This document shows, piece after piece, positions 1 through 64,000 of a stretch of 64,000 nucleotides of DNA. The notes beneath the pieces are model-generated. The model did not search any database. It was given only the letters and a program-made list of their open reading frames with translations, and had not been told where the DNA came from. The position numbers were made by a program, and so were the translations under genes. The stretch lies in NCBI RefSeq assembly GCF_947241125.1, contig NZ_OX365700.1:3940461-4004460 (forward strand), read 5' to 3'. Numbering within the stretch: the stretch's first letter is position 1; each line of letters begins with the position of its first letter. Source of the DNA: Nitrospira tepida (GTDB lineage: Bacteria > Nitrospirota > Nitrospiria > Nitrospirales > Nitrospiraceae).

Positions 1-1052
1 ATAATCCCGCAGATGTACGCCGCCTCCCGGGCATGATACAGGTTGTTCTGCCCGTAGCTGGTCCGATACTTCAATCGTCCGAGGATCTTGACGATCTCCG
101 GATGGAAATCGGCGAGCCCCACTTCGAAAATGACCTTCTCGGCCTCTTCGATCATCAATTTCTCGACATCGGTCTTCACCTTTTCGACGATTTCCTCGAT
201 CCGCGTCGGATGGATGCGACCGTCCTGCATGAGCCGCTCCAGCGAGACCTTCGCGATTTCCCGGCGCAAGGGGTCGAAGCCCGAGATGATGACCGCTTCG
301 GGCGTCTCATCGATGATCAAATCGATACCGGTCGCCGCTTCGATCGCCCGAATGTTGCGGCCTTCCCGCCCGATGATCCGGCCCTTCATGGCATCGTTGG
401 GGATCGGCACCATGGAGATGGTGGCCTCGCTCACATAATCGCGCGTGACGCGCTGAATCGAGGTCGCGATGATCTCCCGCGCCTCCCGCTCCGCGTTTTC
501 TTTTGCCTCTTCGATCGTCCGCTTGGACAGCCCGGCGGCCTCGATGCGGACCTGGCTTTCATACTCCGCCAGAAGATGCCGCTTGGCTTCCTCTGCGGTC
601 ATTCCGGCCACTCGCTCCAGCGCCTCGCGATGCTCTCGCAAGGCCTGCGCGCAAGCGGTCTCTTTCTCCTGGAGCCCCGCCTCGCGGCGATCCAACTCCC
701 GTTCCCGCTTGGATAGGTCCTGCTCGCGCTTCTCCAAGCCTCCGGCCTTCCGATCGAGCAGTTCCTCCCGCTGGAGAAACCGGCGCTCCTGTTCTTGCAG
801 AACGATTGTTTTTTCCTTCTGCTCGCGCTCCAGTTCCGCTTTAGCCTGTATCAGAAGGTCTTTCGCTTCAAGTTTCGCTTCCTTGACGCGGGTCTCTGCT
901 TCCCGCGCGGCAGTCTGGACGATTTGCCGCGCCTCCTCCTGGGCACGGTCTTTGGCTGCCAGCGCCGTGCGGCGCCGGAGCAGCTCATACCCTCCGATCC
1001 CGCACAACATGCTCACGAGGGCAACAGCCAGATAGGTCACTAGGTCCGACAA
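1..1052 (-). CDS. rny: Ribonuclease Y (3' end beyond left edge)
   Basis: Membrane-anchored endoribonuclease that starts mRNA decay. About 350 codons are visible of a family of roughly 520. Reading from the right: an N-terminal hydrophobic helix (about residues 4-25), a long charged coiled coil rich in E, R, K and Q, then a KH domain with the motif GRIIGREGRNIRAIE, and the beginning of the HD domain (NLYHAREAAYICGII). The start is taken as TTG at 1052, preceded by a purine-rich GGGGGG tract about six bases upstream; a GTG a few codons later is possible. It is transcribed in the same direction as zapA but lies about 600 bp beyond it. Identification is firm; the catalytic HD residues lie outside the window. 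Confidence 0.95.
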   Translation of the reverse strand, partial: MSDLVTYLAVALVSMLCGIGGYELLRRRTALAAKDRAQEEARQIVQTAAREAETRVKEAKLEAKDLLIQAKAELEREQKEKTIVLQEQERRFLQREELLDRKAGGLEKREQDLSKRERELDRREAGLQEKETACAQALREHREALERVAGMTAEEAKRHLLAEYESQVRIEAAGLSKRTIEEAKENAEREAREIIATSIQRVTRDYVSEATISMVPIPNDAMKGRIIGREGRNIRAIEAATGIDLIIDETPEAVIISGFDPLRREIAKVSLERLMQDGRIHPTRIEEIVEKVKTDVEKLMIEEAEKVIFEVGLADFHPEIVKILGRLKYRTSYGQNNLYHAREAAYICGI

Positions 1053-1628
1053 GATGACCCCCCCTTTCCCACGAACGACAGCACGGTTCTGTCGTCAACT
1101 CAGAACGGCACCACACGAAACACAGAGACATTGTTCCTGGATACGGAGCGGGAGCGGAAGGATTCGACAGCGTGGCAGAATCTAGCACGCGATGGCGGCA
1201 CTAAGGAAACAGGACATTGCTGATCGCACGGAGCGACTACCGTCTCAATCGAGTCGTTCGAGGTCGCCCTCGCGCTGCTCGATAGGCCCAAGACGTACGG
1301 CACCCTTGCAGGATGCCGGCCGGGGTGAGGAAAAGGGAATGGCCCTTCCATTCGGTGCGGCTATTTAGCCTTTCCTGAACCCCCGACACGGTAGGCTTCC
1401 ACAAGAAACTCTGGAAAACAGACCAGGTGCGTGCAAGGAGGCTTCCCTCCATGAGTTTCATCACCATGTGGACCACGATCAGCATACTTTTAATGTCAAC
1501 CACGCGTCAGTGACACACCCTTGTCAGCTCCGCTGTACAGCCCGATTGCTGAGTTTTCCGCCCCTCTGCTAATTTGAACTCCTGAAACTTCTCTGTGCTC
1601 GTCAACCGGTGCAGAACCATATCAAACG
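1053..1628. other. Gene-free stretch between zapA and rny
   Basis: No convincing protein gene is seen; the short open frames on both strands lack family resemblance and start signals. On the minus strand there are several small stem-loops, for example GGCATCC/GGGTGCC at 1299-1317 and GGAGG/CCTCC near 1440, plus a TTGACA hexamer at 1493-1498. Downstream of zapA is where many bacteria encode 6S RNA, but I could not recognise its conserved structure here, so I do not call an RNA gene. Confidence 0.4.
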
Positions 1629-1652
1629 CCCTGGGTACGATGCAACCCAGGG
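1629..1652 (-). terminator. Stem-loop directly after zapA
   Basis: A perfect 8-bp inverted repeat (CCCTGGGT / ACCCAGGG, 8-nt loop) begins at the base after the zapA stop codon. It is followed on the minus strand by CGTTTGATAT, only a weak T-run. It probably ends or attenuates the zapB-zapA transcript. Confidence 0.55.
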
Positions 1653-1949
1653 TTATCGAGGAAGCGCGGACTGGACCTGCTCCTCGATGGATTCCATCAG
1701 CGACAACATACGCCGCTCGACATCCGCTTCTTTTTCGGTCCGCTGTTGTTCGGCCTGGAACAATTCATGGGCAATATTCACGGCTGCTAGGACCGCCAAC
1801 TTGGAAAGCGTCGCGGTCCGCATCCCTTGGGCAACGGCCTTCATGTGGTCATCGACGAATTGGGCCACCCGTTTCACATATTGTTCATCCGCTTCGCCCC
1901 GGAGCGTGTACCGCTGTCCGTAGATCTCGACCTCGACGGTCCTAGCCAA
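1653..1949 (-). CDS. zapA: Cell division protein ZapA
   Basis: FtsZ-ring-associated protein that bundles FtsZ filaments at the division site. The 98-residue product has the typical ZapA layout: an N-terminal beta-rich head (VEVEIYGQRYTLRGEADEQY) followed by a long helix ending in a coiled coil. The start is TTG at 1949, chosen because AGGAGG lies six bases upstream and because the frame then begins exactly where homology begins; the longer open frame upstream is the other-frame copy of the preceding gene. It overlaps the stop of the upstream coiled-coil gene by 8 nt, so the two are translationally coupled. Confidence 0.9.
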   Translation of the reverse strand: MARTVEVEIYGQRYTLRGEADEQYVKRVAQFVDDHMKAVAQGMRTATLSKLAVLAAVNIAHELFQAEQQRTEKEADVERRMLSLMESIEEQVQSALPR

Positions 1950-2196
1950 GGGCCACCTCCTTTGAGTCTTCCCAGCACTCGAGCAGCTCCACCTCGCCCA
2001 GGATCTTCTGCACCCTGGTTTTAATGCCCGCCCGCTCGCGTTCCCACCGGCGATTGATTTCCTCTTGGGCGAGGAGGCGCGCCCGCGCCGCACGCAAGTC
2101 CTGTTCCAATTGCTGGTTTTTTTGGCGGAGATCGTGAAGGGCTTTGACGAGATCTTTGACTCGGCTTTCAAGAGCTTCGAGTTTATCGAGCGCCAT
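1942..2196 (-). CDS. ZapB-like coiled-coil protein
   Basis: An 84-residue protein made almost entirely of heptad-type coiled coil (LEALESRVKDLVKAL, RQKNQQLEQDLRAARARL), with no signal peptide or membrane segment. Size, composition and position immediately upstream of and overlapping zapA match the ZapB/YiiU-like division proteins that partner ZapA. Low-complexity coiled coils are hard to assign, so the role is inferred mainly from the neighbour. It lies 96 bp downstream of the lytic transglycosylase and may share its transcript. Confidence 0.7.
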   Translation of the reverse strand: MALDKLEALESRVKDLVKALHDLRQKNQQLEQDLRAARARLLAQEEINRRWERERAGIKTRVQKILGEVELLECWEDSKEVALG

Positions 2197-2292
2197 CGCG
2201 ACGCCTTCACCCTGCGCAGGATTGATGAGGAAGGATCGGCAAACTATAGTGGCCGGAGCCGTGATCTGTCAAGGAATGACGCGCACGGAGCC

Positions 2293-4614
2293 CTATGTAC
2301 CCTGGCCGTGAGCCTGCCCTTGGCGAAGCCGTTGATACTCCCGATAGCTGCGCAGGACACGTTTGACGTATAGCCGCGTCTCCTGATAGGGAATCAACTC
2401 GACGAATTCATCCGGCTCACGCCGGCCATGTTTAGCGATCCATCCGTTCACGGCCTGGGGACCGGCATTGTAGGCCGCCACCGTATAGATGACGTTGCCC
2501 GAGAACTGTTCGAGCAATTGGGCCACATAGCGAGCACCGATCCGGACATTGGTCTCTTCGTCAAAGAGATCGTCGCGCTTGACCTCGGCGAGCCCCAGTT
2601 TTTTGGCGACGGTGTTCGCGGTCGCCGGCATCACCTGCATCAGCCCCAGTGCCCCGACTCTGGAGACCGCCCGTCCGTCATATTGGCTCTCCTCTCTGAT
2701 GATGGCCGACACCAGATCCGGGTCCACGCCCTGCGCGGCCTGAGCCGGCACAAAGGCGGTCGGATACCCGACGCGCCAAAGGGCCGGCAAAGGCACGTTG
2801 CCGCGCAATTCCAAATCCTCTCGGAAGTGCAGGCGGGCAAGCCGCAATGCCTGACCATGCGCGCCGGCCTCGCTCAGCAGGCGCGACAAGGCCAAGACCA
2901 CGGCGGCATCCTTTCCGTAGCGGCGGGTCAGAATCGCAAGTTCCCTGGCTGCGTCCGGCCCCATCCCCAGCAGCCGAAGCTCCACCGCGCGGCGATAGGC
3001 CCGGTCCCGCGTGACCTCCTCACGTTTATCAGGAGGAAGTTGCTCGGGTCCAGGCAGGACCGCATCCGCATCCATCCTGTTCAGCCCATCAGCTTGAGCC
3101 TGCCCGGCCTGGCGAACAAGCTGGCAATAATACGTGACGGGATATCGGGCGCATAGTTGGGCGCGCAACGAAGCCCCGTCGTGGTTTTTCAATCGGTCCG
3201 ACGCCCGAGCCATCCAATACAACGCCTGCGGAACAAGCGCCTCGCTCTCCTTCGCGTCGACGAGACGTTGCAGCGCAGCAATCGCCTCTTTCCATTGCCC
3301 CGCCTGATAGCGAGCCCATGCCATTTTCCACAGCCCATCCACGCGATGGATGCCGGCCTCCGGGCTATCGACTTTCCGATAGGCCGCAATGGCCTGTTCC
3401 ATCTGACCCTGGTCCTCGAGCCACACGCCGCGGAGAATGTTGAGCATGGCCCGCTGCTCATGGGTCAGCGCCGCCTTGGGTGGAGTCTGACTCAAGGCCA
3501 GCAGTTGGTCACCCTCCGATTGGCGAAGGTAGACCCGAGCCAACCACACGGTCGCCTCCCCGGCCTCGGGAGTCTGCCCGGCGATCACGTCCTGGAACAC
3601 AAACTTGGCCTGTTCATACCGCTTGAGCCGCACCAGCGAGAGTGCCAATTTATACTTGGCGTCGGCGATACGCGGGTCCCTATTGGTCATGGAGAGAAAC
3701 TGCCGAAACTCTTCGACCGCTTCCTCATGAAACGCCTGCGCATGGAACTCCTTCGCCCGTTGATATCGGTCCTCCGCCGTGGGGCTCCATGGCTGGCCGT
3801 TGGCCGAGGAGCCGGTCAACCGCGCATAGGCTTCCCGTGCTTCAGGCGTTTGAGGCAATTTGACCCAGAGAGAGCGAAGGGCCGCTTGAGCGTCGGCAGG
3901 TTGGCTGAGTTGGAGGTGGCAGTCAGCGAGGTGGAGCCAGCCGACCGGAGCCACGGATTCCTTCTCGTCTGCCCGTAGGGCCGTCGCGAAAAGATCGACA
4001 GCCCGATCACACTGGCCCGCTCGGTACCAGGCTTCCGCCGCTTCAAAGACAGCCCTGGTCGCCAAGGGGCTGTCCGGCGCGACTTCCCGGATGGATTCCA
4101 TCAGCGCCGCCGCCTCGGCGATGTCGCCGAGCTTCAGCAGCGCCTGCCCCATCCACAACCGCAGATAATCCTCCAGCAGCGGAAAGTCCCGCCTGGCCGA
4201 CCGGAGAAACTGGACGGCGCGGCCGGGGTCCCGCTCGCGCAACAGGACTCCAGTGACCAATCCTGCGCGTTTGGCCCAAACGGAGCCCGGATGCTTCTCC
4301 ATCAGCAAGTGAAGCCGATCAAGCTGGAGGTCGAATTTCGACTGCCCCTCGACCCCATTGAGGGCCGACCGAGTTACGTTTTTCTGTTCCGCAAGAGCCG
4401 CGCGAAAACAACCCTCGGCCTCCTCACAGCCGAAGGCCTCGGTTCCCGGAACACGATGGTTACTGTTGTCGGTGACGGCCGAGACCGCAGCCGCCGCGAG
4501 ACCGATCGACAAGGCCGTCGCTCCGATGACTCGGATCAAGCCAGAGGTGAACCTGTTGAATGGAACGCCGAATATCGGCATGACTCTAGGGATAACCCGA
4601 GAGGATGAGCGCAA
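2293..4614 (-). CDS. slt: Large soluble-type lytic transglycosylase with TPR-like repeats
   Basis: Periplasmic murein lytic transglycosylase, 773 residues, which cleaves the glycan strand to form 1,6-anhydro-MurNAc ends. There is an N-terminal hydrophobic signal (about residues 24-45), a long helical TPR/superhelical region (residues about 90-560), and a C-terminal SLT domain. The SLT domain has the catalytic Glu in AIIREESQYD, the GALGLMQVMPATA motif and the AAYNAGPQAV motif. The frame opens at a TTG at 4614; an ATG eleven codons in (4581) would also leave a complete signal, and neither has a strong ribosome site. It precedes zapB-zapA on the same strand, suggesting a cell-envelope/division unit. 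Confidence 0.88.
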   Translation of the reverse strand: MRSSSRVIPRVMPIFGVPFNRFTSGLIRVIGATALSIGLAAAAVSAVTDNSNHRVPGTEAFGCEEAEGCFRAALAEQKNVTRSALNGVEGQSKFDLQLDRLHLLMEKHPGSVWAKRAGLVTGVLLRERDPGRAVQFLRSARRDFPLLEDYLRLWMGQALLKLGDIAEAAALMESIREVAPDSPLATRAVFEAAEAWYRAGQCDRAVDLFATALRADEKESVAPVGWLHLADCHLQLSQPADAQAALRSLWVKLPQTPEAREAYARLTGSSANGQPWSPTAEDRYQRAKEFHAQAFHEEAVEEFRQFLSMTNRDPRIADAKYKLALSLVRLKRYEQAKFVFQDVIAGQTPEAGEATVWLARVYLRQSEGDQLLALSQTPPKAALTHEQRAMLNILRGVWLEDQGQMEQAIAAYRKVDSPEAGIHRVDGLWKMAWARYQAGQWKEAIAALQRLVDAKESEALVPQALYWMARASDRLKNHDGASLRAQLCARYPVTYYCQLVRQAGQAQADGLNRMDADAVLPGPEQLPPDKREEVTRDRAYRRAVELRLLGMGPDAARELAILTRRYGKDAAVVLALSRLLSEAGAHGQALRLARLHFREDLELRGNVPLPALWRVGYPTAFVPAQAAQGVDPDLVSAIIREESQYDGRAVSRVGALGLMQVMPATANTVAKKLGLAEVKRDDLFDEETNVRIGARYVAQLLEQFSGNVIYTVAAYNAGPQAVNGWIAKHGRREPDEFVELIPYQETRLYVKRVLRSYREYQRLRQGQAHGQGT

Positions 4615-4758
4615 ACCTCACGGAATTATAGCAGCTTTCGACGGATCTCTCGCATGAAAGAACGGATGGTGGAATCGGCCGAAACTCGATCGCAAACACG
4701 GGCCCAGGCCAGGCCTGTACGCCTTGTCTCGCAGAAATCGGCTATGGTAGCTTGGCCC

Positions 4759-5874
4759 ATGAGTCCTTCTCGCAGCCATACTCTGCCCCTCCTCCACCTC
4801 GATTCAGCGCCTCCCAACCTGCTCGCGCTCGACCCGGACTCATTGGAAACCCTGATCAAGGAATGGGGCTGGCCCGGATTCCGCGCCCGGCAGATCCTGC
4901 GGTGGTTGTATGCCCGGCGGGCCCGCAGCATCGACCAGATGACCGACCTTTCGCTCCGCGATCGCTCTACGCTTCGCGAACGCACCATGCTCCTCCGCCT
5001 GCCGCCGCCGACGGTGCGACAGGCGGCCGACGGAACCAAAAAATTCCTGTTCCAACTCGATGATGGGCTGATCGTGGAAAGCGTCCTGATCCCGGACGGC
5101 CGTCGGCTTACCCTCTGCCTGTCCTCGCAGGTGGGCTGTACCTTTGACTGCCGGTTTTGCCTGACCGGCACCATGGGCTTGAAGCGGAACCTCAAGCCGC
5201 ACGAGATCGTCGGCCAGATGCTGTCCGTGCAGGATACCCTGGCCCCGGAAGAGCGGATCAGCAACCTGGTCTTCATGGGCATGGGCGAACCGCTGGCGAA
5301 TCTGGACGCGCTCAGGGAATCGATCCAGCGCCTTACCAATGACGATTGGGGAGTCGGCCTCTCCGCCCGCCGGATCACGGTATCGACCGCGGGGCTGGCC
5401 TCCAAAATCCCCGAGGTCGCCGGCCTTGGGATACGGTTGGCCGTCTCCTTGAACGCGACGACGGATAGCCTACGCGCCGCGATCATGCCCGCCGTCGATC
5501 GCCTGTATCCGCTCGCGACCTTGCTGGACGCCTGTCGGCGATTCCCCCTCTCCGCCCGGGCGCGCCTGACGTTTGAGTATGTCTTGCTGGCCGGCGTCAA
5601 TGACTCACGGGCCGACGCCGCGCGGCTGGTCACACTCTTGCGCGGATTCCGCTGCAAGGTCAACCTCATCCCCTTCAACGAATTCCCCCAGAGTCCGTTC
5701 CGCCGCCCTTCCGACAAATCGGTGTTGGCATTTCAATCCATCTTACGGGCATCGCAGATCAACGCCTTGATTCGGAAGAGCAAGGGCCCGGATGTGTTGG
5801 GCGCCTGCGGACAACTCGGCGTCGGGCCTGAGCCGCATTCCGTTGCCTTGACTCCCCTCGCACGCGATTGCTAG
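4759..5874 (+). CDS. rlmN: Dual-specificity 23S rRNA/tRNA m2A methyltransferase RlmN
   Basis: Radical-SAM enzyme that methylates C2 of adenosine in 23S rRNA (A2503) and tRNA (A37). From the ATG at 4759 the product is 371 residues, the usual family length; the open frame continues upstream to 4654, but that part has no family resemblance. The cluster motif C127-x3-C131-x2-C134 (CTFDCRFC), the GMGEPLAN motif, the RLAVSLNA segment and the C-terminal Cys in LGACGQL (the methyl-carrying Cys) are all present. It lies head-to-head with the transglycosylase and is followed 31 nt later by the M16 peptidase genes on the same strand. Confidence 0.95.
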   Translation: MSPSRSHTLPLLHLDSAPPNLLALDPDSLETLIKEWGWPGFRARQILRWLYARRARSIDQMTDLSLRDRSTLRERTMLLRLPPPTVRQAADGTKKFLFQLDDGLIVESVLIPDGRRLTLCLSSQVGCTFDCRFCLTGTMGLKRNLKPHEIVGQMLSVQDTLAPEERISNLVFMGMGEPLANLDALRESIQRLTNDDWGVGLSARRITVSTAGLASKIPEVAGLGIRLAVSLNATTDSLRAAIMPAVDRLYPLATLLDACRRFPLSARARLTFEYVLLAGVNDSRADAARLVTLLRGFRCKVNLIPFNEFPQSPFRRPSDKSVLAFQSILRASQINALIRKSKGPDVLGACGQLGVGPEPHSVALTPLARDC

Positions 5875-5905
5875 CATAATTCAGTTGAGGAGAGCCGCGC
5901 ACCGC

Positions 5906-7300
5906 ATGAGCCTCAGATCGTCTGTGTCCCGACTCATCGGTATCGGCCTTCTGTCGAGCCTTCCTCTTTGCGTGGTCACCCCGACCGCGTTCGCCAACCC
6001 CGCCCCAGAGCCTCGTGAATTTCTCCTCAGCAACGGCATGAAGGTCCTGCTGGTGGAGGTGCCGAAGGCGCCCGTGGTGACCGTTCAGGTCTGGTACAAG
6101 GTTGGCTCGCGAAACGAAGTCATGGGGCGCGCCGGCCTGTCCCACATGCTCGAACATATGATGTTCAACGGAACGGCCAAATACCCCAAAGGCACGTTCT
6201 CACGCCTGATCAAGAAGAACGGCGGCGTGGACAATGCGTTCACCAGCCAGGACTTCACCGCCTATTTCGAGAATCTCTCCGCCGACCGCGTGGAGCTGGC
6301 CTTGGAGCTGGAGGCGGACCGCATGCAGGGCCTCGCGCTGAACCGCGAGGAATTTCAACGGGAGCGCGAAGTGGTCAAGGAGGAACGGCGCCTGCGCATC
6401 GACGACGATCCGCAGGCCTACCTGGTGGAAACCCTCTACGCGCAGATTTTTTTGAGCCATCCGTACCATTGGCCGATCATCGGCTGGATGAGCGATCTCA
6501 ACGCCATGACGTTGGACGATCTGCAGCGCCACTACGACACCTACTATTCGCCGAACAATGCGACCTTGGTCGTGGTGGGCGACATCAAGGCCGAGGCCTT
6601 GCTGCCGCGCATCAAGCGGTTATTCGAACCGATTCCGCGCGGACCGGCGCCTCCGCCCGTCGTCGGCCAGGAACCGGACCAGCGAGGAGAGCGCCGGGTC
6701 ATCCTGAAACGAGAAGCGCAACTGCCGTTCGTGATGGTCGGGTATCGGGCCCCGAATTTCACCAGTGACGACGCCTACGCGCTATCGGTGCTCGAATCCG
6801 TCTTGTCGCATGGGAAAAGCGGCCGCCTGTATCGCAGCCTGATCTACGAGCAGCAACTCGGCCTGGCAGTCGGGGCCGAATACACGCTCATGCAAGCCGA
6901 CCCGGGACTCTTTTATTTCTACACGATCGTGAAACCAGGACAGAAGGTCGAGGCGGCCGAAGAGGCGCTCCTGAAAGAGATCCAGAAGATCCAGGCTCAG
7001 CCGCCGTCGGAGCAGGAACTGCAACGGGCGAAGAACAACGTGGAAGCGGCCTACATTTTTCAGCAGGATTCTAACTTCCGCCATGCGATGCTGCTTGGAG
7101 AGGCCGAAACCGTCGGGGCCGGCTGGCGGAGCGTCGGCCAATTCGTGGACCGCATCCGGAGCGTCACGGCCAAGGACGTGCAGCGCGTCGCGCAGAAGTA
7201 CCTCATTGAGGATGGGCGCACCGTCGGCATTTTGCTGCCGCTCCCGCCTCGCACCGACGAGCATGCCTCGGCCATGGACGGACGCGAGGCGTCACGATGA
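5906..7300 (+). CDS. M16 family zinc metallopeptidase (active subunit)
   Basis: Exported pitrilysin-type zinc peptidase, 464 residues. A Sec signal ends near residue 30 (VVTPTAFA). The inverted zinc motif HxxEH is intact (H80-M-L-E83-H84), with the downstream glutamate near E160 in EVVKEER. The typical second M16 domain follows. Start ATG 5906 was preferred over an in-frame TTG at 5885 because it begins directly before the signal peptide. The stop overlaps the next gene's start (ATGA). The pairing with a motif-less M16 protein next door is the normal arrangement for heterodimeric bacterial M16 peptidases. Confidence 0.92.
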   Translation: MSLRSSVSRLIGIGLLSSLPLCVVTPTAFANPAPEPREFLLSNGMKVLLVEVPKAPVVTVQVWYKVGSRNEVMGRAGLSHMLEHMMFNGTAKYPKGTFSRLIKKNGGVDNAFTSQDFTAYFENLSADRVELALELEADRMQGLALNREEFQREREVVKEERRLRIDDDPQAYLVETLYAQIFLSHPYHWPIIGWMSDLNAMTLDDLQRHYDTYYSPNNATLVVVGDIKAEALLPRIKRLFEPIPRGPAPPPVVGQEPDQRGERRVILKREAQLPFVMVGYRAPNFTSDDAYALSVLESVLSHGKSGRLYRSLIYEQQLGLAVGAEYTLMQADPGLFYFYTIVKPGQKVEAAEEALLKEIQKIQAQPPSEQELQRAKNNVEAAYIFQQDSNFRHAMLLGEAETVGAGWRSVGQFVDRIRSVTAKDVQRVAQKYLIEDGRTVGILLPLPPRTDEHASAMDGREASR

Positions 7301-8694
7301 GGCCGTCCCGGCAGAAGACAGGCTCGCGCTGGTCGAATCAAACGCGTCTCGCGACTGTCCTTCGATCCCTCCTGGGCCTGCTGGCGCTGGTCACCTGCTG
7401 GACGGCCCCGGCCCTGCCCGCCGAATTGCGTCCGGTTCGATTCGTCATGCCCAACGGCCTCACCGTCCTGTTTTTGGAACAACATGCCTTGCCGATCGTG
7501 GAGGCCCATGCGCTGGTTCGCGTCGGATCGGCCCAGGATTCGCCGGACAAGGCCGGCCTGGCCAATCTGGTGTCGAGTCTGCTCGACGAAGGCACGATGA
7601 CCCTCACCAGCGCGCAGATCGCGGAACAGATCGAGTTCGTGGGCGGGTCGATCGGCGCCCGGGCCACGGAGGATTACACCACGGCCACGGTTCGGACCCT
7701 CAAGAAAGACGTGGATCTTGGGCTGTCGTTGCTTGCGGACATTCTCCAGCGGCCGTCGTTCCCCAAGCACGAGTTCGAACGCGTGCGAAGCGAGCTGATC
7801 GGGCAGGTGATCAGCGAGAAGGACGAGCCCGGCACCCTGGCGATGAAGGCGTTCAACCAGGTGGTGTTTACCGGCCATCCCTACCGCTGGCCGGTGACCG
7901 GCAGTGAAGAGACGCTGCCCAAGATCTCCCATCAGGATGTCCTGACATTCCACAGCCAGCACTATTTCCCCAACCAGACAATCCTCAGTATCGTGGGGGA
8001 TCTTTCCCACGACGAAGCCGCCTCACTGGCCACGAAATATTTCGGGGCGTGGAAACGAGGCGCCGCGTCGAGTCCCAAATTGCCCAAACCCCATTCCCTG
8101 GAGCGGGCGGCCGTCAAACTCATCGACAAGGAATTGACCCAATCCAGCATTGTCATCGGGCATGTGGGGGTCAGCCGTTCCAATCCGGATTACTATGCGG
8201 TTTCGGTGATGAACCAGATCCTAGGATCGGGCGGCTTTGGGTCCCGGTTAATGGACAATATCCGGGACAAACAAGGGCTGGCTTATGGGGTCATGAGCCT
8301 CTTCGATGCCAGGCTGGTGCCGGGCCCCTTCTATATCAGCCTGCAAACCAGAACGGAAGCGACCAATCAAGCCATTGCCGGCGTCCTGCATGAGCTGCGG
8401 GCGATGCGCGAGGCCCCGGTGTCCGACCAGGAACTGGCCGATGCAAAGGCCTATCTCATGGGCAGCTTCGCCCTGCGGCTGGACACCACGTCGAAGCTGG
8501 CCCAGACGTTGGGGTTGGTGGAATTTCACAATCTCGGCCTTGATTATTTCACTCACTATCCGCAATGGATCGAGCGGGTCACCAAGGAGGACGTCCTGCG
8601 TGTCGCCAAACAATACCTCGATCCCCAACGCGTGGCCCTGATCGTCGTCGGCGATCAGGGCAAGGCCAAAGTCCGGTTGGAGACCAAGCCATGA
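7297..8694 (+). CDS. M16 family peptidase-like protein (non-catalytic partner)
   Basis: A 465-residue exported M16 paralogue with an N-terminal signal (hydrophobic about residues 22-42) and the M16 fold. Where the catalytic HxxEH should be, it reads GLANLVSSLLDEG, so no zinc ligands remain. Known M16 pairs combine one active and one inactive chain to form the chamber, and the 4-nt overlap with the active gene supports this. Substrate is unknown. It in turn overlaps larE by ATGA, so all three genes are translationally coupled. Confidence 0.9.
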   Translation: MRPSRQKTGSRWSNQTRLATVLRSLLGLLALVTCWTAPALPAELRPVRFVMPNGLTVLFLEQHALPIVEAHALVRVGSAQDSPDKAGLANLVSSLLDEGTMTLTSAQIAEQIEFVGGSIGARATEDYTTATVRTLKKDVDLGLSLLADILQRPSFPKHEFERVRSELIGQVISEKDEPGTLAMKAFNQVVFTGHPYRWPVTGSEETLPKISHQDVLTFHSQHYFPNQTILSIVGDLSHDEAASLATKYFGAWKRGAASSPKLPKPHSLERAAVKLIDKELTQSSIVIGHVGVSRSNPDYYAVSVMNQILGSGGFGSRLMDNIRDKQGLAYGVMSLFDARLVPGPFYISLQTRTEATNQAIAGVLHELRAMREAPVSDQELADAKAYLMGSFALRLDTTSKLAQTLGLVEFHNLGLDYFTHYPQWIERVTKEDVLRVAKQYLDPQRVALIVVGDQGKAKVRLETKP

Positions 8695-9566
8695 CGCTTG
8701 ATCCGATACTTCGCGTCAAGCTCGAACGGCTCCAGGCCTTGATCGATTCACTGGAGTCCGCCGTCGTCGCGTTTTCAGGCGGAATCGACAGCACGCTGCT
8801 CCTGCGGCTCGCGCAGGACCGTCTCGGCTCCCGGACCGTCGCGGTGACTGCGGTCTCACCGACCCTTCCCGAGGCGGAGTTGAACGACTGCCGGCGGCTC
8901 GCCGGGGAGATCGGCGCCCTCCTCCTGCTGCATCGCACGGACCAACTGACGATTCCCGAGTTTACCCGGAACGACGCGTTTCGCTGTTATTACTGCAAGA
9001 CCGATCTCTATCGGGCGCTGGACCGAATTCGACTGGAGCTGGGTTTCCGAACCATGGTGAACGGCGTACAGGCCGACGATCTGCAGGACGACCGTCCGGG
9101 ATTGATTGCAGCCAAGGAGTGGGGGGTACGAAGCCCGCTCGCAGAAGTGGGCCTCGGCAAGGAAGGTGTCAGGGCGATTGCCCGCTTCGTCGGCCTGTCC
9201 AACTGGGACAAGCCTGCCGCGGCCTGCCTCTCCTCCAGAATTCAGCGGGGGATTCCGATCGATCGGGTGACGTTATCCCTCGTGGAACGGGCGGAGACAA
9301 TTCTGCGCGACGCGGGGTTCCGTCAGGTTCGGGTGCGGTCCGACGGCAAGACGGCCCGTCTCGAAGTCGGATCGGACGAAGTCGGCCGGTTGCTCGAATA
9401 TGCCCGCCATGCGGCGATCGTCGACGAAATCCGGGCCATGGGATTTGACGAGGTCGAGATCGACCCGGAAGGATACCGGACGGGAAACGCGAACCGTGTG
9501 CGGCCGCCGTTCATCGTTACCGGTCAATTGACGGTTGACGATGAACGTCCTCAGCCCTTGCCCTGA
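8691..9566 (+). CDS. larE: LarE-type ATP-dependent sulfur transferase
   Basis: Member of the LarE family, which uses an ATP PP-loop to adenylate and thiolate the pyridinium dicarboxylate precursor of the nickel-pincer nucleotide cofactor. The 291-residue protein has the PP-loop SGGIDS near residue 25, a C-x2-C pair (RCYYCKTD) and the conserved AACLSSRI cysteine motif. Three such cysteines are the pattern of LarE proteins that carry an iron-sulfur cluster rather than sacrificing a cysteine; that assignment is inferred. The start overlaps the preceding stop by 4 nt. No larA, larB or larC is in the window. The 3' end overlaps atpF by 16 bp, convergently. Confidence 0.87.
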   Translation: MTLDPILRVKLERLQALIDSLESAVVAFSGGIDSTLLLRLAQDRLGSRTVAVTAVSPTLPEAELNDCRRLAGEIGALLLLHRTDQLTIPEFTRNDAFRCYYCKTDLYRALDRIRLELGFRTMVNGVQADDLQDDRPGLIAAKEWGVRSPLAEVGLGKEGVRAIARFVGLSNWDKPAAACLSSRIQRGIPIDRVTLSLVERAETILRDAGFRQVRVRSDGKTARLEVGSDEVGRLLEYARHAAIVDEIRAMGFDEVEIDPEGYRTGNANRVRPPFIVTGQLTVDDERPQPLP

Positions 9567-10060
9567 GAGCGGGCCACCGCCTCCAGCGCCTCATCCGCAA
9601 ACCGTTTGTGATCGGCGTCGGTCAAGCTCCGCTCCACCAGCTTTTCCGCCACCATCAGCGCCAGTTCGGTCGTATGCGTGCGGATTTCCTGTACCGCTTG
9701 TCTCCGCGCCTGCTCGATTTCTCTCGTGGACTCGGCTTTGATGCGTTCCGCTTCGGCGGTCAGGCGCTGTTCGTTCTCTTCCAGCAGACGCTGCGCGCGT
9801 TCCCTTGCTTGACCGAGCAGGGCTTCCGCTTCCTTGGACGCCTGGCTCAGCTTGCTCTCGTACTCGCGCAGGACCCGCTCCGCCTCCGCCCGCTGGCGTT
9901 CAGCCTGATCGAGCGATTCCCTGATCTTGCGTTCCCTCGTTTCGAGCGTCTCCAGAATGGCCGGAAACGCAAACTTGTAGAGCACCCAAAAGAGGATCGC
10001 GAACGAGACGACCTCCCAGAAGATGAGCGAGGAGAAGAAGTGGCTCTCAAATTGCGGCAT
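9551..10060 (-). CDS. atpF: ATP synthase Fo subunit b
   Basis: Peripheral stalk subunit of the F-type ATP synthase, 169 residues. One N-terminal membrane helix (IFWEVVSFAILFWVLYKFAF) is followed by a long amphipathic, highly charged helix (ETRERKIRESLDQAERQRAEAE and onward) that forms the dimeric stator. It is last in the order atpZ/I-atpB-atpE-atpF on the minus strand. The F1 genes are not in the window on either side, so they must be elsewhere. Its last 16 bp overlap larE on the opposite strand. Confidence 0.95.
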   Translation of the reverse strand: MPQFESHFFSSLIFWEVVSFAILFWVLYKFAFPAILETLETRERKIRESLDQAERQRAEAERVLREYESKLSQASKEAEALLGQARERAQRLLEENEQRLTAEAERIKAESTREIEQARRQAVQEIRTHTTELALMVAEKLVERSLTDADHKRFADEALEAVARSQGKG

Positions 10061-10066
10061 GTGTGC

Positions 10067-10144
10067 TCTCGTGAAACGTTAAACGTGAATCGTTAAACGA
10101 GCAGTCGTCTCGATTAGCGGTTGACGAATAACGGTTAACGCTCC
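10067..10144. repeat. Degenerate short tandem repeat between atpE and atpF
   Basis: The 84-nt spacer between atpE and atpF consists largely of imperfect repeats. On the minus strand CGTTTAACG occurs twice 14 nt apart, with further related words GTTAACCGTTATTCGTCAAC. Similar TGACGAATGACG-type words occur at 9526-9545 and 22741-22830. Confidence 0.55.
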
Positions 10145-10375
10145 CTACTTGCGGAGCCCCATGATGATGAAGGCAATGACCAGCCCGTACAAGGCAATCG
10201 CTTCTACCAAAGCGAACCCGATCCACATGTACTTGCCAACCCGCCCTTCCGCCTCGGGCTGGCGCGCCACCGCTTCGATCATCTTGCCGAAAATATAGCC
10301 GATCCCCACGCCGGCCCCGGCAAAGCCGGCCGCGGCCAACCCCATGCCCAACAATGCTGCTGCTGCGGAATCCAT
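10145..10375 (-). CDS. atpE: ATP synthase Fo subunit c
   Basis: Rotor-ring proteolipid, 76 residues, two membrane helices joined by the polar loop ARQPEAEGR. The ion-carrying carboxylate is the Glu in ALVEAIALYG. The Ser/Thr usually following that Glu in sodium-type rings is absent, which suggests a proton ring. The start ATG 10375 lies a few bases after GGAGGAG; the longer open frame through it is the shadow of atpB. Spacing to atpB is 38 bp. Confidence 0.95.
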   Translation of the reverse strand: MDSAAAALLGMGLAAAGFAGAGVGIGYIFGKMIEAVARQPEAEGRVGKYMWIGFALVEAIALYGLVIAFIIMGLRK

Positions 10376-10413
10376 GATGGTCTCTCCTCCTTTAAATCTG
10401 ACGAACCGACGCC

Positions 10414-11172
10414 TCAGTGCGCATGCTCGTCCCCATGTCCGTGGAGCGTCACGGCGTCTCCCAGATAGACACAGGTCAGCACGGTGAAAATGTAGGCTTG
10501 AATGAACGCGATGCCGACCTCCAACGCGTTCATCGCGATCGTGAATGCGAACGGCAACCAGCCGATCAAGAGCCCTCCGCTGATCGCCAACCCAAATAAT
10601 ACGGCGAGGATCGTATGGCCGGCCGTCATGTTGGCGAACAAGCGCACCGCCAACGAGACGGGCCTCGCCAATTGGCTCACCAGTTCGATCGGGATCATCA
10701 ACGGCAGCAACCAGCCGGGCGTGCCCGGAGGAACCAGAATGCCGAGAAACTTCCCCCCGTGGAGCACAAACCCCAGCACGATGCTGAGGCCGTAGACCAC
10801 CAGCGCAAAGACCGCCGTCACAATCAACTGGCTGGTGACGGTATAGGAGCCGGGGATCAGCCCCAACAAATTGCTGAAGAGAATGAACAGGAACAGCGTC
10901 GCGACGAAGGGAAAGAACTTCATTCCCTGAGGCCCGATCGTATCCAGAATAATGCCCCGGATGAAATCGACCAGCACTTCGGCCAAGCTCTGGAGCTTGG
11001 AGGGCACCAGGCTGCGGGATCTGGCCGCGACGATCAGGAGGATCGACACCAAGGCCACGACGATCCACATCCAGATCACGGCCTTGTTGATCGAAATATC
11101 GAATCCAAACAGCGAGATCGGAATAATCTCGTGCAGCTCAAACGGATGGAGCGGACTTTCTTCCAAGAGCAC
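10414..11172 (-). CDS. atpB: ATP synthase Fo subunit a
   Basis: Stator channel subunit a, 252 residues with five to six membrane helices. The essential arginine lies in the helix SLAVRLFANMTAGH, and the C-terminal helix carries FIQAYIFTVLTCVYLGDAV. It ends in a His-rich tail (HGHGDEHAH) that is not part of the family core. It sits 29 bp after the atpZ/I-type gene. Confidence 0.95.
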   Translation of the reverse strand: MLLEESPLHPFELHEIIPISLFGFDISINKAVIWMWIVVALVSILLIVAARSRSLVPSKLQSLAEVLVDFIRGIILDTIGPQGMKFFPFVATLFLFILFSNLLGLIPGSYTVTSQLIVTAVFALVVYGLSIVLGFVLHGGKFLGILVPPGTPGWLLPLMIPIELVSQLARPVSLAVRLFANMTAGHTILAVLFGLAISGGLLIGWLPFAFTIAMNALEVGIAFIQAYIFTVLTCVYLGDAVTLHGHGDEHAH

Positions 11173-11201
11173 CCACCCTTTCTCGTGACATCACGCCCGG
11201 T

Positions 11202-11423
11202 CTAGGACGGCCACCGTTGCGCGGCCCGGTACGCATTGCGCACGCCAGCCGCGCCGCCCAGCACCAACCCGACCACCATGCCCCAGGGGCTCGTGTTGAA
11301 CAGGTAGGTATCGGCCACCCACCCGAGTCCACCGCCCACGATCAAGGCGGCGAGCACCTCGGTTCCCACGCGAAGCGCCTGACCCAGGCCCGCATAGAAG
11401 GGATCCGTCGAGGGAGGCATCAC
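11202..11423 (-). CDS. ATP synthase assembly protein AtpZ/AtpI family
   Basis: A 73-residue protein with two membrane helices (VLAALIVGGGLGWVADTYLF and GMVVGLVLGGAAGVRNAY). This is the AtpZ/AtpI pattern: small hydrophobic proteins at the head of atp operons, involved in assembly of the c-ring or cation supply. An alternative start two codons later is equally possible. It is first in the Fo operon; the 229-bp region to pabB should hold divergent promoters, though none could be fixed with confidence. Confidence 0.8.
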   Translation of the reverse strand: MMPPSTDPFYAGLGQALRVGTEVLAALIVGGGLGWVADTYLFNTSPWGMVVGLVLGGAAGVRNAYRAAQRWPS

Positions 11424-11652
11424 ATTGCTTCGTCAACTACGTCACACACCTATACCCACGCGCAGCCAACGAAAAGCGCGCCATTCAACCAAATCTTCGG
11501 TTCATTTGTCAAGGGAAGCACGTTGCAGCGGCCCCGCGCTTGCCGGAGCGGCGGATTGCCTCATGGCTGGCATGTGATGAACATGATGTGTCAAGATCTG
11601 TCGTTATGCCCAGGTACGTGACGGATCGTCCGACAAGCCCTCGCTGTCCGAG

Positions 11653-13173
11653 ATGAGCAACCAACGAGACACGATCATCCTCCCAACCAGAGCCGGCTTT
11701 CTGTCGGGCGCGCCTCAGCCGTTGGTGCTCACCTGTCCCCTTCCGGCGGCTGACCCCTACCGGCTGTACCGCCGGATCGCCCGGAAGGGAGAGCCGTCGT
11801 TTCTCCTCGAAAGCGGCGCCCCGACCACGCCGGCCGCCCGCTATTCGTTCTTCGGTTCCTCCCCCTCGCATCTGCTCCGTGGCAAGAACGGCACGGCCGA
11901 GGTAATCGGTTCCGATCGGAGGACCTGCGCCGTCACCACTCCCCTTGCAGCCCTGTCCTCTCTGCTGTCTCAACCGACGTTGACTGTGCCGGAGGATCTT
12001 CCTCCGTTCGCCGGAGGAGCGGTGGGCTATTTAGGCTACGATCTGGTTCGCCAATACGAACCGCTTCCCGATCAGGCCCTCAACGACTGGAACCTGCCGG
12101 ACATCCAACTGGGATTGTTCGACCTCACGGCCGCCATCGACCATCACCAGCAGACGCTTCACGTGATCTTTGCACCGTCCTGGGATCGATTCGCCGGCGA
12201 GGATCGTGACAAGTTGTTTGCCGAAGGGCTGGACCGCGTGGAAGCCCTCCATGCCTGCCTTGTCGGCCCGACGGCGAAGGGTTCTCAAACCCATCCGGAA
12301 GCCCGGATCGAAAGGCTGCTCGGCCCTGCGGTTCCCGGACAATCCGTGGATGACTATGTCGAACGGGTGGAGCGCTGTCAGGAGTATATCCGGGCCGGAG
12401 ACATCTACCAGGCGAACCTGTCTCATCGGTTCCACTTCGCCCTGGGGTCCTCGACAAGATCACCGTCGCGCCACCATGACGTGGGGCGGGCGATCTATGA
12501 ACGACTGCGTGTCGTGAATCCGTCGCCGTTTTCCGCGTTGCTGAGCTTCGGAGACCTCACCCTGGTGAGCTGCTCGCCCGAACGTCTGATCCAAGTCCAT
12601 GGCCAGACCGTGACAACCAGACCCATCGCCGGCACCAGGCCGCGAAGCGGCGACCCCACCCATGACGAACGCCTCCGGCAAGAATTGCTGGCCAACGCCA
12701 AAGAGCGCGCCGAACACACCATGTTGGTGGATCTCGAGCGAAACGACCTGGGACGGGTTTGCCGCTGCGGCTCCGTCCGGGTCAACGAGTTCATGACTGT
12801 CGAGGAATATTCCCATGTGCGCCATCTGGTTTCGAACGTCACAGGCATGCTGAGACCGGGCATTCCGCGTCTGGACCTCATCAAATCCGTCTTTCCGGGG
12901 GGCACGATTACGGGCGTCCCCAAGATTCGCTGCATGCAGATCATCGAGGAGTTGGAACCGGTCCGGCGCGGTCCCTATACCGGATCGTTGGGCTACTTCA
13001 GCCGGACCGGGGCGATCGATTTGAACATCGTGATCCGCACCATGGTGCTGACGGAGCAGTCGGCCTACCTTCAGGTGGGCGCCGGGATTGTTGCGGATTC
13101 CGAGCCGTCCAGGGAGTACCAGGAGACGCTGGACAAGGCCCAGGCCTTTTTCACCGCCCTTCACAAGGTCTGA
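11653..13173 (+). CDS. pabB: Aminodeoxychorismate/anthranilate synthase component I
   Basis: Chorismate-binding enzyme of 506 residues, full length for PabB/TrpE component I. The N-terminal domain (about 20-180) is followed by the chorismate-binding core, with DIYQANLSHRF, SCSPERL, the PIAGTRPRSGDP motif, ERNDLGRVC and the C-terminal GGTITGVPK and GAGIVADSEP. The aminotransferase-IV gene four bases downstream matches pabC, so the pathway is most likely p-aminobenzoate for folate. The PIAGT motif, rather than PIKGT, is the anthranilate-synthase form and leaves some doubt about product specificity. Confidence 0.88.
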   Translation: MSNQRDTIILPTRAGFLSGAPQPLVLTCPLPAADPYRLYRRIARKGEPSFLLESGAPTTPAARYSFFGSSPSHLLRGKNGTAEVIGSDRRTCAVTTPLAALSSLLSQPTLTVPEDLPPFAGGAVGYLGYDLVRQYEPLPDQALNDWNLPDIQLGLFDLTAAIDHHQQTLHVIFAPSWDRFAGEDRDKLFAEGLDRVEALHACLVGPTAKGSQTHPEARIERLLGPAVPGQSVDDYVERVERCQEYIRAGDIYQANLSHRFHFALGSSTRSPSRHHDVGRAIYERLRVVNPSPFSALLSFGDLTLVSCSPERLIQVHGQTVTTRPIAGTRPRSGDPTHDERLRQELLANAKERAEHTMLVDLERNDLGRVCRCGSVRVNEFMTVEEYSHVRHLVSNVTGMLRPGIPRLDLIKSVFPGGTITGVPKIRCMQIIEELEPVRRGPYTGSLGYFSRTGAIDLNIVIRTMVLTEQSAYLQVGAGIVADSEPSREYQETLDKAQAFFTALHKV

Positions 13174-13177
13174 CTCA

Positions 13178-14047
13178 ATGTGGATTTTCCTGAATGACCG
13201 ATTCGTGCGGAAGGAAGACGCGCTCATCTCGGTGTTCGACCATGGCTTCCTCTATGGCGACGGCATCTACGAAACGCTTCGCTCGTACGGTCCCCATATC
13301 TTTCTCCTGCGCGAACATCTCCGGCGTCTCTACCGTTCGGCGGACTTGATCGGGCTGACGATCCCGCTGGAGGAGGGGGCTTGGCTGCCGATCCTCTCCG
13401 AAGCCATGCAGCGGAACCACGTGGGACAGGCCGGACGGGACGCCTACCTCCGCATCACGGTTTCGCGCGGGCCGGGCGACATCGGACTCGATCCGGCGCT
13501 CTGCCAGGCGCCGACCATCGTCGTGTTGGCCAAGCCGCTGACGCGCCCGGCCGACCACCTGTATCAGACCGGCGTGGACCTGGTCACGGCGACGATTCGG
13601 CGCAACCATCCCTCCGCCCTGTCGCCGCAGATCAAATCGCTGAACTTTTTGAACAATATCCTGGCCAAACGCGACGCCATCACCGCAAAGGCCTTCGACG
13701 CAATCATGTTGAACCCGGCCGGAGAATTGGCCGAATGCACGACGAGCAATCTGTTTCTGGTTCGTCAGGGTCGGCTGCTGACTCCCTCGATCGACTGCGG
13801 CATTCTTGACGGACTCACGCGCAATCTCGTGCTCGAACTGGCGCGCCGGGACAGTATCCAGAGCGAGGAAGGGCATTTCCTTCCCGCCCTCCTTCGAGAG
13901 GCCGAGGAATGTTTCATCACCAATACGAGTTCCGAAATCCTGCCCGTTCGATCCGTCGACGGCGCTCACCTGCCTTCACGTCCCCCCGGCCCCCTCACCA
14001 GCCGCCTACAGCGGCTCTTCCACACCCATGTTGCGGCCTTGACGTGA
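13178..14047 (+). CDS. pabC: Aminodeoxychorismate lyase / class IV aminotransferase
   Basis: PLP-dependent fold-type IV enzyme, 289 residues. Visible motifs are FDHGFLYGDGIYETLR near the N terminus, the PLP lysine in IKSLNFLNN, and the phosphate-binding ECTTSNLF and CFITNTSSEI. These are shared by PabC, IlvE and D-amino-acid aminotransferase. Position directly after pabB favours conversion of aminodeoxychorismate to p-aminobenzoate and pyruvate. Start ATG 13178 is the first codon giving the family N terminus; the frame is open further upstream only as a shadow of pabB. Confidence 0.85.
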   Translation: MWIFLNDRFVRKEDALISVFDHGFLYGDGIYETLRSYGPHIFLLREHLRRLYRSADLIGLTIPLEEGAWLPILSEAMQRNHVGQAGRDAYLRITVSRGPGDIGLDPALCQAPTIVVLAKPLTRPADHLYQTGVDLVTATIRRNHPSALSPQIKSLNFLNNILAKRDAITAKAFDAIMLNPAGELAECTTSNLFLVRQGRLLTPSIDCGILDGLTRNLVLELARRDSIQSEEGHFLPALLREAEECFITNTSSEILPVRSVDGAHLPSRPPGPLTSRLQRLFHTHVAALT

Positions 14048-14177
14048 TATCCGGGGCCGGCGCTTTCCATGGGCCGTTCGCCTGAACCCCTTGTTTTCTG
14101 AGCGTTTTGACAGTGCCTCCCTGCATGCTACCTTAGAGGCAATACGAGACCAATCGGAACCACTCAGGCCTGCAACC

Positions 14178-14798
14178 ATGGCTCGTCCAGATTCACAGCC
14201 GATCCTGTTCGCGCTCGTATGCGCGCTGGGAACCTTCCTATCGCCCTTCGCCAACCCAGTCTCGTCCGAGGTGTACCAGTACATCGATCGGCACGGGGTG
14301 ATTTCGCTCACGAATGTCCCGACCGACGCCCGCTATAAGCGCATCGACTTGACCGCTTCCTCGGTCGCACATGCTCCAATCCCGGAGAAGAAACTCGACC
14401 ACGCGATTACCAGGTCCGCACGCCTCCACAGACTCCATCCAGCCCTGGTCCGCGCCATCATCAAGGCGGAATCCGATTTCGATCCGCGCGCCGTCTCGCA
14501 GGCCGGCGCGCTTGGCTTGATGCAGCTCATGCCGGAGACGGCCATCCAGCACCATGTCCGCGACGCGTTTGACCCGGAGGACAATATTGCGGGTGGGACG
14601 AAACACCTGCGGTACCTGCTCGACCGGTTTCACGGAAATCTGCCGTTGGCCCTGGCGGCGTATAACGCCGGGGAACACACCGTGGATCGCTACCAGTCGC
14701 TGCCCCCGATCGATGAAACCAGGCGATATGTGCAGAAGGTGTTGCGGTACTATCGACGCTTCTTACTCGCGCCTTCACCCCTCCATCCGACGCCTTGA
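14178..14798 (+). CDS. Small lytic transglycosylase with DUF4124 segment
   Basis: Exported murein hydrolase of 206 residues. A signal peptide (residues about 8-30) is followed by a short DUF4124-like region (EVYQYIDRHGVISLTNVP) and a C-terminal SLT domain with the catalytic Glu in AIIKAESDFDP, then GALGLMQLMPET and AAYNAGEHTV. ATG 14178 gives a signal peptide directly; the frame could open at 14091. It converges on nadB with a 24-bp overlap of the 3' ends. Confidence 0.85.
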   Translation: MARPDSQPILFALVCALGTFLSPFANPVSSEVYQYIDRHGVISLTNVPTDARYKRIDLTASSVAHAPIPEKKLDHAITRSARLHRLHPALVRAIIKAESDFDPRAVSQAGALGLMQLMPETAIQHHVRDAFDPEDNIAGGTKHLRYLLDRFHGNLPLALAAYNAGEHTVDRYQSLPPIDETRRYVQKVLRYYRRFLLAPSPLHPTP

Positions 14799-16454
14799 CC
14801 TGCCTCCTGCGCGCGTCCTATGCAACGCGACAACCGGCGCGGGAGTCCGTGACCCACTTCTGCCTAGAGAAAACTCGTCGTTCAAACCGACCACCTGGCT
14901 ATGGAGTTTGGCATTGGCTTTCGGCGCATGGGGGTAATCCGCCCGATAGTGGGCCCCGATGCTGTTTTCACGCCAGAGCGCCGCCTCGCCAATGCAATAC
15001 GCCACCTGGACGAGATTTTTCACCTCCAGCTCGGCCCTGGTGCTCAACGGTTTCGCCACCAACTTGGACCAGCGGGTCAACTGGGCGACGGCCTTGGCCA
15101 AGGACTCGCCCGTTCGGACTATACCCACACGCCCCCACATGAGCCGCCGGAGAGAGCTGCGCAATTTTTCAGCATCATCGAGCCGCTCCTGAGCCGAGCC
15201 CTCCAGATCCCGGATTGCAGGAAGAGAGGAGGCCGAAACCGGAGACCGGGCGGAGGCCAAGGCCGCCTTCGCGGCCCTGGCACCAAAGACCAGGCCTTCC
15301 AGCAAGGAATTGCTGGCCAGTCGATTGGCTCCATGGACGCCGCTACAAGCCACCTCGCCGGCCGCGAACAGGCCCGGCACGGTCGTCGCCCCGTTCAGGT
15401 CCGTGCGCACGCCACCCATCATATAATGGGCGCTCGGCGAGACGGGAATCCATTCCTCGGTCATGTCGATGTCGTACCGCAAGCAGGTGGCGTAAATGGT
15501 CGGGAACCGTTGTTTGACGAAATCCGGGTTCAGGTGCGTGACATCCAGGTAGACATGCCGCGCCCGAGTGGCGGCCATCTCGGCCCAGATGGCCCGCGCC
15601 ACGATATCGCGCGGCGCCAACGCGCCGTCGGGATGATAGCGATGCATGAACAGTTCGCCGGTGCTGTTCCGCAACTGGCCCCCCTCTCCCCGGATGGCTT
15701 CCGAGAGCAAGAACGGCGGACTGGAGGGCAGATACAGGGCAGTCGGATGAAACTGCACGAACTCCATGTCCTCCAGCAAGGCGCCGGCACGAAACGCCAT
15801 GGCCATGCCGTCTCCGGTGGCGCTGGCGGGATTGGTCGTGCGCGCATACACCTGTCCGGCGCCGCCGGTGGCCAGCACCACGGCGCGGGCCGGGATGACG
15901 GATTTTTCGCCGGTCAATTCGTTCAGGACCACGGCGCCGCAGCAGCGCCCGTCAACCACCACCAAATCCACGGTAAAAAAATGATCGAGCGATCGGATGT
16001 GGGGAGACCGCTGGGCTTCGGCCATGAGCACGCGGACCATTTCATTCCCGGTCGCGTCCCCGCGGGCACGCAAAATCCGGCTGCGGCTGTGGGCCGCTTC
16101 CCGCGCAAAGGCAAATTGGCTCCCGGTCTTGTCGAATTGCGCGCCCCAGCGAATCAACTCGTGAATGCGGGCCGGGCCCTCTTCGACCAACACGCGAACG
16201 GCATCCTTGCGGCAGAGTCCGTGGCCGGCTTTGAGCGTATCGCGCAGATGGACGGCGACATCGTCCTCCTCGCTCAAGGCCACCGCGACCCCGCCCTGCG
16301 CGTAAATCGAGCTGCTCTCAAACGGGCGGCCCTTGGTCACCATCAGCACGCGGCCGGTTCGGCCGAATTCAAGCGCGGCACGAAGCCCGGCCACGCCGCT
16401 GCCGATCACGAGAAAATCGGCCTCTGTTCGCGAAGCATGCATCTCTGTCGTCAT
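14775..16454 (-). CDS. nadB: L-aspartate oxidase
   Basis: FAD enzyme that oxidises L-aspartate to iminoaspartate, the first step of de novo NAD synthesis. At 559 residues it is full length. The dinucleotide motif VIGSGVAGLRAALE is at the N terminus; SSSIYAQGGVAVAL, the substrate-binding HPTALY and RGEGGQL, and the C-terminal GVHGANRLASNSLLEGLVFG are all present. The last is shared with succinate dehydrogenase flavoprotein, but the aspartate-oxidase C-terminal helical domain and the absence of SDH partners decide the call. A lipoprotein gene precedes it by 21 bp. Confidence 0.95.
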   Translation of the reverse strand: MTTEMHASRTEADFLVIGSGVAGLRAALEFGRTGRVLMVTKGRPFESSSIYAQGGVAVALSEEDDVAVHLRDTLKAGHGLCRKDAVRVLVEEGPARIHELIRWGAQFDKTGSQFAFAREAAHSRSRILRARGDATGNEMVRVLMAEAQRSPHIRSLDHFFTVDLVVVDGRCCGAVVLNELTGEKSVIPARAVVLATGGAGQVYARTTNPASATGDGMAMAFRAGALLEDMEFVQFHPTALYLPSSPPFLLSEAIRGEGGQLRNSTGELFMHRYHPDGALAPRDIVARAIWAEMAATRARHVYLDVTHLNPDFVKQRFPTIYATCLRYDIDMTEEWIPVSPSAHYMMGGVRTDLNGATTVPGLFAAGEVACSGVHGANRLASNSLLEGLVFGARAAKAALASARSPVSASSLPAIRDLEGSAQERLDDAEKLRSSLRRLMWGRVGIVRTGESLAKAVAQLTRWSKLVAKPLSTRAELEVKNLVQVAYCIGEAALWRENSIGAHYRADYPHAPKANAKLHSQVVGLNDEFSLGRSGSRTPAPVVALHRTRAGGRSRRRMEG

Positions 16455-16475
16455 GACTTGGGAGGATCCCCGATC

Positions 16476-16997
16476 CTATTTGGCGGCGGGAAGAGGAGGC
16501 CGGTTGAGACGCATCTGCCTGGTGCCCATGCCGAACGGCAAATCGCCGTCCACGGCTCGCAAGAGGATGGATTGATTGCCTACCCATTGGAGACGACCGT
16601 GGCCGCGTTCTCGAATTGGCACGTCCGTGCCCTGCGGCTTCCACTGCCCTTGCCAATGCACGTACATGTCGATGTGGTCCCCGTCGATCAGAATCCGTTC
16701 GATCGCGAGGTCGAGCGCGATCGTGTCATAGGTGCGGAAATCCGCTTCCGCGTCGGCCACCAGTTGATCGAGTTGATCCGAAGACAGCAGGAGATGGCTG
16801 ATTCCCCCGAGATCCTTCTCCACATAGGCCTTGCGAAGCGACTCGACCGCATCGTAGATCCGGGTGAAGCGCAGATGATCTTCCGGATAGACCGGGCCCT
16901 TGCTCCCGCACCCTGTAATCAGCACGCACAGAAGGCCGAGAGCGACACAGCGATAAAGAAAGCGGCGGAGGGAAGACGACGAGAGCCGGCCCGGCAT
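16476..16997 (-). CDS. Predicted lipoprotein of unknown function
   Basis: A 173-residue exported protein. A hydrophobic segment ends in a lipobox LITGC near residue 30, so it should be lipid-anchored. The mature part is mixed alpha/beta with an ending like NTF2-type or nuclear-transport-fold proteins (DLAIERILIDGDHIDMYVHWQGQW), a weak impression only. It is in tandem with nadB, 21 bp upstream, probably co-transcribed. No function can be assigned. Confidence 0.75.
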   Translation of the reverse strand: MPGRLSSSSLRRFLYRCVALGLLCVLITGCGSKGPVYPEDHLRFTRIYDAVESLRKAYVEKDLGGISHLLLSSDQLDQLVADAEADFRTYDTIALDLAIERILIDGDHIDMYVHWQGQWKPQGTDVPIRERGHGRLQWVGNQSILLRAVDGDLPFGMGTRQMRLNRPPLPAAK

Positions 16998-17069
16998 AGA
17001 GAGCAGTATAGGAACCGCTTCTCCACAGGGTCAAGGGAGCGGCGCTGGTCGAAGCAGGCGCGCTCGCCC

Positions 17070-18176
17070 TCAACTGTACTGGTCCCATGTATCGCACTGC
17101 TTGATCGCCCAAAAGACGGCCTCCTTGAGCCTCTTGAACTTGGGGTCATTCGTGCGGATGGCTTGAAGCTTTCGATCCAGCGCATATAGCGGCTCAATTG
17201 ACCGCTTGTCCGGCATCTTGCCCAACGCCCACGCAATTTCAGTCTGGACGGTGATGTCAATTCCCGGCGCATCCAGCATCTCCAATAAAGGAGGCACTAC
17301 CGAAGGATCCCCATGCAGCCCACCCACTTGCCCGAGCCCTTTCGCAGCCGCCGCCTGCAGTTCCGGCTGAGTCGAGGTCTTGAGGATTTCCACCAACACG
17401 GGAATGCCGTCTCGCCCGATATTGCCCAAGGCCACGGCCGCCTCCTTGGAGAGATCTTTATCCTTTAAGGCCTCCTTGAGCTTAGGCAGAGCTTCGTCCG
17501 ACAACATTTCACCCAACAGAGAGATGACCAGCAGTTTCCGCTGATTGGTCCCGGTGGTATCCAAAATCTTCAGGAGGCGATCATCATGCCCCCATTCGGC
17601 GGCCAACAGGACAGGAAACTCGTATTGATTGAGCAACTCTCTCAACGCGGCCATCGCGTAGTCGCCAGGATCGCCGGCATTGGCGGTTTTCGCCGCCTCG
17701 ACCGCATCCTGAAAGGGGGTGCGGACTTCTTTCTGCCATTGGATCTTCATGCCCCCGAGCACATAAGTTAACTGACATGCCGGCCCCTTCCAGATCCGAG
17801 AGGGAGCATCCGGAAGATCGTAGTCCCCGCCGGATGCGGTGGTGCCTTCCCACGTTTTCCGTTGCTCGCATTTCGCCCGAACAAGCACGTCGTGAGGTTG
17901 AGCCGTATCTTTGACGACGTGGTAGCCAAGCTCGGACATCCGCCGTTGCAAAATCTCTTTGAAAGGAGCGGCATCAGCCGGCCCCTTGTCAGTGAGGGCA
18001 ACGGCATCCACAGCAACAGTCTTGATCTTCGAAAGCTGGGCTTTCTGCTCCTGAGTGAAATAGTCTCGATAGGCCCACCCCGCCACATGGCCGGACATCA
18101 TTTCCACCATTTCCACCGTCAACATGAGGGCAGGAGCAACAACGGCTGCGGCGGCAATAATCAATGACCTCTTCAT
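17070..18176 (-). CDS. Exported HEAT-repeat protein
   Basis: A 368-residue protein. A hydrophobic N terminus (about residues 3-23) suggests export or anchoring. The first half has no clear family; the second half is built of HEAT/PBS-lyase-type helical repeats (LLVISLLGEMLSDEALPKLKEAL, KEAAVALGNIGRDGIPVLVEIL, TEIAWALGKMPDKRSIEPLYAL), a scaffold for protein binding. Start ATG 18176 is seven bases after AGGAGG and was preferred over a GTG six bases earlier. It faces no obvious partner gene. Confidence 0.8.
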   Translation of the reverse strand: MKRSLIIAAAAVVAPALMLTVEMVEMMSGHVAGWAYRDYFTQEQKAQLSKIKTVAVDAVALTDKGPADAAPFKEILQRRMSELGYHVVKDTAQPHDVLVRAKCEQRKTWEGTTASGGDYDLPDAPSRIWKGPACQLTYVLGGMKIQWQKEVRTPFQDAVEAAKTANAGDPGDYAMAALRELLNQYEFPVLLAAEWGHDDRLLKILDTTGTNQRKLLVISLLGEMLSDEALPKLKEALKDKDLSKEAAVALGNIGRDGIPVLVEILKTSTQPELQAAAAKGLGQVGGLHGDPSVVPPLLEMLDAPGIDITVQTEIAWALGKMPDKRSIEPLYALDRKLQAIRTNDPKFKRLKEAVFWAIKQCDTWDQYS

Positions 18177-18446
18177 ATGCACACCTCCTGATCGAAGAAC
18201 CAGGTCGTGATCCCTCCCAGATAGCGCGAGGTTGGGCTCGACTCGTCAGCACCCCTCGGGCATCCGCCGTTTTTCCTCACAGAACGTTCTGTGACCTGCC
18301 CCTCCATTTTCTTGACAGCACTTCGGCACTGTGATACCTCATCCGGCGCCCAACACCGAGGCGGCGGTGGGGCCTGCGCGCTTTCGTGAGTTGCTTGCTT
18401 TTCCCCCACGAAGCCGATAGCGTAACCCCTAGTCGAGGAGCCGATC

Positions 18447-18542
18447 ATGTCGAGTGTGCTCAAGAAGCGTCGTAAGAAAATGCGGAAGCATAAATACAAG
18501 AAGCTTCGGAAGAAGCAGAAATTCTTGCGGCGGAAGGGCTAA
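18447..18542 (+). CDS. AURKAIP1/COX24-type very basic small protein
   Basis: A 31-residue protein in which more than half of the residues are Lys or Arg (MSSVLKKRRKKMRKHKYKKL and onward). The sequence matches the AURKAIP1/COX24 domain (PF08213), known as a C-terminal piece of a mitochondrial ribosomal protein and found as stand-alone ribosome-associated mini-proteins in several bacterial phyla. GAGGAG lies about seven bases before the ATG. It is followed 29 nt later by a second small conserved gene on the same strand. Confidence 0.85.
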   Translation: MSSVLKKRRKKMRKHKYKKLRKKQKFLRRKG

Positions 18543-18571
18543 TCCACCGGTCCACAGAGGAGGGCGCGCCC

Positions 18572-18790
18572 GTGCCTGAAGGGAAGAAGGTTCGTATTCG
18601 GGTCAAGACCGTGAATTGCACCTACGTCGGCGACTTTTTGATTCCTCCGATGCGCAATCGAGTCTCGGACGCCATCAATGAGGAACAGCGCCTGTTCATC
18701 AGCCTGACAGACGTCCTCATCAACGACAAGGACAAGGCCGACTTCGTGGCCATCAACAAAAACTTGATCGAGTCGATCGCGCAACTGTAA
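18572..18790 (+). CDS. Small conserved protein, possibly DUF6812-like
   Basis: A 72-residue protein starting at GTG with GAGGAGGG upstream. It looks like a single small beta-barrel: short strands VRIRVKTVNCTYVGDFLIP, then RVSDAINEEQRLFISLTDVLIND and a C-terminal AINKNLIESIAQL. This resembles the DUF6812-type family by memory, but the match is not certain. It sits between the basic mini-protein and the MsbA-like exporter, which starts 100 bp later. Function unknown. Confidence 0.75.
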   Translation: MPEGKKVRIRVKTVNCTYVGDFLIPPMRNRVSDAINEEQRLFISLTDVLINDKDKADFVAINKNLIESIAQL

Positions 18791-18889
18791 GGTCCTCTCT
18801 CCGCCGAGCGTCCCTCCGAAACGGACACCCCGTGCCGGTTCCTTTTCTGCTCCATCCTCCATCTTCTATTGGAGCCTGCCGGATACCTT

Positions 18890-20629
18890 ATGAAATACTA
18901 TCGCCGGTTCCTGCCGTTCCTAAAGCCCTACCTCCCGAGAATGCTCGCGGCCGCGGGCTTAGTCGCCGTCGTCGCCCTGATCAACCTGGTGTTGATTCGG
19001 CTGGTGGGGCGCCTGTGGGACGTCGTCACCGTCCAGCGCAACGAGACCGAGATGAATCATCTTCTGGCGCTGTTTCTCCTGCTCGTCCTGGCACAGGGGA
19101 TCTTTTCGGTCGGACACGGGTATCTGGCGGCGTGGATTTCGCAACATCTGACCGCGGATTTTCGGCGCCATGTCTTCCGTCACCTGCAAAGCCTTTCACT
19201 GGGATTTTTCGCTAAACGTCGGACCGGCGAACTGCTATCCCGGCTGATGAACGACATCGGCGTCATCCAGAACATCGCGACCGACACGCCGATCGACCTG
19301 GCCAAGCAGGCCGTGACCTTGATCGGGGGTATCGCCTTTCTGCTCGTGACCAATTGGCAATTATGCGTGCTGATTCTCCTGCTGCTGCCCGCGCTGGTGC
19401 TGGTGGCCAAATTCTTCGGCCGCCGGCTCAAGCGGCTCTCGACGGCTATTCAAGATCGCACGGCCACGCTCTCGACGATCATCGAAGAAGTGTTATCCGG
19501 CATCCGCGTGGTCAAATCGTTCGTCCGGACATCCTGGGAGGAGGCTCGGTTCGCTGCCACCTTGAATGCCGCCGTCCGTGTCGCGCTCAAGCGGGCGGTC
19601 GTCATGGCCGTGTTCGTGCCGACGATCACGCTGCTCACCTTTGCAGCCGGCGCCGCCGTGCTCTGGTACGGAGGGCGGCAGGTCATCCAAGGGCAGGTCT
19701 CTCCCGGCGACCTCTTCGCGTTCGTCCTGTTTGCGGGCATTCTGATCGGGCCGTTCGGTGCAGCCGCGCGGGTCTTCGCCCAAATCAAAGAGGCGCAGGG
19801 CGCCATGCAGCGAGTCTTCGAGATCCTTGACACACAGCCGGAGGTTTCCGATGGCCCTGACGCGCAGGACCTCCCTCCCGTTCGGGGTCAGATGCGGCTT
19901 CAGCATGTCTCGTTTCAATACGACTCGCGCCAAGTCATTCTCCATGACGTGAGTTTGGAGGCCAATCCCGGCGAGGTGGTCGCCTTGGTTGGGCCGACGG
20001 GGGCGGGCAAGACGACCGTGATCAACCTGCTCCACCGGTTTTATGATCCCTCCGGCGGCGCCATCACCGTCGATGGCCATGACCTCCGGCACGTCCGACT
20101 CGACAGTTGGTATCGGCAGGTGGCGCTGGTCCCCCAGGAGACCGTGCTCTTCGGCGGCACGATCCTCGACAACATCCGATACGGACGTGAAGACGCGACC
20201 GAAGCGGACGTGCTGGCCGCCAGCGAAGCGGCGTTGGCGGACGAGTTCATCACGCGCTTGCCTGACGGATACCAGACCGTAGTCGGCGAGAAGGGTGTGA
20301 ACCTGTCGGGGGGACAGCGGCAGCGGATTGCGATTGCGCGGGCCATTCTCAAGAACCCGCGAGTCCTGCTGCTCGACGAGGCGACCTCCGCGCTCGACAC
20401 CGAATCCGAACGATTGGTTCAGCAGGCGCTCGATCGCCTGATGGCCGGACGGACCACCTTTGTCGTGGCCCATCGGCTCACCACCGTGCAGAAGGCCCAC
20501 AGGATCATCGTGCTGGACAAGGGCGCCGTCGTCGAGAGCGGCACCCATGCGGAACTGATCGAGCGGCGAGGGCTCTACCACTACCTCGCCACGCTCCGGC
20601 AGACCGAGGACGAACTTCGCTCTGCGTGA
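18890..20629 (+). CDS. msbA: MsbA-like ABC exporter (fused membrane and ATPase domains)
   Basis: Half-transporter of 579 residues that should dimerise to flip lipid A core or a related lipid across the inner membrane. Six membrane helices lie in residues 15-310. The ATPase domain is fully equipped: Walker A GPTGAGKTT, Q-loop VALVPQET, signature LSGGQRQR, Walker B VLLLDEATSALD and switch VVAHRL. Start ATG 18890 gives the family N terminus (MKYYRRFLPFLKPYLPRM); the open frame begins seven codons earlier. It is a useful contrast to the degenerate ABC protein at 47826-49505. Substrate is inferred from family resemblance only. Confidence 0.85.
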   Translation: MKYYRRFLPFLKPYLPRMLAAAGLVAVVALINLVLIRLVGRLWDVVTVQRNETEMNHLLALFLLLVLAQGIFSVGHGYLAAWISQHLTADFRRHVFRHLQSLSLGFFAKRRTGELLSRLMNDIGVIQNIATDTPIDLAKQAVTLIGGIAFLLVTNWQLCVLILLLLPALVLVAKFFGRRLKRLSTAIQDRTATLSTIIEEVLSGIRVVKSFVRTSWEEARFAATLNAAVRVALKRAVVMAVFVPTITLLTFAAGAAVLWYGGRQVIQGQVSPGDLFAFVLFAGILIGPFGAAARVFAQIKEAQGAMQRVFEILDTQPEVSDGPDAQDLPPVRGQMRLQHVSFQYDSRQVILHDVSLEANPGEVVALVGPTGAGKTTVINLLHRFYDPSGGAITVDGHDLRHVRLDSWYRQVALVPQETVLFGGTILDNIRYGREDATEADVLAASEAALADEFITRLPDGYQTVVGEKGVNLSGGQRQRIAIARAILKNPRVLLLDEATSALDTESERLVQQALDRLMAGRTTFVVAHRLTTVQKAHRIIVLDKGAVVESGTHAELIERRGLYHYLATLRQTEDELRSA

Positions 20630-20690
20630 GGGCAACGGCACGGCCGTTGGTCCATGAGGAGGTCTCCCGGTCATCGGCTTGTTCACGCTC

Positions 20691-21344
20691 CTATCCCGTT
20701 TCCTGCGACGCCAGGCCAGCCGGCTGCAACAAGACGCCGTCCTGCCTGACCTTGTGCACAAATTGCTCAAGGCTCTCTGCGACCACTTCATTGATCAGTC
20801 GCTGAGCATCTTCCTTTGTAAACCAATAGACCCGTCGCTCCTGCGCAGCAGACACCGGAATGCGGTACTCGCTCCCATCGACTTGATTGACCCACTCGAA
20901 GACGAACACGGCCTTTGCCGTCATCGTGGTCGAGAGACCTGTGGCCACCGCGTCGAGTCTGAAGTCCTGTACTTCCCCGGTCAACGTCACATCGGGGAAA
21001 CTCGGGTCAATGTCTCCATTGGTGCGGACTCGCCACCCTCTTTCTCTCAAATACCTGGTCATGGCGTTCGCGACGGCCCGCCCGACATCACCTCCGGCAA
21101 CTTGAATCGGATAGAGATCGAGCGTCCCGAACCGGCCCCGCCGTAAACCGAGCATCGCTGTTTCATGGCGCCGATCTTCAAGCCGCAACACACGGATCCT
21201 GACCCCTTGCCCTTCGCTCGCAACTTGAATCCCCCTCGCAGGGAAGGTTGGAATCGCGAGGAACATAGTGTCCTCGCCCCCGCCACACCCTCCGAGAACG
21301 TAGATCATCACCAGTACCAGACCTCCCGCCAGTATCCTCGCCAT
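20691..21344 (-). CDS. YajG-like lipoprotein
   Basis: A 217-residue exported protein with a lipobox VLGGC near residue 20. The mature part resembles the YajG/LPS-assembly-type lipoproteins: VRIRVLRLEDRR, then GRAVANAMTRYLRERGWRV, a beta-strand DVTLTGEVQDF and EWVNQVDGSEYRIPVS. It lies 96 bp downstream of nxrB behind a strong hairpin and probably has low read-through from it. Role unknown; there is no direct sign that it belongs to nitrite oxidation. Confidence 0.75.
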   Translation of the reverse strand: MARILAGGLVLVMIYVLGGCGGGEDTMFLAIPTFPARGIQVASEGQGVRIRVLRLEDRRHETAMLGLRRGRFGTLDLYPIQVAGGDVGRAVANAMTRYLRERGWRVRTNGDIDPSFPDVTLTGEVQDFRLDAVATGLSTTMTAKAVFVFEWVNQVDGSEYRIPVSAAQERRVYWFTKEDAQRLINEVVAESLEQFVHKVRQDGVLLQPAGLASQETG

Positions 21345-21378
21345 ACCCCTTCTCCCTCACGATGCTTCCAACGCACGA

Positions 21379-21408
21379 GGGGCCGGGAGCCTGGCGGCTC
21401 CCGGCCCC
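21379..21408 (-). terminator. GC-rich 13-bp hairpin after nxrB
   Basis: A perfect 13-bp stem (GGGGCCGGGAGCC / GGCTCCCGGCCCC) with a TGGC loop lies 33 bp after the nxrB stop codon. There is no T-run on either side, so it is either a factor-assisted terminator or a 3' hairpin protecting the abundant nxrAB mRNA from exonucleases. Confidence 0.7.
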
Positions 21409-21440
21409 CCCTCTCTCCGCGAACGGCACTGGCGTAGGCG

Positions 21441-22730
21441 TTACAGCCAGGTCACCCGTTCTGCCGGTCGGACGTAGATCGGCTCCTCGACCTGGATCCG
21501 CGCCACTTCCTTCCCCGACTTGTTGAAGCCCAGCACGGTGTCGTTGTACATCTCGAACCGCTTCCCGTGGATCTGGGTCTCAAACACCTTCGGGCCCGGA
21601 ATCACGTCGTACCGGAAGATGATCTGCTGGCTGGCCCGCCACAGTTGCAGCACCGCCAACAGCTCCCGGCTCGGCACCAGGTACTTCTCGATCGCATTGT
21701 CCACGCCCGGCCCGAACATCTGCCGGGCATAGCCCCGCGGGCTATGACGCGGCGGGATGTAGTAGCCGTTGGGCTCCGTCCCCCACTGCGGGTACAGGGG
21801 CAACGCCACCTGCTCCACCCGAATGGCGAAGTACAGCGGGTGCCACCGGTCCTCGGCCCACAGCCCGTCCTCGCCGATCCGCACCAGCGACTGCATCCGG
21901 ATCTTCCCGACGCAGGCCGCCATACAGCGCGTTTCCATCGGCTCGCCGCCCGTCAAGGGGTCCTTCCCCTCGATCCGCGGATAGCAGGCAATGCACTTCT
22001 CCGAGACCCGGGTCGTGCCCCGGTACATCGGCTTCTTGTACGGGCACTGCTCGACACACTTCTTGTACCCGCGGCAGCGGTTCTGGTCGATCAGCACGAT
22101 GCCGTCTTCCGGCCGCTTGTAGATGGCCTTCCGGGGACAGGCCGCGAGGCAGCCCGGGTACGTGCAGTGGTTGCAGATCCGCTGGAGATAGAAGAAGAAC
22201 GTCTCATGCTCCGGCAGACTGCTGCCCGTCATCTTCCAGGGTTCGTCCCGGGAGAAGCCGGTCTTGTCGATGCCTTCCACGAGGGCGCGCATCGAAGTGG
22301 CCGTGTCCTCGTAGATGTTGACGAACCGCCACTCCTGGTCCGTGGGGATGTAGCCGATCGCCGCCTGGCCGACCTTGGCCCCGGCGTCGAAGATGGTCAT
22401 CCCCTCGAACACCCCGTAAGGGGCATGGTGCTTGCGGCCGACCCGCACGTTCCACACCTGCCCGCCCGGGTTCACTTGCTCGATCAACTGCGTGATCTTC
22501 ACGTCGTAGAACTGGGGATACCCGCCGTAGGGCTTGGTCTCCACGTTGTTCCACCACATGTACTCCTGGCCCTTCGAGAAGAGCCAGGTGGACTTGTCGG
22601 CCATCGAACAGGTCTGGCACGCCAAGCACCGGTTGATGTTGAACACGAAGGCGAACTGCCACTTCGGATGCCGCTCCTCGTAGGGATAGAGCATCTTGCG
22701 GCCCAGTTGCCAGTTATAGACTTCAGGCAT
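21441..22730 (-). CDS. nxrB: Nitrite oxidoreductase beta subunit
   Basis: Electron-transfer subunit of nitrite oxidoreductase, 429 residues, passing electrons from the molybdenum subunit toward the membrane subunit. Cysteine groups for three [4Fe-4S] and one [3Fe-4S] cluster are visible: CLACQTCSMAD (35-45), CNHCTYPGCLAACP, CRGYKKCVEQCP, then KCIACYPR with RCMAACVG. In the first group the fourth ligand position is an Asp rather than Cys. No signal peptide is seen; export is presumably by hitchhiking on the Tat signal of NxrA. GGAGGA lies just before the ATG. A 103-bp spacer with an inverted repeat separates it from nxrA. Confidence 0.97.
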   Translation of the reverse strand: MPEVYNWQLGRKMLYPYEERHPKWQFAFVFNINRCLACQTCSMADKSTWLFSKGQEYMWWNNVETKPYGGYPQFYDVKITQLIEQVNPGGQVWNVRVGRKHHAPYGVFEGMTIFDAGAKVGQAAIGYIPTDQEWRFVNIYEDTATSMRALVEGIDKTGFSRDEPWKMTGSSLPEHETFFFYLQRICNHCTYPGCLAACPRKAIYKRPEDGIVLIDQNRCRGYKKCVEQCPYKKPMYRGTTRVSEKCIACYPRIEGKDPLTGGEPMETRCMAACVGKIRMQSLVRIGEDGLWAEDRWHPLYFAIRVEQVALPLYPQWGTEPNGYYIPPRHSPRGYARQMFGPGVDNAIEKYLVPSRELLAVLQLWRASQQIIFRYDVIPGPKVFETQIHGKRFEMYNDTVLGFNKSGKEVARIQVEEPIYVRPAERVTWL

Positions 22731-22746
22731 GGTTTCCTCCGTAATC

Positions 22747-22830
22747 CGTCATTCGTCATTAGTCATTCGTACGGTCCGTCCGAACACCCCATCACTCTTG
22801 CAAGTGACGAGTGACGGTTGACGAATGACG
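22747..22830. repeat. Inverted repeat in the nxrA-nxrB spacer
   Basis: A perfect 12-bp inverted repeat (CGTCATTCGTCA at 22747-22758 and its complement at 22819-22830) encloses 60 nt that contain more copies of the same words (GTCATTCGT, GTGACGAGTGACGG). The nxrA-nxrB mRNA can therefore fold into a large hairpin between the two reading frames. Confidence 0.7.
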
Positions 22831-22833
22831 CCA

Positions 22834-25800
22834 TTACACCTTGATCTTAATGTGCTCGCCCTTGAGCCACTTGATCATGAACTCGTTCTCCTGCCCGGGG
22901 GTAAAGCCGGTCCGGACCGGTTCCCACGGGCCGCGGGCGCCGATGCCGCCGTCTTCCGCCTTGGTGATGCGGATCAGACATTCCTTCGGCACCGTGTTGA
23001 TCGCGTGGTGGTCGACCTGATAGCCCCACTTGAACTTCCAGGCCACCGCGTGCTTGCCCGGCAAGCTGTCGGTCTGGTGCATCGGCATCAACCAGCTCCG
23101 CGTAAAGGACTGTTGGGCCCCGTAGCGGAAGTTGGACTGATAGCCGGTGTCCAGGGCGATGGCGCGGCCGTCCGGCCGTGTCTCGTGCCCTTTGACCGAT
23201 TTCGCCGTCGCCACGTACGGGGCGTGCTTCGCCATCGTCACGTGGTACGGATACGCCGGGTTGTACTTGGCCCGGATCATCAAGCGGGCGACCTTATAGT
23301 AGGGGTCACTCGGCTTCCAGCCGCGGTAGGGCCGATCCACCGGGTTCCCGTCCACATAGACATAGTCCCCGTCGTTGATGCCGCGATCCTTGGCTGCCTG
23401 CGGGTTGATGTGCAACTGGTGCTCCCCGACCCCCGGCGTCCGCTTGTCCATCCGGTACGGATCGCCGAAGTTCGACTCGTAGATCTGCACCCAGTCGTTC
23501 ACCGACCACTGGCTGTGCACCCGGTGCCGGGTCTTGGGGGTGACGCAATAGAACTGATACCCCTTCTCCCATAACGGATTGCTGTGCCGCTTGATTTCTT
23601 GCCACGGCAACTTCACGTTGCGCACCGTCTTATCGTCATGGTGCTGCGCCGTGATGGGGATGCCGTAATCATCGGGACGGAGGTAGGGATTCGTGGAAAA
23701 GATGGCGTTGGGCAGGTACGGCGTCGCTTCTGTCCCCTCGCGGTGTGAGATGAAGTTTTCGCCGTACTCGATCGCCTCCGGCTCGGTCCGATAGGTCTCG
23801 TACCGCCCCGTCCTCGTCCACATCGGCTTGGACTCATTCGTTTCCTCCCAGAACGGATGCCGCGGATAGGTCCGGACCATGACCATCCAGCCCTTCTCCG
23901 ACTTCAAGAGCACGTCCGCCGAATAGCCGTAGAACGTCGAGGAGGCATCCAACAGGCGCTGCACGTAGACGTCCACCCGGTTCAGGTAGACCATCGCGAA
24001 ATAGTCTTTCATGCGCTGATCGCCCGTGATTTCAGACAATTTCGCGGCGACGCCCGCGAACGTGTCGAGGTCGTTGCGGGTGTCGTAGAGCGGGCGGATG
24101 CCGCCCTTCCACACCTGCACCCACGGATTCGACACCGTCACCGTCATCTCCGGATAGGTGAATTCCATCCAGGAGTTGCACGCGAAGGCGATGTCGTTGT
24201 GGTTGACATCCGACGTCATTTCGATGTCTTGCGTGATGAGACACTCGATGTTCGGATCGACGTTCTTGACCATGTCGTAGTGGTGCTTGGCATTGTTGAG
24301 CACGTTCACGTTGGTGACCCAGCGGAACTTGCTCGGAGTCGGCATGTGCGTCTTGCCTGTGAACACCTTGCGCCCATACTTGGGCGTATTCACGATCAAG
24401 GCCGTGTCACCGTGGTTCCAATAGCCGACTTCCTCGCCGTAGTAATACGACCTGGTCTTGATCTCCTTGCCATGCACGTTGGGATCCGTCGTGATGTTGA
24501 ACGGGTCCTCGCCTGTATGCACACCGAGCCCGGCGCCGGACCAGGGGGTCGCAGTCCAGGTGCCGGCCTTGTAGTTCCCGGCCCAGGTATGCTGCCCGGT
24601 CCCGAACTTGCCGACGTTGCCGGTGATGATCAACACCATGGCGGCGCCACGAGAGTTGATCGTCATCTGGAAGTAATGGTTCGTGCCCTCGCCATTGTGG
24701 ATTGAGGCGGGCTTGACCGTGCCGGAATCCCGCGCCCAACGGACCAACAGGTCCTTTGGCGTTCGACAGATCTGATGCACCGTGTCCAGGTCATAGTCCT
24801 GAAAGTGCACCAAATACATCTGCCACACCGGAATGGTATCGACTTCCCGCCCGCTGAGCAGCTTGACGCGATAGGTGCCCGTCAAGGCGGCGTCGATGCC
24901 GCTGGTGTGATAATGCCATCCGACCTGTTCGCGGTGCAGAGGAACCGCCTGGTTTTTGGACAGGTCCCACACCATCATGCCCCCGAGCCGTTCAACCTGC
25001 TCCGGTTTCAGCGACTGCACTTTCCCCGAGTAACTCATCGAGAAGTCAGGGAACTTGTAATCCTTCACGACGTCCCGGGGATCCAAGAATTGCAGCGTAT
25101 CGGTCCGGACAAGCAGCGGAGCATCCGTAAAGCTTTTCAGGAAGTCGACATCGTGCAGGTTCTCGTCGGTAAGGATTTTCATCGCGCCCAGGAAGATCGC
25201 CCCGTCCGACTGTGGCCTCAACGGCATCCAGTAGTCTGCGCGATAGGCCGTCGGGTTGTATTCCGGCGTGATGACCACGATACGCCCGCCGCGCTCGATC
25301 GACTCCAACTTCCAATGCGCTTCCGGCATCTTGTTCTCGACGAAGTTCTTCCCCCAGCTTGTATTCAGCTTGGAGAAACGCATGTCGGAGAGGTCTATGT
25401 CGGAGGCTTGAGCCCCGCACCACCAGGGGTGCGAGGGGTTTTGGTCGCCGTGCCAGGTATAGTTGGACCAATACCGCCCGCCCTGAGCTTGATCCGGGCC
25501 GACCTTCCGGATCCAGGTGTCCAGCAAGGCGTTGACCCCACCGTTCATGCGGGTATTGCCCATCTTGCCGATGATGCCGAGGACCGGCATGCCGGCGCGG
25601 TGCTTGAAGCAGCGGGTCCCCGCGCCCTTCATCATCTCGATCATCTCGGGCGGATAGCCCTGCTCGCGCAACCGCCGGGCGCCGGCCTCGCCACTATAGC
25701 GCGTGGCGATGATGACCATCGCCTTGGCGGCATAGCTGAAGGCCGTGTCCCAGGAGACGCGCATCATGTCGTCCAGAAACCGGCTGTCGAATTTGTACTT

Positions 25801-26271
25801 GCTCTTGGTCTCCGGGGTGAGCTCCGGGGAGCCGGCATCCATCCATTCCTTCCAGCCCTTGCGCATCAGGGGGCCTTTCAAGCGATAGGGGCCGTAGACG
25901 CGGCGGTGGAAGGTGAAGCCCTTCAGGCACATGCGGGGGTTGTGGGCGAAGGTCCCGCGGTTGCCGTAGAGGTCTTCGTAGGTCTGGTGGTCGTAGTTCT
26001 GCTCGACGCGCATGACGACGCCGTTGCGGACGAAGGCGCGGATGCGGCAGGCGTGCGTGTCGTTGGGGGAACAGCACCAGGTGAAGGAGGAGTCATACCG
26101 GTACTGATCGTGGTAGACGCGCTCCCACGAGCGGTCCGGATAGTCGCCGAGGGGGTTGCCCACCTCGATGACCGGCTGGAGGGCCGTCAGCGCCAGCGCG
26201 CGATCGGCGATCGCCGCGGCCGCCACCGTCCCCGCCGTGACCTTCAGAAATTGTCGTCGTGATAAAAACAT
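22834..26271 (-). CDS. nxrA: Nitrite oxidoreductase alpha subunit
   Basis: Molybdopterin (bis-MGD) catalytic subunit that oxidises nitrite to nitrate on the periplasmic side; 1145 residues, the size of Nitrospira NxrA. A twin-arginine signal SRRQFLK occupies residues 4-10. The N-terminal iron-sulfur site reads C67-x3-D71-x3-C75 with C115, where nitrate reductase NarG has His/Cys/Cys/Cys. The putative Mo-ligand region is YWSNYTWHGDQNPSHPWWCG. Start ATG 26271 was chosen because GGGAGG lies eight bases upstream and the Tat motif follows at once; the frame opens nine bases earlier. It is preceded by a sigma-54-type promoter and followed by nxrB. Confidence 0.97.
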   Translation of the reverse strand: MFLSRRQFLKVTAGTVAAAAIADRALALTALQPVIEVGNPLGDYPDRSWERVYHDQYRYDSSFTWCCSPNDTHACRIRAFVRNGVVMRVEQNYDHQTYEDLYGNRGTFAHNPRMCLKGFTFHRRVYGPYRLKGPLMRKGWKEWMDAGSPELTPETKSKYKFDSRFLDDMMRVSWDTAFSYAAKAMVIIATRYSGEAGARRLREQGYPPEMIEMMKGAGTRCFKHRAGMPVLGIIGKMGNTRMNGGVNALLDTWIRKVGPDQAQGGRYWSNYTWHGDQNPSHPWWCGAQASDIDLSDMRFSKLNTSWGKNFVENKMPEAHWKLESIERGGRIVVITPEYNPTAYRADYWMPLRPQSDGAIFLGAMKILTDENLHDVDFLKSFTDAPLLVRTDTLQFLDPRDVVKDYKFPDFSMSYSGKVQSLKPEQVERLGGMMVWDLSKNQAVPLHREQVGWHYHTSGIDAALTGTYRVKLLSGREVDTIPVWQMYLVHFQDYDLDTVHQICRTPKDLLVRWARDSGTVKPASIHNGEGTNHYFQMTINSRGAAMVLIITGNVGKFGTGQHTWAGNYKAGTWTATPWSGAGLGVHTGEDPFNITTDPNVHGKEIKTRSYYYGEEVGYWNHGDTALIVNTPKYGRKVFTGKTHMPTPSKFRWVTNVNVLNNAKHHYDMVKNVDPNIECLITQDIEMTSDVNHNDIAFACNSWMEFTYPEMTVTVSNPWVQVWKGGIRPLYDTRNDLDTFAGVAAKLSEITGDQRMKDYFAMVYLNRVDVYVQRLLDASSTFYGYSADVLLKSEKGWMVMVRTYPRHPFWEETNESKPMWTRTGRYETYRTEPEAIEYGENFISHREGTEATPYLPNAIFSTNPYLRPDDYGIPITAQHHDDKTVRNVKLPWQEIKRHSNPLWEKGYQFYCVTPKTRHRVHSQWSVNDWVQIYESNFGDPYRMDKRTPGVGEHQLHINPQAAKDRGINDGDYVYVDGNPVDRPYRGWKPSDPYYKVARLMIRAKYNPAYPYHVTMAKHAPYVATAKSVKGHETRPDGRAIALDTGYQSNFRYGAQQSFTRSWLMPMHQTDSLPGKHAVAWKFKWGYQVDHHAINTVPKECLIRITKAEDGGIGARGPWEPVRTGFTPGQENEFMIKWLKGEHIKIKV

Positions 26272-26403
26272 TGAAAGCACCTCCCTGCTGAATGAACGAT
26301 CAAGAGAAGATACTGCCCTTGCTTCCTGTCGACTCGTCGTCGAGCTGCAATCTCACCTCCTTCTCTCTGTCCCGACATTCGCTGCGAAAACAGGGCGGGG
26401 TAG

Positions 26404-26419
26404 AGCAAAGAAGCTGCCA
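26404..26419 (-). promoter_or_regulatory. Sigma-54 (-24/-12) promoter of nxrAB
   Basis: On the minus strand TGGCAGCTTCTTTGCT matches the sigma-54 consensus TGGCAC-N5-TTGCW at the invariant GG and GC with the required 10-nt spacing, and at 10 of the 12 defined positions. It lies 133 bp upstream of the nxrA ATG, giving a leader of about 120 nt. A 7-bp dyad AAGCTGC/GCAGCTT (26411-26429) overlaps its -24 half. A second, weaker GG-N10-GC arrangement is near 26345-26362. Confidence 0.72.
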
Positions 26420-26534
26420 GGAGCAGCTTTGATCACCATGGAAATGCGAGAGCAGGGTAAGCCATTAAAAAACAAGATGAATTAGAGGCTGATCGAGGGG
26501 GAGAGAACGAACTAGGCCGCGGCGCAAAACTCGC

Positions 26535-26560
26535 CTTGCGCACATGGACATATGCGCAAG
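26535..26560. promoter_or_regulatory. Probable activator site upstream of nxrAB
   Basis: A 26-bp near-perfect dyad: outer arms CTTGCGCA / TGCGCAAG, inner arms ATG / CAT around a GA centre, with one mismatched pair. Its centre is about 142 bp upstream of the -12 element, the distance usual for enhancer sites of NtrC-type activators. The adjacent sigma-54 activator is the obvious candidate to bind it. Confidence 0.6.
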
Positions 26561-26679
26561 AGCCGTGGCTCGCGTTTTAGCTTCATCAAATCAAGAACTT
26601 TGGCCTGCATGACTGGATATGCGGGCGAGCGTGAGGGACCTGGCTGATCCGCTGAATCAAGGGATGGAGGTTGGAAACG

Positions 26680-26697
26680 CTTCGGACGTTACCGAAG
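26680..26697 (-). terminator. Weak stem-loop after the sigma-54 regulator gene
   Basis: CTTCGG / CCGAAG with a 6-nt loop, followed on the minus strand by CGTTTCC, 87 bp past the stop of the response regulator. The short stem makes this only a candidate. Confidence 0.35.
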
Positions 26698-26784
26698 GGC
26701 AACGCCAGAAGTCCAAAATAAGAAGACTACAGGATGGAGGTGGTCCACCGTGGATTACCACGTGGAAACATGGGGGGTCGCTGG

Positions 26785-28233
26785 CTAGGTATCCGCCCGT
26801 CCCAGAAATCGTTTCATGAGCAGGGCGAAATGCTGACGGGGGATGCCGCTGCTCTCCGCGGCCTTGGTAATCACGCCCCCGGACAAGGCCAGCTTGGCAC
26901 GAAGGTATTGCGTGGTGAATTCGGTCACGACACGCTGCTTGGCCTCTCCATAGGGAAGGTCGCAATAGCTCGACGTCTGGGAATCCTTCACGGAGCCCTG
27001 CAGCAGCGGCCGAATCGTCTCGCCCGTAATCTGCTCTCCCTTCGCCAACATGAGCACCCGCTCAATGACATTGCGCAGCTCACGCACGTTGCCCGGCCAG
27101 GCGTAGCTCGCCAACTCCGCCAACGCCGACAGATCGAAGGAGGTCCGTCCCCGCCCCATTTCGCGACCATACTGCGACAGCAGGTGCCGCGCGATGACCG
27201 GAATGTCCTCTACGCGCGACCGGAGCGGCGGAACGTCAATGGTGATCACGGCGAGCCGATAATACAAATCCTTCCGAAACGACCCGGCCCGGACCTTTTC
27301 GGCCAGGTCCTGATTCGTGGCCGCGATCACGCGCATATCGACGCGCTTGATCCTCGTCCCGCCGACCGGCCGTACCTCATTGTCTTCGAGCACTCGCAGG
27401 AGCTTGGCCTGCAAGGCCGGCGGCAGTTCTCCGATCTCGTCAAGAAACACCGTGCCGCCGTGGGCCAACTCGATCAATCCCGGCTTGTCCGCAATGGCGC
27501 CTGTAAAGGCCCCGCGCACATGACCGAACAGCTCGCTCTCCATCATGCCTTCAGGAAACGTCGCGCAGTCGATCACTTGAAACGGCTTGTCGCGTTCGCG
27601 CCCGGCCTCATGGATGGCCTTGGCGATCCGGCCCTTTCCGGTGCCCGTCTCCCCCTGGATCAACACCGTGGATCGAACCTGCGCGGCCTCCTTCACACGG
27701 TTCATGATGGCCTGAAACGCCGCGCTGACGCCGACCAACTGACCAATCTGCATTTCCCTGGAGAACCGCCGCTCGAACGCGGAATTGTGTCGTAAGATTT
27801 CGGAAAAGCGAATCGCCCGATGCACGCGCATGCCCAGATCGTCGGCATTCACCGGCTTGATCACATAATCATAGGCGCCGCGCTTCATAGCTTCGACCGC
27901 CTGATCCACGGCGTTGAGACGGGTGACCAGCAGCACCGGGAGATTGCGGTCGATTTCCTGCACCCGGCTGACCAAATCAAGCCCATCCATGCCGGGTAGG
28001 ACGAGGTCCGTCAAGATCAGGTCGATCGGTTGGGTTTCCAGCGCCTTGAGCGCGCCCTCGGCGGTCGCTCGGACTTCGATCTGGAGCTCGCCGCCGACCG
28101 CCTTCAGATCAGCCTCTTCCAATGCATGGAGGATCAGCTCGGTGTCGCCTGGATTGTCATCGACCACCAGGATCGTGAACGGCGGAGCGGCGCGGACGGA
28201 GGAACTCGGGCGGTCGCCCGTCTCCTGGTTCAT
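26785..28233 (-). CDS. Sigma-54-dependent response regulator (NtrC family)
   Basis: Activator of sigma-54 promoters, 482 residues. Receiver domain with the phospho-acceptor D76 in LILTDLVLP and conserved DD near 25; AAA+ domain with Walker A GETGTGKG, the sigma-54-contact loop GAFTGA, Walker [14 protein letters not shown] and the arginine-finger segment; C-terminal Fis-type HTH ([24 protein letters not shown]). The start overlaps the stop of the partner kinase (ATGA). It lies directly upstream of, and in line with, the nxrAB promoter region, so nxrAB is its likely target. Confidence 0.93.
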
Positions 28234-30308
28234 ACAGACCCTCCAAGAGAAGAGGACGATCTCACCATCTCGGTTTCAGTGGGCCGAGTCGAGGCGGTCA
28301 TCGCACCAAGCAGTGGAAGGGTCAATTTCACCTGGCAGCCTCCTCCTGGCGCATCCTCGATCCAGATCGAGCCTCCGTACAAATCCACGATGCGCCGGAC
28401 GATCGTCAGGCCGATACCGCTTCCTTTCACGTTGGCCGGGTGCAGGCGGACGAACGGCTCGAACACTTTCTCCTTCAGCTTGTCGGGAATGCCCGGCCCG
28501 TTATCGGCCACGGTGAAACAGACCAGGTTCCCCTGTTCGTGGCTTGAGACGACAATCCGTGGCTCGGGCACCCCTTGGACGAATTTGATGGCGTTGGAAA
28601 GGATGTTGTCCAGGACCTGATGCAGGTAGGCGCGGTGAACGGCGATGATCGGAAAAGGATTGTGCCGCTCAATCCGGATTCGATGCTTTTCCAGTTCACC
28701 GGCCCGCAATTTCAGAATGTGATCGAGGACCAGATTCGGATCGACCGCCTCGACCGAGGCGGCACGTCCTCCGACCCGGGCAAGCGCCAGGAGGCTCTCG
28801 ATGCGATCGGATAGCTCTTCGCTGTTGTCCTCGATCAAACGCAGCCACTTGTCCACCTGCTGATCCAGTTGGCCATGATGCGTTCGCCGCAGGACCGCCG
28901 CCAACTCGCCCATCCGCTCTCCGGGACCTTTCAGATCGTGAGCGAGCATCTCGGCCATGTGTTCCAGCGTTCGGAGCCGCGCGCTGACCCGCTGTTCCTT
29001 TTCGTGAGCGGCGTCATAGAGCCGCGCGTTGGAAATGGCCACGGCCGCCTCTTCGGCCAGGCTGACGGAGAGACGGATATTCCAGTCCACGGCCGCCGGT
29101 TTGTCCCGCAGCAGAGCCAGCACCCCGAACGGCTTTCCCTCGGCGCGAAGCGGGATGGCCAACATACTGTTCCCGATGAGATTTCGCCGCATGACCTCGG
29201 GACGGGTATCGTTCCGGAGATTTTCTCCGATTGCGGCGCTGCCGGATTCGTAGGCCTGGACGGAAACCGGAAGCTCCTCCCACAACAGCACGGTTTTCCG
29301 CAACTGGTCGTTCCATTCGCCCGATGCCGCCTCGATGATCCAACAGCCCATACGGTCGTTCCGCGACAGGATCAGGCACACATCAACGCCCGTCAGTTGC
29401 ACGGCCTGATCGGTGATGCGCTTGAGAACGCCCTCCAATCCGTCCGGCCCGATCGTATTGATCTCATGTCCGATCTGCTGAATGACTTCCAGCTCACGCA
29501 GGTGAGCGCGGATCCGGGTGATCATATCCTCGCAGGATCTCGCCAATTGGCCGATCTCATCGCCGGACCGAACGGATTGCAGCGCGGCGGCTCCCGCCTC
29601 ATGCTCGCCTTTCCCAACTTGTCGGAGAGCGACACGCACGGACCCGAGCGGCTCCGTCAGGGAGCGCGTGAGCAACCGAACACCGGCGATTCCCAAGCCG
29701 ATTCCCAAACACAGCACCGCGACGAGCCCCCAATAGGTCTCGGTCGACAATTTGACGGCCTCCCCCTCCAGTTCATCAATATGCTGTTCAAGCTGATCTT
29801 CCAAGAGACGCAACTCGGTCCGTAGGTGATCGGACAAAGCCAACCCCTCGCCTGAACTGACATATTTCAACACCGCAGCCGTCTCGCCGCGCTCGATGCG
29901 GGCCAAGAGGACGTGCTTGGACGCCAACAGCTCGCGGAGCCTCGCACCAACCGCGGTCAGATCCGCCGAGACCTGGGGCACACGGCGAAGTCGGACGATC
30001 GACTCCGCGACCGCCCCGTCGAGTTTCTGCTCGGCGTCCTTCATGGGCGTGAGAAAGGCCTTATTGCGCGTGAGAAGATAGCCGCGAAAGGCATCTTCGA
30101 TGTCGACGGTAAGTCGCCGCAAGACTTGGGTCTGCTCGCGGGCGAGAACGGAATCGTGACGGGTTTTTTCTGTCGCAAGCAGTTGGTTGACAAGCACAAT
30201 GTGAGTGGCCAGAGCACCGACCAGCGGAACAACGACTAAGAGGAGGACGACCCAAACCTTTTTTTGGATGCTGAGCCGGTCCCACCACCGCTGCTGGGCA
30301 GTACCCAT
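28230..30308 (-). CDS. Membrane sensor histidine kinase (CHASE3-HAMP-GAF-HisKA)
   Basis: Partner kinase of the sigma-54 activator, 692 residues. Membrane helix 1 (about 18-38), an extracytoplasmic helical region of CHASE3 type (RGYLLTRNKAFL motif), helix 2 (YWGLVAVLCLGIGLGIAGVR), HAMP, a GAF domain (about 285-440), then HisKA with the phospho-histidine in MLAHDLKGP and an HATPase domain with DNILSNAIKFV, DNGPGIP and KGSGIGLTIV. Start ATG 30308 follows GAGG at five bases. The ligand is unknown; the location beside nxrAB suggests nitrite, redox state or oxygen, which is inference. Confidence 0.92.
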   Translation of the reverse strand: MGTAQQRWWDRLSIQKKVWVVLLLVVVPLVGALATHIVLVNQLLATEKTRHDSVLAREQTQVLRRLTVDIEDAFRGYLLTRNKAFLTPMKDAEQKLDGAVAESIVRLRRVPQVSADLTAVGARLRELLASKHVLLARIERGETAAVLKYVSSGEGLALSDHLRTELRLLEDQLEQHIDELEGEAVKLSTETYWGLVAVLCLGIGLGIAGVRLLTRSLTEPLGSVRVALRQVGKGEHEAGAAALQSVRSGDEIGQLARSCEDMITRIRAHLRELEVIQQIGHEINTIGPDGLEGVLKRITDQAVQLTGVDVCLILSRNDRMGCWIIEAASGEWNDQLRKTVLLWEELPVSVQAYESGSAAIGENLRNDTRPEVMRRNLIGNSMLAIPLRAEGKPFGVLALLRDKPAAVDWNIRLSVSLAEEAAVAISNARLYDAAHEKEQRVSARLRTLEHMAEMLAHDLKGPGERMGELAAVLRRTHHGQLDQQVDKWLRLIEDNSEELSDRIESLLALARVGGRAASVEAVDPNLVLDHILKLRAGELEKHRIRIERHNPFPIIAVHRAYLHQVLDNILSNAIKFVQGVPEPRIVVSSHEQGNLVCFTVADNGPGIPDKLKEKVFEPFVRLHPANVKGSGIGLTIVRRIVDLYGGSIWIEDAPGGGCQVKLTLPLLGAMTASTRPTETEMVRSSSSLGGSV

Positions 30309-30392
30309 CGGGACCTCACCCTCTTGGATGAGGTTGACACCCAAGGCGGAACCGAGCCGGCCCCCCGGTTCGAAATGGTAAAAGCGGCGGCA

Positions 30393-30422
30393 AGCCTAAG
30401 CTGAGACGGAACACAGTGTCAA
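30393..30422 (-). promoter_or_regulatory. Possible sigma-70 promoter for the two-component genes
   Basis: Minus strand TTGACA (30417-30422), an 18-nt spacer and TAGGCT, about 85 bp upstream of the kinase start. The -35 is perfect, the -10 is poor. If real, the regulator pair is made constitutively from a housekeeping promoter. Confidence 0.35.
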
Positions 30423-30473
30423 GGTGGATCTGGAGGTTACCCGAGCCCCAGGAGCCTGTCCGAATGAAGGAAC

Positions 30474-31421
30474 TCAGTACCGTTGCTTCTCCAGGGTCGG
30501 CACGATCTGGCTCTGCGCATCCTCGGTAATGTTGTATCGCATGTACGGGTTGTCGACCATTTGATTGGCATACAGCCGCCCGGTCGGCGCAGGAATCTTG
30601 ATCTCCAGCTTGGCCGTCCGGCCAGGCTCAATCGTCACATCAAATTCCTTCATCCCCCCAATGTAGGGATGCCAGACGGCAATCTTGTGCTTGCCGGGAG
30701 GAATCTGATCGATCTCGAAATGGCCCCTCTGATCAGTGATCGCATAGTAGGGGTTCTCGACCGTCAGCCCCCAGCTCTCCATATAGGCGTGAAATCCGCA
30801 CTGCATCAGAAAGACCCGCCGTCCTCGGCTCATGCGGACCTGTTGAGTCATGGGCTCTCCTGGAAAGTGCTTGTGGAAGTGGGCGCTCAGGTTGGCTTCC
30901 CGAGGATATCGCGGGCTGATCGGAAGCGGGACATTGAACAGCACACGAGGCCCCAGGTGGGACGTCTCGTACGCTTGAATGTCATGCATGGCGGGGTCCA
31001 TGTTGACGACCGTCACCTCGTCACGATCCCGAACAATGCTCACGAAGGGAAGGAACCGGCAATCGATCGCCTCGATCTTCGGCGATTTGAACTCGGTGAA
31101 CGGCTTCCCCTTTTCGATCCCATCGATCAAGACGACCACTTCCCGGAACTCTCCTTGATCGCCGACTTGAAAGGGCTGAAGCAGCCTCCATCCCTGACCG
31201 TCTGAAATGCGTCCGCAGTAGATCGGATCGGGCAATGTGGTCAAGTTATACCCTTTTGGCTTGGGAACATCACCCTCCAGCACCACATTCCCGACCAGCC
31301 GGCCACCGTCTCCGACCGTCATCGCCTCATAGGCTTGGACGGTCGAGGCATCCCACAGGAACAGACCACCAACCACAAGTCCGAGGAGTCCTGGCCACTC
31401 CGTCGATGCTGTTTTCATCAT
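30474..31421 (-). CDS. Exported cupredoxin-like protein with carboxypeptidase-regulatory-like domain
   Basis: A 315-residue secreted protein (signal about residues 8-30, ending near VQAYE). The central part has a cupredoxin-like pattern: AMHDIQAYE with a His, and later MQCGFHAYMESW, giving the Cys, His and Met spacing of a type-1 copper loop. The C-terminal part is a beta-sandwich of the carboxypeptidase regulatory type (YAITDQRGHFEIDQIPPGKHKIAVWHP). GGAGG lies upstream of the ATG. It sits upstream of the kinase on the same strand, so an electron-transfer or copper role near nitrite oxidation is plausible but inferred. Confidence 0.75.
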   Translation of the reverse strand: MMKTASTEWPGLLGLVVGGLFLWDASTVQAYEAMTVGDGGRLVGNVVLEGDVPKPKGYNLTTLPDPIYCGRISDGQGWRLLQPFQVGDQGEFREVVVLIDGIEKGKPFTEFKSPKIEAIDCRFLPFVSIVRDRDEVTVVNMDPAMHDIQAYETSHLGPRVLFNVPLPISPRYPREANLSAHFHKHFPGEPMTQQVRMSRGRRVFLMQCGFHAYMESWGLTVENPYYAITDQRGHFEIDQIPPGKHKIAVWHPYIGGMKEFDVTIEPGRTAKLEIKIPAPTGRLYANQMVDNPYMRYNITEDAQSQIVPTLEKQRY

Positions 31422-31479
31422 ATTGTCTTATCCTCCGGATCGGGGTGCATTACAGCCTGACCGCCTCAAAAGCTTATAT

Positions 31480-31707
31480 TCAGACTAATTCAGGATGGTT
31501 CGGTTTTCCATAGGTCATCAGTTGATCATAAAATACGAGACAGTGTGGACAAAACGTCTCAGACAGGACCAGGTCGGAAGGCCGAACCTCATACCGTTGG
31601 AGATAGCGTTCCAGCGCAGTCCATTCCCCGCCATCGACCTGATCCACCTGGATGTCTTTGATTTTTCGACAGAGCGAACAATGCAACACCTGGTGAAGCC
31701 CTCCCAT
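31480..31707 (-). CDS. Small double-CxxC (zinc-ribbon-like) protein
   Basis: A 75-residue cytoplasmic protein with two C-x2-C pairs, HCSLCRK near residue 10 and FCPHC near residue 54, spaced as in a rubredoxin/zinc-ribbon fold. AAAGGAG lies about six bases before the ATG. It is 59 bp upstream of the cupredoxin-like gene on the same strand. Function unknown. Confidence 0.72.
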   Translation of the reverse strand: MGGLHQVLHCSLCRKIKDIQVDQVDGGEWTALERYLQRYEVRPSDLVLSETFCPHCLVFYDQLMTYGKPNHPELV

Positions 31708-32213
31708 GCCGATCTCCTTTCATCCATTCACAGATCCGTGGACCACGTGGATATGACCCCCTGCGCCTGCCTGTCGGCCGCGGCGGCCCGACGGTCCGGA
31801 CTTCGCAGGATCGCCGTCACGGCCGGCGCAAGCTCTCCATGGGCTTTGAGATAAGCCGGCGCCCATGATCATCTCTTGGCGTCCACTTGCCAGGTCACCA
31901 TCGGTCGGTCGTGTCAAACAGCTCTTCAACCATGATGACCGATTAAAAATAGGGCACGGCGCTCTTCATCCGGATGGCCCAATCCGTAACCGTCCGTAAC
32001 CGTCAGACCCGGTGTCGTCCGGTCTGTCTCTCCACTGAATGTTGCCTCATAGGTTTGTGCGTGCGAATTCCCGGTGGAAGCCGGCCGGACGACCCGGCCG
32101 ATAGGTCCGCGTCTCATGCGCGAGAACGCGGGCTCCGCCAGTGATCACCGGCAGAAGCCCATCACGACCCGCGCAAGTCCACGGGGCCGACAATTTGGAC
32201 TGACTGAATTGGG
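31708..32213. other. Gene-free stretch
   Basis: About 500 bp with only short open frames lacking family resemblance or start signals. A short direct repeat CGTAACCGTC occurs twice near 31986-32005. I see no RNA gene or clear promoter. Confidence 0.4.
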
Positions 32214-32504
32214 TCAGACGGGTGGACGAAACACAGAAAGGTCAAACATCAGACTGGCGAAGCGCTTGGGCACATCTTCAACCTGAGGGCCACTGTCGCC
32301 GGGGAAGACCCCTGGAACGGTTGAAAGAATCGTGAACCCTTCCGGGGAGGCGGTCTCGCCGGGATCCAAGTCGAGGGTGAGGTCCCACAAGGTGGTGGGG
32401 ACACCCAGAAGCTGCATGAGAATGCCGACACACAAACAAGCGACGGCTACGGCGGGTCCGATGCCGACCGTCTGGAGATGGGGCCGCACAAGCATGCCGA
32501 ACAC
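32214..32504 (-). CDS. Small predicted membrane protein
   Basis: A 96-residue product with one hydrophobic helix near the N terminus (IGPAVAVACLCVGILMQLLGV) and a polar, mainly acidic C-terminal half. It lies 25 bp downstream of the exported protein gene on the same strand, consistent with an operon, but has no recognisable family; the call as a gene rests on composition, spacing and the membrane helix. Confidence 0.5.
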   Translation of the reverse strand: MFGMLVRPHLQTVGIGPAVAVACLCVGILMQLLGVPTTLWDLTLDLDPGETASPEGFTILSTVPGVFPGDSGPQVEDVPKRFASLMFDLSVFRPPV

Positions 32505-32529
32505 CCTGGCGTCCGACGACCGACAGCGT

Positions 32530-33222
32530 CTATTTCACTTTCGAAAAATCCGCGTCGATCTCGGTCATCTTGCCGTCCGGAAAGATGACGAACACTTTCG
32601 TCTTCGCATTGGGATCAAATGTGTCGTAGGCGAATCGCGCGGTGAACCTCGACCGGTAGGCCGGTCCGTCGCCCTCGTTTTTTCTTCCCCGATCCGCCTG
32701 GCTGACATCGACCGGCTCGATATTCTTGCCCCCTTGCTGGAACGCGATCTTCGCCCCCTCGGCGAAATACTCGTCGTCCCCGCACAGTTGCACTTCCACT
32801 TCCAGATTGGGCATATCGACGACTTTCTTGATGTATTCATCGGGCATCCGAACGTCCTGCTGCTTTTTCTTCGATTCCATGGCTTCTTGCCGGCCGAACG
32901 CTTCGAGACGATAGCGCTTGGTTCGAAGCACGACGCTGGCGCCGCAAGGGTCCTTTTCCGGATCGGCTCCCACCCGGGTCTTGACCGACGCTTGCTGGAC
33001 AATCTTCTTGACCGCCTCCTGTGAAGTCTTCTCGTCCTTCTCCAATGCCTTTTCCATGGGAAGGCGGCCCTCCTCCAACGCCTTCTTGGCCTCTTCCATG
33101 GACAACTTCACGTCGATCGCGTGAGCCGGCGGAATTCCGCCCAGTAGGATCGCGATGCCGGCCAACAACAGGGACACGGGCCTGATCATCGAATCTGATC
33201 GTCGAAACCTCTCAGGGCACAT
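32530..33222 (-). CDS. Exported protein of unknown function
   Basis: A 230-residue protein with a clear signal peptide ending GGIPPAHA near residue 35. The mature part is charged and helical at first (KLSMEEAKKALEEGRLPMEKALEKDEK), then beta-rich with KTKVFVIFPDGKMTEIDADFSK at the end. Start ATG 33222 was chosen because GGGGAGG lies five bases upstream; another ATG at 33189 would also give a signal. No family recognised. Confidence 0.75.
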   Translation of the reverse strand: MCPERFRRSDSMIRPVSLLLAGIAILLGGIPPAHAIDVKLSMEEAKKALEEGRLPMEKALEKDEKTSQEAVKKIVQQASVKTRVGADPEKDPCGASVVLRTKRYRLEAFGRQEAMESKKKQQDVRMPDEYIKKVVDMPNLEVEVQLCGDDEYFAEGAKIAFQQGGKNIEPVDVSQADRGRKNEGDGPAYRSRFTARFAYDTFDPNAKTKVFVIFPDGKMTEIDADFSKVK

Positions 33223-33333
33223 ACTTGCCTCCCCTGGCTGGAGACTCCTCACCAGTCAGGTGAGCAGCCGATGAAATCGGGCGCATTGTAGGGGAAGTGG
33301 GTGATGGTTGCAACGTGGCCCGCGCCGCCCCCT

Positions 33334-33963
33334 TCAGGCAAAGCGGGACCAGTTGGCGTAGGGACGGGATCGATACAGGTGACGCAGGTCAGTCGGAACG
33401 GACAGCCCGCATTTCTCCAGCAAGACCGCCGTCTCGCTCAGCGGAAGCCCCACGGCTGCGGTGTAATCGCCGGCAATCCGTTCGATCAACCGGACCCCGG
33501 ATCCCTGGATGGCATAGGCGCCCGCCTTTCCGATCGACTCTCCGGAGGCGAGATAAGCCTCCAAGTCGGCATCACTGAACGGTTTCATCCAGACCTGCAC
33601 CGTTGAAAGCGCGGTTTCCTCAAACCGACGGTCCGACACACAGACGGCCACCGCCGAGTGGATCCGATGCCGCCGCCCCTTTAATTTCCGGAGCATCCCC
33701 CGCGCGTCCGCGATCGTTTCGGGCTTCCCCAGGGCTTCCTGATCGATCTCGATCAGCGTATCGCTTCCGATGACGACCGCGTCGGGCGCCAGCCGCGCGA
33801 CGGCGCGGGCCTTGCCGCAGGCGAACTCCACCGCGAGGTCCGCCACCGGCAGGCCCGGAAGAAGCCGTTCGTCGAACGACGGCGCCTGTACTTCGAAGGG
33901 AAGACCCAGCAGCGCCAGCAACTCGCGCCGGCGGGGTGAGGTCGAGGCTAAGATCACTCGCAT
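33334..33963 (-). CDS. maf: Maf-like nucleotide pyrophosphatase
   Basis: House-cleaning enzyme that hydrolyses non-canonical or dTTP/UTP nucleotides to monophosphates; 209 residues, normal length. Motifs: N-terminal LASTSPRRRELL, VIGSDTLIEID with the catalytic Asp, LGKPE, and GKAGAYAIQGSG. It follows the dihydrouridine synthase by 6 bp on the minus strand. Confidence 0.93.
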   Translation of the reverse strand: MRVILASTSPRRRELLALLGLPFEVQAPSFDERLLPGLPVADLAVEFACGKARAVARLAPDAVVIGSDTLIEIDQEALGKPETIADARGMLRKLKGRRHRIHSAVAVCVSDRRFEETALSTVQVWMKPFSDADLEAYLASGESIGKAGAYAIQGSGVRLIERIAGDYTAAVGLPLSETAVLLEKCGLSVPTDLRHLYRSRPYANWSRFA

Positions 33964-33969
33964 CGAAGC

Positions 33970-35154
33970 TTACGCGGGACAGGCCGGCACGAGTGCTCTC
34001 GTGTCCGGTTCGGATCCAGCGCGGCAGGCGACGTTGTCCGGAGCGGGATCGTGGGGAACAATGTCGGCCAGCGCGGCAGCCACCTCGTCGACGCCGTTCA
34101 TGCGCACCATCTGCGCCCGCACGGCGGCGGCATGAGGGAATCCCTTGCAGTACCAACCGAGGTGTTTCCGCATATGCGGAAATCGCGCGCGACCGAACAA
34201 CTTTTCAAAGAGTCGGGCATGGGCCAGGAGCGTCTGAATCCGTTCCCGAAGCGAAATTTCGGGATGAAGACTTGGGCGCGATTCGGCTGAACCCGGTCCG
34301 GCCAAGCCCCGTCGAGCCGACTCCTTCTCACGAAACAACCAGGGTTCTCCCAGCGTACCCCGGCCCACCAGGACGCCCTGAACTCCGCTGTCATCGATCC
34401 GGCGCACTGCCTCGTCCAGCGACCGGATGTCTCCATTGCCGAGAATCAGCGTGGCGGTCCCGCGAGCCGCCTGCGCCGCGCTGGCGATGGCCTGCCAGTC
34501 GGCCTCGCCGCGATACATTTGCGCGAGCGTGCGCCCGTGGACGGTAATCGCCGCAGGCGATTCATCCAGCAGGAGCCCGATCCACTGATCGATGACGACA
34601 TCGTCGCACCCCAGCCGGGTCTTGATCGACAAGGGGAGCGGCCGGCGCGCCGGCGGCGCGCCGGCACCTCGCGCCCGATTCATCCGTTCGATCAACGACA
34701 GCCTGGCCGGTTTGAGCCCCAGCCCTTCCAGCCTTTGCCCCTGCGCCCAATCCTGAATGCCTTGCTTGGCGGCCCGGATGATGGCCCGCGCCAGATCCGG
34801 GGTTCGGATCAACCCCGCGCCCGAACCGGAGGAGGCGACACAGCGGGAGGGACAACCCATGTTGAGGTCGATGCCGTCGAACCCCAATTCGCAGGCGACC
34901 TGGGCGGCCACATAAAACAGATCCGGGTCCTTTCCATAGAGCTGGGCCACGACGGGACGTTCCTGCTCTCCATATATCAGCGGCGTCATCGTGACGTCCG
35001 CTCCGCGGCAGACATCCGTGACATGGGTAAATTCGGTGAACATCACGTCCGGCGGTCCCTGTTGCGCGACCATGCGGCGGAACGCGGCATCGGTCACGCC
35101 GTCCATCGGGGCGAGTCCAAAAATCGGCCGGGGCAAGGTTTGCCAGAAGTTCAT
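33970..35154 (-). CDS. dus: tRNA-dihydrouridine synthase
   Basis: FMN- and NADPH-dependent enzyme that reduces uridines of tRNA D-loops; 394 residues. It has the FMN-binding LAPMDGVTDAAFR, the catalytic cysteine in NMGCPS, SIKTRLG and the phosphate-binding GNGDI and GRGTLGEPW. A stretch near residues 150-180 (RARGAGAPPARRP) is an insertion compared with typical Dus. The start overlaps the stop of the DUF692 gene by 4 nt, which fixes it at 35154. The B or A/C subfamily cannot be settled by eye. Confidence 0.92.
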   Translation of the reverse strand: MNFWQTLPRPIFGLAPMDGVTDAAFRRMVAQQGPPDVMFTEFTHVTDVCRGADVTMTPLIYGEQERPVVAQLYGKDPDLFYVAAQVACELGFDGIDLNMGCPSRCVASSGSGAGLIRTPDLARAIIRAAKQGIQDWAQGQRLEGLGLKPARLSLIERMNRARGAGAPPARRPLPLSIKTRLGCDDVVIDQWIGLLLDESPAAITVHGRTLAQMYRGEADWQAIASAAQAARGTATLILGNGDIRSLDEAVRRIDDSGVQGVLVGRGTLGEPWLFREKESARRGLAGPGSAESRPSLHPEISLRERIQTLLAHARLFEKLFGRARFPHMRKHLGWYCKGFPHAAAVRAQMVRMNGVDEVAAALADIVPHDPAPDNVACRAGSEPDTRALVPACPA

Positions 35155-36659
35155 CGACCTGCCTCGGCCTTCCATCCCGTCAGGGACAGTGGTGACTCGC
35201 ATCCCGCCGGAAGATTGGCGGCCTCATAAGCATCCCGCAATTCCGCCGCCTCCTGACGCACGAGCTCCCCGGCCGCCGGACAACGTACCGACACGAAGCG
35301 GGTGAACCGCTCAAGCTTGAGCAGGAAGAAATCAAACGGAGCCGGAAGCTCTTCGCGACAGGCCAGCCAGAACGAAACAAAGTCCTCCAATGGCAGCGCG
35401 GCTTCGCGCAGGCGCTCGCAGGTTCGAGGAAACATGGAACGGAGATCGCCGCCCCAGATGAGAATTTCGTGGGGCAGATAGCCTTCGCGATACCACCGGA
35501 GCGGCGCGTCATCGATCTCCGGAAGCGCAGGCATCGCGCCATTCGGCCCCGGCATGCCGACGATCAGATCCGCATACCGACGGGAAGCCTCCGCCAGCCG
35601 TTCATCGGCCTCTGGCGTGCCGGTCGTCACGGACCGCGAAAAGTTCGGCAACGAATCGCTCGGGCAGCGTTGTTCCAAAACCCGGCGCCGATCCGCATCC
35701 ACCATGCTGCCAAACCGGAGCAGAAAGTCTTCAAATTCACGAACAATCGCCGCCACCGGCTTTGTATCCACTTCCAACCCCATCGCTCTGAGCGAGTTCA
35801 GATTCGGACGGGCGAGCACCTGTTCCAACATGTCGTAGAGGATCTCCGGAATGGGCGCCGCATGGTCGTCCAGCCACAGCGGGAGGTCGGGATGAAGCGC
35901 GATCGGACCGGCTGGAACCACGGGATGGGACGAGAGACCGGCCACGTGAATTTCGACCACGCGCTCAAGGGGAAATTCGTCCAGAAAGCCGGCCACAAAT
36001 TCCGATAGCGTAATTCGGTTCGTGACGGCGCTATAGCGGTAATGGGTCCAGAGGTGCCCCATGTCCAACACGAACCCGCAGGGACAGCTCTGCGCGATCT
36101 CGGCGAAGAAGGCCGCCGCGCTCAAATCTCCGGCGCGAAAATAGGTCAGAGGCGGCAGTTCCAGCAGCACCAATGGCCCGTCCTCCCGCCCGCTTCCCAA
36201 GGCGCAATCCAGCGCCTGTTGCACGATCGCGGCGTGTCGAGCGACCAGACGCGCGCTGTCGGTCGTAAACAAGGGCGGCAGGTAGGTGCCGAAGGCGTAC
36301 GGGCCGAGGCGCTTGCTGGCGCACTCGTGATTGATCCACGGGCTGCCCAAGGTACGCGCCTGCTCGACGACGAGGTCAAGTTCCATCGCCGTTCCGGGCC
36401 GTTCCCGCCAGTCCGGTTCCGTCCACCAAAGCCCTTCGGCGTGGTAGGGCAAGGAAACGGACGGATAGCGGCGCCGGATCGCCGCCAGCATGGGCGTCGC
36501 GGCCCTGAACACTTCCAGATAACCGGGCGTCATCGACCCGGCTGCGAGCGAATCCATCAGTTCAAAGATGTCCGGCGAATAGGCATCCGCAGACAGTCCG
36601 ATTCCCTGGAATGCAATTCCCTCGACTCGTTGACGAAATTCGGCTATGACAATGCTCAT
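35151..36659 (-). CDS. DUF692 multinuclear-iron enzyme with C-terminal extension
   Basis: A 502-residue protein. Residues 12-310 are a DUF692 TIM barrel, the family of MbnB, TglH and HvfB/ChrH that oxidatively remodel cysteines of peptides. Candidate metal ligands are all in place: H73, H111, E112, E167, D199, H202, E236, H238, D265, H266. Residues about 330-490 are an added helical domain (RWYREGYLPHEILIWGGDLRSMF and onward) that loosely resembles the MbnC/HvfC-type partner proteins. A fused enzyme-partner protein is inferred. Start ATG 36659 gives the family N terminus; the frame is open to 36737. No precursor peptide is evident beside it. Confidence 0.8.
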   Translation of the reverse strand: MSIVIAEFRQRVEGIAFQGIGLSADAYSPDIFELMDSLAAGSMTPGYLEVFRAATPMLAAIRRRYPSVSLPYHAEGLWWTEPDWRERPGTAMELDLVVEQARTLGSPWINHECASKRLGPYAFGTYLPPLFTTDSARLVARHAAIVQQALDCALGSGREDGPLVLLELPPLTYFRAGDLSAAAFFAEIAQSCPCGFVLDMGHLWTHYRYSAVTNRITLSEFVAGFLDEFPLERVVEIHVAGLSSHPVVPAGPIALHPDLPLWLDDHAAPIPEILYDMLEQVLARPNLNSLRAMGLEVDTKPVAAIVREFEDFLLRFGSMVDADRRRVLEQRCPSDSLPNFSRSVTTGTPEADERLAEASRRYADLIVGMPGPNGAMPALPEIDDAPLRWYREGYLPHEILIWGGDLRSMFPRTCERLREAALPLEDFVSFWLACREELPAPFDFFLLKLERFTRFVSVRCPAAGELVRQEAAELRDAYEAANLPAGCESPLSLTGWKAEAGR

Positions 36660-36863
36660 GGGCCACGTCGGAATCGACAAGACTGGACCTCCGAACAGGC
36701 GAAGTCTAAAGGCGAACCAGCCCCTTTCGCAAGGCACGCGCGCCCGACGGGTCGCCTGTGCTCGTCTGATATACTGTCTCTACAACAGCGTCGCACAGCC
36801 ACAAATCGTCTCTGGACGGGCCTTCGCGGGCACGAAACCCCTGTGAAGAAATCGGCTGGCACT

Positions 36864-37598
36864 ATGAAGTCGCATTCCAGCGAGGGGGCCCCTCCAACAT
36901 CGGTTTCTCACATGATGACACCCGGCATTATCCAGGTTCCCGGCGATATCACGGTCGCGAAGGCCGCCTTTTTGATGCAAAAGGAACAGGCGCCCTGCCT
37001 CCTGGTGAAGGACACGGACGCGCGGGTCGGCATCATGACTTATACCGACATCGTGAAAAAAGTCGTGGCGCAAGGATTGGAGCCCCAAGACGTCCAGGTG
37101 CGATCGATCATGTCGCGGCCGGTTCAGACCATTGAATATGATCGGCCCCTGGACGAGGCCTCCACGATGATGGCCGCCACGGGGGTGGCCTTGCTCGTGG
37201 TCACCAAAGATCAACAGCCGGTCGGCATCGTGCGGGCCCGCGACTTGGTCTATGTCGCCAAGCACTGCGCCGTGAGAATCCCGGCCGTGGTGACGCTCAT
37301 CGACAGTAAGTCGGACGGATCCAGACACCAGGCCACTCTGACGCAGATCAGTCACCTCGCGGCCACAGTGGAGTGTCCATTGATGCTGCCTCAGAGGACG
37401 CAGGTGATGCTCGTCTTTGCCTTGCCGGACACTTCGGACTCCATGACTGTGTATGGAAAGGTCGCGACCCTATCCGACGAAGGCACGCCGCAGGCTTCGC
37501 GCGGCCTGTCCTTCACCGTCCAATTTACACACTTGAACGCCTCCGACCAAACCCGCATTCGGGACTGGGTATCTCGGCAACCGGCATCCGATTCCTGA
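36864..37598 (+). CDS. CBS-domain protein with PilZ-like C terminus
   Basis: A 244-residue cytoplasmic protein. Two CBS motifs form an adenosine-nucleotide-sensing pair (MMTPGIIQVPGDITVAKAAFLM and IMSRPVQTIEYDRPLDEASTMM). The remaining C-terminal 100 residues look like a PilZ-type beta-barrel (ECPLMLPQRTQVMLVFALP, GLSFTVQFTHLNASDQTRIRDWV), but the classical RxxxR di-GMP motif is not seen. An in-frame GTG at 36843 is an alternative start. It diverges from the DUF692 gene across about 200 bp. Confidence 0.78.
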   Translation: MKSHSSEGAPPTSVSHMMTPGIIQVPGDITVAKAAFLMQKEQAPCLLVKDTDARVGIMTYTDIVKKVVAQGLEPQDVQVRSIMSRPVQTIEYDRPLDEASTMMAATGVALLVVTKDQQPVGIVRARDLVYVAKHCAVRIPAVVTLIDSKSDGSRHQATLTQISHLAATVECPLMLPQRTQVMLVFALPDTSDSMTVYGKVATLSDEGTPQASRGLSFTVQFTHLNASDQTRIRDWVSRQPASDS

Positions 37599-37733
37599 CC
37601 GCTCGCGCCGCCGGCGTGCTCCCGACACAACATCTTTTCTTGAAGACGCCTCTCCACCTGGTAGAATGAAGCCCTCAACCGATGTCGGCGTTGTCCCGAC
37701 AACGACTCATCGTCCACTGACAAGGATATCGCA

Positions 37734-38765
37734 ATGCGCCCAAAAGTGTTGCCCTCGAAAGAAGAGATGCTCTCGCAACTTCAGACGTTGCTGGACGGTC
37801 GCGAAGACGATCTCCGCATGGCGCTCATGCGGGAGATCGTCGCCAACGTCCTCAAATTGCACGACGCCCAACTGGATCTGCTGGACCTCAAAATCATTAC
37901 GCGGGCGATGAAAGAACTCCGCCACGCCTTCGCGGTCTTTCGCGACTATCGCAACCGCCCGAAGGTCAGCGTGTTCGGATCGGCGCGGACGCCGGCCGAC
38001 GACCCGCTCTATCAACTGGCCTCCCGCTTCGCGCAACGGATCGTGGCTCACGGTTACATGGTCATCACGGGCGGTGCGGACGGCATCATGCGGGCCGCCC
38101 AGGAGGGCGCCGGCCGGGAGCACAGTTTTGGGGTCAACATCATGCTCCCCTTCGAGCAGGGAGCCAACTCCACGATCGCCGACGATCCCAAGTTGATCAC
38201 CTTCAAGTATTTCTTCACCCGGAAACTGATGTTTCAAAAGGAAGCCAACGCTATCGCCCTGTTCCCCGGAGGATTCGGCACCCACGATGAAGGGTTCGAA
38301 GTCCTCACCCTGGCGCAAACTGGAAAGAGCGACCCCAAGCCCATCGTCTGCCTTCAGACGCCCGGCTGCAATTATTGGCATCGTTGGCACGACTTCATTC
38401 AAGATGACCTCCTCGGCCGAGGCCTGGTCAACCACGAAGATCTCAGCCTGTTCCGAATCGCCGAATCCGAAGATGAGGCGGTGAACGAAATCCAGACGTT
38501 TTACCGGACCTATCACTCGCTGCGTTTTGTCGGCCGCCAATTGGCGATGCGCCTTCAACGTCCCATTTCCAACGACCAGGTCGCGGCCATCCAGGAGCAA
38601 TTTGCCGACCTGTTATCCGAAGGCCTGTTCCTGCAGCGAGGCGCCCTGCCGGAAGAACTGGATGAACCGGCGCTGTCCGACCTCCCCCGACTCGTCTTTA
38701 CCTTCAATCGGCGGAGCGCCGGGCGCTTGCGCCAGCTCATCGACCATCTCAACAAGCTGCCGTAA
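37734..38765 (+). CDS. LOG family protein (cytokinin-activating type phosphoribohydrolase fold)
   Basis: A 343-residue member of the LOG/lysine-decarboxylase-like family that cleaves the N-glycosidic bond of nucleoside 5'-monophosphates. The family motif PGGFGTHDEGFE and the GGADGIMRAAQEGA segment are intact in a central Rossmann-like domain (about residues 75-260). It has N- and C-terminal helical extensions beyond the usual 180-220 residues, so it is one of the long LOG proteins, whose substrates are unclear. It is followed by a strong hairpin. Confidence 0.88.
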   Translation: MRPKVLPSKEEMLSQLQTLLDGREDDLRMALMREIVANVLKLHDAQLDLLDLKIITRAMKELRHAFAVFRDYRNRPKVSVFGSARTPADDPLYQLASRFAQRIVAHGYMVITGGADGIMRAAQEGAGREHSFGVNIMLPFEQGANSTIADDPKLITFKYFFTRKLMFQKEANAIALFPGGFGTHDEGFEVLTLAQTGKSDPKPIVCLQTPGCNYWHRWHDFIQDDLLGRGLVNHEDLSLFRIAESEDEAVNEIQTFYRTYHSLRFVGRQLAMRLQRPISNDQVAAIQEQFADLLSEGLFLQRGALPEELDEPALSDLPRLVFTFNRRSAGRLRQLIDHLNKLP

Positions 38766-38788
38766 GCCGCGCGCGTTGCCCGACATGC

Positions 38789-38820
38789 AACCCGTCGAGC
38801 GTTTCGACGCTCGACGGGTT
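38789..38820 (+). terminator. 13-bp perfect hairpin after the LOG gene
   Basis: AACCCGTCGAGCG pairs perfectly with its complement across a 6-nt loop (TTTCGA), 23 bp after the stop. A weak T-run (GGCGTTTG) follows. This probably separates the LOG transcript from the phosphoesterase gene. Confidence 0.65.
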
Positions 38821-38859
38821 GGCGTTTGACACGCCGCATGATAAGCTGATCTTCCCAGT

Positions 38860-39783
38860 ATGACACAGGCCGGCACAGTCCCGACGTTCATGCCCGATAT
38901 CGTGCTCTATCACGCCGAATGCGCCGACGGCTTCGGCGCCGCCTGGGCGATCTGGAAACGGTACCCCTCCGCGCGATTTCTTCCGGTCAAGCATGGAGAA
39001 CCACCCCCGTCCGGCCTGTCGGCCTTGAAGGTCGTGATGGTGGACTTCAGCTACCCGCGGCCGATCCTGGAAACCCTGGCCGCAGACAGCAAGGCCCTGC
39101 TCGTCCTGGATCATCACATCACGGCGCAGCAGGCGCTCGAGGGCCTCCCCTACGCCTATTTTGACCAACGGAAGTCCGGCGCCGTGTTGGCCTGGGAATG
39201 GGCCCACCGGAGCCCCGCGCCCTGGCTGCTCCGGTATATCCAGGATAAGGATCTTTGGGAATGGGCGCTGCCATCCAGCCGCGAAGTCAGCGCGGCCATC
39301 GCCGCCTATCCGTATGATTTCCATGTGTGGGATCGCTTCGACCAGGAACGGCTCATTCAAGAAGGCACCGCGATCTTGCGGTACGAGCGGGAACTGGTCC
39401 GCAAGATCGCCGCGCACGCGGTCCTGGTGACCTTCCACGGCTATCGGGTGCCCGCCGTGCAGAGCGCGGTGCTGACCAGCCAAATCGGCGAACTTTTGTC
39501 GGTCGGCTACCCCTTCTGCATCATCTGGCACGATCGGAACGGCCGCCGTTATTGCAGTTTTCGCTCTCGCGAGGATGGGGTGGACGTCGGCAGCCTTGCC
39601 GCCTCGCTTGGCGGCGGAGGCCACACCCACGCGGCAGGATTCTCGGTCCCCCTTGGGCCGGACGGCATGCCGCCTCCGGAGGTGAATTTTGTCGGACCGC
39701 CGGCCGGTCCGACCAGGCGCGAACCGGGATCCAGGGATTCATCCGCTCCGCCAGGCACATCTTCAATCCCCCGCCCCGCATGA
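38860..39783 (+). CDS. DHH-family phosphoesterase
   Basis: A 307-residue member of the DHH/DHHA1 superfamily, which hydrolyses short oligonucleotides or cyclic dinucleotides. Metal motifs are AECADGFGAAW, VDFSYP and LDHH; the C-terminal DHHA1 motif is GGGGHTHAAGF. A Pro/Arg-rich tail of about 40 residues is added. ATG 38890 is a possible later start. The stop overlaps the start of the rhomboid gene (ATGA). Confidence 0.87.
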   Translation: MTQAGTVPTFMPDIVLYHAECADGFGAAWAIWKRYPSARFLPVKHGEPPPSGLSALKVVMVDFSYPRPILETLAADSKALLVLDHHITAQQALEGLPYAYFDQRKSGAVLAWEWAHRSPAPWLLRYIQDKDLWEWALPSSREVSAAIAAYPYDFHVWDRFDQERLIQEGTAILRYERELVRKIAAHAVLVTFHGYRVPAVQSAVLTSQIGELLSVGYPFCIIWHDRNGRRYCSFRSREDGVDVGSLAASLGGGGHTHAAGFSVPLGPDGMPPPEVNFVGPPAGPTRREPGSRDSSAPPGTSSIPRPA

Positions 39784-40508
39784 TCCCCCTGTCGGACGAT
39801 AACCCGACCGACCGGCCCCCCATCATCACGGTGTCAGCGATCGCGGCCTGCGTCGCGGTGTTCCTGTACCAGGTCAGCTTGCCGGCTCGGCCGAGCGAAG
39901 CCTTTGTCTTCCAGTACGGTGCTGTTCCTGCCGTGGTCACCGGCCAGGCCTCGCTCCCGCCTGAACTGGCGGGACTCCCCGCCTATGCCACGCTCGTGAC
40001 CAGCATGTTTCTCCACGGCGGCTGGATGCATTTGATCGGCAACATGCTCTATCTCTGGATCTTCGGCAACAACGTCGAGGATGCCATGGGCCATCTGCGC
40101 TTCATCCTGTTCTATGGACTATCCGGGATCCTCGCGGCGCTTTCGCACGTCTTGATCGATCCGGCATCCACGATCCCGATGGTGGGGGCCAGCGGCGCGA
40201 TCTCCGGCGTGCTGGGCGCCTATCTCCTGCTATTTCCGCACGCGCAAGTCCTGGTGCTCATCCCGCTCGGCTTTATCGCGCGAACCTTCTACGTGCCGGC
40301 CTGGATGGTCCTCGGACTCTGGTTTGCCATGCAACTGTTGAGCGGAGGGTCGAGCCTCGGCCGGCCGGAAGGCGGGGGCGGCGTGGCCTTTTTCGCCCAT
40401 ATCGGAGGATTTGTCGCCGGGATGCTGCTCATTCCCTTGTTCAAGCGGAGGGGGGTCCGGCTCTTCGCCCCGGCTCACCACCGGCCGTGGGAACGGGCAG
40501 GCTGGTGA
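39780..40508 (+). CDS. Rhomboid family intramembrane serine protease
   Basis: A 242-residue polytopic membrane protease. The catalytic serine is in GASGAISGVLGAY and the histidine in AHIGGFVAGM; the family's HGGWMHLIGNMLYLWIFGNNVED segment precedes them. About six to seven membrane helices are visible, with an extended periplasmic loop after helix 1. Start ATG 39780 overlaps the previous stop by 4 nt; the longer open frame upstream is a shadow. Confidence 0.92.
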   Translation: MIPLSDDNPTDRPPIITVSAIAACVAVFLYQVSLPARPSEAFVFQYGAVPAVVTGQASLPPELAGLPAYATLVTSMFLHGGWMHLIGNMLYLWIFGNNVEDAMGHLRFILFYGLSGILAALSHVLIDPASTIPMVGASGAISGVLGAYLLLFPHAQVLVLIPLGFIARTFYVPAWMVLGLWFAMQLLSGGSSLGRPEGGGGVAFFAHIGGFVAGMLLIPLFKRRGVRLFAPAHHRPWERAGW

Positions 40509-40542
40509 GCCAGCAGCCGAACGTGTTGGCCCTTTGGGTAGC

Positions 40543-42435
40543 CTACGGGTGATCGAGCACCGCGCGCACCCGCCTCAACAGCTCTTCCGTACGTACGGGT
40601 TTTTGCACGTGGCAGCGGGGAGCGATCCGATGACGAACCAGGACATCGTCCGGATAGCCTGAGACGAAAATCGCCTTCATCGTTCTCCGTTGCGCCAACA
40701 ATCGCTCGGCCAGTTCGGCGCCCGACATCTCCGCCATGGCCAGATCGCTCACAAGGAGCTGAATCCCGCCGGGCTGCTCGCGGGCGACCATCAAGGCTTC
40801 CACTCCCGAGCCGGCTTCCAAGACCTGATATTGGGCTCGATGGAGCGCGGCCGCGACGCATTTTCTCTGCCATTCCTCCTCAAGGACAACGAGCACCGTT
40901 TCCGATCCCTGCGCCAGCAAGGCCCGCTCGAAGGTCCGCCCTTGCCGGTTCTGATTCGCCGCCGGCTTGGGTTGGGGCAGTAGGATCGTAACTTGGGTCC
41001 CCCGTCCCTTTCGACTTTCGAACGCGATCTCGCCGCCCAGGTTCTTGATCGCTCGCACCGCGAGGGCGAGCCCCATCGGCTTTCCGCTCCCCGGCAAACT
41101 GCCGTCCCGAAAGGGATGCAGCGCACGGGCCCGCTGCTCCGGCGTCATGCCGATGCCCGTATCGGTGATCGTCAGCATCGCGCAGGGAACGGCTTGGTCC
41201 CCGGCCATCCGCCTCACCGCTTCGGCCGGGGCCGCCCCAGCCCTGATCGTGAGAGAGCCTCCCTCCCTCATGGCATCGCGGGCGTTCAACACGAGCTGGA
41301 GCAGGATCTGCTCGATGGCCCCATCTTCCGCCGCCACGAGCGGCGTATCAGGGTCCGCTTGGAGAATCATCTGCATACCGGCCGGAAGACTGTTGCGAAT
41401 CACCGGGTCCAGATGCTCCAGAATCCGGTCGAGCGCATGAACCTGGCGCTGTGTCGGGCCTGTCCCTCCCCATACGTCCAGATGCGTCCCGAAGGCCGCC
41501 AGTTTCTCTCCGGCCAATAACATCTGGTCCACATACTTATGGGCCTGATCACTTCGCGCGAGGGAGGTTCGGAGTTGACCGGCTTCACGTCCAATGACCC
41601 GAACCTGTTCGCGGAGCGATCCGGACAGCCACGCCGCCAGGTGAGGGACCTCATCGGCTGTCCTTGGTTCTTCCATCGAGGCGGCCGGCAAGCCCTGGAC
41701 CGGCGTCACGATCGGTTTGGCCTCGCGCGCGGTCAGGGGTGGCGTCGATGTGGTCGAGGCCAGCTTCGCCCGAAGTCGTTTGACCTCATGCATGAGCCGG
41801 TCGCGGGTCAGCAAGAGCGCCTCTTCTTCCAGCCGCAACTCCGCCAATCGGTGGCAGAGCGTCTCGCTTCGGCGTCGCTCACCAGCCAGTTCATCCAGCG
41901 TGAGCCCGTAAAAGATCGCCATCATGAGCAACAGCGGCAGGCCCATGAGCTGCCCGACGGAGAGGCTACCCGTGATGAGGACACCCTGCGCCAGCAACAG
42001 CGCATATCCGAGGCACAGCACCAGCGAGAGCCTGAGCATCTGGCCAAGCGTGCGCACCGAACTCGCCACCAGCATCAGGAGAAAGAAGGCCAGGTAGAAC
42101 TCTCCCCGCGCGTTGCCTGACACATACACGATCGCCATCGCCATGAGCGTGTTGGCGCCGACCAGTCCGCTCATGAACCAGGGATCGGCCAACCACCGCG
42201 TCGGCGTCAGGACGAGCCCGATCGTCACCAGCAGCAACCCGGCCACGATCAGGTGCGCAACGGCCGAGGAAACGATCACCTCGTCCCCGAACAGCAACTC
42301 ATAGGACAGGCCGATGCCGACCAGGGCTTGAAGCACCACATAGCGGGAACGAGGCACGGACAGCAGCGCCATGAGGCCGGACGGAGTCGGGAGTGATTGG
42401 GATTCGGGAACGGACAGACTTGCCGATGGGGTCAT
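40543..42435 (-). CDS. Membrane histidine-kinase-like protein with C-terminal receiver
   Basis: A 630-residue protein. Six membrane helices (about 30-190) are followed by a coiled coil, a region where the dimerisation/phospho-acceptor helix should be, an HATPase domain with N-box LVLNARDAM and G-box DTGIGM, and a C-terminal receiver with its phospho-Asp in LLVSDLAMAEMSG. No H-box (the HE/HD-x-x-N/K-P motif) can be found; the expected place reads AWLSGSLREQVRVIG. It may signal by an unusual route or be a pseudokinase. No neighbouring regulator gene. Confidence 0.82.
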   Translation of the reverse strand: MTPSASLSVPESQSLPTPSGLMALLSVPRSRYVVLQALVGIGLSYELLFGDEVIVSSAVAHLIVAGLLLVTIGLVLTPTRWLADPWFMSGLVGANTLMAMAIVYVSGNARGEFYLAFFLLMLVASSVRTLGQMLRLSLVLCLGYALLLAQGVLITGSLSVGQLMGLPLLLMMAIFYGLTLDELAGERRRSETLCHRLAELRLEEEALLLTRDRLMHEVKRLRAKLASTTSTPPLTAREAKPIVTPVQGLPAASMEEPRTADEVPHLAAWLSGSLREQVRVIGREAGQLRTSLARSDQAHKYVDQMLLAGEKLAAFGTHLDVWGGTGPTQRQVHALDRILEHLDPVIRNSLPAGMQMILQADPDTPLVAAEDGAIEQILLQLVLNARDAMREGGSLTIRAGAAPAEAVRRMAGDQAVPCAMLTITDTGIGMTPEQRARALHPFRDGSLPGSGKPMGLALAVRAIKNLGGEIAFESRKGRGTQVTILLPQPKPAANQNRQGRTFERALLAQGSETVLVVLEEEWQRKCVAAALHRAQYQVLEAGSGVEALMVAREQPGGIQLLVSDLAMAEMSGAELAERLLAQRRTMKAIFVSGYPDDVLVRHRIAPRCHVQKPVRTEELLRRVRAVLDHP

Positions 42436-42641
42436 CGAATATACCTCACGGTTATGGGATCAGCAGTCGCGGGAACCTTTGCGCGGCATGGAAGTAAGCA
42501 ATGGGTGTACCGGGACCAGTGCTCGTAAGCTTTCAAAATATCAGGCTTTCATGAACGGTAGCCGCCGGGTCTGTCTGCGGAAACCGTCGGCATCGACAAA
42601 AAGGAACGGAGAGGGGAAAGGGCGGAGATTGATCGAGAAAG

Positions 42642-43835
42642 TCAGATTTTCGATCGGTCTGGTGCAGACAAGAACGCCGGATCGACCGCCATCCGGGCAA
42701 TCTGCCCTGCCACGACCTCCGCGTCCTGGATGGTATCGGCCGTCACGGTGATATGGCCCATCTTTCGTCCGGGACGAATGCCCGTTTTCCCGTAAAGATG
42801 GAGGTGGACGCCGGGTTGCTCCAAGAGAGTCCGCAGTTGTACGCCGCGGCAAAGCCGGACGATTTCGTCCCCGAGGATGTTCACCATCGCGGCGGGGCTC
42901 AGGAGGCGGGCTTCTCCCAGGGGAAGTCCGCAAAGGGCGCGCACCTGCTGTTCAAACTGCGACACGGTGCAGGCATCCAGCGTGTAGTGGCCGGAATTGT
43001 GGGGACGGGGCGCAACCTCGTTCACCAGCAGCTCGCCGGCAGGCGTATGGAAGAGTTCCGCGCAAAAGACTCCGACGCCTGACAGCGCATCCACGACGGC
43101 GACCGCAAGGTCCTGTGCCCGCCGGGCTGTCGCGGTCTCAAGGGGGGCCGGGACCGTGGTCCGGCGGAGGATCCCGGCTTCATGTTCGTTGGCCACAACG
43201 GGATACACGACATGTTGGCCGTCGCTCCCTCTGACGGCCAGAACAGACAGTTCTCGATCAAACGCGATGTGCCGTTCCAAGATCCAGGCGCGTGACGGTT
43301 CGGGCCGAGCGGGAACAATCCCCTGCAGGCGTTCCAGCTCGCGGGCGTCATTGATGCGCCACTGCCCCTTGCCGTCATACCCGGCCGTCGCCGTTTTGCA
43401 GAGACAGGGAAATCCCAGTTCCGCGGCGGCCGAGAGGTCGGCGAACGATCGCACTTCGCGGAAGGCCGCGACGGGAAACCCCCGTTGCTGAAGAAACCGC
43501 TTTTGGACGAGGCGATTTTGGATGTGTTCAAGAATACGCCCGCTTGGACGGACCGGCGTCTGTCGTTCAAGCGCCAGCACAACCTCGGCCGGGACATTCT
43601 CCCACTCGTAGGTGATGGCCGCGAGGTCCCGCACGAAGTCGGTACGCGCCGCCTGATCCTCAAAGGATCGAACCACGGATCGGTCGGCGATGCGATGGGC
43701 CGGAGCCTGCGCATCGGGGTCCCACACGACGGTGCGATAGCCTAATCGCCGCGCAGCCGTGACGAACATTGCGCCCAACTGTCCCCCGCCCAGCACGCCA
43801 AGAAGGGAACCTGGGTCGATGAGCATGTCCGACAT
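42642..43835 (-). CDS. purK: N5-carboxyaminoimidazole ribonucleotide synthase
   Basis: ATP-grasp enzyme of purine synthesis converting AIR and bicarbonate to N5-CAIR; 397 residues. The N-terminal GVLGGGQLGAMFVTAARRLG, the ATP-grasp CKTATAGYDGKGQW, ERHIAFDRELSV and the catalytic NEVAPRPHNSGHYT are present. Start ATG 43835 is 4 bp after the purE stop; the longer frame is a shadow of purE. Both act in consecutive steps. Confidence 0.95.
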   Translation of the reverse strand: MSDMLIDPGSLLGVLGGGQLGAMFVTAARRLGYRTVVWDPDAQAPAHRIADRSVVRSFEDQAARTDFVRDLAAITYEWENVPAEVVLALERQTPVRPSGRILEHIQNRLVQKRFLQQRGFPVAAFREVRSFADLSAAAELGFPCLCKTATAGYDGKGQWRINDARELERLQGIVPARPEPSRAWILERHIAFDRELSVLAVRGSDGQHVVYPVVANEHEAGILRRTTVPAPLETATARRAQDLAVAVVDALSGVGVFCAELFHTPAGELLVNEVAPRPHNSGHYTLDACTVSQFEQQVRALCGLPLGEARLLSPAAMVNILGDEIVRLCRGVQLRTLLEQPGVHLHLYGKTGIRPGRKMGHITVTADTIQDAEVVAGQIARMAVDPAFLSAPDRSKI

Positions 43836-43839
43836 GTCG

Positions 43840-44385
43840 TTAGCGGGACCGGCCGGATCGGCGGGCCGTCGAAACCGAGGAACGGGGATGGTCGGCCGCG
43901 AGAAACGCCGGTTGCTCTGCGGCCACCCTATCGGTCTGGTCGCTTCGGAATTGAAGCAAGCGCTCGCGGATAGGCTCATATCGGCCGGCCAGAATCTGCG
44001 CCGCCAGCAGGCCGGCGTTCTCGGCCCCGCCGATTGCCACGGTGGCCACAGGAATGCCCCGCGGCATCTGGACGATCGAGAGCAGCGAATCCAAGCCCTT
44101 CAGGTGCTCGGTCGGGATCGGCACGCCGATCACCGGCAAGTGGGTCTTGGCCGCCAACATGCCGGGCAGATGGGCTGCCCCCCCGGCCCCCGCAATGATG
44201 ACTTCAATGCCTCTTCCCGCCGCCTGTTCGGCATAGGCGAACAGCCGATCCGGCGTCCGGTGGGCCGAAACGACGAGCAGTTCGTTCGCGATTCCCAATT
44301 GGGTGAGGATCGCAACCGCCTTCTCAAGGATCGGGAAGTCGCTCTTGCTGCCGCCGAGCACACCGACGAGAGGACGATCCGGCAT
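43840..44385 (-). CDS. purE: N5-CAIR mutase
   Basis: Class I PurE, moving the carboxylate of N5-CAIR to C4 to give CAIR. 181 residues; motifs [33 protein letters not shown] positively charged tail of about 20 residues beyond the core ([18 protein letters not shown]) is unusual. Start ATG 44385 gives the family N terminus; the frame opens nine codons earlier. Confidence 0.94.
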
Positions 44386-44635
44386 AGTCTCTATCCCTTT
44401 CGTTCGACTCACTTTTCCAAGCCCCGCTTCCCACCGAGCTTCCCGCCGAAAGGGATCGCCCGGGACCGCGGTCTCCGCGGATCACCCGGGGGCGCGCACA
44501 CCTTAGCCTGAGGCCCGGGGCCCGTCAAGAACCACCAGACCAACTGGTTGCTTCCTCGTGGGAAATTGACCCTTCCCCTCTGCTTGGCATATGATCAGCA
44601 GCGAGTGGAGGCCGAAACGCCCCGCTCGCTCCCCC

Positions 44636-46078
44636 ATGGCGACGGAACCGGGAAAAGTCGGGCTCCGAGGGCAGATCCGATCCTTCGTGGATCAACCGAC
44701 CGGTTTGGACGAACTGGTCGTGGATGATCTGGCCGTCTCGAGCAAGCTCCAATCCTGGGAAGCGGTTCAGATACCCGATCGGCTGCGGTTTTCATCCCGC
44801 CTTGCCATCAAACTGCTGCTCGCGTTCCTGATCATCATCGCCTTCGTTCCCTGGACCCAGACAATCACCGTCACCGGCCAACTGTCGGCCTATTCCCCCT
44901 ACGAACGGCCGCAGTGGATCGAATCTCAGATCACAGGCCGCATCAAGAAATGGCACATCTACGAAGGCGTCCGCGTTAAACAGGGGGACTTGATCGTCGA
45001 GCTCGACGACTATGATCCCAACTTCATGGCGCCCGACCTGCTGGCCAGGCTGGAAGAACGCAAGAAGGCTCTCGACCAAACTCGCAAGGCCGCACTGGAA
45101 CGCGCGGACCAGTTGGATAAGCGCATCAAGGAAATGCAGAACCTCGTGAAGGCGGCCGTCCCTTCCGCGGCCGCGCGCGTGGTCGAGGCGGAGAACAAAG
45201 TCCGCGAGGCGACCCAGAAGGTCGAGGCGGCCAAGATCGCCGTGGCCACGGCCGAACTGAACGTCGACCGCCACAAACAGTTGGCCGAGCAAGGGCTGGT
45301 CTCTCAGCGCGAGCTCGAACTCACCATTCAGGCGGCCATCGCGACGAAGGCCGATCTGCAGGGGGCCCAAGCCGGACTCAAGGCGGCACAACAGGCCATG
45401 ATGGCCTTGAGCTACGGCAAGGAACAGGTCAGCGCGGAAGTGCTCCAGCGGCTCATGGAGGCCGAAGCGTCGAGGGATGGGTCCTTTGCCGAGGCGGCCA
45501 AGGCGGCCAATGAGTTGGCGGACATCGAGCTGCGCCTCTCGAACGCCACCCAGCGGCGCCTGGCCGGACATATTTACGCCCCGGTGGACGGCACGGTCGT
45601 CAGAATGGCCCAGGTGGGGCCCGGAGAAACCGTGAAGCAGGGCGACAAGCTGGTCAGGATTTCTCCGACCAGCATGGACAAGGCGATCGAAATGGTCGCG
45701 GACGGGATCGATGCGCCGCTCCTGAACGTCGGCCGAAAGGTCCGTCTGCTGTTCTACGGGATTCCCGCGATTCCGCTGCCGGCCTGGCCGGAAGTGATGG
45801 CCGGCACCTACGGGGGCGTCATCAAGGTGATCGATCAAGTGGACGACGGGAAAGGAAACTTCCGGTTCTGGGTCGTGCCGGATCCCGAGGACCGTCCCTG
45901 GCCCGATCAGGCGCACGTGCGGCAGGGAACCAAGACGATGGGATGGGTCATCCTGAACCGCGTTCCGCTCTGGTATGAGTTGTGGCGGCGATTCAACCTG
46001 TTCCCGCCGGACTTCCAGGAACGGCCGCCCACACTGATCGACACGCTCCTTCCGAAAGCAGGCACCAGCGCCAAGTGA
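44636..46078 (+). CDS. HlyD-type membrane fusion protein
   Basis: Periplasmic adaptor of a type I secretion-like exporter, 480 residues. One inner-membrane helix (LAIKLLLAFLIIIAFVPW, near residue 60) is followed by a lipoyl half-motif (VRVKQGDLIVELDDYDP), a long alpha-hairpin (about 135-320) and the second lipoyl/beta-barrel region (IYAPVDGTVVRMAQVGPGETVKQGDKLVRI). The extended N-terminal cytoplasmic part resembles adaptors of bacteriocin-type exporters. First of four genes reading the same way: adaptor, TolC, ABC protein, 4-helix-bundle protein. Confidence 0.88.
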   Translation: MATEPGKVGLRGQIRSFVDQPTGLDELVVDDLAVSSKLQSWEAVQIPDRLRFSSRLAIKLLLAFLIIIAFVPWTQTITVTGQLSAYSPYERPQWIESQITGRIKKWHIYEGVRVKQGDLIVELDDYDPNFMAPDLLARLEERKKALDQTRKAALERADQLDKRIKEMQNLVKAAVPSAAARVVEAENKVREATQKVEAAKIAVATAELNVDRHKQLAEQGLVSQRELELTIQAAIATKADLQGAQAGLKAAQQAMMALSYGKEQVSAEVLQRLMEAEASRDGSFAEAAKAANELADIELRLSNATQRRLAGHIYAPVDGTVVRMAQVGPGETVKQGDKLVRISPTSMDKAIEMVADGIDAPLLNVGRKVRLLFYGIPAIPLPAWPEVMAGTYGGVIKVIDQVDDGKGNFRFWVVPDPEDRPWPDQAHVRQGTKTMGWVILNRVPLWYELWRRFNLFPPDFQERPPTLIDTLLPKAGTSAK

Positions 46079-46193
46079 CCCGGCGCTCAGCCGGCTCACG
46101 CCCGTCGCCTGCCACAACGGCCTGCATCCCGTCCGCTTTCTCGAACGTCGTCATTCTTCTCGTTATGAGCCATCGCTCAGAAAGGAGTGGGTC

Positions 46194-47675
46194 ATGAGAT
46201 CATACGTTCGACTCTTGGGTACAGCCACGCTGCTGTGCGCCGTTGCGCTGACGGGTGCCGCCGCCTTTGCGGAAGAGCCGAAATCGAAACCGCTGCCGCC
46301 GATTCCGCTGTCGCAGGAGGAGGTCTTCGCCTGGGTGGACCGCTCTCACCCCCTGCTGAAGAGCGCCGGCACGGAGAAGGTCGTGGCGAGGGGCCGCCTG
46401 TTGCGGGCCTTGGGCGCCTTTGAGCCCCAACTGGTGAACGACACCGAGATCGAGCGCTTTATCTCCAGTTCCAGGCCGCAGCTCGGCACTCAGACCGCCG
46501 GCTTCAACGACACCTTCATGGACTTCCGGCATCCCTCCGGCATCAAGGGTATCGCCGGATATCGTTACTCCATCGGAGACGCCGTGATCCCGGATCTCAA
46601 GGTCGGCAAGGACAACCAGATCCTGCTCGGCGCCTCGATTCCTCTGCTCCGCGGGCTCTTGGTCAATCCCGAATCGGCGGAACTCCAGCGGTCAGAACTG
46701 GCCGATCCTCGGGCCGAGGTCAAGATCGCCGAAACCCGCCAAGGACTGTTCCTCGCGGCGGCCACCCAGTTGTGGGACTTGGTCGCCGCCGCCAAACTCG
46801 CCGATGTGGCCCAGCGGGCGCAGAAGGTCGCCGAGGATCGGATGAAGCAGATCGAGCAACGGGCCAAGGCCGGGGCCGTGGCACCCTTGGATGCGGTCGA
46901 AGCGAACCAGGAAGTCCAGCGGCGCCGCGAGTCGGCGATCGCCGCCCAACGGCTGGTCGAGCAGGAACAGTTCAAGATGTCCTTGTTCCTGTGGGAGAAG
47001 AGCGAACCGGTGACTCCGGCCATCGACCGGGTTCCGGAGTTCCCCGCCAACCAGACGACGCCAAGCCCGGAGACGGTGAAGGCCAACAAGATACAAGCCA
47101 AGGCCGATCGCCCGGAAGTGCGCGAGATCGGCATTGAGGCCAAGCTCAACGACATCGATCTTGAGCTGGCCAAAAACAACCTTCTCCCCAGCCTGGACGC
47201 CGACGCCTCGCCCGCGCGCAGTCCGGAAAAATTCGTCCTCGGCCTCGGATACAAGTTCGGGCTGGAACTCCGGGTCCCCATCATGCAGCGGCGGGGCCGC
47301 GGCGAGGTCCTGGAAGCGCAGGGCAAGGCCGACCGGCTGGTGCTGCTCCAAAAGTACCGGGAGCAACAGGTCGTCGTCGATGTGGATAACGCCCTGTCGG
47401 CCATCGAACGGGCCAAGGAACGGATCGCAGCCGCCGCCGATTCGCTCCGTCTGGCGAAAACGCTGGAAGAGGGCGAGCGGTTTCGGTTTAGTCTCGGCGC
47501 GACCAGCGTCCTCTTCGTCAACCTCCGGGAACGGAACAGCGTCGATTCGGAGATCCAATTGATCAGGGCCAAGGCCGACTATCAAAAAGCCCTGGCCCTG
47601 TATCAATGGGCCATCGGCGCCTGGGCCAAAAGCGGACCCAGTGCGGTCCCGGTGAGCTATCGACAAGTTCGGTAG
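46194..47675 (+). CDS. TolC-family outer-membrane channel
   Basis: A 493-residue exported protein (signal ending TGAAAFA near residue 26). The long helical repeats with paired features such as PLLRGLLVNPESAELQRSEL and DLELAKNNLLPSLDAD are those of the OEP/TolC family, which forms trimeric outer-membrane tunnels. AAAGGAG lies before the ATG. It lies 115 bp after the adaptor gene, and together they should span the envelope. Confidence 0.87.
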   Translation: MRSYVRLLGTATLLCAVALTGAAAFAEEPKSKPLPPIPLSQEEVFAWVDRSHPLLKSAGTEKVVARGRLLRALGAFEPQLVNDTEIERFISSSRPQLGTQTAGFNDTFMDFRHPSGIKGIAGYRYSIGDAVIPDLKVGKDNQILLGASIPLLRGLLVNPESAELQRSELADPRAEVKIAETRQGLFLAAATQLWDLVAAAKLADVAQRAQKVAEDRMKQIEQRAKAGAVAPLDAVEANQEVQRRRESAIAAQRLVEQEQFKMSLFLWEKSEPVTPAIDRVPEFPANQTTPSPETVKANKIQAKADRPEVREIGIEAKLNDIDLELAKNNLLPSLDADASPARSPEKFVLGLGYKFGLELRVPIMQRRGRGEVLEAQGKADRLVLLQKYREQQVVVDVDNALSAIERAKERIAAAADSLRLAKTLEEGERFRFSLGATSVLFVNLRERNSVDSEIQLIRAKADYQKALALYQWAIGAWAKSGPSAVPVSYRQVR

Positions 47676-47825
47676 AGAGTCCGACCGACAGGGCCGAAGG
47701 AGTAGTTTTTTTTACCCCCCTTTGATAGGGTAGTGACGTTGGTGCCTACCGAACCGGTCTGTCGGCACACCGCTCAGGCTGGGGGGTTCAGTCCTGTTCT
47801 CTGCTGGAGAGTGTGAACCTGACTG

Positions 47826-49505
47826 ATGAACTCGGCACAGGACCATAACCAGCAGCCTCACCCGTCCCTTGCGATCCGCGACATCATGTCCCGCTTCGGG
47901 GTGTTGCTCCGGGCGGAACGCCGGGTGCTCGGACTCATTTTTTCCTACGCGCTCGCGATCGGGTTGTTCTCCTTGATCGTCCCGTTGACCGTGCAAGAGC
48001 TGGTCAACACCTTCGCCTTTGCCATCCAACCGATCACGATCGTCACGCTTTCCATCATCATCCTCGCCAGCCTCCTGTTCGTCGGGGCGTTCAAGGCCTT
48101 CCAGGTTTATGCGGAAGAGATTCTCCAGCGGCGCCTGTTCGCGCGGGTCGCGCTGGGGATGACCCAACATTTCCCTGACGTGCGGATCGCGGGATTCAAG
48201 CCCCGATACGCCAACTACTTCACGGAAGCCGTGTTCATGCAGCGCGCCCTCTCGGGATTGTTGATCGACTTCATCGACGTCGTGATCGGCGGGATCGTCG
48301 GGATGACGCTCCTGGTCTTCTATCATCCCTACTTCCTCGGCTTTAACATCGTGCTGTTCGGCGGCGGCGCCCTGGTCTTCGTGCTCTTGAGTCAAGGCGG
48401 GCTGAAGGCGACGCTGGAGGTCTCGCATTGGAAATACAGCACGATGCATTGGCTCCAAGAGATCGCCTACAACCTGCTGCATTTCAAGGCGACGACCTCC
48501 AAACCCTATCTCTTGCGCCGGACGGACGAGCTGGTCGATCGCTATACGGAAGCCAGACGAACCCGGTTTGCGGTGTTGATGCGGCAATATCTCGGCTCGG
48601 TCGTCTGGCAGGCCCTGGGACACGGAGGCATCATTGCCACGGCGGGGTGGCTGCTCTCCATCGGGCAACTGACGCTCGGTCAATTGGTGGCGGCGCAGGT
48701 GATCGTCGGCCGCCTATTGTTCAGCTTTGAGTCGCTCGTCAAGAAGATGGGGCATGTCTTTTATTTCTTCACCGCGCTGACGGAACTGGATTTTGTGTTT
48801 TCGCTCCCCAAGGACGAACATCGGGCCGTCCTGTCGGTTCCCCTCCCGGACCCGGCCATTCACGGCATCCGTTTGACCTGCCGGGATGTGGGCGTGGCTG
48901 GACCGGAGGGCGACGCCTTTTTTGAACATTTCGATCTGGAAATCACGCCGGGTGAAAAAGTCGGCATCCTCACGGCATCCAATCAGGCGAAGACGACTTT
49001 GGCGCGCGTGCTGGCCGGCCTGGAGTCCCCCGCCTCGGGGGTCATCCGATACAACGGCGTGGATCTCCGCCACCTCGACATGGACAGCATCAACACCTGC
49101 CGCGGCTTCGTGCTGGATTCCAAGCTCACCCTATTCGAGGGCACCGTGGAGGACAATATTTCAATGGGCCGCCCGTCGATCGCCTACAGCGACCTGCGCT
49201 GGGCCCTGCGCTTTACCGAACTGGAGGAAGAGATCGACGCCCTGCCACAGGGCATCAAAACCCATGTGCGGGCCGAAGGAGCCGTTTTTTCGCCAGCGCG
49301 CATCCAGAAGATGTTGGTGGCCCGCGCAATCGTCACCCGCCCGCAGATCCTGATCTTCGACGGCCTGCTGCACAATATGCACCCGGTCCAGCGCGAAACG
49401 CTCCTGCGCCGCCTCTGCTCCAAAGAAGAACCCTGGTCGGTCGTGTTCATCTCGAACGATCCGACCCTGACGCCCTATATCGACCGCCGCGTCGAAATCG
49501 GGTAG
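47826..49505 (+). CDS. ABC half-transporter with degenerate ATPase domain
   Basis: A 559-residue protein with six membrane helices (about 35-330) and a C-terminal ABC domain (about 345-559). Every catalytic motif is altered. Walker A reads TASNQAKTT (383-391), with the last two glycines of GxxGxGK replaced. The Q-loop Gln is D431, and the signature LSGGQ is FSPAR (488-492). The Walker B Glu is Gly (IFDG, 510-513) and the switch His is N544. The fold is otherwise full length without frameshift, so this looks like a maintained protein, not a pseudogene. It may bind but hardly hydrolyse ATP. The partner energising it is not seen. Confidence 0.85.
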   Translation: MNSAQDHNQQPHPSLAIRDIMSRFGVLLRAERRVLGLIFSYALAIGLFSLIVPLTVQELVNTFAFAIQPITIVTLSIIILASLLFVGAFKAFQVYAEEILQRRLFARVALGMTQHFPDVRIAGFKPRYANYFTEAVFMQRALSGLLIDFIDVVIGGIVGMTLLVFYHPYFLGFNIVLFGGGALVFVLLSQGGLKATLEVSHWKYSTMHWLQEIAYNLLHFKATTSKPYLLRRTDELVDRYTEARRTRFAVLMRQYLGSVVWQALGHGGIIATAGWLLSIGQLTLGQLVAAQVIVGRLLFSFESLVKKMGHVFYFFTALTELDFVFSLPKDEHRAVLSVPLPDPAIHGIRLTCRDVGVAGPEGDAFFEHFDLEITPGEKVGILTASNQAKTTLARVLAGLESPASGVIRYNGVDLRHLDMDSINTCRGFVLDSKLTLFEGTVEDNISMGRPSIAYSDLRWALRFTELEEEIDALPQGIKTHVRAEGAVFSPARIQKMLVARAIVTRPQILIFDGLLHNMHPVQRETLLRRLCSKEEPWSVVFISNDPTLTPYIDRRVEIG

Positions 49506-49518
49506 CCTACGAGCCCTC

Positions 49519-50307
49519 GTGAAACTGTTCAAAGGCCTCAGCCTTCGCGAAATTGGATTCCCGCAGATCACCCTCAGTCTGCTGATCATCGGCTTGGGCT
49601 GGTTGGGCGGCCAGGAGTTGAGCCAGGTCGATCAGGACCTGCGCGTGATGTACACCGAGTACACGCTCGGCGCCACCGATCTGGCCCATATCATGGCGGA
49701 CGTGATGCGGTACCGGACCACGATCGTTCGGGCGCTGGAAGCCGACAGCAAGAAAGAGTTCGATCGGATTACCGCCGGCCTTCCTGAGCTTCGGGCGCAG
49801 ATTCAACATGCGATCGACCGGTATGCCGCCGCCAGCCTTCGTGTCTCCCGAAGCGGGCGCAGCGAACCGGAAGACCTGGAGGCGCTCCGGCTCAGTCTGG
49901 ACGACTATTTCCACAGCGCCGGCAAAACCACGGATCTCTTGCTCCTGGAATGGACCGCCCCCACTCCGGCACAGGCGACGAAGTTACGCCGGGAGGCCGA
50001 AGTGCATGCGGCGGAAAACGCCGGTCCGAAGGTCGTGCAGGTCAGCATCGCCTTGGACCGTCTGTTGGAAACGGTGGCGGATGTAGCCAAAGACATGAGG
50101 GATCAGGGCACGAGGACCATCCGCATCACCAGCTCGCTGCTGTTCTTCGGCAGCACGTTTCTGGCGTTTCTGAATCTCCTGGTCGCCATGCGAAGCGCCG
50201 CGGCTCGAAAGCGGCAGGCCGCTTCGTCATCGAGTCATTCGAGCAGGAACGCCGAGGCCGGATTGGCGTTCCCTCGCGCGGATACCAAACTCGCCGGATC
50301 CGAGTAG
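49519..50307 (+). CDS. Membrane protein with 4-helix-bundle sensor-type domain
   Basis: A 262-residue protein starting at GTG. Two membrane helices (about 14-32 and 198-218) flank a helical periplasmic region resembling the 4HB_MCP sensor domain (VMRYRTTIVRALEADSKKEFDRI). Unlike chemoreceptors or kinases, it ends after the second helix with a 40-residue Ser/Arg-rich tail and no signalling domain. It lies 13 bp after the degenerate ABC gene, so it is probably part of that system. Confidence 0.72.
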   Translation: MKLFKGLSLREIGFPQITLSLLIIGLGWLGGQELSQVDQDLRVMYTEYTLGATDLAHIMADVMRYRTTIVRALEADSKKEFDRITAGLPELRAQIQHAIDRYAAASLRVSRSGRSEPEDLEALRLSLDDYFHSAGKTTDLLLLEWTAPTPAQATKLRREAEVHAAENAGPKVVQVSIALDRLLETVADVAKDMRDQGTRTIRITSSLLFFGSTFLAFLNLLVAMRSAAARKRQAASSSSHSSRNAEAGLAFPRADTKLAGSE

Positions 50308-50339
50308 ATCCGTTCCGTTCGCTTGCGCGGCGGCCGCCT

Positions 50340-51101
50340 TCATGGCCGCGTCCGATCCCTTGCGGGCACGGCGCGTCCGACCGTTCGAAACAGTTCGTCC
50401 CGCTCCGTCGCCGTCAGATCCTGCCACCGTCCGACCGGCAGCCCGTCCAACGTGATGTGCATGATGCGCACGCGCGTGAGGGCGGTCACCCGATAGCCGA
50501 GCGCCTGACACATGCGGCGGATCTGGCGATTGCGCCCTTCGATCAGCACGATGCGGAATCGATCGGCCGTCTCTCTCCGGACCTTGCAGGGCAAGGTCGG
50601 ACGGCCCAACACAAGCACGCCCGCCGCCATGCGATCCAGGAACGTTCCGTCGAACGGGCGGTCCACACGCACCACGTACTCGCGCTCGTGGCCGTGCTCG
50701 ACCCGCAGGATCTCGTTGACGATGTCGCCGTCGTTCGTGAGCAGGATGAGCCCGGAGGAATCCTTGTCCAATCGTCCGATGGGAAAGATGCGCTCGGGGT
50801 GCTTGATCGCGGCGATGATGTTGCCTTCGACGTCCGGTTCGCTCGTCGTCGTGACGCCGACCGGCTTGTGGTACTTGATATAGACCCGGCGCGATCCCCA
50901 TGGGATCGGGCGGCCGTCCAGCTCGACCCGGTCGCGGGCGGTGACCACGTCGCCCAAGACCGCCCGGCGGCCGTTCACCGTGACGCGCCCCTCCTCCACC
51001 AGCCGGTCTGCCTCCCGGCGCGAACAGATCCCCTGTTCCGTAAAAAATTTATTGATGCGGATGCTGCCCGGCTCCGAGCGGCGGGGAGATGCGGGGGCCA
51101 T
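50340..51101 (-). CDS. rluF: 23S rRNA pseudouridine synthase, RluF type
   Basis: A 253-residue enzyme with an N-terminal S4 RNA-binding domain (RINKFFTEQGICSRREADRLVEEGRVTVNG) and an RsuA/RluB/RluF-type catalytic domain. The catalytic Asp is in GRLDKDSSGLILLTNDG, and the LTRVRIMH motif follows. GRLDKDSSGL with the NDGDIVNEILR segment fits RluF (position 2604) better than RluB/E. It converges on the 4-helix-bundle gene. Confidence 0.87.
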   Translation of the reverse strand: MAPASPRRSEPGSIRINKFFTEQGICSRREADRLVEEGRVTVNGRRAVLGDVVTARDRVELDGRPIPWGSRRVYIKYHKPVGVTTTSEPDVEGNIIAAIKHPERIFPIGRLDKDSSGLILLTNDGDIVNEILRVEHGHEREYVVRVDRPFDGTFLDRMAAGVLVLGRPTLPCKVRRETADRFRIVLIEGRNRQIRRMCQALGYRVTALTRVRIMHITLDGLPVGRWQDLTATERDELFRTVGRAVPARDRTRP

Positions 51102-51191
51102 GAACGGATTCCTCGGCGTGGATATGGGATATGACGGCGCCGTCAGCCCCGATCGCGGACGATCGCAAGGCCGCGGGGAGCGGGCGTGGAC

Positions 51192-51461
51192 TTATCGGAC
51201 GCTCGGCGTTCGCCGGCGCCCGACGTGGATCAGCCCCGACGGGCGATAGATGAGCCGGGCGATCGAAAACTGCGGCGCGGCAAATCCGTCGATCGGGGCG
51301 ATTTCACTGACATCCACCGTGGTCGGACCCTTGGATATAACTCGACGTATATTCGTAGGGAGCCGGAGCACGTGAACACCCGCCTGGTCCGGATGGCAGC
51401 AGGGTTCGTCCAGGCCCAGAAAATTCTGTTCGATGGTCAGCCAACCTGAAGGGACGGCCAT
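51192..51461 (-). CDS. Hypothetical protein
   Basis: An 89-residue product without signal or membrane helix (MAVPSGWLTIEQNFLGLDEP and onward), with a natural composition and a Pro/Arg-rich end. No ribosome site is strong. An 87-codon frame lies on the opposite strand over the same DNA; the minus-strand frame was preferred for its more protein-like composition. The frame also opens 19 codons earlier. Confidence 0.42.
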   Translation of the reverse strand: MAVPSGWLTIEQNFLGLDEPCCHPDQAGVHVLRLPTNIRRVISKGPTTVDVSEIAPIDGFAAPQFSIARLIYRPSGLIHVGRRRTPSVR

Positions 51462-51530
51462 GGTTCGATCACCGCCGCGACGAGAGCCGGTATCAATGCC
51501 CCGCGTCGGATCGGACACCTCAGCGGTCCG

Positions 51531-52097
51531 CTACCGGCGCCGCTTCGGCAGATTCTCCGGCGGGATGAACACGGCCAAGGCCACGACGGTCGTCCATCGA
51601 TTGGCCTTCCCGATGGCCGATTGCGTAATGTTCAGAGTCCGCACGATCTTGCCGCCCATTTTGAAGACCTGCTCGCGTTCCTTCCAGGCCAAATTCGGAT
51701 CGAACTCGACCCCCAGGGTCGTCGCCAACATCTGCGCCGCCAAGTCTTCGGTGTACTCGCCGGTTTCTTCGTCAGTCTCGCCGTGGGCGTGGTGTTCGGA
51801 CAGATAGCCGTAGGTGCGCCGATCGGTCGGGATCGCAAGACCGATGGATGCGGACACGAGCCGGTTCCGTTCGTTGGTTTCCGATCGCGCCATGACGCAG
51901 AACGTGATCTCGCCCGGATTCAGCAGCTTCTCGCCGCGCTTGCGCGGGATGATCTTGCAGTTCGGCGGCAGGATCGAGGAGACGCTGACCAAGTTGCAGT
52001 AGGCGACCCCCGCGGACCGCAACGCCTGCTCGAAGGACGCCAACTTTTCTCGATGCACCCCCACGCCACGTGTGAGAAACAGATGTGTCGGAACCAT
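51531..52097 (-). CDS. pdaD: Pyruvoyl-dependent arginine decarboxylase
   Basis: Makes agmatine from arginine with a pyruvoyl group created by self-cleavage. The 188-residue product has the cleavage site VSVSSILPP, with the bond expected between S40 and S41, then [27 protein letters not shown] and [27 protein letters not shown]. All of these are typical of PvlArgDC proteins known from archaea, Chlamydia and scattered bacteria. With the deoxyhypusine-synthase-like gene 2.7 kb away it suggests a polyamine route. Confidence 0.9.
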
Positions 52098-52268
52098 AAT
52101 CCCCCTTTTCGCCGGCCCCGGCGATCACGCTGACGTGGTTGAAGCTCACATCAGGAGAGTTCACGCTTGCTGGTGCGTGCGGCACGCGGGACGCATTTGT
52201 ACCAACTTACCCGCGCTTTCGCAACTGGATTGCTGCCACTGGAGCGGATGATGGCGACGTGGACGGTG

Positions 52269-53705
52269 TCAGGACCTCGCCTCGGCCTGATTGATGACGA
52301 GCAGCCGCAATTCCGACAGCTCCTCCATCGCGTAGCGAACCCCTTCCCGGCCGAGCCCCGAATCCTTGACGCCCCCATACGGCATGTGGTCCGCCCGAAA
52401 CGTCGGGATCTCGTTGGCAAGCACCGCGCCCACCTCCAGGTCGCGAAACGCCTGAAAAATGCGATTTACATCGCGGGTAAATACCCCCGCTTGCAGGCCG
52501 TAGTGGGACTCGTTGAGCATGCGGAGCGCCTCGTCAAACGTCCGGTAGGGGGTCACCGCCACCAGGGGGCCGAAGACTTCCTCGCACGAGACCTTCATGT
52601 CGGGCGCGACATCGGTCAGCACGACCGGATCGAAGACGTTGCCGGTCCGGCCTCCGCCCTGAAGCCGGCGCGCGCCGCGCTGCAACGCCTCCTGAATCCA
52701 CTGCTCGATCCGCGAGACCGCCGCCTGATTGATCACCGGCCCGACCACCGTGTCTTCCCGGCGGGGATCCCCCGCCTTCAGGGCCCGGACCAACGCCAGC
52801 AGTTTCTCGGTAAAGGCGGCGGACACGGATTCCTGGACCAAAATGCGCTGGACCGAGATGCAGGTTTGGCCCGCATAGCCGTAGCCGCCCACGGCGCAGC
52901 GCTGCGCGGCCAGGTCCAAATCCGCGTCCGGCTCGATGATGACGCCGGCGTTGCCGCCGAGTTCCAAGAGCACCCGTTTCTTCCCGGCCTTGCCCTTCAA
53001 CATCCAGCCGACGGCGGCGCTGCCTGTGAAGCTCAAGACGCTGAAGCGCTCGTCCTCGACGAGCCGCTGCGCAATCGCGTTATCGCAGGGCACCACGTTC
53101 AAGGCTCCGGGAGGCAGTCCCGTTTGCTGCACCACCTCGCCCAGCAGCAGGGCGGTCAAGGGCGTCTGCGGAGCCGGCTTGATGAGAATCGCCGTCCCGA
53201 TCGCCAGCGCGGGCGCCACCTTGTGCGCAACCAAATTCAGGGGAAAATTAAAGGGCGTGATCCCCAGCACCGGCCCGACCGGCACCCGACGGGTCAACCC
53301 GAGATACCGATCCATGCCGGGCGTCCAGTCCAGCGGAATGACCTCGCCGCCGACCCGCTTCGCTTCTTCGCCGGCCACCAGGAAGGTCTGAATCGCGCGC
53401 GACACTTCGCGCCGGGCATCCGACAAGGGCTTGCCCGCCTCGGCCACCATCACCTGCGCGAAATCTTCCTGCCGTTGCCGCAGCGCCTCCGCGATCTTGG
53501 CGCAGGCGGCGGCGCGGGCATGGGCCGGAAGTCGTCTCATCTCCCGCGCCGCCGCCTCGACCGAACGGACCGCCTCCTCCGCGGCCGCGTCATCGGCCAG
53601 ACAGACCTCGGCGATCACCTCACCGTTGTAGGGATTGCGGATGGCATCTCGCAGGGAGGTCGAGCGCGGCTGACCCCCGATGAGCAGCGGGCGGGGTTGG
53701 TTCAC
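52269..53705 (-). CDS. NAD(P)-dependent aldehyde dehydrogenase
   Basis: A 478-residue ALDH-superfamily enzyme. The catalytic Cys is in GYAGQTCISVQR, the general-base Glu in LLELGGNAG, and the cofactor site has FNFPLNLVAHKVAPALAIG and FTGSAAVGWML. The pattern GQTCISVQR is common in lactaldehyde, glyceraldehyde-3-phosphate (non-phosphorylating) and related dehydrogenases. The substrate cannot be read; oxidation of an aminoaldehyde from polyamine metabolism is one possibility by location. Confidence 0.88.
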   Translation of the reverse strand: MNQPRPLLIGGQPRSTSLRDAIRNPYNGEVIAEVCLADDAAAEEAVRSVEAAAREMRRLPAHARAAACAKIAEALRQRQEDFAQVMVAEAGKPLSDARREVSRAIQTFLVAGEEAKRVGGEVIPLDWTPGMDRYLGLTRRVPVGPVLGITPFNFPLNLVAHKVAPALAIGTAILIKPAPQTPLTALLLGEVVQQTGLPPGALNVVPCDNAIAQRLVEDERFSVLSFTGSAAVGWMLKGKAGKKRVLLELGGNAGVIIEPDADLDLAAQRCAVGGYGYAGQTCISVQRILVQESVSAAFTEKLLALVRALKAGDPRREDTVVGPVINQAAVSRIEQWIQEALQRGARRLQGGGRTGNVFDPVVLTDVAPDMKVSCEEVFGPLVAVTPYRTFDEALRMLNESHYGLQAGVFTRDVNRIFQAFRDLEVGAVLANEIPTFRADHMPYGGVKDSGLGREGVRYAMEELSELRLLVINQAEARS

Positions 53706-53739
53706 GTCTGAGGCTCCGACTGACGGAATGGCGGACCGG

Positions 53740-54000
53740 TTAGACGGCGTCGGCCGCCTGCACCGGCTGCGCGTCGGCCGAATCGACGGCCGCCTGCGCC
53801 TTGGCGATCAACTCGTCCGTCCCCCAATCCTTGATCGCCTCAAGCGTGAAGGCTTCATAGGTAGAGACCCCCTGACAGGACGGACAATTCGGACGAGGCA
53901 CTTTTTGCCGATAAACTTCCTTCAGGCAGGACAGGCAGACCCACAGATCCGGATCGCCGGGATTCGCGGGCACCGACCAGAAGTGCTGCGTGGTTGTCAT
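53740..54000 (-). CDS. Small zinc-ribbon protein
   Basis: An 86-residue protein with two C-x2-C pairs (WVCLSCLKEVY and NCPSCQG), a rubredoxin/zinc-ribbon pattern, then a helical C terminus rich in Ala. Start ATG 54000 overlaps the DsbA-like gene's stop by 4 nt, so the two are translationally coupled. Function unknown; coupling hints at a redox or metal role. Confidence 0.72.
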   Translation of the reverse strand: MTTTQHFWSVPANPGDPDLWVCLSCLKEVYRQKVPRPNCPSCQGVSTYEAFTLEAIKDWGTDELIAKAQAAVDSADAQPVQAADAV

Positions 54001-54755
54001 GGCTCGTTCACCTTCGGCGGCGGGCCGGTTAGGCCTGAACTCCACGAAGCCGCCAGGAGCGACGGCTCGGTCTGCAGGCTCGATTGTGGAGCATCCGTCG
54101 CCCCCGCGCGACGCAACAGACGCTCGATTTGTTCCTGAAAGACATTGAAGGGAAAGGCCCCGGGCACGGTGACCGGCGTTTCCACCCGTCCCGACATGTC
54201 CTTGGTCAAGAGCAGCACGAAGCCCGGCGTGCCGCGAAACCCCCAGCGATTGGCTTCCTGACGATCTTCGAAGATCGACTCCAGATACGTTTCCTGCCGC
54301 ACACAGGCGTCGTACCGGTCCGGTTTGAGCCCGATCGCCTTGGCATAGTGGGGAAACTGCGAGGCGTCAAGCCGCGGTCCCTGGGCAAACAACCGGTCGT
54401 GCATCGCCCAGTAGCGTCCCTGTTCCCCCGCGCAACGCGCGGCCAAGGCCGCCGCCACTCCGACCCCCTGGTCGGCGCGCGGATAGTCCCGATACAGAAA
54501 CCGCACCTTCCCGGCATCGACATACTTGGCCTGCAACAGCGGCCAGGTTTCACGGAAGAATTTCACGCAATACCCGCAGGTGAAATCCGAATATTCAATG
54601 ATCGTGACCGGCGCCCGCGGATTGCCACGCACCCGGTCGTCTTGCAACGGCGCCGCCGGCGTCTCCCGAACGCCGAGGAGCGTCCAGGCGAGCATGAGCA
54701 TGAGGAGACTGAGCCTGGCCACAGGGCAGAGAGCCGCACGAAGTCCGGTCAACAC
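53997..54755 (-). CDS. DsbA-like thiol oxidoreductase
   Basis: A 252-residue periplasmic protein (signal about residues 12-34). The thioredoxin fold carries the redox pair C-G-Y-C in YSDFTCGYCVKFF, the DsbA-type helical insertion and the cis-Pro region RGTPGFVLL. The C-terminal 35 residues are low-complexity. A disulfide exchange or single-domain chaperone role is likely; substrates are unknown. Confidence 0.85.
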   Translation of the reverse strand: MLTGLRAALCPVARLSLLMLMLAWTLLGVRETPAAPLQDDRVRGNPRAPVTIIEYSDFTCGYCVKFFRETWPLLQAKYVDAGKVRFLYRDYPRADQGVGVAAALAARCAGEQGRYWAMHDRLFAQGPRLDASQFPHYAKAIGLKPDRYDACVRQETYLESIFEDRQEANRWGFRGTPGFVLLLTKDMSGRVETPVTVPGAFPFNVFQEQIERLLRRAGATDAPQSSLQTEPSLLAASWSSGLTGPPPKVNEP

Positions 54756-54789
54756 ACAGTCCTTTCAACGGCCATCGGAGATGGCCAAG

Positions 54790-55974
54790 TCAACGGTGAC
54801 GATCAGCGGCCGCTCTCCGCTTGGCGCGCGGCGGACGGACCGATCGCATGGAACGGACGGAGTCGGCCGAAGGTTTCCGCCGACGCGCCCGCCGATGCTC
54901 CAGCAACCCCATCATCAGCAGCGGCCAGACCACGGTGGCGTCGCTGAGCACCTCGGCAAATCGTCCGCCATCGGTCGGCGGCACGAACTTGCCCCAGGAA
55001 ATGCCTTCCTGGTAGGTACAGCCGCTCAGCCCGCCCCAATAGTCCGGTTCAGGACAGATCCGCACACCGTATTGGAAGCGAGGGGGTTTGGCGTCGAGCC
55101 CCAACCGCAGGTTGCCGATTTCAATATAGGGTCCGACCTGTTGCGCCCAGTTCCGAGGCACCCCGCCGCCGATCGTGAAAATCCCCAAGCGCTTGGCCGA
55201 CATGATCTTGTCGGTGTAACTGTTCAAATCCAAATAGGGATTATACGACGGCAGATACCGGTGCAGCGCCTTCAGCACCCCCAGATCGCCATCCCGCTTC
55301 GCGGCCTCCGCGCGCGCCTTGTCCAGAGATTCCCGCATCGCCCAGATGCCGACATCCAAGCCCATCTCAGAATCGGTAAAGGCTGGAATATAGACCGGCA
55401 CCGCTTGCTCATAGGCGCTCTTGAGAATCCCGGTGCCTTCGAATTCTTCATGGAGAGTCTTGCCGAGTTCGTGCGTGAGGCGTTCCGACGAGAGGGGCGT
55501 GCCATGGTCCAGCCGCTTCAGGGTCTGCGTGACCACATGTTCGACATAGTTGAGGTTCGCCTCCATCTCCAGGGTGTCGTAGACCCGGTTGTAGCCCTTG
55601 CGGAACAATTCCACGTCGCTCATCGTCGGGTCATGCCGGTAATGTTGCTTCCCCGTCGATTCGCTCAGCCCATGCGCCACCAGCGCGCCGGTCGAAATCA
55701 CGACCTGCACCATCCCCTCGTCGATCATCCGGCTGATGATCGTGCCCATCTTGGCGATCGTCATGGCGCCCGACAGGGTCATCACAACCATGCAATCGGG
55801 ATCGTCGATCATGGCGCAGAGCACATCAAACGCCTCGCCCACCCGGCGGCCGCCGAATGCGGTCTTGCGCATGGCCCTAATCAGGTCGGTGAACGAGCCG
55901 ATGCGGTCGGGATCGAGCGGCTCCAGGGCATCCAGCCCGTCTTCGGCGCCGTCTCTGAATTCGCGTGCCTGCAC
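54790..55974 (-). CDS. Deoxyhypusine synthase-like protein
   Basis: A 394-residue member of the deoxyhypusine synthase fold (PF01916). Motifs: LSGAMTIAKMGTIISRMIDEG, STGALVAHGLSES, FTIGGGVPRNWAQQ and the lysine of the eIF5A-type active site in EGISWGKFVPP. Bacteria lack eIF5A; members of this group make homospermidine or related polyamines. The start GTG 55974 lies five bases after GGAGGA; the longer frame at 56031 has a poorer signal. The C terminus has a basic tail (HRRARRRKPSADS and onward). Confidence 0.87.
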   Translation of the reverse strand: MQAREFRDGAEDGLDALEPLDPDRIGSFTDLIRAMRKTAFGGRRVGEAFDVLCAMIDDPDCMVVMTLSGAMTIAKMGTIISRMIDEGMVQVVISTGALVAHGLSESTGKQHYRHDPTMSDVELFRKGYNRVYDTLEMEANLNYVEHVVTQTLKRLDHGTPLSSERLTHELGKTLHEEFEGTGILKSAYEQAVPVYIPAFTDSEMGLDVGIWAMRESLDKARAEAAKRDGDLGVLKALHRYLPSYNPYLDLNSYTDKIMSAKRLGIFTIGGGVPRNWAQQVGPYIEIGNLRLGLDAKPPRFQYGVRICPEPDYWGGLSGCTYQEGISWGKFVPPTDGGRFAEVLSDATVVWPLLMMGLLEHRRARRRKPSADSVRSMRSVRPPRAKRRAAADRHR

Positions 55975-56227
55975 GAGGTTCCTCCGGTACTGACGATCCG
56001 ATGAAATCGAGCGAGCTATGGTTATACACAACCCTGCCGGAGAGCGTCAATTCGAGGAACCAGTCGGATGGCAGTTCTTCTGCTTCACGCGCGATCGGGC
56101 GGACCGTCGTCGCGGAACGAATAGTCTGCCAAGCCCGCACAGCGTTCAAAACGATGAGGGGGAGGAAGCGGAATTAGGAGAGCCGAAACGAGCGGCCCAC
56201 ATCCGTCACCTGCCGGAGAAGAACCGG

Positions 56228-56485
56228 TTACTCGCCATCGCCAGCGGCGTCATCGGCTTGTTGCAGGCGCGCCAATTCGTCTCTGCCGGTCTCGGTCAGA
56301 CGGTAGACTCTGGCCTCTTCATCGCGGCGGATATGGCCCTGCGCCAGGAGTTGTCGGAGGTACGGTTCGAGGCGAATGACGCCCGAATCAATTAATATCG
56401 TTTCGTCTTCGCTTATCAGACCGTTCCGGTCATGGAGGAACCGCAGCAGCTTCATTCTGATCTGTCCAGCCTGGTCCAACGGCAT
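56228..56485 (-). CDS. Small winged-helix protein
   Basis: An 85-residue product with a winged-helix pattern (MKLLRFLHDRNGLISEDETI, LRQLLAQGHIRRDEEARVYRLTETGRDELARL), like archaeal-type PadR/MarR fragments. Start ATG 56485 follows GGAAGAGGGG at about four bases; the frame is open further upstream. It stands alone between the DHS-like gene and the accessory region. Confidence 0.65.
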   Translation of the reverse strand: MPLDQAGQIRMKLLRFLHDRNGLISEDETILIDSGVIRLEPYLRQLLAQGHIRRDEEARVYRLTETGRDELARLQQADDAAGDGE

Positions 56486-56802
56486 GTATCCCCTCTTCCT
56501 TCGATAACCCGCGAGATCCTCCTTACCGTCGCGAGAGCAGGCGGTCGAGTCTCGACGGCGCTTGACGTCACGCACACAGATTCGCCGACCGTAACAGATT
56601 TGGCGAATGCCTGGGTAGAAGCCAAGCGCTCCTATCCGCTCGTCTGAATGGTTGGATCAAAGAGGACCTAGGTACAGGATCGGCTACAGGAGATTGATCC
56701 GGTGATGTCAGCCCGTAGCCGTCAGATTGCAAGTGGTTCTGAGGGACTCCAACAGGACAGATCCAAGATGGTGGCTATGGAAGTGAACACTAGATCGGTT
56801 CC
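56486..56802. other. Gene-free stretch
   Basis: About 320 bp with no convincing gene. A duplicated GATCGGTTCCTC-type word occurs near 56793-56818 at the end of the next gene. No promoter or RNA recognised. Confidence 0.35.
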
Positions 56803-57696
56803 TCAGATCGGTTCCTCGGACTTGGGAATTTTGTCGCGAAGAGTTGGATCGAGGCGGAGCGCGCTTTCGTAGTCCTGTTGCGCCCCAACATGATTGTGAA
56901 GGGCATGACGCAACCGAGCTCGTAACCAGTAATACCGAGCCTCAGAAGGTTTCAACTCGACGGCCATGTCTAAATCCCTCAGCGCGCCCGGATAGTCCAA
57001 CAAAGTAGATCGGACCTGCGCCCTACGGATATACAAGGTGGAATCCTTGGAATTGAGTTCAATGGCCTGCGATAAGTCCAAATTTGCGCCGATCAGATCG
57101 TGAAGATTAATCCTCCCCTCGGCACGGCCTGCGAAGAAATCCGCATTGGGGCCCTGCTTCAGGGCCAATGTGAAATCTTCCTCCGCCTCCTTCCAGTGCC
57201 CAAGCATGAGCTGGAGCGATGCCCGGTTGGCCCGAGCCCCGACGGAAGCCGGATCGAGCTCGAGCGCCTGCGTATAATCGTCCATTGCGCCGCCGAGATC
57301 TTTCAAAAAGCGTCTCGCGACCCCTCGCTTCCAGATCGCTTCTGGGTCGTTCGGATTAAGGGCCACGGCTCTATTGAGCGCGACCAGGGCCGTCTCATAA
57401 TCTTGCAACAGCACCAGGGTCCAGCCAAAATTCAATTGAAATCTTGCGTTCTCGGGCTCTAGCCGGACCGCTTCCCGAAAATCTTCCAAAGCTCCTGAGA
57501 CATTCCGCACCTGCAATCGCTGGACGCCCCGCGCATTGTATGACACAGCGGTGGTAGGGCCGTTATTCTGGAAAGGAAAGCCAGGGGCGATGGTCGGAAA
57601 TGACAGGGCCGACTGGCTACGACATCCGGCCAGCATACCCAGGCCCAACATCGCACCTGCCAAGACGCAAGTCATGGGAAAGTACAGCCCGATCAT
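56803..57696 (-). CDS. TPR-repeat lipoprotein
   Basis: A 297-residue exported protein; a hydrophobic segment ends in a lipobox MLAGC near residue 25. The rest is a chain of tetratricopeptide repeats of 34 residues (for example ETALVALNRAVALNPNDPEA, GAMDDYTQALELDPASVGAR, GALRDLDMAVELKPSEARYY), which form a protein-binding solenoid. An ATG seven codons later is an alternative start. Role unknown; it marks the start of the accessory region. Confidence 0.8.
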   Translation of the reverse strand: MIGLYFPMTCVLAGAMLGLGMLAGCRSQSALSFPTIAPGFPFQNNGPTTAVSYNARGVQRLQVRNVSGALEDFREAVRLEPENARFQLNFGWTLVLLQDYETALVALNRAVALNPNDPEAIWKRGVARRFLKDLGGAMDDYTQALELDPASVGARANRASLQLMLGHWKEAEEDFTLALKQGPNADFFAGRAEGRINLHDLIGANLDLSQAIELNSKDSTLYIRRAQVRSTLLDYPGALRDLDMAVELKPSEARYYWLRARLRHALHNHVGAQQDYESALRLDPTLRDKIPKSEEPI

Positions 57697-57839
57697 TGCG
57701 ATGGGTCTGACCTCGCTCCAGGATGTGATATTCGTCCGATGCGAGAGCTGATCCTAATCGGAGTGGCTGCTGCTCTCAATCATCCGTTCGTGCTGATTAC
57801 CCTGCATTTGGTGGAAAGACCCTGTCTTGTTGAGGCGAG

Positions 57840-58066
57840 ATATTCCGAGGACGCGATGCCAAATAATGATGGATGCCGTTTCATCGCACCATGCAACTCG
57901 AAAGGATAGTCCTTCCGTTAGCTGGTCATCGGGCAACACAGCATGAGCCCGCTTCGGCGGTTGTAGCTCGCCGGAGAAAAAGCACAAGGGCTGGTCGATG
58001 TCCGGCCTATTCATGGCCCGCTTGGGGACTAAACTGCATCCAGACGATGTCGCCACGGTCCGGCAT
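57840..58066 (-). pseudogene. mazF: mazF toxin remnant
   Basis: Reading from ATG 58066 gives the MazF N terminus (MPDRGDIVWMQFSPQAGHE), then TAG at 58007-58009 where a Gln codon is expected. It continues as AGHRPALVL, shifts frame at a run of five A (57977-57981 on the plus strand), and resumes as SPASYNRRSGLMLCCPMTS. A TAA at 57918-57920 again replaces a Gln, followed by RKDYPFE. At least two stops and one frameshift make it inactive as a toxin. Confidence 0.8.
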
Positions 58067-58324
58067 ATAGGGCCGCCGGCTCTTCAGAATGCCTCGGCCC
58101 ACCGGTCCGCAGAAGTCCGTTTCTTCGTGCACGTTACGCGGGGCAATGCGTTTAACCAGATCCTCCAGACGATAGACGCGGCGCAGGCGTGGCCTTAGGA
58201 CAATCGCTCCTTTTCGAATTTCGATCTCCAGATCATCCTTCACCTTGAGCCCCGCTTGCTGGGCAATGCTCTTCGGTACTCGGATGGCCAAGCTGTTGCC
58301 CCATTTCTGGGCGGTGGTTTTCAT
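58007..58324 (-). CDS. mazE: MazE-like antitoxin reading into mazF remnant
   Basis: The first about 85 residues are a MazE/AbrB-type antitoxin (MKTTAQKWGNSLAIRVPKSI, then KVKDDLEIEIRKGAIVLRP). The usual stop after the GPVGRGI end is missing and the frame runs on into the mazF start, ending at the first stop in that relic. The result is a 105-residue antitoxin with a 20-residue toxin-derived tail. Start ATG 58324 gives the family N terminus. Confidence 0.75.
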   Translation of the reverse strand: MKTTAQKWGNSLAIRVPKSIAQQAGLKVKDDLEIEIRKGAIVLRPRLRRVYRLEDLVKRIAPRNVHEETDFCGPVGRGILKSRRPYMPDRGDIVWMQFSPQAGHE

Positions 58325-58427
58325 CTCCGCCGTCCTCCATTCCTCTAGAGTAGATACGGTGTAGATACTCCCTGACCGCACGGTTCAACGGAGAGTTGCG
58401 AGACAAGAGATTCAACGGAAGATTGGG

Positions 58428-58510
58428 TTATGGAGAAGAAGTCACTGGAGGTGCCTCTCCGGCGGTGTCAATGGAGAGGGACTTCACCCGGTGAGCTGCC
58501 GCCTCCTGAG
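58428..58510. repeat. Decayed copy of the 85-nt palindromic repeat
   Basis: The segment contains GAAGAAGTCACTGGAGG, CTCTCCGGCGG, TGTCAATG, a damaged GGACTTCACCCGGTGAGC and GCCGCC, in the same order as in the array at 59438-59927. It abuts the end of the second mazE relic, as if inserted there. Confidence 0.6.
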
Positions 58511-58676
58511 CGCGCCTCTCGACCCGCTGGTCTGCCGAAGTCAATCTCCTCGTGGACGTGACGCTGGGGATGCAATTGACCAGATCCTGGAGCCGATAGG
58601 CACGGAGTAGGTACGGCCTCAGCACAAGCGCACCTTTTCGCACTTCGATTTTCAGGCCATCCTTCGTTTCGACCTC
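58500..58676 (-). pseudogene. Second mazE relic
   Basis: The frame reads KDGLKIEVRKGALVLRPYLL and AYRLQDLV, close to the neighbouring MazE. It then continues in another frame as PQRHVHEEIDFGRPAGREAR, the expected MazE end. The N-terminal 30 residues are missing. A frameshifted, truncated duplicate. Confidence 0.7.
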
Positions 58677-58746
58677 TGATTGGAAGACCATATTCGTCGA
58701 GGCCGGCCATCCAGGCTGGCGCAAAGCGACAATTTAGCTGAGCCCG

Positions 58747-59118
58747 TCATCTCACGTAGACGACGCCGGGCAGTCCTTTCAGATCCGCATCGCCCGTGAC
58801 GACCTCGGCCTCTTGGTCCTTTCCTGTTGCATAGACGATCGCATCGGCCATGGCCAACCCGTGGTGCAGGCTTAGGTCTGCGGCAAGATAGGCAATGGAG
58901 CTTGTCAGCGGAATCACGTGGGTCCCGTTGAGCCTAGCCGTGTGCAATAATGCCGTTTCCTCCCCTCGCTCCCGCTTGATGATCTTGTAGACCTCGTACA
59001 GCACGATCGTGGGTGTCACGATTTCGTACCGAGGGGTGAGATAGACCGCATACCGATCGGCCAGCGGACCATCTGTGAAGAATTCGATCCATCCGCTGGA
59101 ATCGATGAGGACCTTCAC
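58747..59118 (-). CDS. vapC: PIN-domain toxin (VapC family)
   Basis: A 123-residue ribonuclease of the PIN fold. The acidic metal ligands are visible: LIDSSGWIEFF (Asp), YEVYK (Glu), GLAMADAIVYATG (Asp) and VTGDADL (Asp). Its start overlaps the stop of the antitoxin gene by 4 nt, the normal VapBC arrangement. Unlike the neighbouring mazEF, the pair appears intact. Confidence 0.88.
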   Translation of the reverse strand: MKVLIDSSGWIEFFTDGPLADRYAVYLTPRYEIVTPTIVLYEVYKIIKRERGEETALLHTARLNGTHVIPLTSSIAYLAADLSLHHGLAMADAIVYATGKDQEAEVVTGDADLKGLPGVVYVR

Positions 59119-59324
59119 ATCCGGTCCTTTTTTTCTCGGAGCCCGGTTGTCGCCATGCCCTTCAGCACGCCCCTGAGCGACTTCAGCGGCACTTCCGGCA
59201 CCAAGGTGATGACGCCTCCCTTCTCGACCACGTGCAAACGTTGGCTGGGGACCAGGTGAAGTTTGTCCCGGACTTCCTTCGGAATCACGACCTGGAATTT
59301 CGGCGAAATCGTCGTCATAGCCAT
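59115..59324 (-). CDS. vapB: AbrB/SpoVT-type antitoxin (VapB)
   Basis: A 69-residue DNA-binding antitoxin with a swapped-hairpin AbrB motif (TTISPKFQVVIPKEVRDKLHL) and a C-terminal toxin-neutralising tail (SLRGVLKGMATTGLREKKDRM). It precedes vapC with a 4-nt overlap. GGAGAT lies before the ATG. An imperfect palindrome ATGATGATCGATCATAGTATCGT in the 5' flank could be the autoregulatory site. Confidence 0.86.
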   Translation of the reverse strand: MAMTTISPKFQVVIPKEVRDKLHLVPSQRLHVVEKGGVITLVPEVPLKSLRGVLKGMATTGLREKKDRM

Positions 59325-59437
59325 ACGGATCTCCTTACCAAATGATGATCGATCATAGTATCGTCATACCTCGTCAGTCAAGGCAAGCATATTTCCTGCT
59401 GCACCACGCCGGCTCGGCAAGAAGGTTGGCCTATCAG

Positions 59438-59927
59438 AGAAGTTGCTGGAGGTATTTCTCCGGCGGACTATAAGAACCGGATAAAGGGAAACGCGCCTAG
59501 GGTGCTTCTCCGCCGGCGCAGTTACGAAAAAACGATGAAGGCCGGCGGTTCAAGCGAAGGGTAGAGCAAAGAAAGACACAGGAGGTGTCTCTCCGCCCGC
59601 TCAATGAAGAACGGCTTCGCCTGAATAGCGGGCGGCTCTCACGAAGTGCGGATTAAGGAGGATACGAAACACCGAAGGGTTTTCTCCGGCGGCGTCAATG
59701 AAGAGGGGCTTCGCCCGATGAGCTGCCGGCTCACACGAAGTGCGAATTAGGGAAGAAGTCACTGGAGGGATTTCTCCGCGGGCATCATATTCCAAAGACC
59801 TAAAAGAGCCCGCGGCTCAAGCGTAGCTTGGATCAAAAGAGACAAATCACTGGAGGTGATTCTCCGGCGGCGTCAATGAAGAGGGGCTTCGCCCGATGAG
59901 CCGCCGGCTCACACGAAGTGCGGTATG
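59438..59927. repeat. Tandem array of about 85-nt palindromic repeats
   Basis: About six units: 59438-59490 (partial), 59491-59573, 59574-59660, 59661-59754, 59755-59840, 59841-59927. Each runs CACTGGAGG, TTCTCCGGCGG, CGTCAATGAAGAG, GGGCTTCGCCC, GATGAG, CCGCCGG, CTCACACGAAGTGCG, then a purine-rich link. The arms CCGGCGGC/GCCGCCGG can fold into a hairpin with a second small hairpin GGGCTTCGCCC inside. Units 4 and 6 are almost identical over 60 nt; units 2 and 5 have diverged in sequence but keep pairing arms (CGCCGGC/GCCGGCG; CGCGGGC/GCCCGCG). This compensatory change suggests selection for structure. Confidence 0.75.
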
Positions 59928-59969
59928 GTGGTCCCAACGGGATTCGAACCCGTGTCTGAGCCTTGAGAG
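59926..59969. mobile_element. Left attachment site (tRNA-Glu 3' copy)
   Basis: A 44-nt segment identical to 62829-62872, the CCA end through anticodon loop of the tRNA-Glu gene, in the same orientation. Sequence identity stops at both ends. It is not a tRNA gene itself as the 5' half is missing. Confidence 0.88.
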
Positions 59970-60145
59970 TCGATCCAGAGCGGTTTTAACAGTGGCTTGA
60001 TTTTGCGACGGTTTCCCCGTTCCTCCTTCATATCAATGGGTTATTCACTTTCTATGGACTCTACCGAGTCCAGCAATCCTGTGGATTACGCACAGGGTTA
60101 GTACAAAATTAGCACAGGTCCATCCAGTTCAGTCCTCTTCGGGGC

Positions 60146-60204
60146 AATGACAGTGCCTTGACACTGTCATTCATCATGACGTACACTCTTGTCATTCACC
60201 ATGA
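60146..60204 (+). promoter_or_regulatory. Promoter with repeated operator before the RHH gene
   Basis: TTGACA (60158-60163), 18 nt, TACACT (60182-60187). A perfect 10-bp dyad AATGACAGTG/CACTGTCATT (60146-60171) overlaps the -35. TGTCATTCATCATGA (60165-60179) recurs as TGTCATTCACCATGA (60190-60204). The repeats cover the promoter, as expected for self-repression by the small DNA-binding protein that follows. Confidence 0.6.
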
Positions 60205-60220
60205 TTGACACGGAGGGCAC

Positions 60221-60451
60221 ATGAAGACTCAGATGATGCAATTTCGGGTTACGGAGGAAGAGAAGGCCTTAGTCGAGAAGTGTGCCAAGAGGGCCGGGAT
60301 GGAGGTAGCGGATTACATTCGGGTCTGCCTGCTTATGGAAATGGTCATCGATGGAGAGGTCCAGGCCTTGAAGATTATCGGGCGGCGGATCGGCATGAAA
60401 GCGATGGATGCCCTGAGCCGTCGTCTCAAGGACAACCCGGCGCTGCAATGA
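60221..60451 (+). CDS. Ribbon-helix-helix-type small protein (MobC/CopG-like)
   Basis: A 76-residue protein. The N terminus has the beta-strand plus two helices of a ribbon-helix-helix DNA binder (TQMMQFRVTEEEKALVEKCA, GMEVADYIRVCLLMEMV), resembling plasmid mobilisation MobC or CopG-type regulators. GGAGGG lies just before the ATG. The operator-like repeats directly upstream suggest it regulates itself. First gene inside the integrative element. Confidence 0.72.
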   Translation: MKTQMMQFRVTEEEKALVEKCAKRAGMEVADYIRVCLLMEMVIDGEVQALKIIGRRIGMKAMDALSRRLKDNPALQ

Positions 60452-60626
60452 TGTCGAGGTGTGCGGCTGCGCGGACGCGCAGCCGCCAGCACGCGGGCAA
60501 GCCCCCTATGAGTAATACGGGGGCGCAAATAGCACAGGTAGGTACTCTCGTTAGATCATGCAAAACGTTCAGAAAAGACCGTTGAAGCAACGAGTTATGA
60601 AGATGCCAAGCAGGTCAAGGCTGCTC

Positions 60627-60678
60627 ACATGTGAGTACTCACAAGTGAGTAGAATCTATGTCTACATGTGAGTACTCA
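60627..60678 (+). promoter_or_regulatory. Two operator-like sites before the zinc-ribbon gene
   Basis: ACATGTGAGTACTCA occurs at 60627-60641 and 60664-60678, 37 bp apart, each containing the palindrome TGAGTACTCA. A TATAAG follows the second. The gene starts 11 bp later, so bound protein would block transcription or translation. Confidence 0.55.
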
Positions 60679-60689
60679 TATAAGAGCAT

Positions 60690-61052
60690 ATGGGCGGGAC
60701 GACACTACACAAACGACATTGTCAACGGTGCCATCATGTCTGGTGGCCTCGCCAGTCTGAGCTACCGCGGCGGTGTGCCAAGTGCAGAAGCCCATATTGG
60801 AATCGCCCCAGAAAAAAGGGGGTGCAAGCGGCAAATTCCACATCGGAACCGATTCGGCCCGCTACGTCACCCACTCCCAACACGCCGGCCCAGCCTTCGG
60901 CCACAGAGCCGGATCGGTCGATGGCCCGCGCTCTAGAGGTCTTAAAACAGATGAAAGCAACCGGGACCAGTTGGGCGCACATGGCGGAACGGCTGCAACA
61001 GGAGTTCGGCGTCCAATTGGACAAAGACCAACTGAAAGCGCTGGTGCGGTAG
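60690..61052 (+). CDS. Zinc-ribbon protein of the integrative element
   Basis: A 120-residue product. The N terminus has two cysteine pairs (HCQRCHHVWW and RRCAKCRSPYW), typical of a zinc ribbon in nucleic-acid-binding proteins. A Pro/Thr-rich linker follows, then a C-terminal helical module (EVLKQMKATGTSWAHMAERL). It stands alone behind repeated operator-like sites. Function unknown; a regulatory or accessory factor for the element is a guess. Confidence 0.7.
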   Translation: MGGTTLHKRHCQRCHHVWWPRQSELPRRCAKCRSPYWNRPRKKGVQAANSTSEPIRPATSPTPNTPAQPSATEPDRSMARALEVLKQMKATGTSWAHMAERLQQEFGVQLDKDQLKALVR

Positions 61053-61094
61053 GGGGTGCGGGACGACCTCCCCTCCGAATTCAAAATAACCATA

Positions 61095-61125
61095 CCCCCA
61101 GCGGCCACATACACCCCGCTGGGGG
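61095..61125 (+). terminator. Hairpin after the zinc-ribbon gene
   Basis: CCCCCAGCGG pairs perfectly with CCGCTGGGGG across an 11-nt loop, 43 bp past the stop. No T-run follows. The rest of 61053-61443 holds no gene; another hairpin (GTCGGG/CCCGAC) lies near 61231. Confidence 0.5.
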
Positions 61126-61443
61126 GAACGGGCTAGTACCGCGCAATGGCGCCTCTTGCAGTGGTGCAGAACGGAGCAAAGCGGAGGGCAAGACACTGCT
61201 CCCGGCGGCATGCGCGCGCGACGCCGCCGTGTCGGGTTCGGGGGTCCCGACCGGCGATTCAAGATCAGCTAGCGCGCAAGAATAGGCGGACGAATCGCAA
61301 GAACCCCAGATATCGGTTTTGCGAGGGAGATCCCGCTAAAACGACCGCCGTAAATCGAATATGAGCGACGATCGTACACCGACCCTACCTCCCCCCTTCA
61401 CTCATCCGGCCGGTCGTGCACGGCTTCACCGTACGGACCCTGT

Positions 61444-61764
61444 ATGCTGTTAACAGCGAAGGACATAGCCAAAGAGCTTCAGATTCCGGCCTCGACAATC
61501 TACGCATGGGCGAAGCAGGGCAAGATTCCCTGCAAGCGGCTTCATAGGCTACTGCGGTTTGAACGGGAAAAGATTGATGCCTGGCTCGCGTCGTGCCCGG
61601 ATGGTCACCAGCCACAGAAAGCCAACATCGTTCCGAAAGCCACCAGGACCGATGTGGACGCGCTCATTGCGAGCGTCAAGCGCGAGGTCTATACTGCCGC
61701 GCGCGGGGAAACCAGACCGAAATCAGGCCTCATCAGGAAGGGGGAAGCGGATGGGGCTGTTTAA
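61444..61764 (+). CDS. Excisionase-type HTH protein
   Basis: A 106-residue protein with a MerR-like/excisionase helix-turn-helix at the N terminus (LLTAKDIAKELQIPASTIYAW, then CKRLHRLLRFEREKIDAWL) and a charged tail. Such proteins bind beside att sites and direct excision. Its 3' end overlaps the integrase start by 14 nt, so both are made together. Confidence 0.82.
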   Translation: MLLTAKDIAKELQIPASTIYAWAKQGKIPCKRLHRLLRFEREKIDAWLASCPDGHQPQKANIVPKATRTDVDALIASVKREVYTAARGETRPKSGLIRKGEADGAV

Positions 61765-62809
61765 GCGTCACAAAGTCTGGTGGATGAGTTTCAGTTACCA
61801 AGGGCGACAGATCCGAAGAACCACCGGCACCACGGACCGGCGACTAGCGGAAAGTATCTTGGCCAAGATCAAGGTGAAGCTGATCGAGGGCCAGTATTTC
61901 GACCGGTTAGAAGAACAAGTGCGGACGGTTGAGGAGATGATGGACCGATATCACCGTGAGCGGGTGATTGGCAGGAGTCGCCACGGTGAACGGCGCGCAC
62001 GTGCGATGCTGAAGCACTTGCTGCCGATCTTTGGTCAAATGACTCTGGCACAAGTCACGCCGAAAGAGCTTGCTGCCTACAAGTGGCGACGGCTACAAGA
62101 GAAGGCAGCTCCGGCCACCATCGTCAAAGAACTGGCCTTCCTGAAGGCCGCCTTCAATATGGCCATTCGTGAATGGGAATGGTGCCGGGATAATCCGGTG
62201 CGGCGCGTCTCGATGGGCAAGGTTAACAATGCGCGGGTCCGCTACTGCGATGATCAGACCTTAGCGCAAATCTACCAAGCCTGCCCGGGCTGGTTGCAAC
62301 CGATTGTGATGGTTGCCCGATATACGGGCCTGCGTCGGGATAACGTGGTCTCACTGCAATGGAACCAGGTGGATTTAGCGCGAGGTCTCATCGTGCTTGA
62401 TCACACTAAGAATGGTGACCGCTTAGGGATACCGCTGTGCGAGCCGGTCATCAAGACCCTGGAAGCTGTGAAACCCAGCCGTCCATATGCGGATGGTCCG
62501 GTGTTCCTTCAACGCAACGGAGATCCGGTCACGGGTGATATGGTCACTATTGCCTTTCGGCGGGCTTGTAGAGCGGTCGGAGTGGCGGACTTCCGCTTCC
62601 ATGACTTGCGTCATACCTTTGCGTCGGCCCTTGTCCAACGGGGTGTTGATCTCTATCGCGTCCAGCGGCTGTTAGGCCATCGCGATGGACGGATGACACA
62701 GCGTTACGCACACTTGGCACCTGAGAATTTGAGAGAAGCCGTTCAGGTGTTCAAGGATGATTATCACAAAATTAGCACAGGTTCCATGCTCGACACTCAC
62801 CCGATTTAG
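61751..62809 (+). CDS. int: Tyrosine recombinase / site-specific integrase
   Basis: A 352-residue integrase. N-terminal arm-binding region, SAM-like core-binding domain (about 55-150), then the catalytic domain with Arg in YTGLRRDN, HDLRHTFAS, the LLGHRDG His and nucleophile Tyr in MTQRYAHL. All catalytic residues are present. The gene ends 19 bp before the attachment site in tRNA-Glu. Start ATG 61751 is used because it follows the excisionase frame overlap; the frame is open upstream as a shadow. Confidence 0.93.
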   Translation: MGLFKRHKVWWMSFSYQGRQIRRTTGTTDRRLAESILAKIKVKLIEGQYFDRLEEQVRTVEEMMDRYHRERVIGRSRHGERRARAMLKHLLPIFGQMTLAQVTPKELAAYKWRRLQEKAAPATIVKELAFLKAAFNMAIREWEWCRDNPVRRVSMGKVNNARVRYCDDQTLAQIYQACPGWLQPIVMVARYTGLRRDNVVSLQWNQVDLARGLIVLDHTKNGDRLGIPLCEPVIKTLEAVKPSRPYADGPVFLQRNGDPVTGDMVTIAFRRACRAVGVADFRFHDLRHTFASALVQRGVDLYRVQRLLGHRDGRMTQRYAHLAPENLREAVQVFKDDYHKISTGSMLDTHPI

Positions 62810-62828
62810 TTAACTGCCTGAAAATACG

Positions 62829-62872
62829 TGGTGGTCCCAACGGGATTCGAACCCGTGTCTGAGCCTTGAGAG
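62829..62872. mobile_element. Right attachment site in tRNA-Glu 3' end
   Basis: Covers the encoded CCA, acceptor 3' strand, T arm, variable loop, 3' anticodon stem and anticodon loop of the tRNA-Glu gene. It is identical to 59926-59969. Integration there rebuilds the tRNA exactly, so the gene stays functional. Confidence 0.88.
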
Positions 62873-62907
62873 GGCTCCGTCCTAGGCCAGGCTAGACGAT
62901 GGGACCA
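62829..62907 (-). tRNA. tRNA-Glu (anticodon CTC), CCA encoded
   Basis: Minus strand: acceptor TGGTCCC pairs with GGGACCA; anticodon arm GAGCC-CTCTCAA-GGCTC with anticodon CTC; T arm CGGGTTCGAATCCCG; CCA is encoded at 62829-62831. It serves as the insertion site of the integrative element on its 3' side. Confidence 0.93.
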
Positions 62908-63067
62908 GCCGGGTCATGTGTCGATCGGAGAGCGGTCGCCGCAAGAGGCGGACTGTATCACAGGGTTTTCCTGCTTTTCAAATGGGCATGTCGCGCCAGT
63001 CACACCACCTGCCCGCGGACACTTCCCGCTCTTGCTTAACGGCCATTCTGTCCCGTAAGGTTGGCCC

Positions 63068-63514
63068 ATGCTGCGACCGATCCGGCGCTCATGGCCGCCC
63101 CTGTCCGGCATCCTGCTATTGCCGATCATGCTGAGCTCACTCTCCTCCTGCGCGTTGCTTGATGAGATTGCAGAAGGCACCGCCGTGCGTATTGATTGCT
63201 CGCCCTCGGCTCCCCTGCCGATCCCGGCGAACCGAACCATTCCCATCCGATACACGGAGCCCACCCTGCAACAGAACGGGCAACCCCTTGGCTACCTGTC
63301 GCACACCACCATCTACTATGACGTGGGGAGCGGGGCCCGCGAGTACACGAAGCACAGCGCGACGAAGGTCACGGGCGGCGGGGCTGTCGCCAGAGAGGTG
63401 ATCATTCCGGCTGGAGCCGGCAACAGTCCCACGGCGAAGATCTGCGTGACCGCGACCAATTCGGCAGGGGAAGGCCCTCCGGCCTTTATGGAAGCCGCTG
63501 CCCCTGCTCCCTGA
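63068..63514 (+). CDS. Lipoprotein with beta-sandwich domain
   Basis: A 148-residue exported protein with a lipobox LSSC near residue 28. The mature part looks like one fibronectin-III-type beta-sandwich (HTTIYYDVGSGAREYTKHSA, then TAKICVTATNSAGEGPPA). Located just outside the integrative element. Function unknown. Confidence 0.72.
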   Translation: MLRPIRRSWPPLSGILLLPIMLSSLSSCALLDEIAEGTAVRIDCSPSAPLPIPANRTIPIRYTEPTLQQNGQPLGYLSHTTIYYDVGSGAREYTKHSATKVTGGGAVAREVIIPAGAGNSPTAKICVTATNSAGEGPPAFMEAAAPAP

Positions 63515-63787
63515 CCCCCTTTCCCACCCCTCCGGCTCTTTCACCTCAGCCACGAGCGCACACCACGTTCCGTTTGTCACGCACAACCTTTTCAGCAATC
63601 CCTTGAGAGCCCCGCAGTCGGGCATGGAGCAAATCTCCGGTTTGCGCTATGATACGGCCCGCTTTTCGTCGATGAGCACGTCTATCGGAACCGGGACAGG
63701 GCTGGATCGCGATCCTTCCGCATCGAGCTTCACGATGCCGTCCGTTCACCAGGCGCAAGCCGCCGGCCCCACTTCCCGGAGCCGGCC

Positions 63788-64000
63788 ATGATGCCTCCGT
63801 CCGGAGCGAAGCGGGGCGACGCGGTGCTGGAAATCAAGCTGGGCTCGAACATCGTGCGGGACTCCAACGGCGTCCTCAAGTTCCAGGGCAAGGAGCAGCT
63901 CGTTCTCGAATGCCGGTCCGGGCAACTGTGGCTGACGATGGATTTCTACGACGAGCGTGGCGCGCACATCGCCCATGTGCGCCGCAACCAGTGGGCCTTC
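63788..64000 (+). CDS. Hypothetical protein (cut by right edge)
   Basis: The frame opens at ATG-ATG (63788/63791) and stays open to the edge, 71 codons. It begins with a polar segment, then beta-rich sequence VLEIKLGSNIVRDSNGVLKF and QLVLECRSGQLWLTMDFYDE. The composition and lack of stops support a gene, but no family is recognised from this part. Confidence 0.6.
   Translation, partial: MMPPSGAKRGDAVLEIKLGSNIVRDSNGVLKFQGKEQLVLECRSGQLWLTMDFYDERGAHIAHVRRNQWAF

Follow-up and report, generated by a model that had tools for sequence, protein, structure and literature searches.

In the current view, ATP powers both type I secretion systems (T1SS) and tripartite pumps of the ABC type, and in the known heterodimeric ABC exporters the catalytically active half is usually co-encoded. 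Loci encoding HlyD-type proteins together with a second SecA, and without an ABC protein, were described by Kamneva et al. in 2015, one of them in a member of the Nitrospirae (PMC4452313). A 2022 genome paper treated HlyBD2-OMP2 of Blastomonas fulva like any other ABC efflux pump and did not consider the motifs of its nucleotide-binding domain (NBD) (PMC9505733); this pump may be a sphingomonad relative of the family reported here. Searches of open-licence PMC papers turned up no account of a catalytically dead ABC protein paired with HlyD and TolC.

Nitrospira species are key nitrite oxidizers. The window analyzed here comprises 64,000 nucleotides of the Nitrospira tepida genome (contig NZ_OX365700.1, positions 3,940,461 to 4,004,460 of the forward strand) and contains a co-directional set of four genes, encoding a HlyD-type adaptor, a TolC-type protein, an exporter-like protein that we refer to as pseudo-ABC, and a 4HB_MCP-like membrane protein (Table 1). 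An earlier sequence-only reading had described the pseudo-ABC gene as full length and placed it between adaptor, TolC and sensor-like genes. The frame is indeed intact, and Pfam assigns the neighbors to the HlyD, TolC/OEP and 4HB_MCP types. The 4HB_MCP-like gene begins 14 bases past the pseudo-ABC stop codon; its product has two transmembrane segments, predicted from the sequence, with a periplasmic four-helix bundle expected between them, and no output domain was found in it. Since the candidate promoter overlaps the first ATG of the adaptor frame, at 44591, translation of HlyD probably starts at 44636. Note that a promoter-like site is by itself not evidence on function. No cargo-like gene is recognizable inside the operon, and none of its four proteins matched a PADLOC model for anti-phage defense.

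Table 1 Features of the pseudo-ABC operon of N. tepida, with positions counted within the window.
Feature	Position	Strand	Remarks
Candidate sigma-70-like promoter, TTGACC-18-TATGAT	44566..44595	+	Ahead of the operon; consensus scan, 10/12 matches
HlyD-family periplasmic adaptor	44636..46078	+	480 aa when counted from the likely start; the longest ORF starts at 44591
RLS motif RHKQLAEQGLVS, residues 212-223, predicted hairpin tip	45269..45304	+	TolC-docking motif of adaptors
TolC-family outer membrane protein	46194..47675	+	493 aa; Pfam OEP 3.7e-35, two stretches
Pseudo-ABC exporter, type I (HlyB-like) fold	47826..49505	+	559 aa
Transmembrane domain (TMD), ~residues 20-335	47883..48830	+	Alignment, conservation, TMD-only homologues in L075 and L076
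Degenerate NBD, ~residues 345-556	48858..49493	+	Pfam ABC_tran, 49 bits
Degenerate Walker A TASNQAKT, residues 383-390	48972..48995	+	Alignment
Q-loop position, D431 replaces Gln	49116..49118	+	Asp in 125/133 relatives, Gln in 0/133
Degenerate signature FSPAR, residues 488-492, replaces LSGGQ	49287..49301	+	Alignment
Walker B LIFDG, residues 509-513	49350..49364	+	Asp512 kept; Gly513 replaces catalytic Glu
H-loop position, N544 replaces His	49455..49457	+	Asn in 106/133, His in 0/133
4HB_MCP/TarH-like membrane protein	49519..50307	+	262 aa; Pfam 4HB_MCP_1 1.8e-8, TarH 2e-7

The motif residues of pseudo-ABC were assigned by aligning the protein to intact exporters encoded in the N. tepida genome. 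One intact control lies in the window itself, the NBD of an ABC exporter within a 612-aa frame (19940-20389, corresponding to G000:C1:3960400-3960849). The Walker A consensus G-x-x-G-x-G-K-S/T reads T383-x-x-N386-x-A388-K389-T390, i.e., all three glycines are replaced while lysine and threonine are kept, and together with D512 of Walker B these two are the only ATPase-motif residues that remain. The sequence-only reading had stated that the protein lacks all ATPase motifs. In substance this is correct, as every catalytic residue is replaced, but the persistence of K389, T390 and D512 makes the wording slightly too strong. Pfam scores the domain above its cut-off, though lower (Table 1) than most NBDs of N. 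tepida, which reach 70-135 bits.

The same losses recur throughout the family. Among 133 distinct Nitrospirales relatives, the Walker B glutamate, the Q-loop glutamine and the H-loop histidine are each absent without exception, and the glutamate position is occupied by glycine in 128 and by serine in two of them. This recurrence leaves no room for chance or sequencing error as the cause. Homologues that share both the substitutions and the neighboring genes had been called for, and were found; none has intact motifs. The replacing residues are themselves conserved (D431 95%, S432 96%, G513 98%, H516 99%, and S543-x-D545-P546 94-98%, with 94% for S543 and 98% for D545). The Walker A lysine is kept in 109 and the Walker B aspartate in 99 of the 133 proteins. 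In the TMD, the most conserved stretch is PLTVQELVNTF (residues 53-63). Ratios of dN/dS were derived from 25 close pairs with 94-97% identity. For pseudo-ABC, the median is 0.061 both over the full length and within the TMD, and 0.046 within the NBD; the operon partners have comparable values (HlyD 0.041, TolC 0.063). A neutrally evolving NBD should exceed the TMD in dN/dS; as the observed value is no higher, the dead NBD is under selection. Judged by these ratios, purifying selection on pseudo-ABC is strong.

An AlphaFold2 model of pseudo-ABC, built from a 43-row alignment (pLDDT 82, pTM 0.70), shows a complete type I exporter fold. In Foldseek, the model matches HlyB from the HlyB/D complex best (8dck_A, TM-score 0.88 on the query, E 9.7e-25), and the same chain is the nearest solved structure (Z 28.4; 532 residues aligned at rmsd 2.6). 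A predicted fold shared with HlyB does not by itself establish function. The adaptor matches Pfam HlyD_3 and Biotin_lipoyl_2, falls below the cut-off of NCBIfam type_I_hlyD, and has orthologues mostly of 475-480 aa. Its model is of low confidence (pLDDT 64, pTM 0.39) and confident only in the hairpin, and Foldseek matches of this model were left aside. It has one transmembrane helix (48-70) and a helical hairpin (135-218/224-314) with helices of about 85 residues. The motif RxxxLxxxxxxS serves TolC binding in MacA and AcrA, and HlyD has an RLT version (PMC3391258). The RLS pattern is present in 28 of 28 aligned and in 100 of 100 fetched long Nitrospirales orthologues, with R212, L216 and S223 invariant. 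Because the bare pattern also occurs in 12% of shuffled sequences, the evidence lies in its invariance and position and not in its mere presence. Some sphingomonad adaptors lack the strict pattern, having alanine at the serine position, and the Riemerella adaptor shows no clear match.

The family is present in 61 of 246 Nitrospirota genomes, all of them from two families of one order. Most Nitrospiraceae (order Nitrospirales), N. defluvii and N. moscoviensis among them, have orthologues in the same operon. When the 61 genomes were searched with each protein, an identical set of 38 had pseudo-ABC, HlyD and TolC, and the other 23 had none of the three. Within one genus, G036 is devoid of all three genes and G009 and G027 keep them. 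Co-occurrence of the three proteins is thus obligate across the genomes searched. HlyD is a single-copy gene, and pseudo-ABC is present in one to four copies, all of them dead. Tandem pairs are found at L042, L044, L050, L057 and L059; in a further pair, at L061 (G011:C4:249612-251265), the TMD and the NBD of the first copy lie in separate frames, owing to a frameshift or an assembly error, and the second copy is intact. In G024 (L070) and G034 (L069), the set is rearranged but remains together, three tandem TolC-like genes preceding pseudo-ABC and HlyD. The 4HB_MCP-type gene adjoins pseudo-ABC in most Nitrospiraceae loci and is found beside it neither in the second family of the Nitrospirales nor in other phyla. 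It is an accessory of the Nitrospiraceae version of the operon.

There are also solo copies of pseudo-ABC without an adjoining HlyD or TolC gene. N. tepida itself has a second pseudo-ABC of this kind, 46% identical to the first (L040:7208-8908; G000:C1:4593219-4594874), with an IstB gene of the IS21 type situated a few kb upstream. At L045, L056, L058 and L077, a solo pseudo-ABC gene is directly followed by genes for an NtrB-like kinase of the PAS-HisKA type and a sigma54 response regulator, the domains of which were confirmed in the first three. This arrangement suggests a regulatory link. To judge from the solo copies, pseudo-ABC may have another role in addition to that in the operon.

Relatives outside the Nitrospirota were sampled from a plasmid collection only. 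There, tblastn retrieved full-length relatives from the Bacteroidota Persicobacter (31% identity, 1e-69), Aureibacter and Riemerella, and from the sphingomonads Novosphingobium, Sphingobium, Croceicoccus and Sphingomonas; the cultured strain Novosphingobium aromaticivorans DSM 12444 is among the carriers. The gene order ABC-HlyD-TolC is annotated at ten loci of these relatives, and the unannotated Persicobacter locus L190 has the same arrangement of open reading frames, its second gene matching HlyD. The Persicobacter pseudo-ABC (L190:6512-8686) is extended at its N-terminus by about 150 residues that match no Pfam family. By their motifs, all of the Bacteroidota and sphingomonad relatives are catalytically dead. 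The sphingomonad members have also lost the Walker B aspartate and, in most cases, the Walker A lysine. In an IQ-TREE phylogeny, 29 pseudo-ABC proteins separate from 12 intact exporters (T1SS, PCAT, MsbA-like and CydD) with 100% support, regardless of whether the full alignment or the TMD alone is used, and FastTree agrees with this split. Since it holds for the TMD alone, the grouping is not owed to the degenerate NBD. For the relatives covered, with the plasmid collection representing the other phyla, the simplest reading would be a single loss of hydrolysis before the family spread. Annotated members carry the ordinary label 'ABC transporter ATP-binding protein', and the family has for this reason probably been overlooked in Nitrospira, Bacteroidota and sphingomonads.

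One branch has gone a step further. In G056 (L076) and G058 (L075), the ABC gene stops just past the TMD, after 346 and 337 aa, respectively, and both genomes still carry HlyD and TolC. The two TMD-only proteins are 79% identical, with a dN/dS of 0.27. Members of the same genus, G052 and G059, have a full-length NBD that is more degenerate and devoid of the Walker A lysine. As far as the gene sequences tell, the NBD is expendable in this branch. A Proton_antipo_M protein is encoded near both TMD-only genes (L075:4444-5457 and L076:8704-9744), and a DabA-like inorganic carbon transporter subunit near that of L075.

We conclude that pseudo-ABC probably provides a non-hydrolyzing, HlyB-like base for its dedicated HlyD and TolC partners in an envelope-spanning tripartite complex. 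The best reading of the family as a whole is that of an old, multi-phylum group of tripartite HlyD-TolC complexes on a non-hydrolyzing ABC base. Sequence-based support comes from the family-wide catalytic losses, selection on the NBD, co-occurrence, the docking motif, the NBD-less relatives and the spread over three phyla, to which the predicted HlyB-like fold is added. The losses in the homologues and the dN/dS values support well the earlier proposal of a selected, non-hydrolyzing ABC scaffold paired with HlyD and TolC; the further proposal, that this would be a new kind of complex for secretion or envelope tethering, is plausible. In such a complex, pseudo-ABC, HlyD and TolC would assemble as HlyB-HlyD-TolC do, with pseudo-ABC as the fixed inner-membrane partner and without an ATP power stroke of the complex's own. 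The NBD, where kept, would be a docking or regulatory module and might still bind nucleotide in the many copies that have the Walker A lysine. The complex could act as a gated conduit or as a strut between inner and outer membrane, and the choice between the two is a guess. Any transport would have to be driven otherwise, by the proton motive force or by delivery of the substrate from the periplasm, and in the Nitrospiraceae the 4HB sensor-like protein might tune the complex. It is possible, with the balance tipping slightly to the other side, that the pseudo-ABC scaffold has replaced the motor altogether (in one branch as a mere TMD), such that the HlyD-TolC conduit or strut operates with no ABC ATPase at all. 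If this holds, the ABC fold can be nothing more than a platform on which an envelope-spanning channel is assembled, which raises the question of such a channel's task and driving force.

In principle, pseudo-ABC could instead be one half of a heteromeric exporter, the active ABC half of which is encoded elsewhere. Asymmetric ABC exporters such as TmrAB are known (PMC8277102), BmrCD being a similar case, and ABC exporters of the MsbA or T1SS type that look intact are present in each of the genomes. The occurrence of several pseudo-ABC copies per HlyD also suggests heteromers. We nevertheless consider a catalytic partner in trans unlikely. It departs from the usual co-encoding of the active half, and an intact tandem partner is ruled out, both copies of the pairs being dead. 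A dedicated intact T1SS ABC protein is likewise discounted as the partner, as its presence does not track the operon: close orthologues of the intact T1SS ABC protein of N. tepida are missing from many operon-bearing genomes (e.g., G001, G006, G009, G015) and present in the operon-less G033, G036, G037 and G053. Moreover, the usual pairing of NBDs between two ABC halves would not be open to the TMD-only relatives. As a separate observation, a T1SS-type ABC paralogue of L003 in N. tepida (L004, G000:C1:43994-46167) consists of two overlapping frames of 429 and 393 aa and is apparently frameshifted.

Quite unlikely, too, is a conduit gated by ATP binding, in which the degenerate NBD would bind ATP and open or close the complex without hydrolysis. 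The frequent retention of the Walker A lysine and the Walker B aspartate in the Nitrospirales is in line with this idea, and according to a study on Lpt, transport in an ABC protein can be triggered by ATP binding alone (PMC6703430). However, the Walker A glycines are replaced in the N. tepida protein, the lysine is gone as well in the f3-family and in most sphingomonad members, and two relatives have no NBD that could bind the nucleotide.

A third explanation, a sensory or regulatory device, appears improbable. Here, pseudo-ABC would be a membrane receptor passing the status of the envelope on to the 4HB_MCP-like protein and to NtrB/NtrC-type systems, with HlyD-TolC being the route of the ligand or the apparatus sensed. 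The 4HB_MCP-type gene 3' of pseudo-ABC in most Nitrospiraceae loci and the kinase and regulator genes that directly follow the solo copies at L045, L056 and L058 speak for it, and SUR exemplifies an ABC protein that acts as a regulator (PMC4699857). On the other hand, the 4HB protein has no output domain, the second family and the other phyla keep ABC, HlyD and TolC together without an adjoining 4HB gene, the intact TolC-docking motif of HlyD implies a physical conduit, and the adjacent kinase appears from its sequence to have transmembrane segments of its own. Finally, decay of an ordinary T1SS ABC transporter gene into a pseudogene, which the loss of every catalytic residue might suggest, is ruled out for practical purposes by a dN/dS of about 0.05, far from the value of 1 named beforehand as the mark of decay, by full-length frames and by losses common to all relatives examined in three phyla.

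How does the non-hydrolyzing base for HlyD and TolC compare with described systems? Like the heterodimeric exporters TmrAB, BmrCD and TM287/288, pseudo-ABC combines a type I exporter fold with substituted catalytic motifs. Those exporters keep one catalytic site, whereas here the tandem copies and all paralogues are dead, so that a co-encoded intact partner half is lacking. The SecA_DEAD/T1SS-related loci (PMC4452313) resemble the operon in their HlyD-type proteins, in the presence of OEP in some of them and in an unusual energizing component; they differ in having a second SecA, while an ABC-fold protein is encoded in the N. tepida locus. A secondary SecA as motor is ruled out for N. tepida by the single SecA_DEAD match in its genome. 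Closest is the T1SS HlyB-HlyD-TolC, with which the locus shares an inner-membrane protein of the ABC exporter fold, a HlyD adaptor with an RLS-type docking motif and a channel of the TolC family. Unlike HlyB-HlyD-TolC, it lacks the ATPase residues, its ABC protein of 559 aa is without a C39 or C39-like domain at the N-terminus, the operon contains no recognizable cargo gene, and one branch has no NBD. The NCBIfam models for T1SS ABC proteins, PCAT and adaptors all score far under their cut-offs (for the ABC protein at best TIGR03375 with 127.6 bits against 693, for the adaptor TIGR01843 with 72.9 against 208.65), and a catalytically competent NBD is not to be expected where glutamate, glutamine and histidine are absent from 133 of 133 relatives. 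To judge from these comparisons, the family has the tripartite ABC/HlyD/TolC architecture in common with the T1SS but not the energized motor by which the T1SS is defined.
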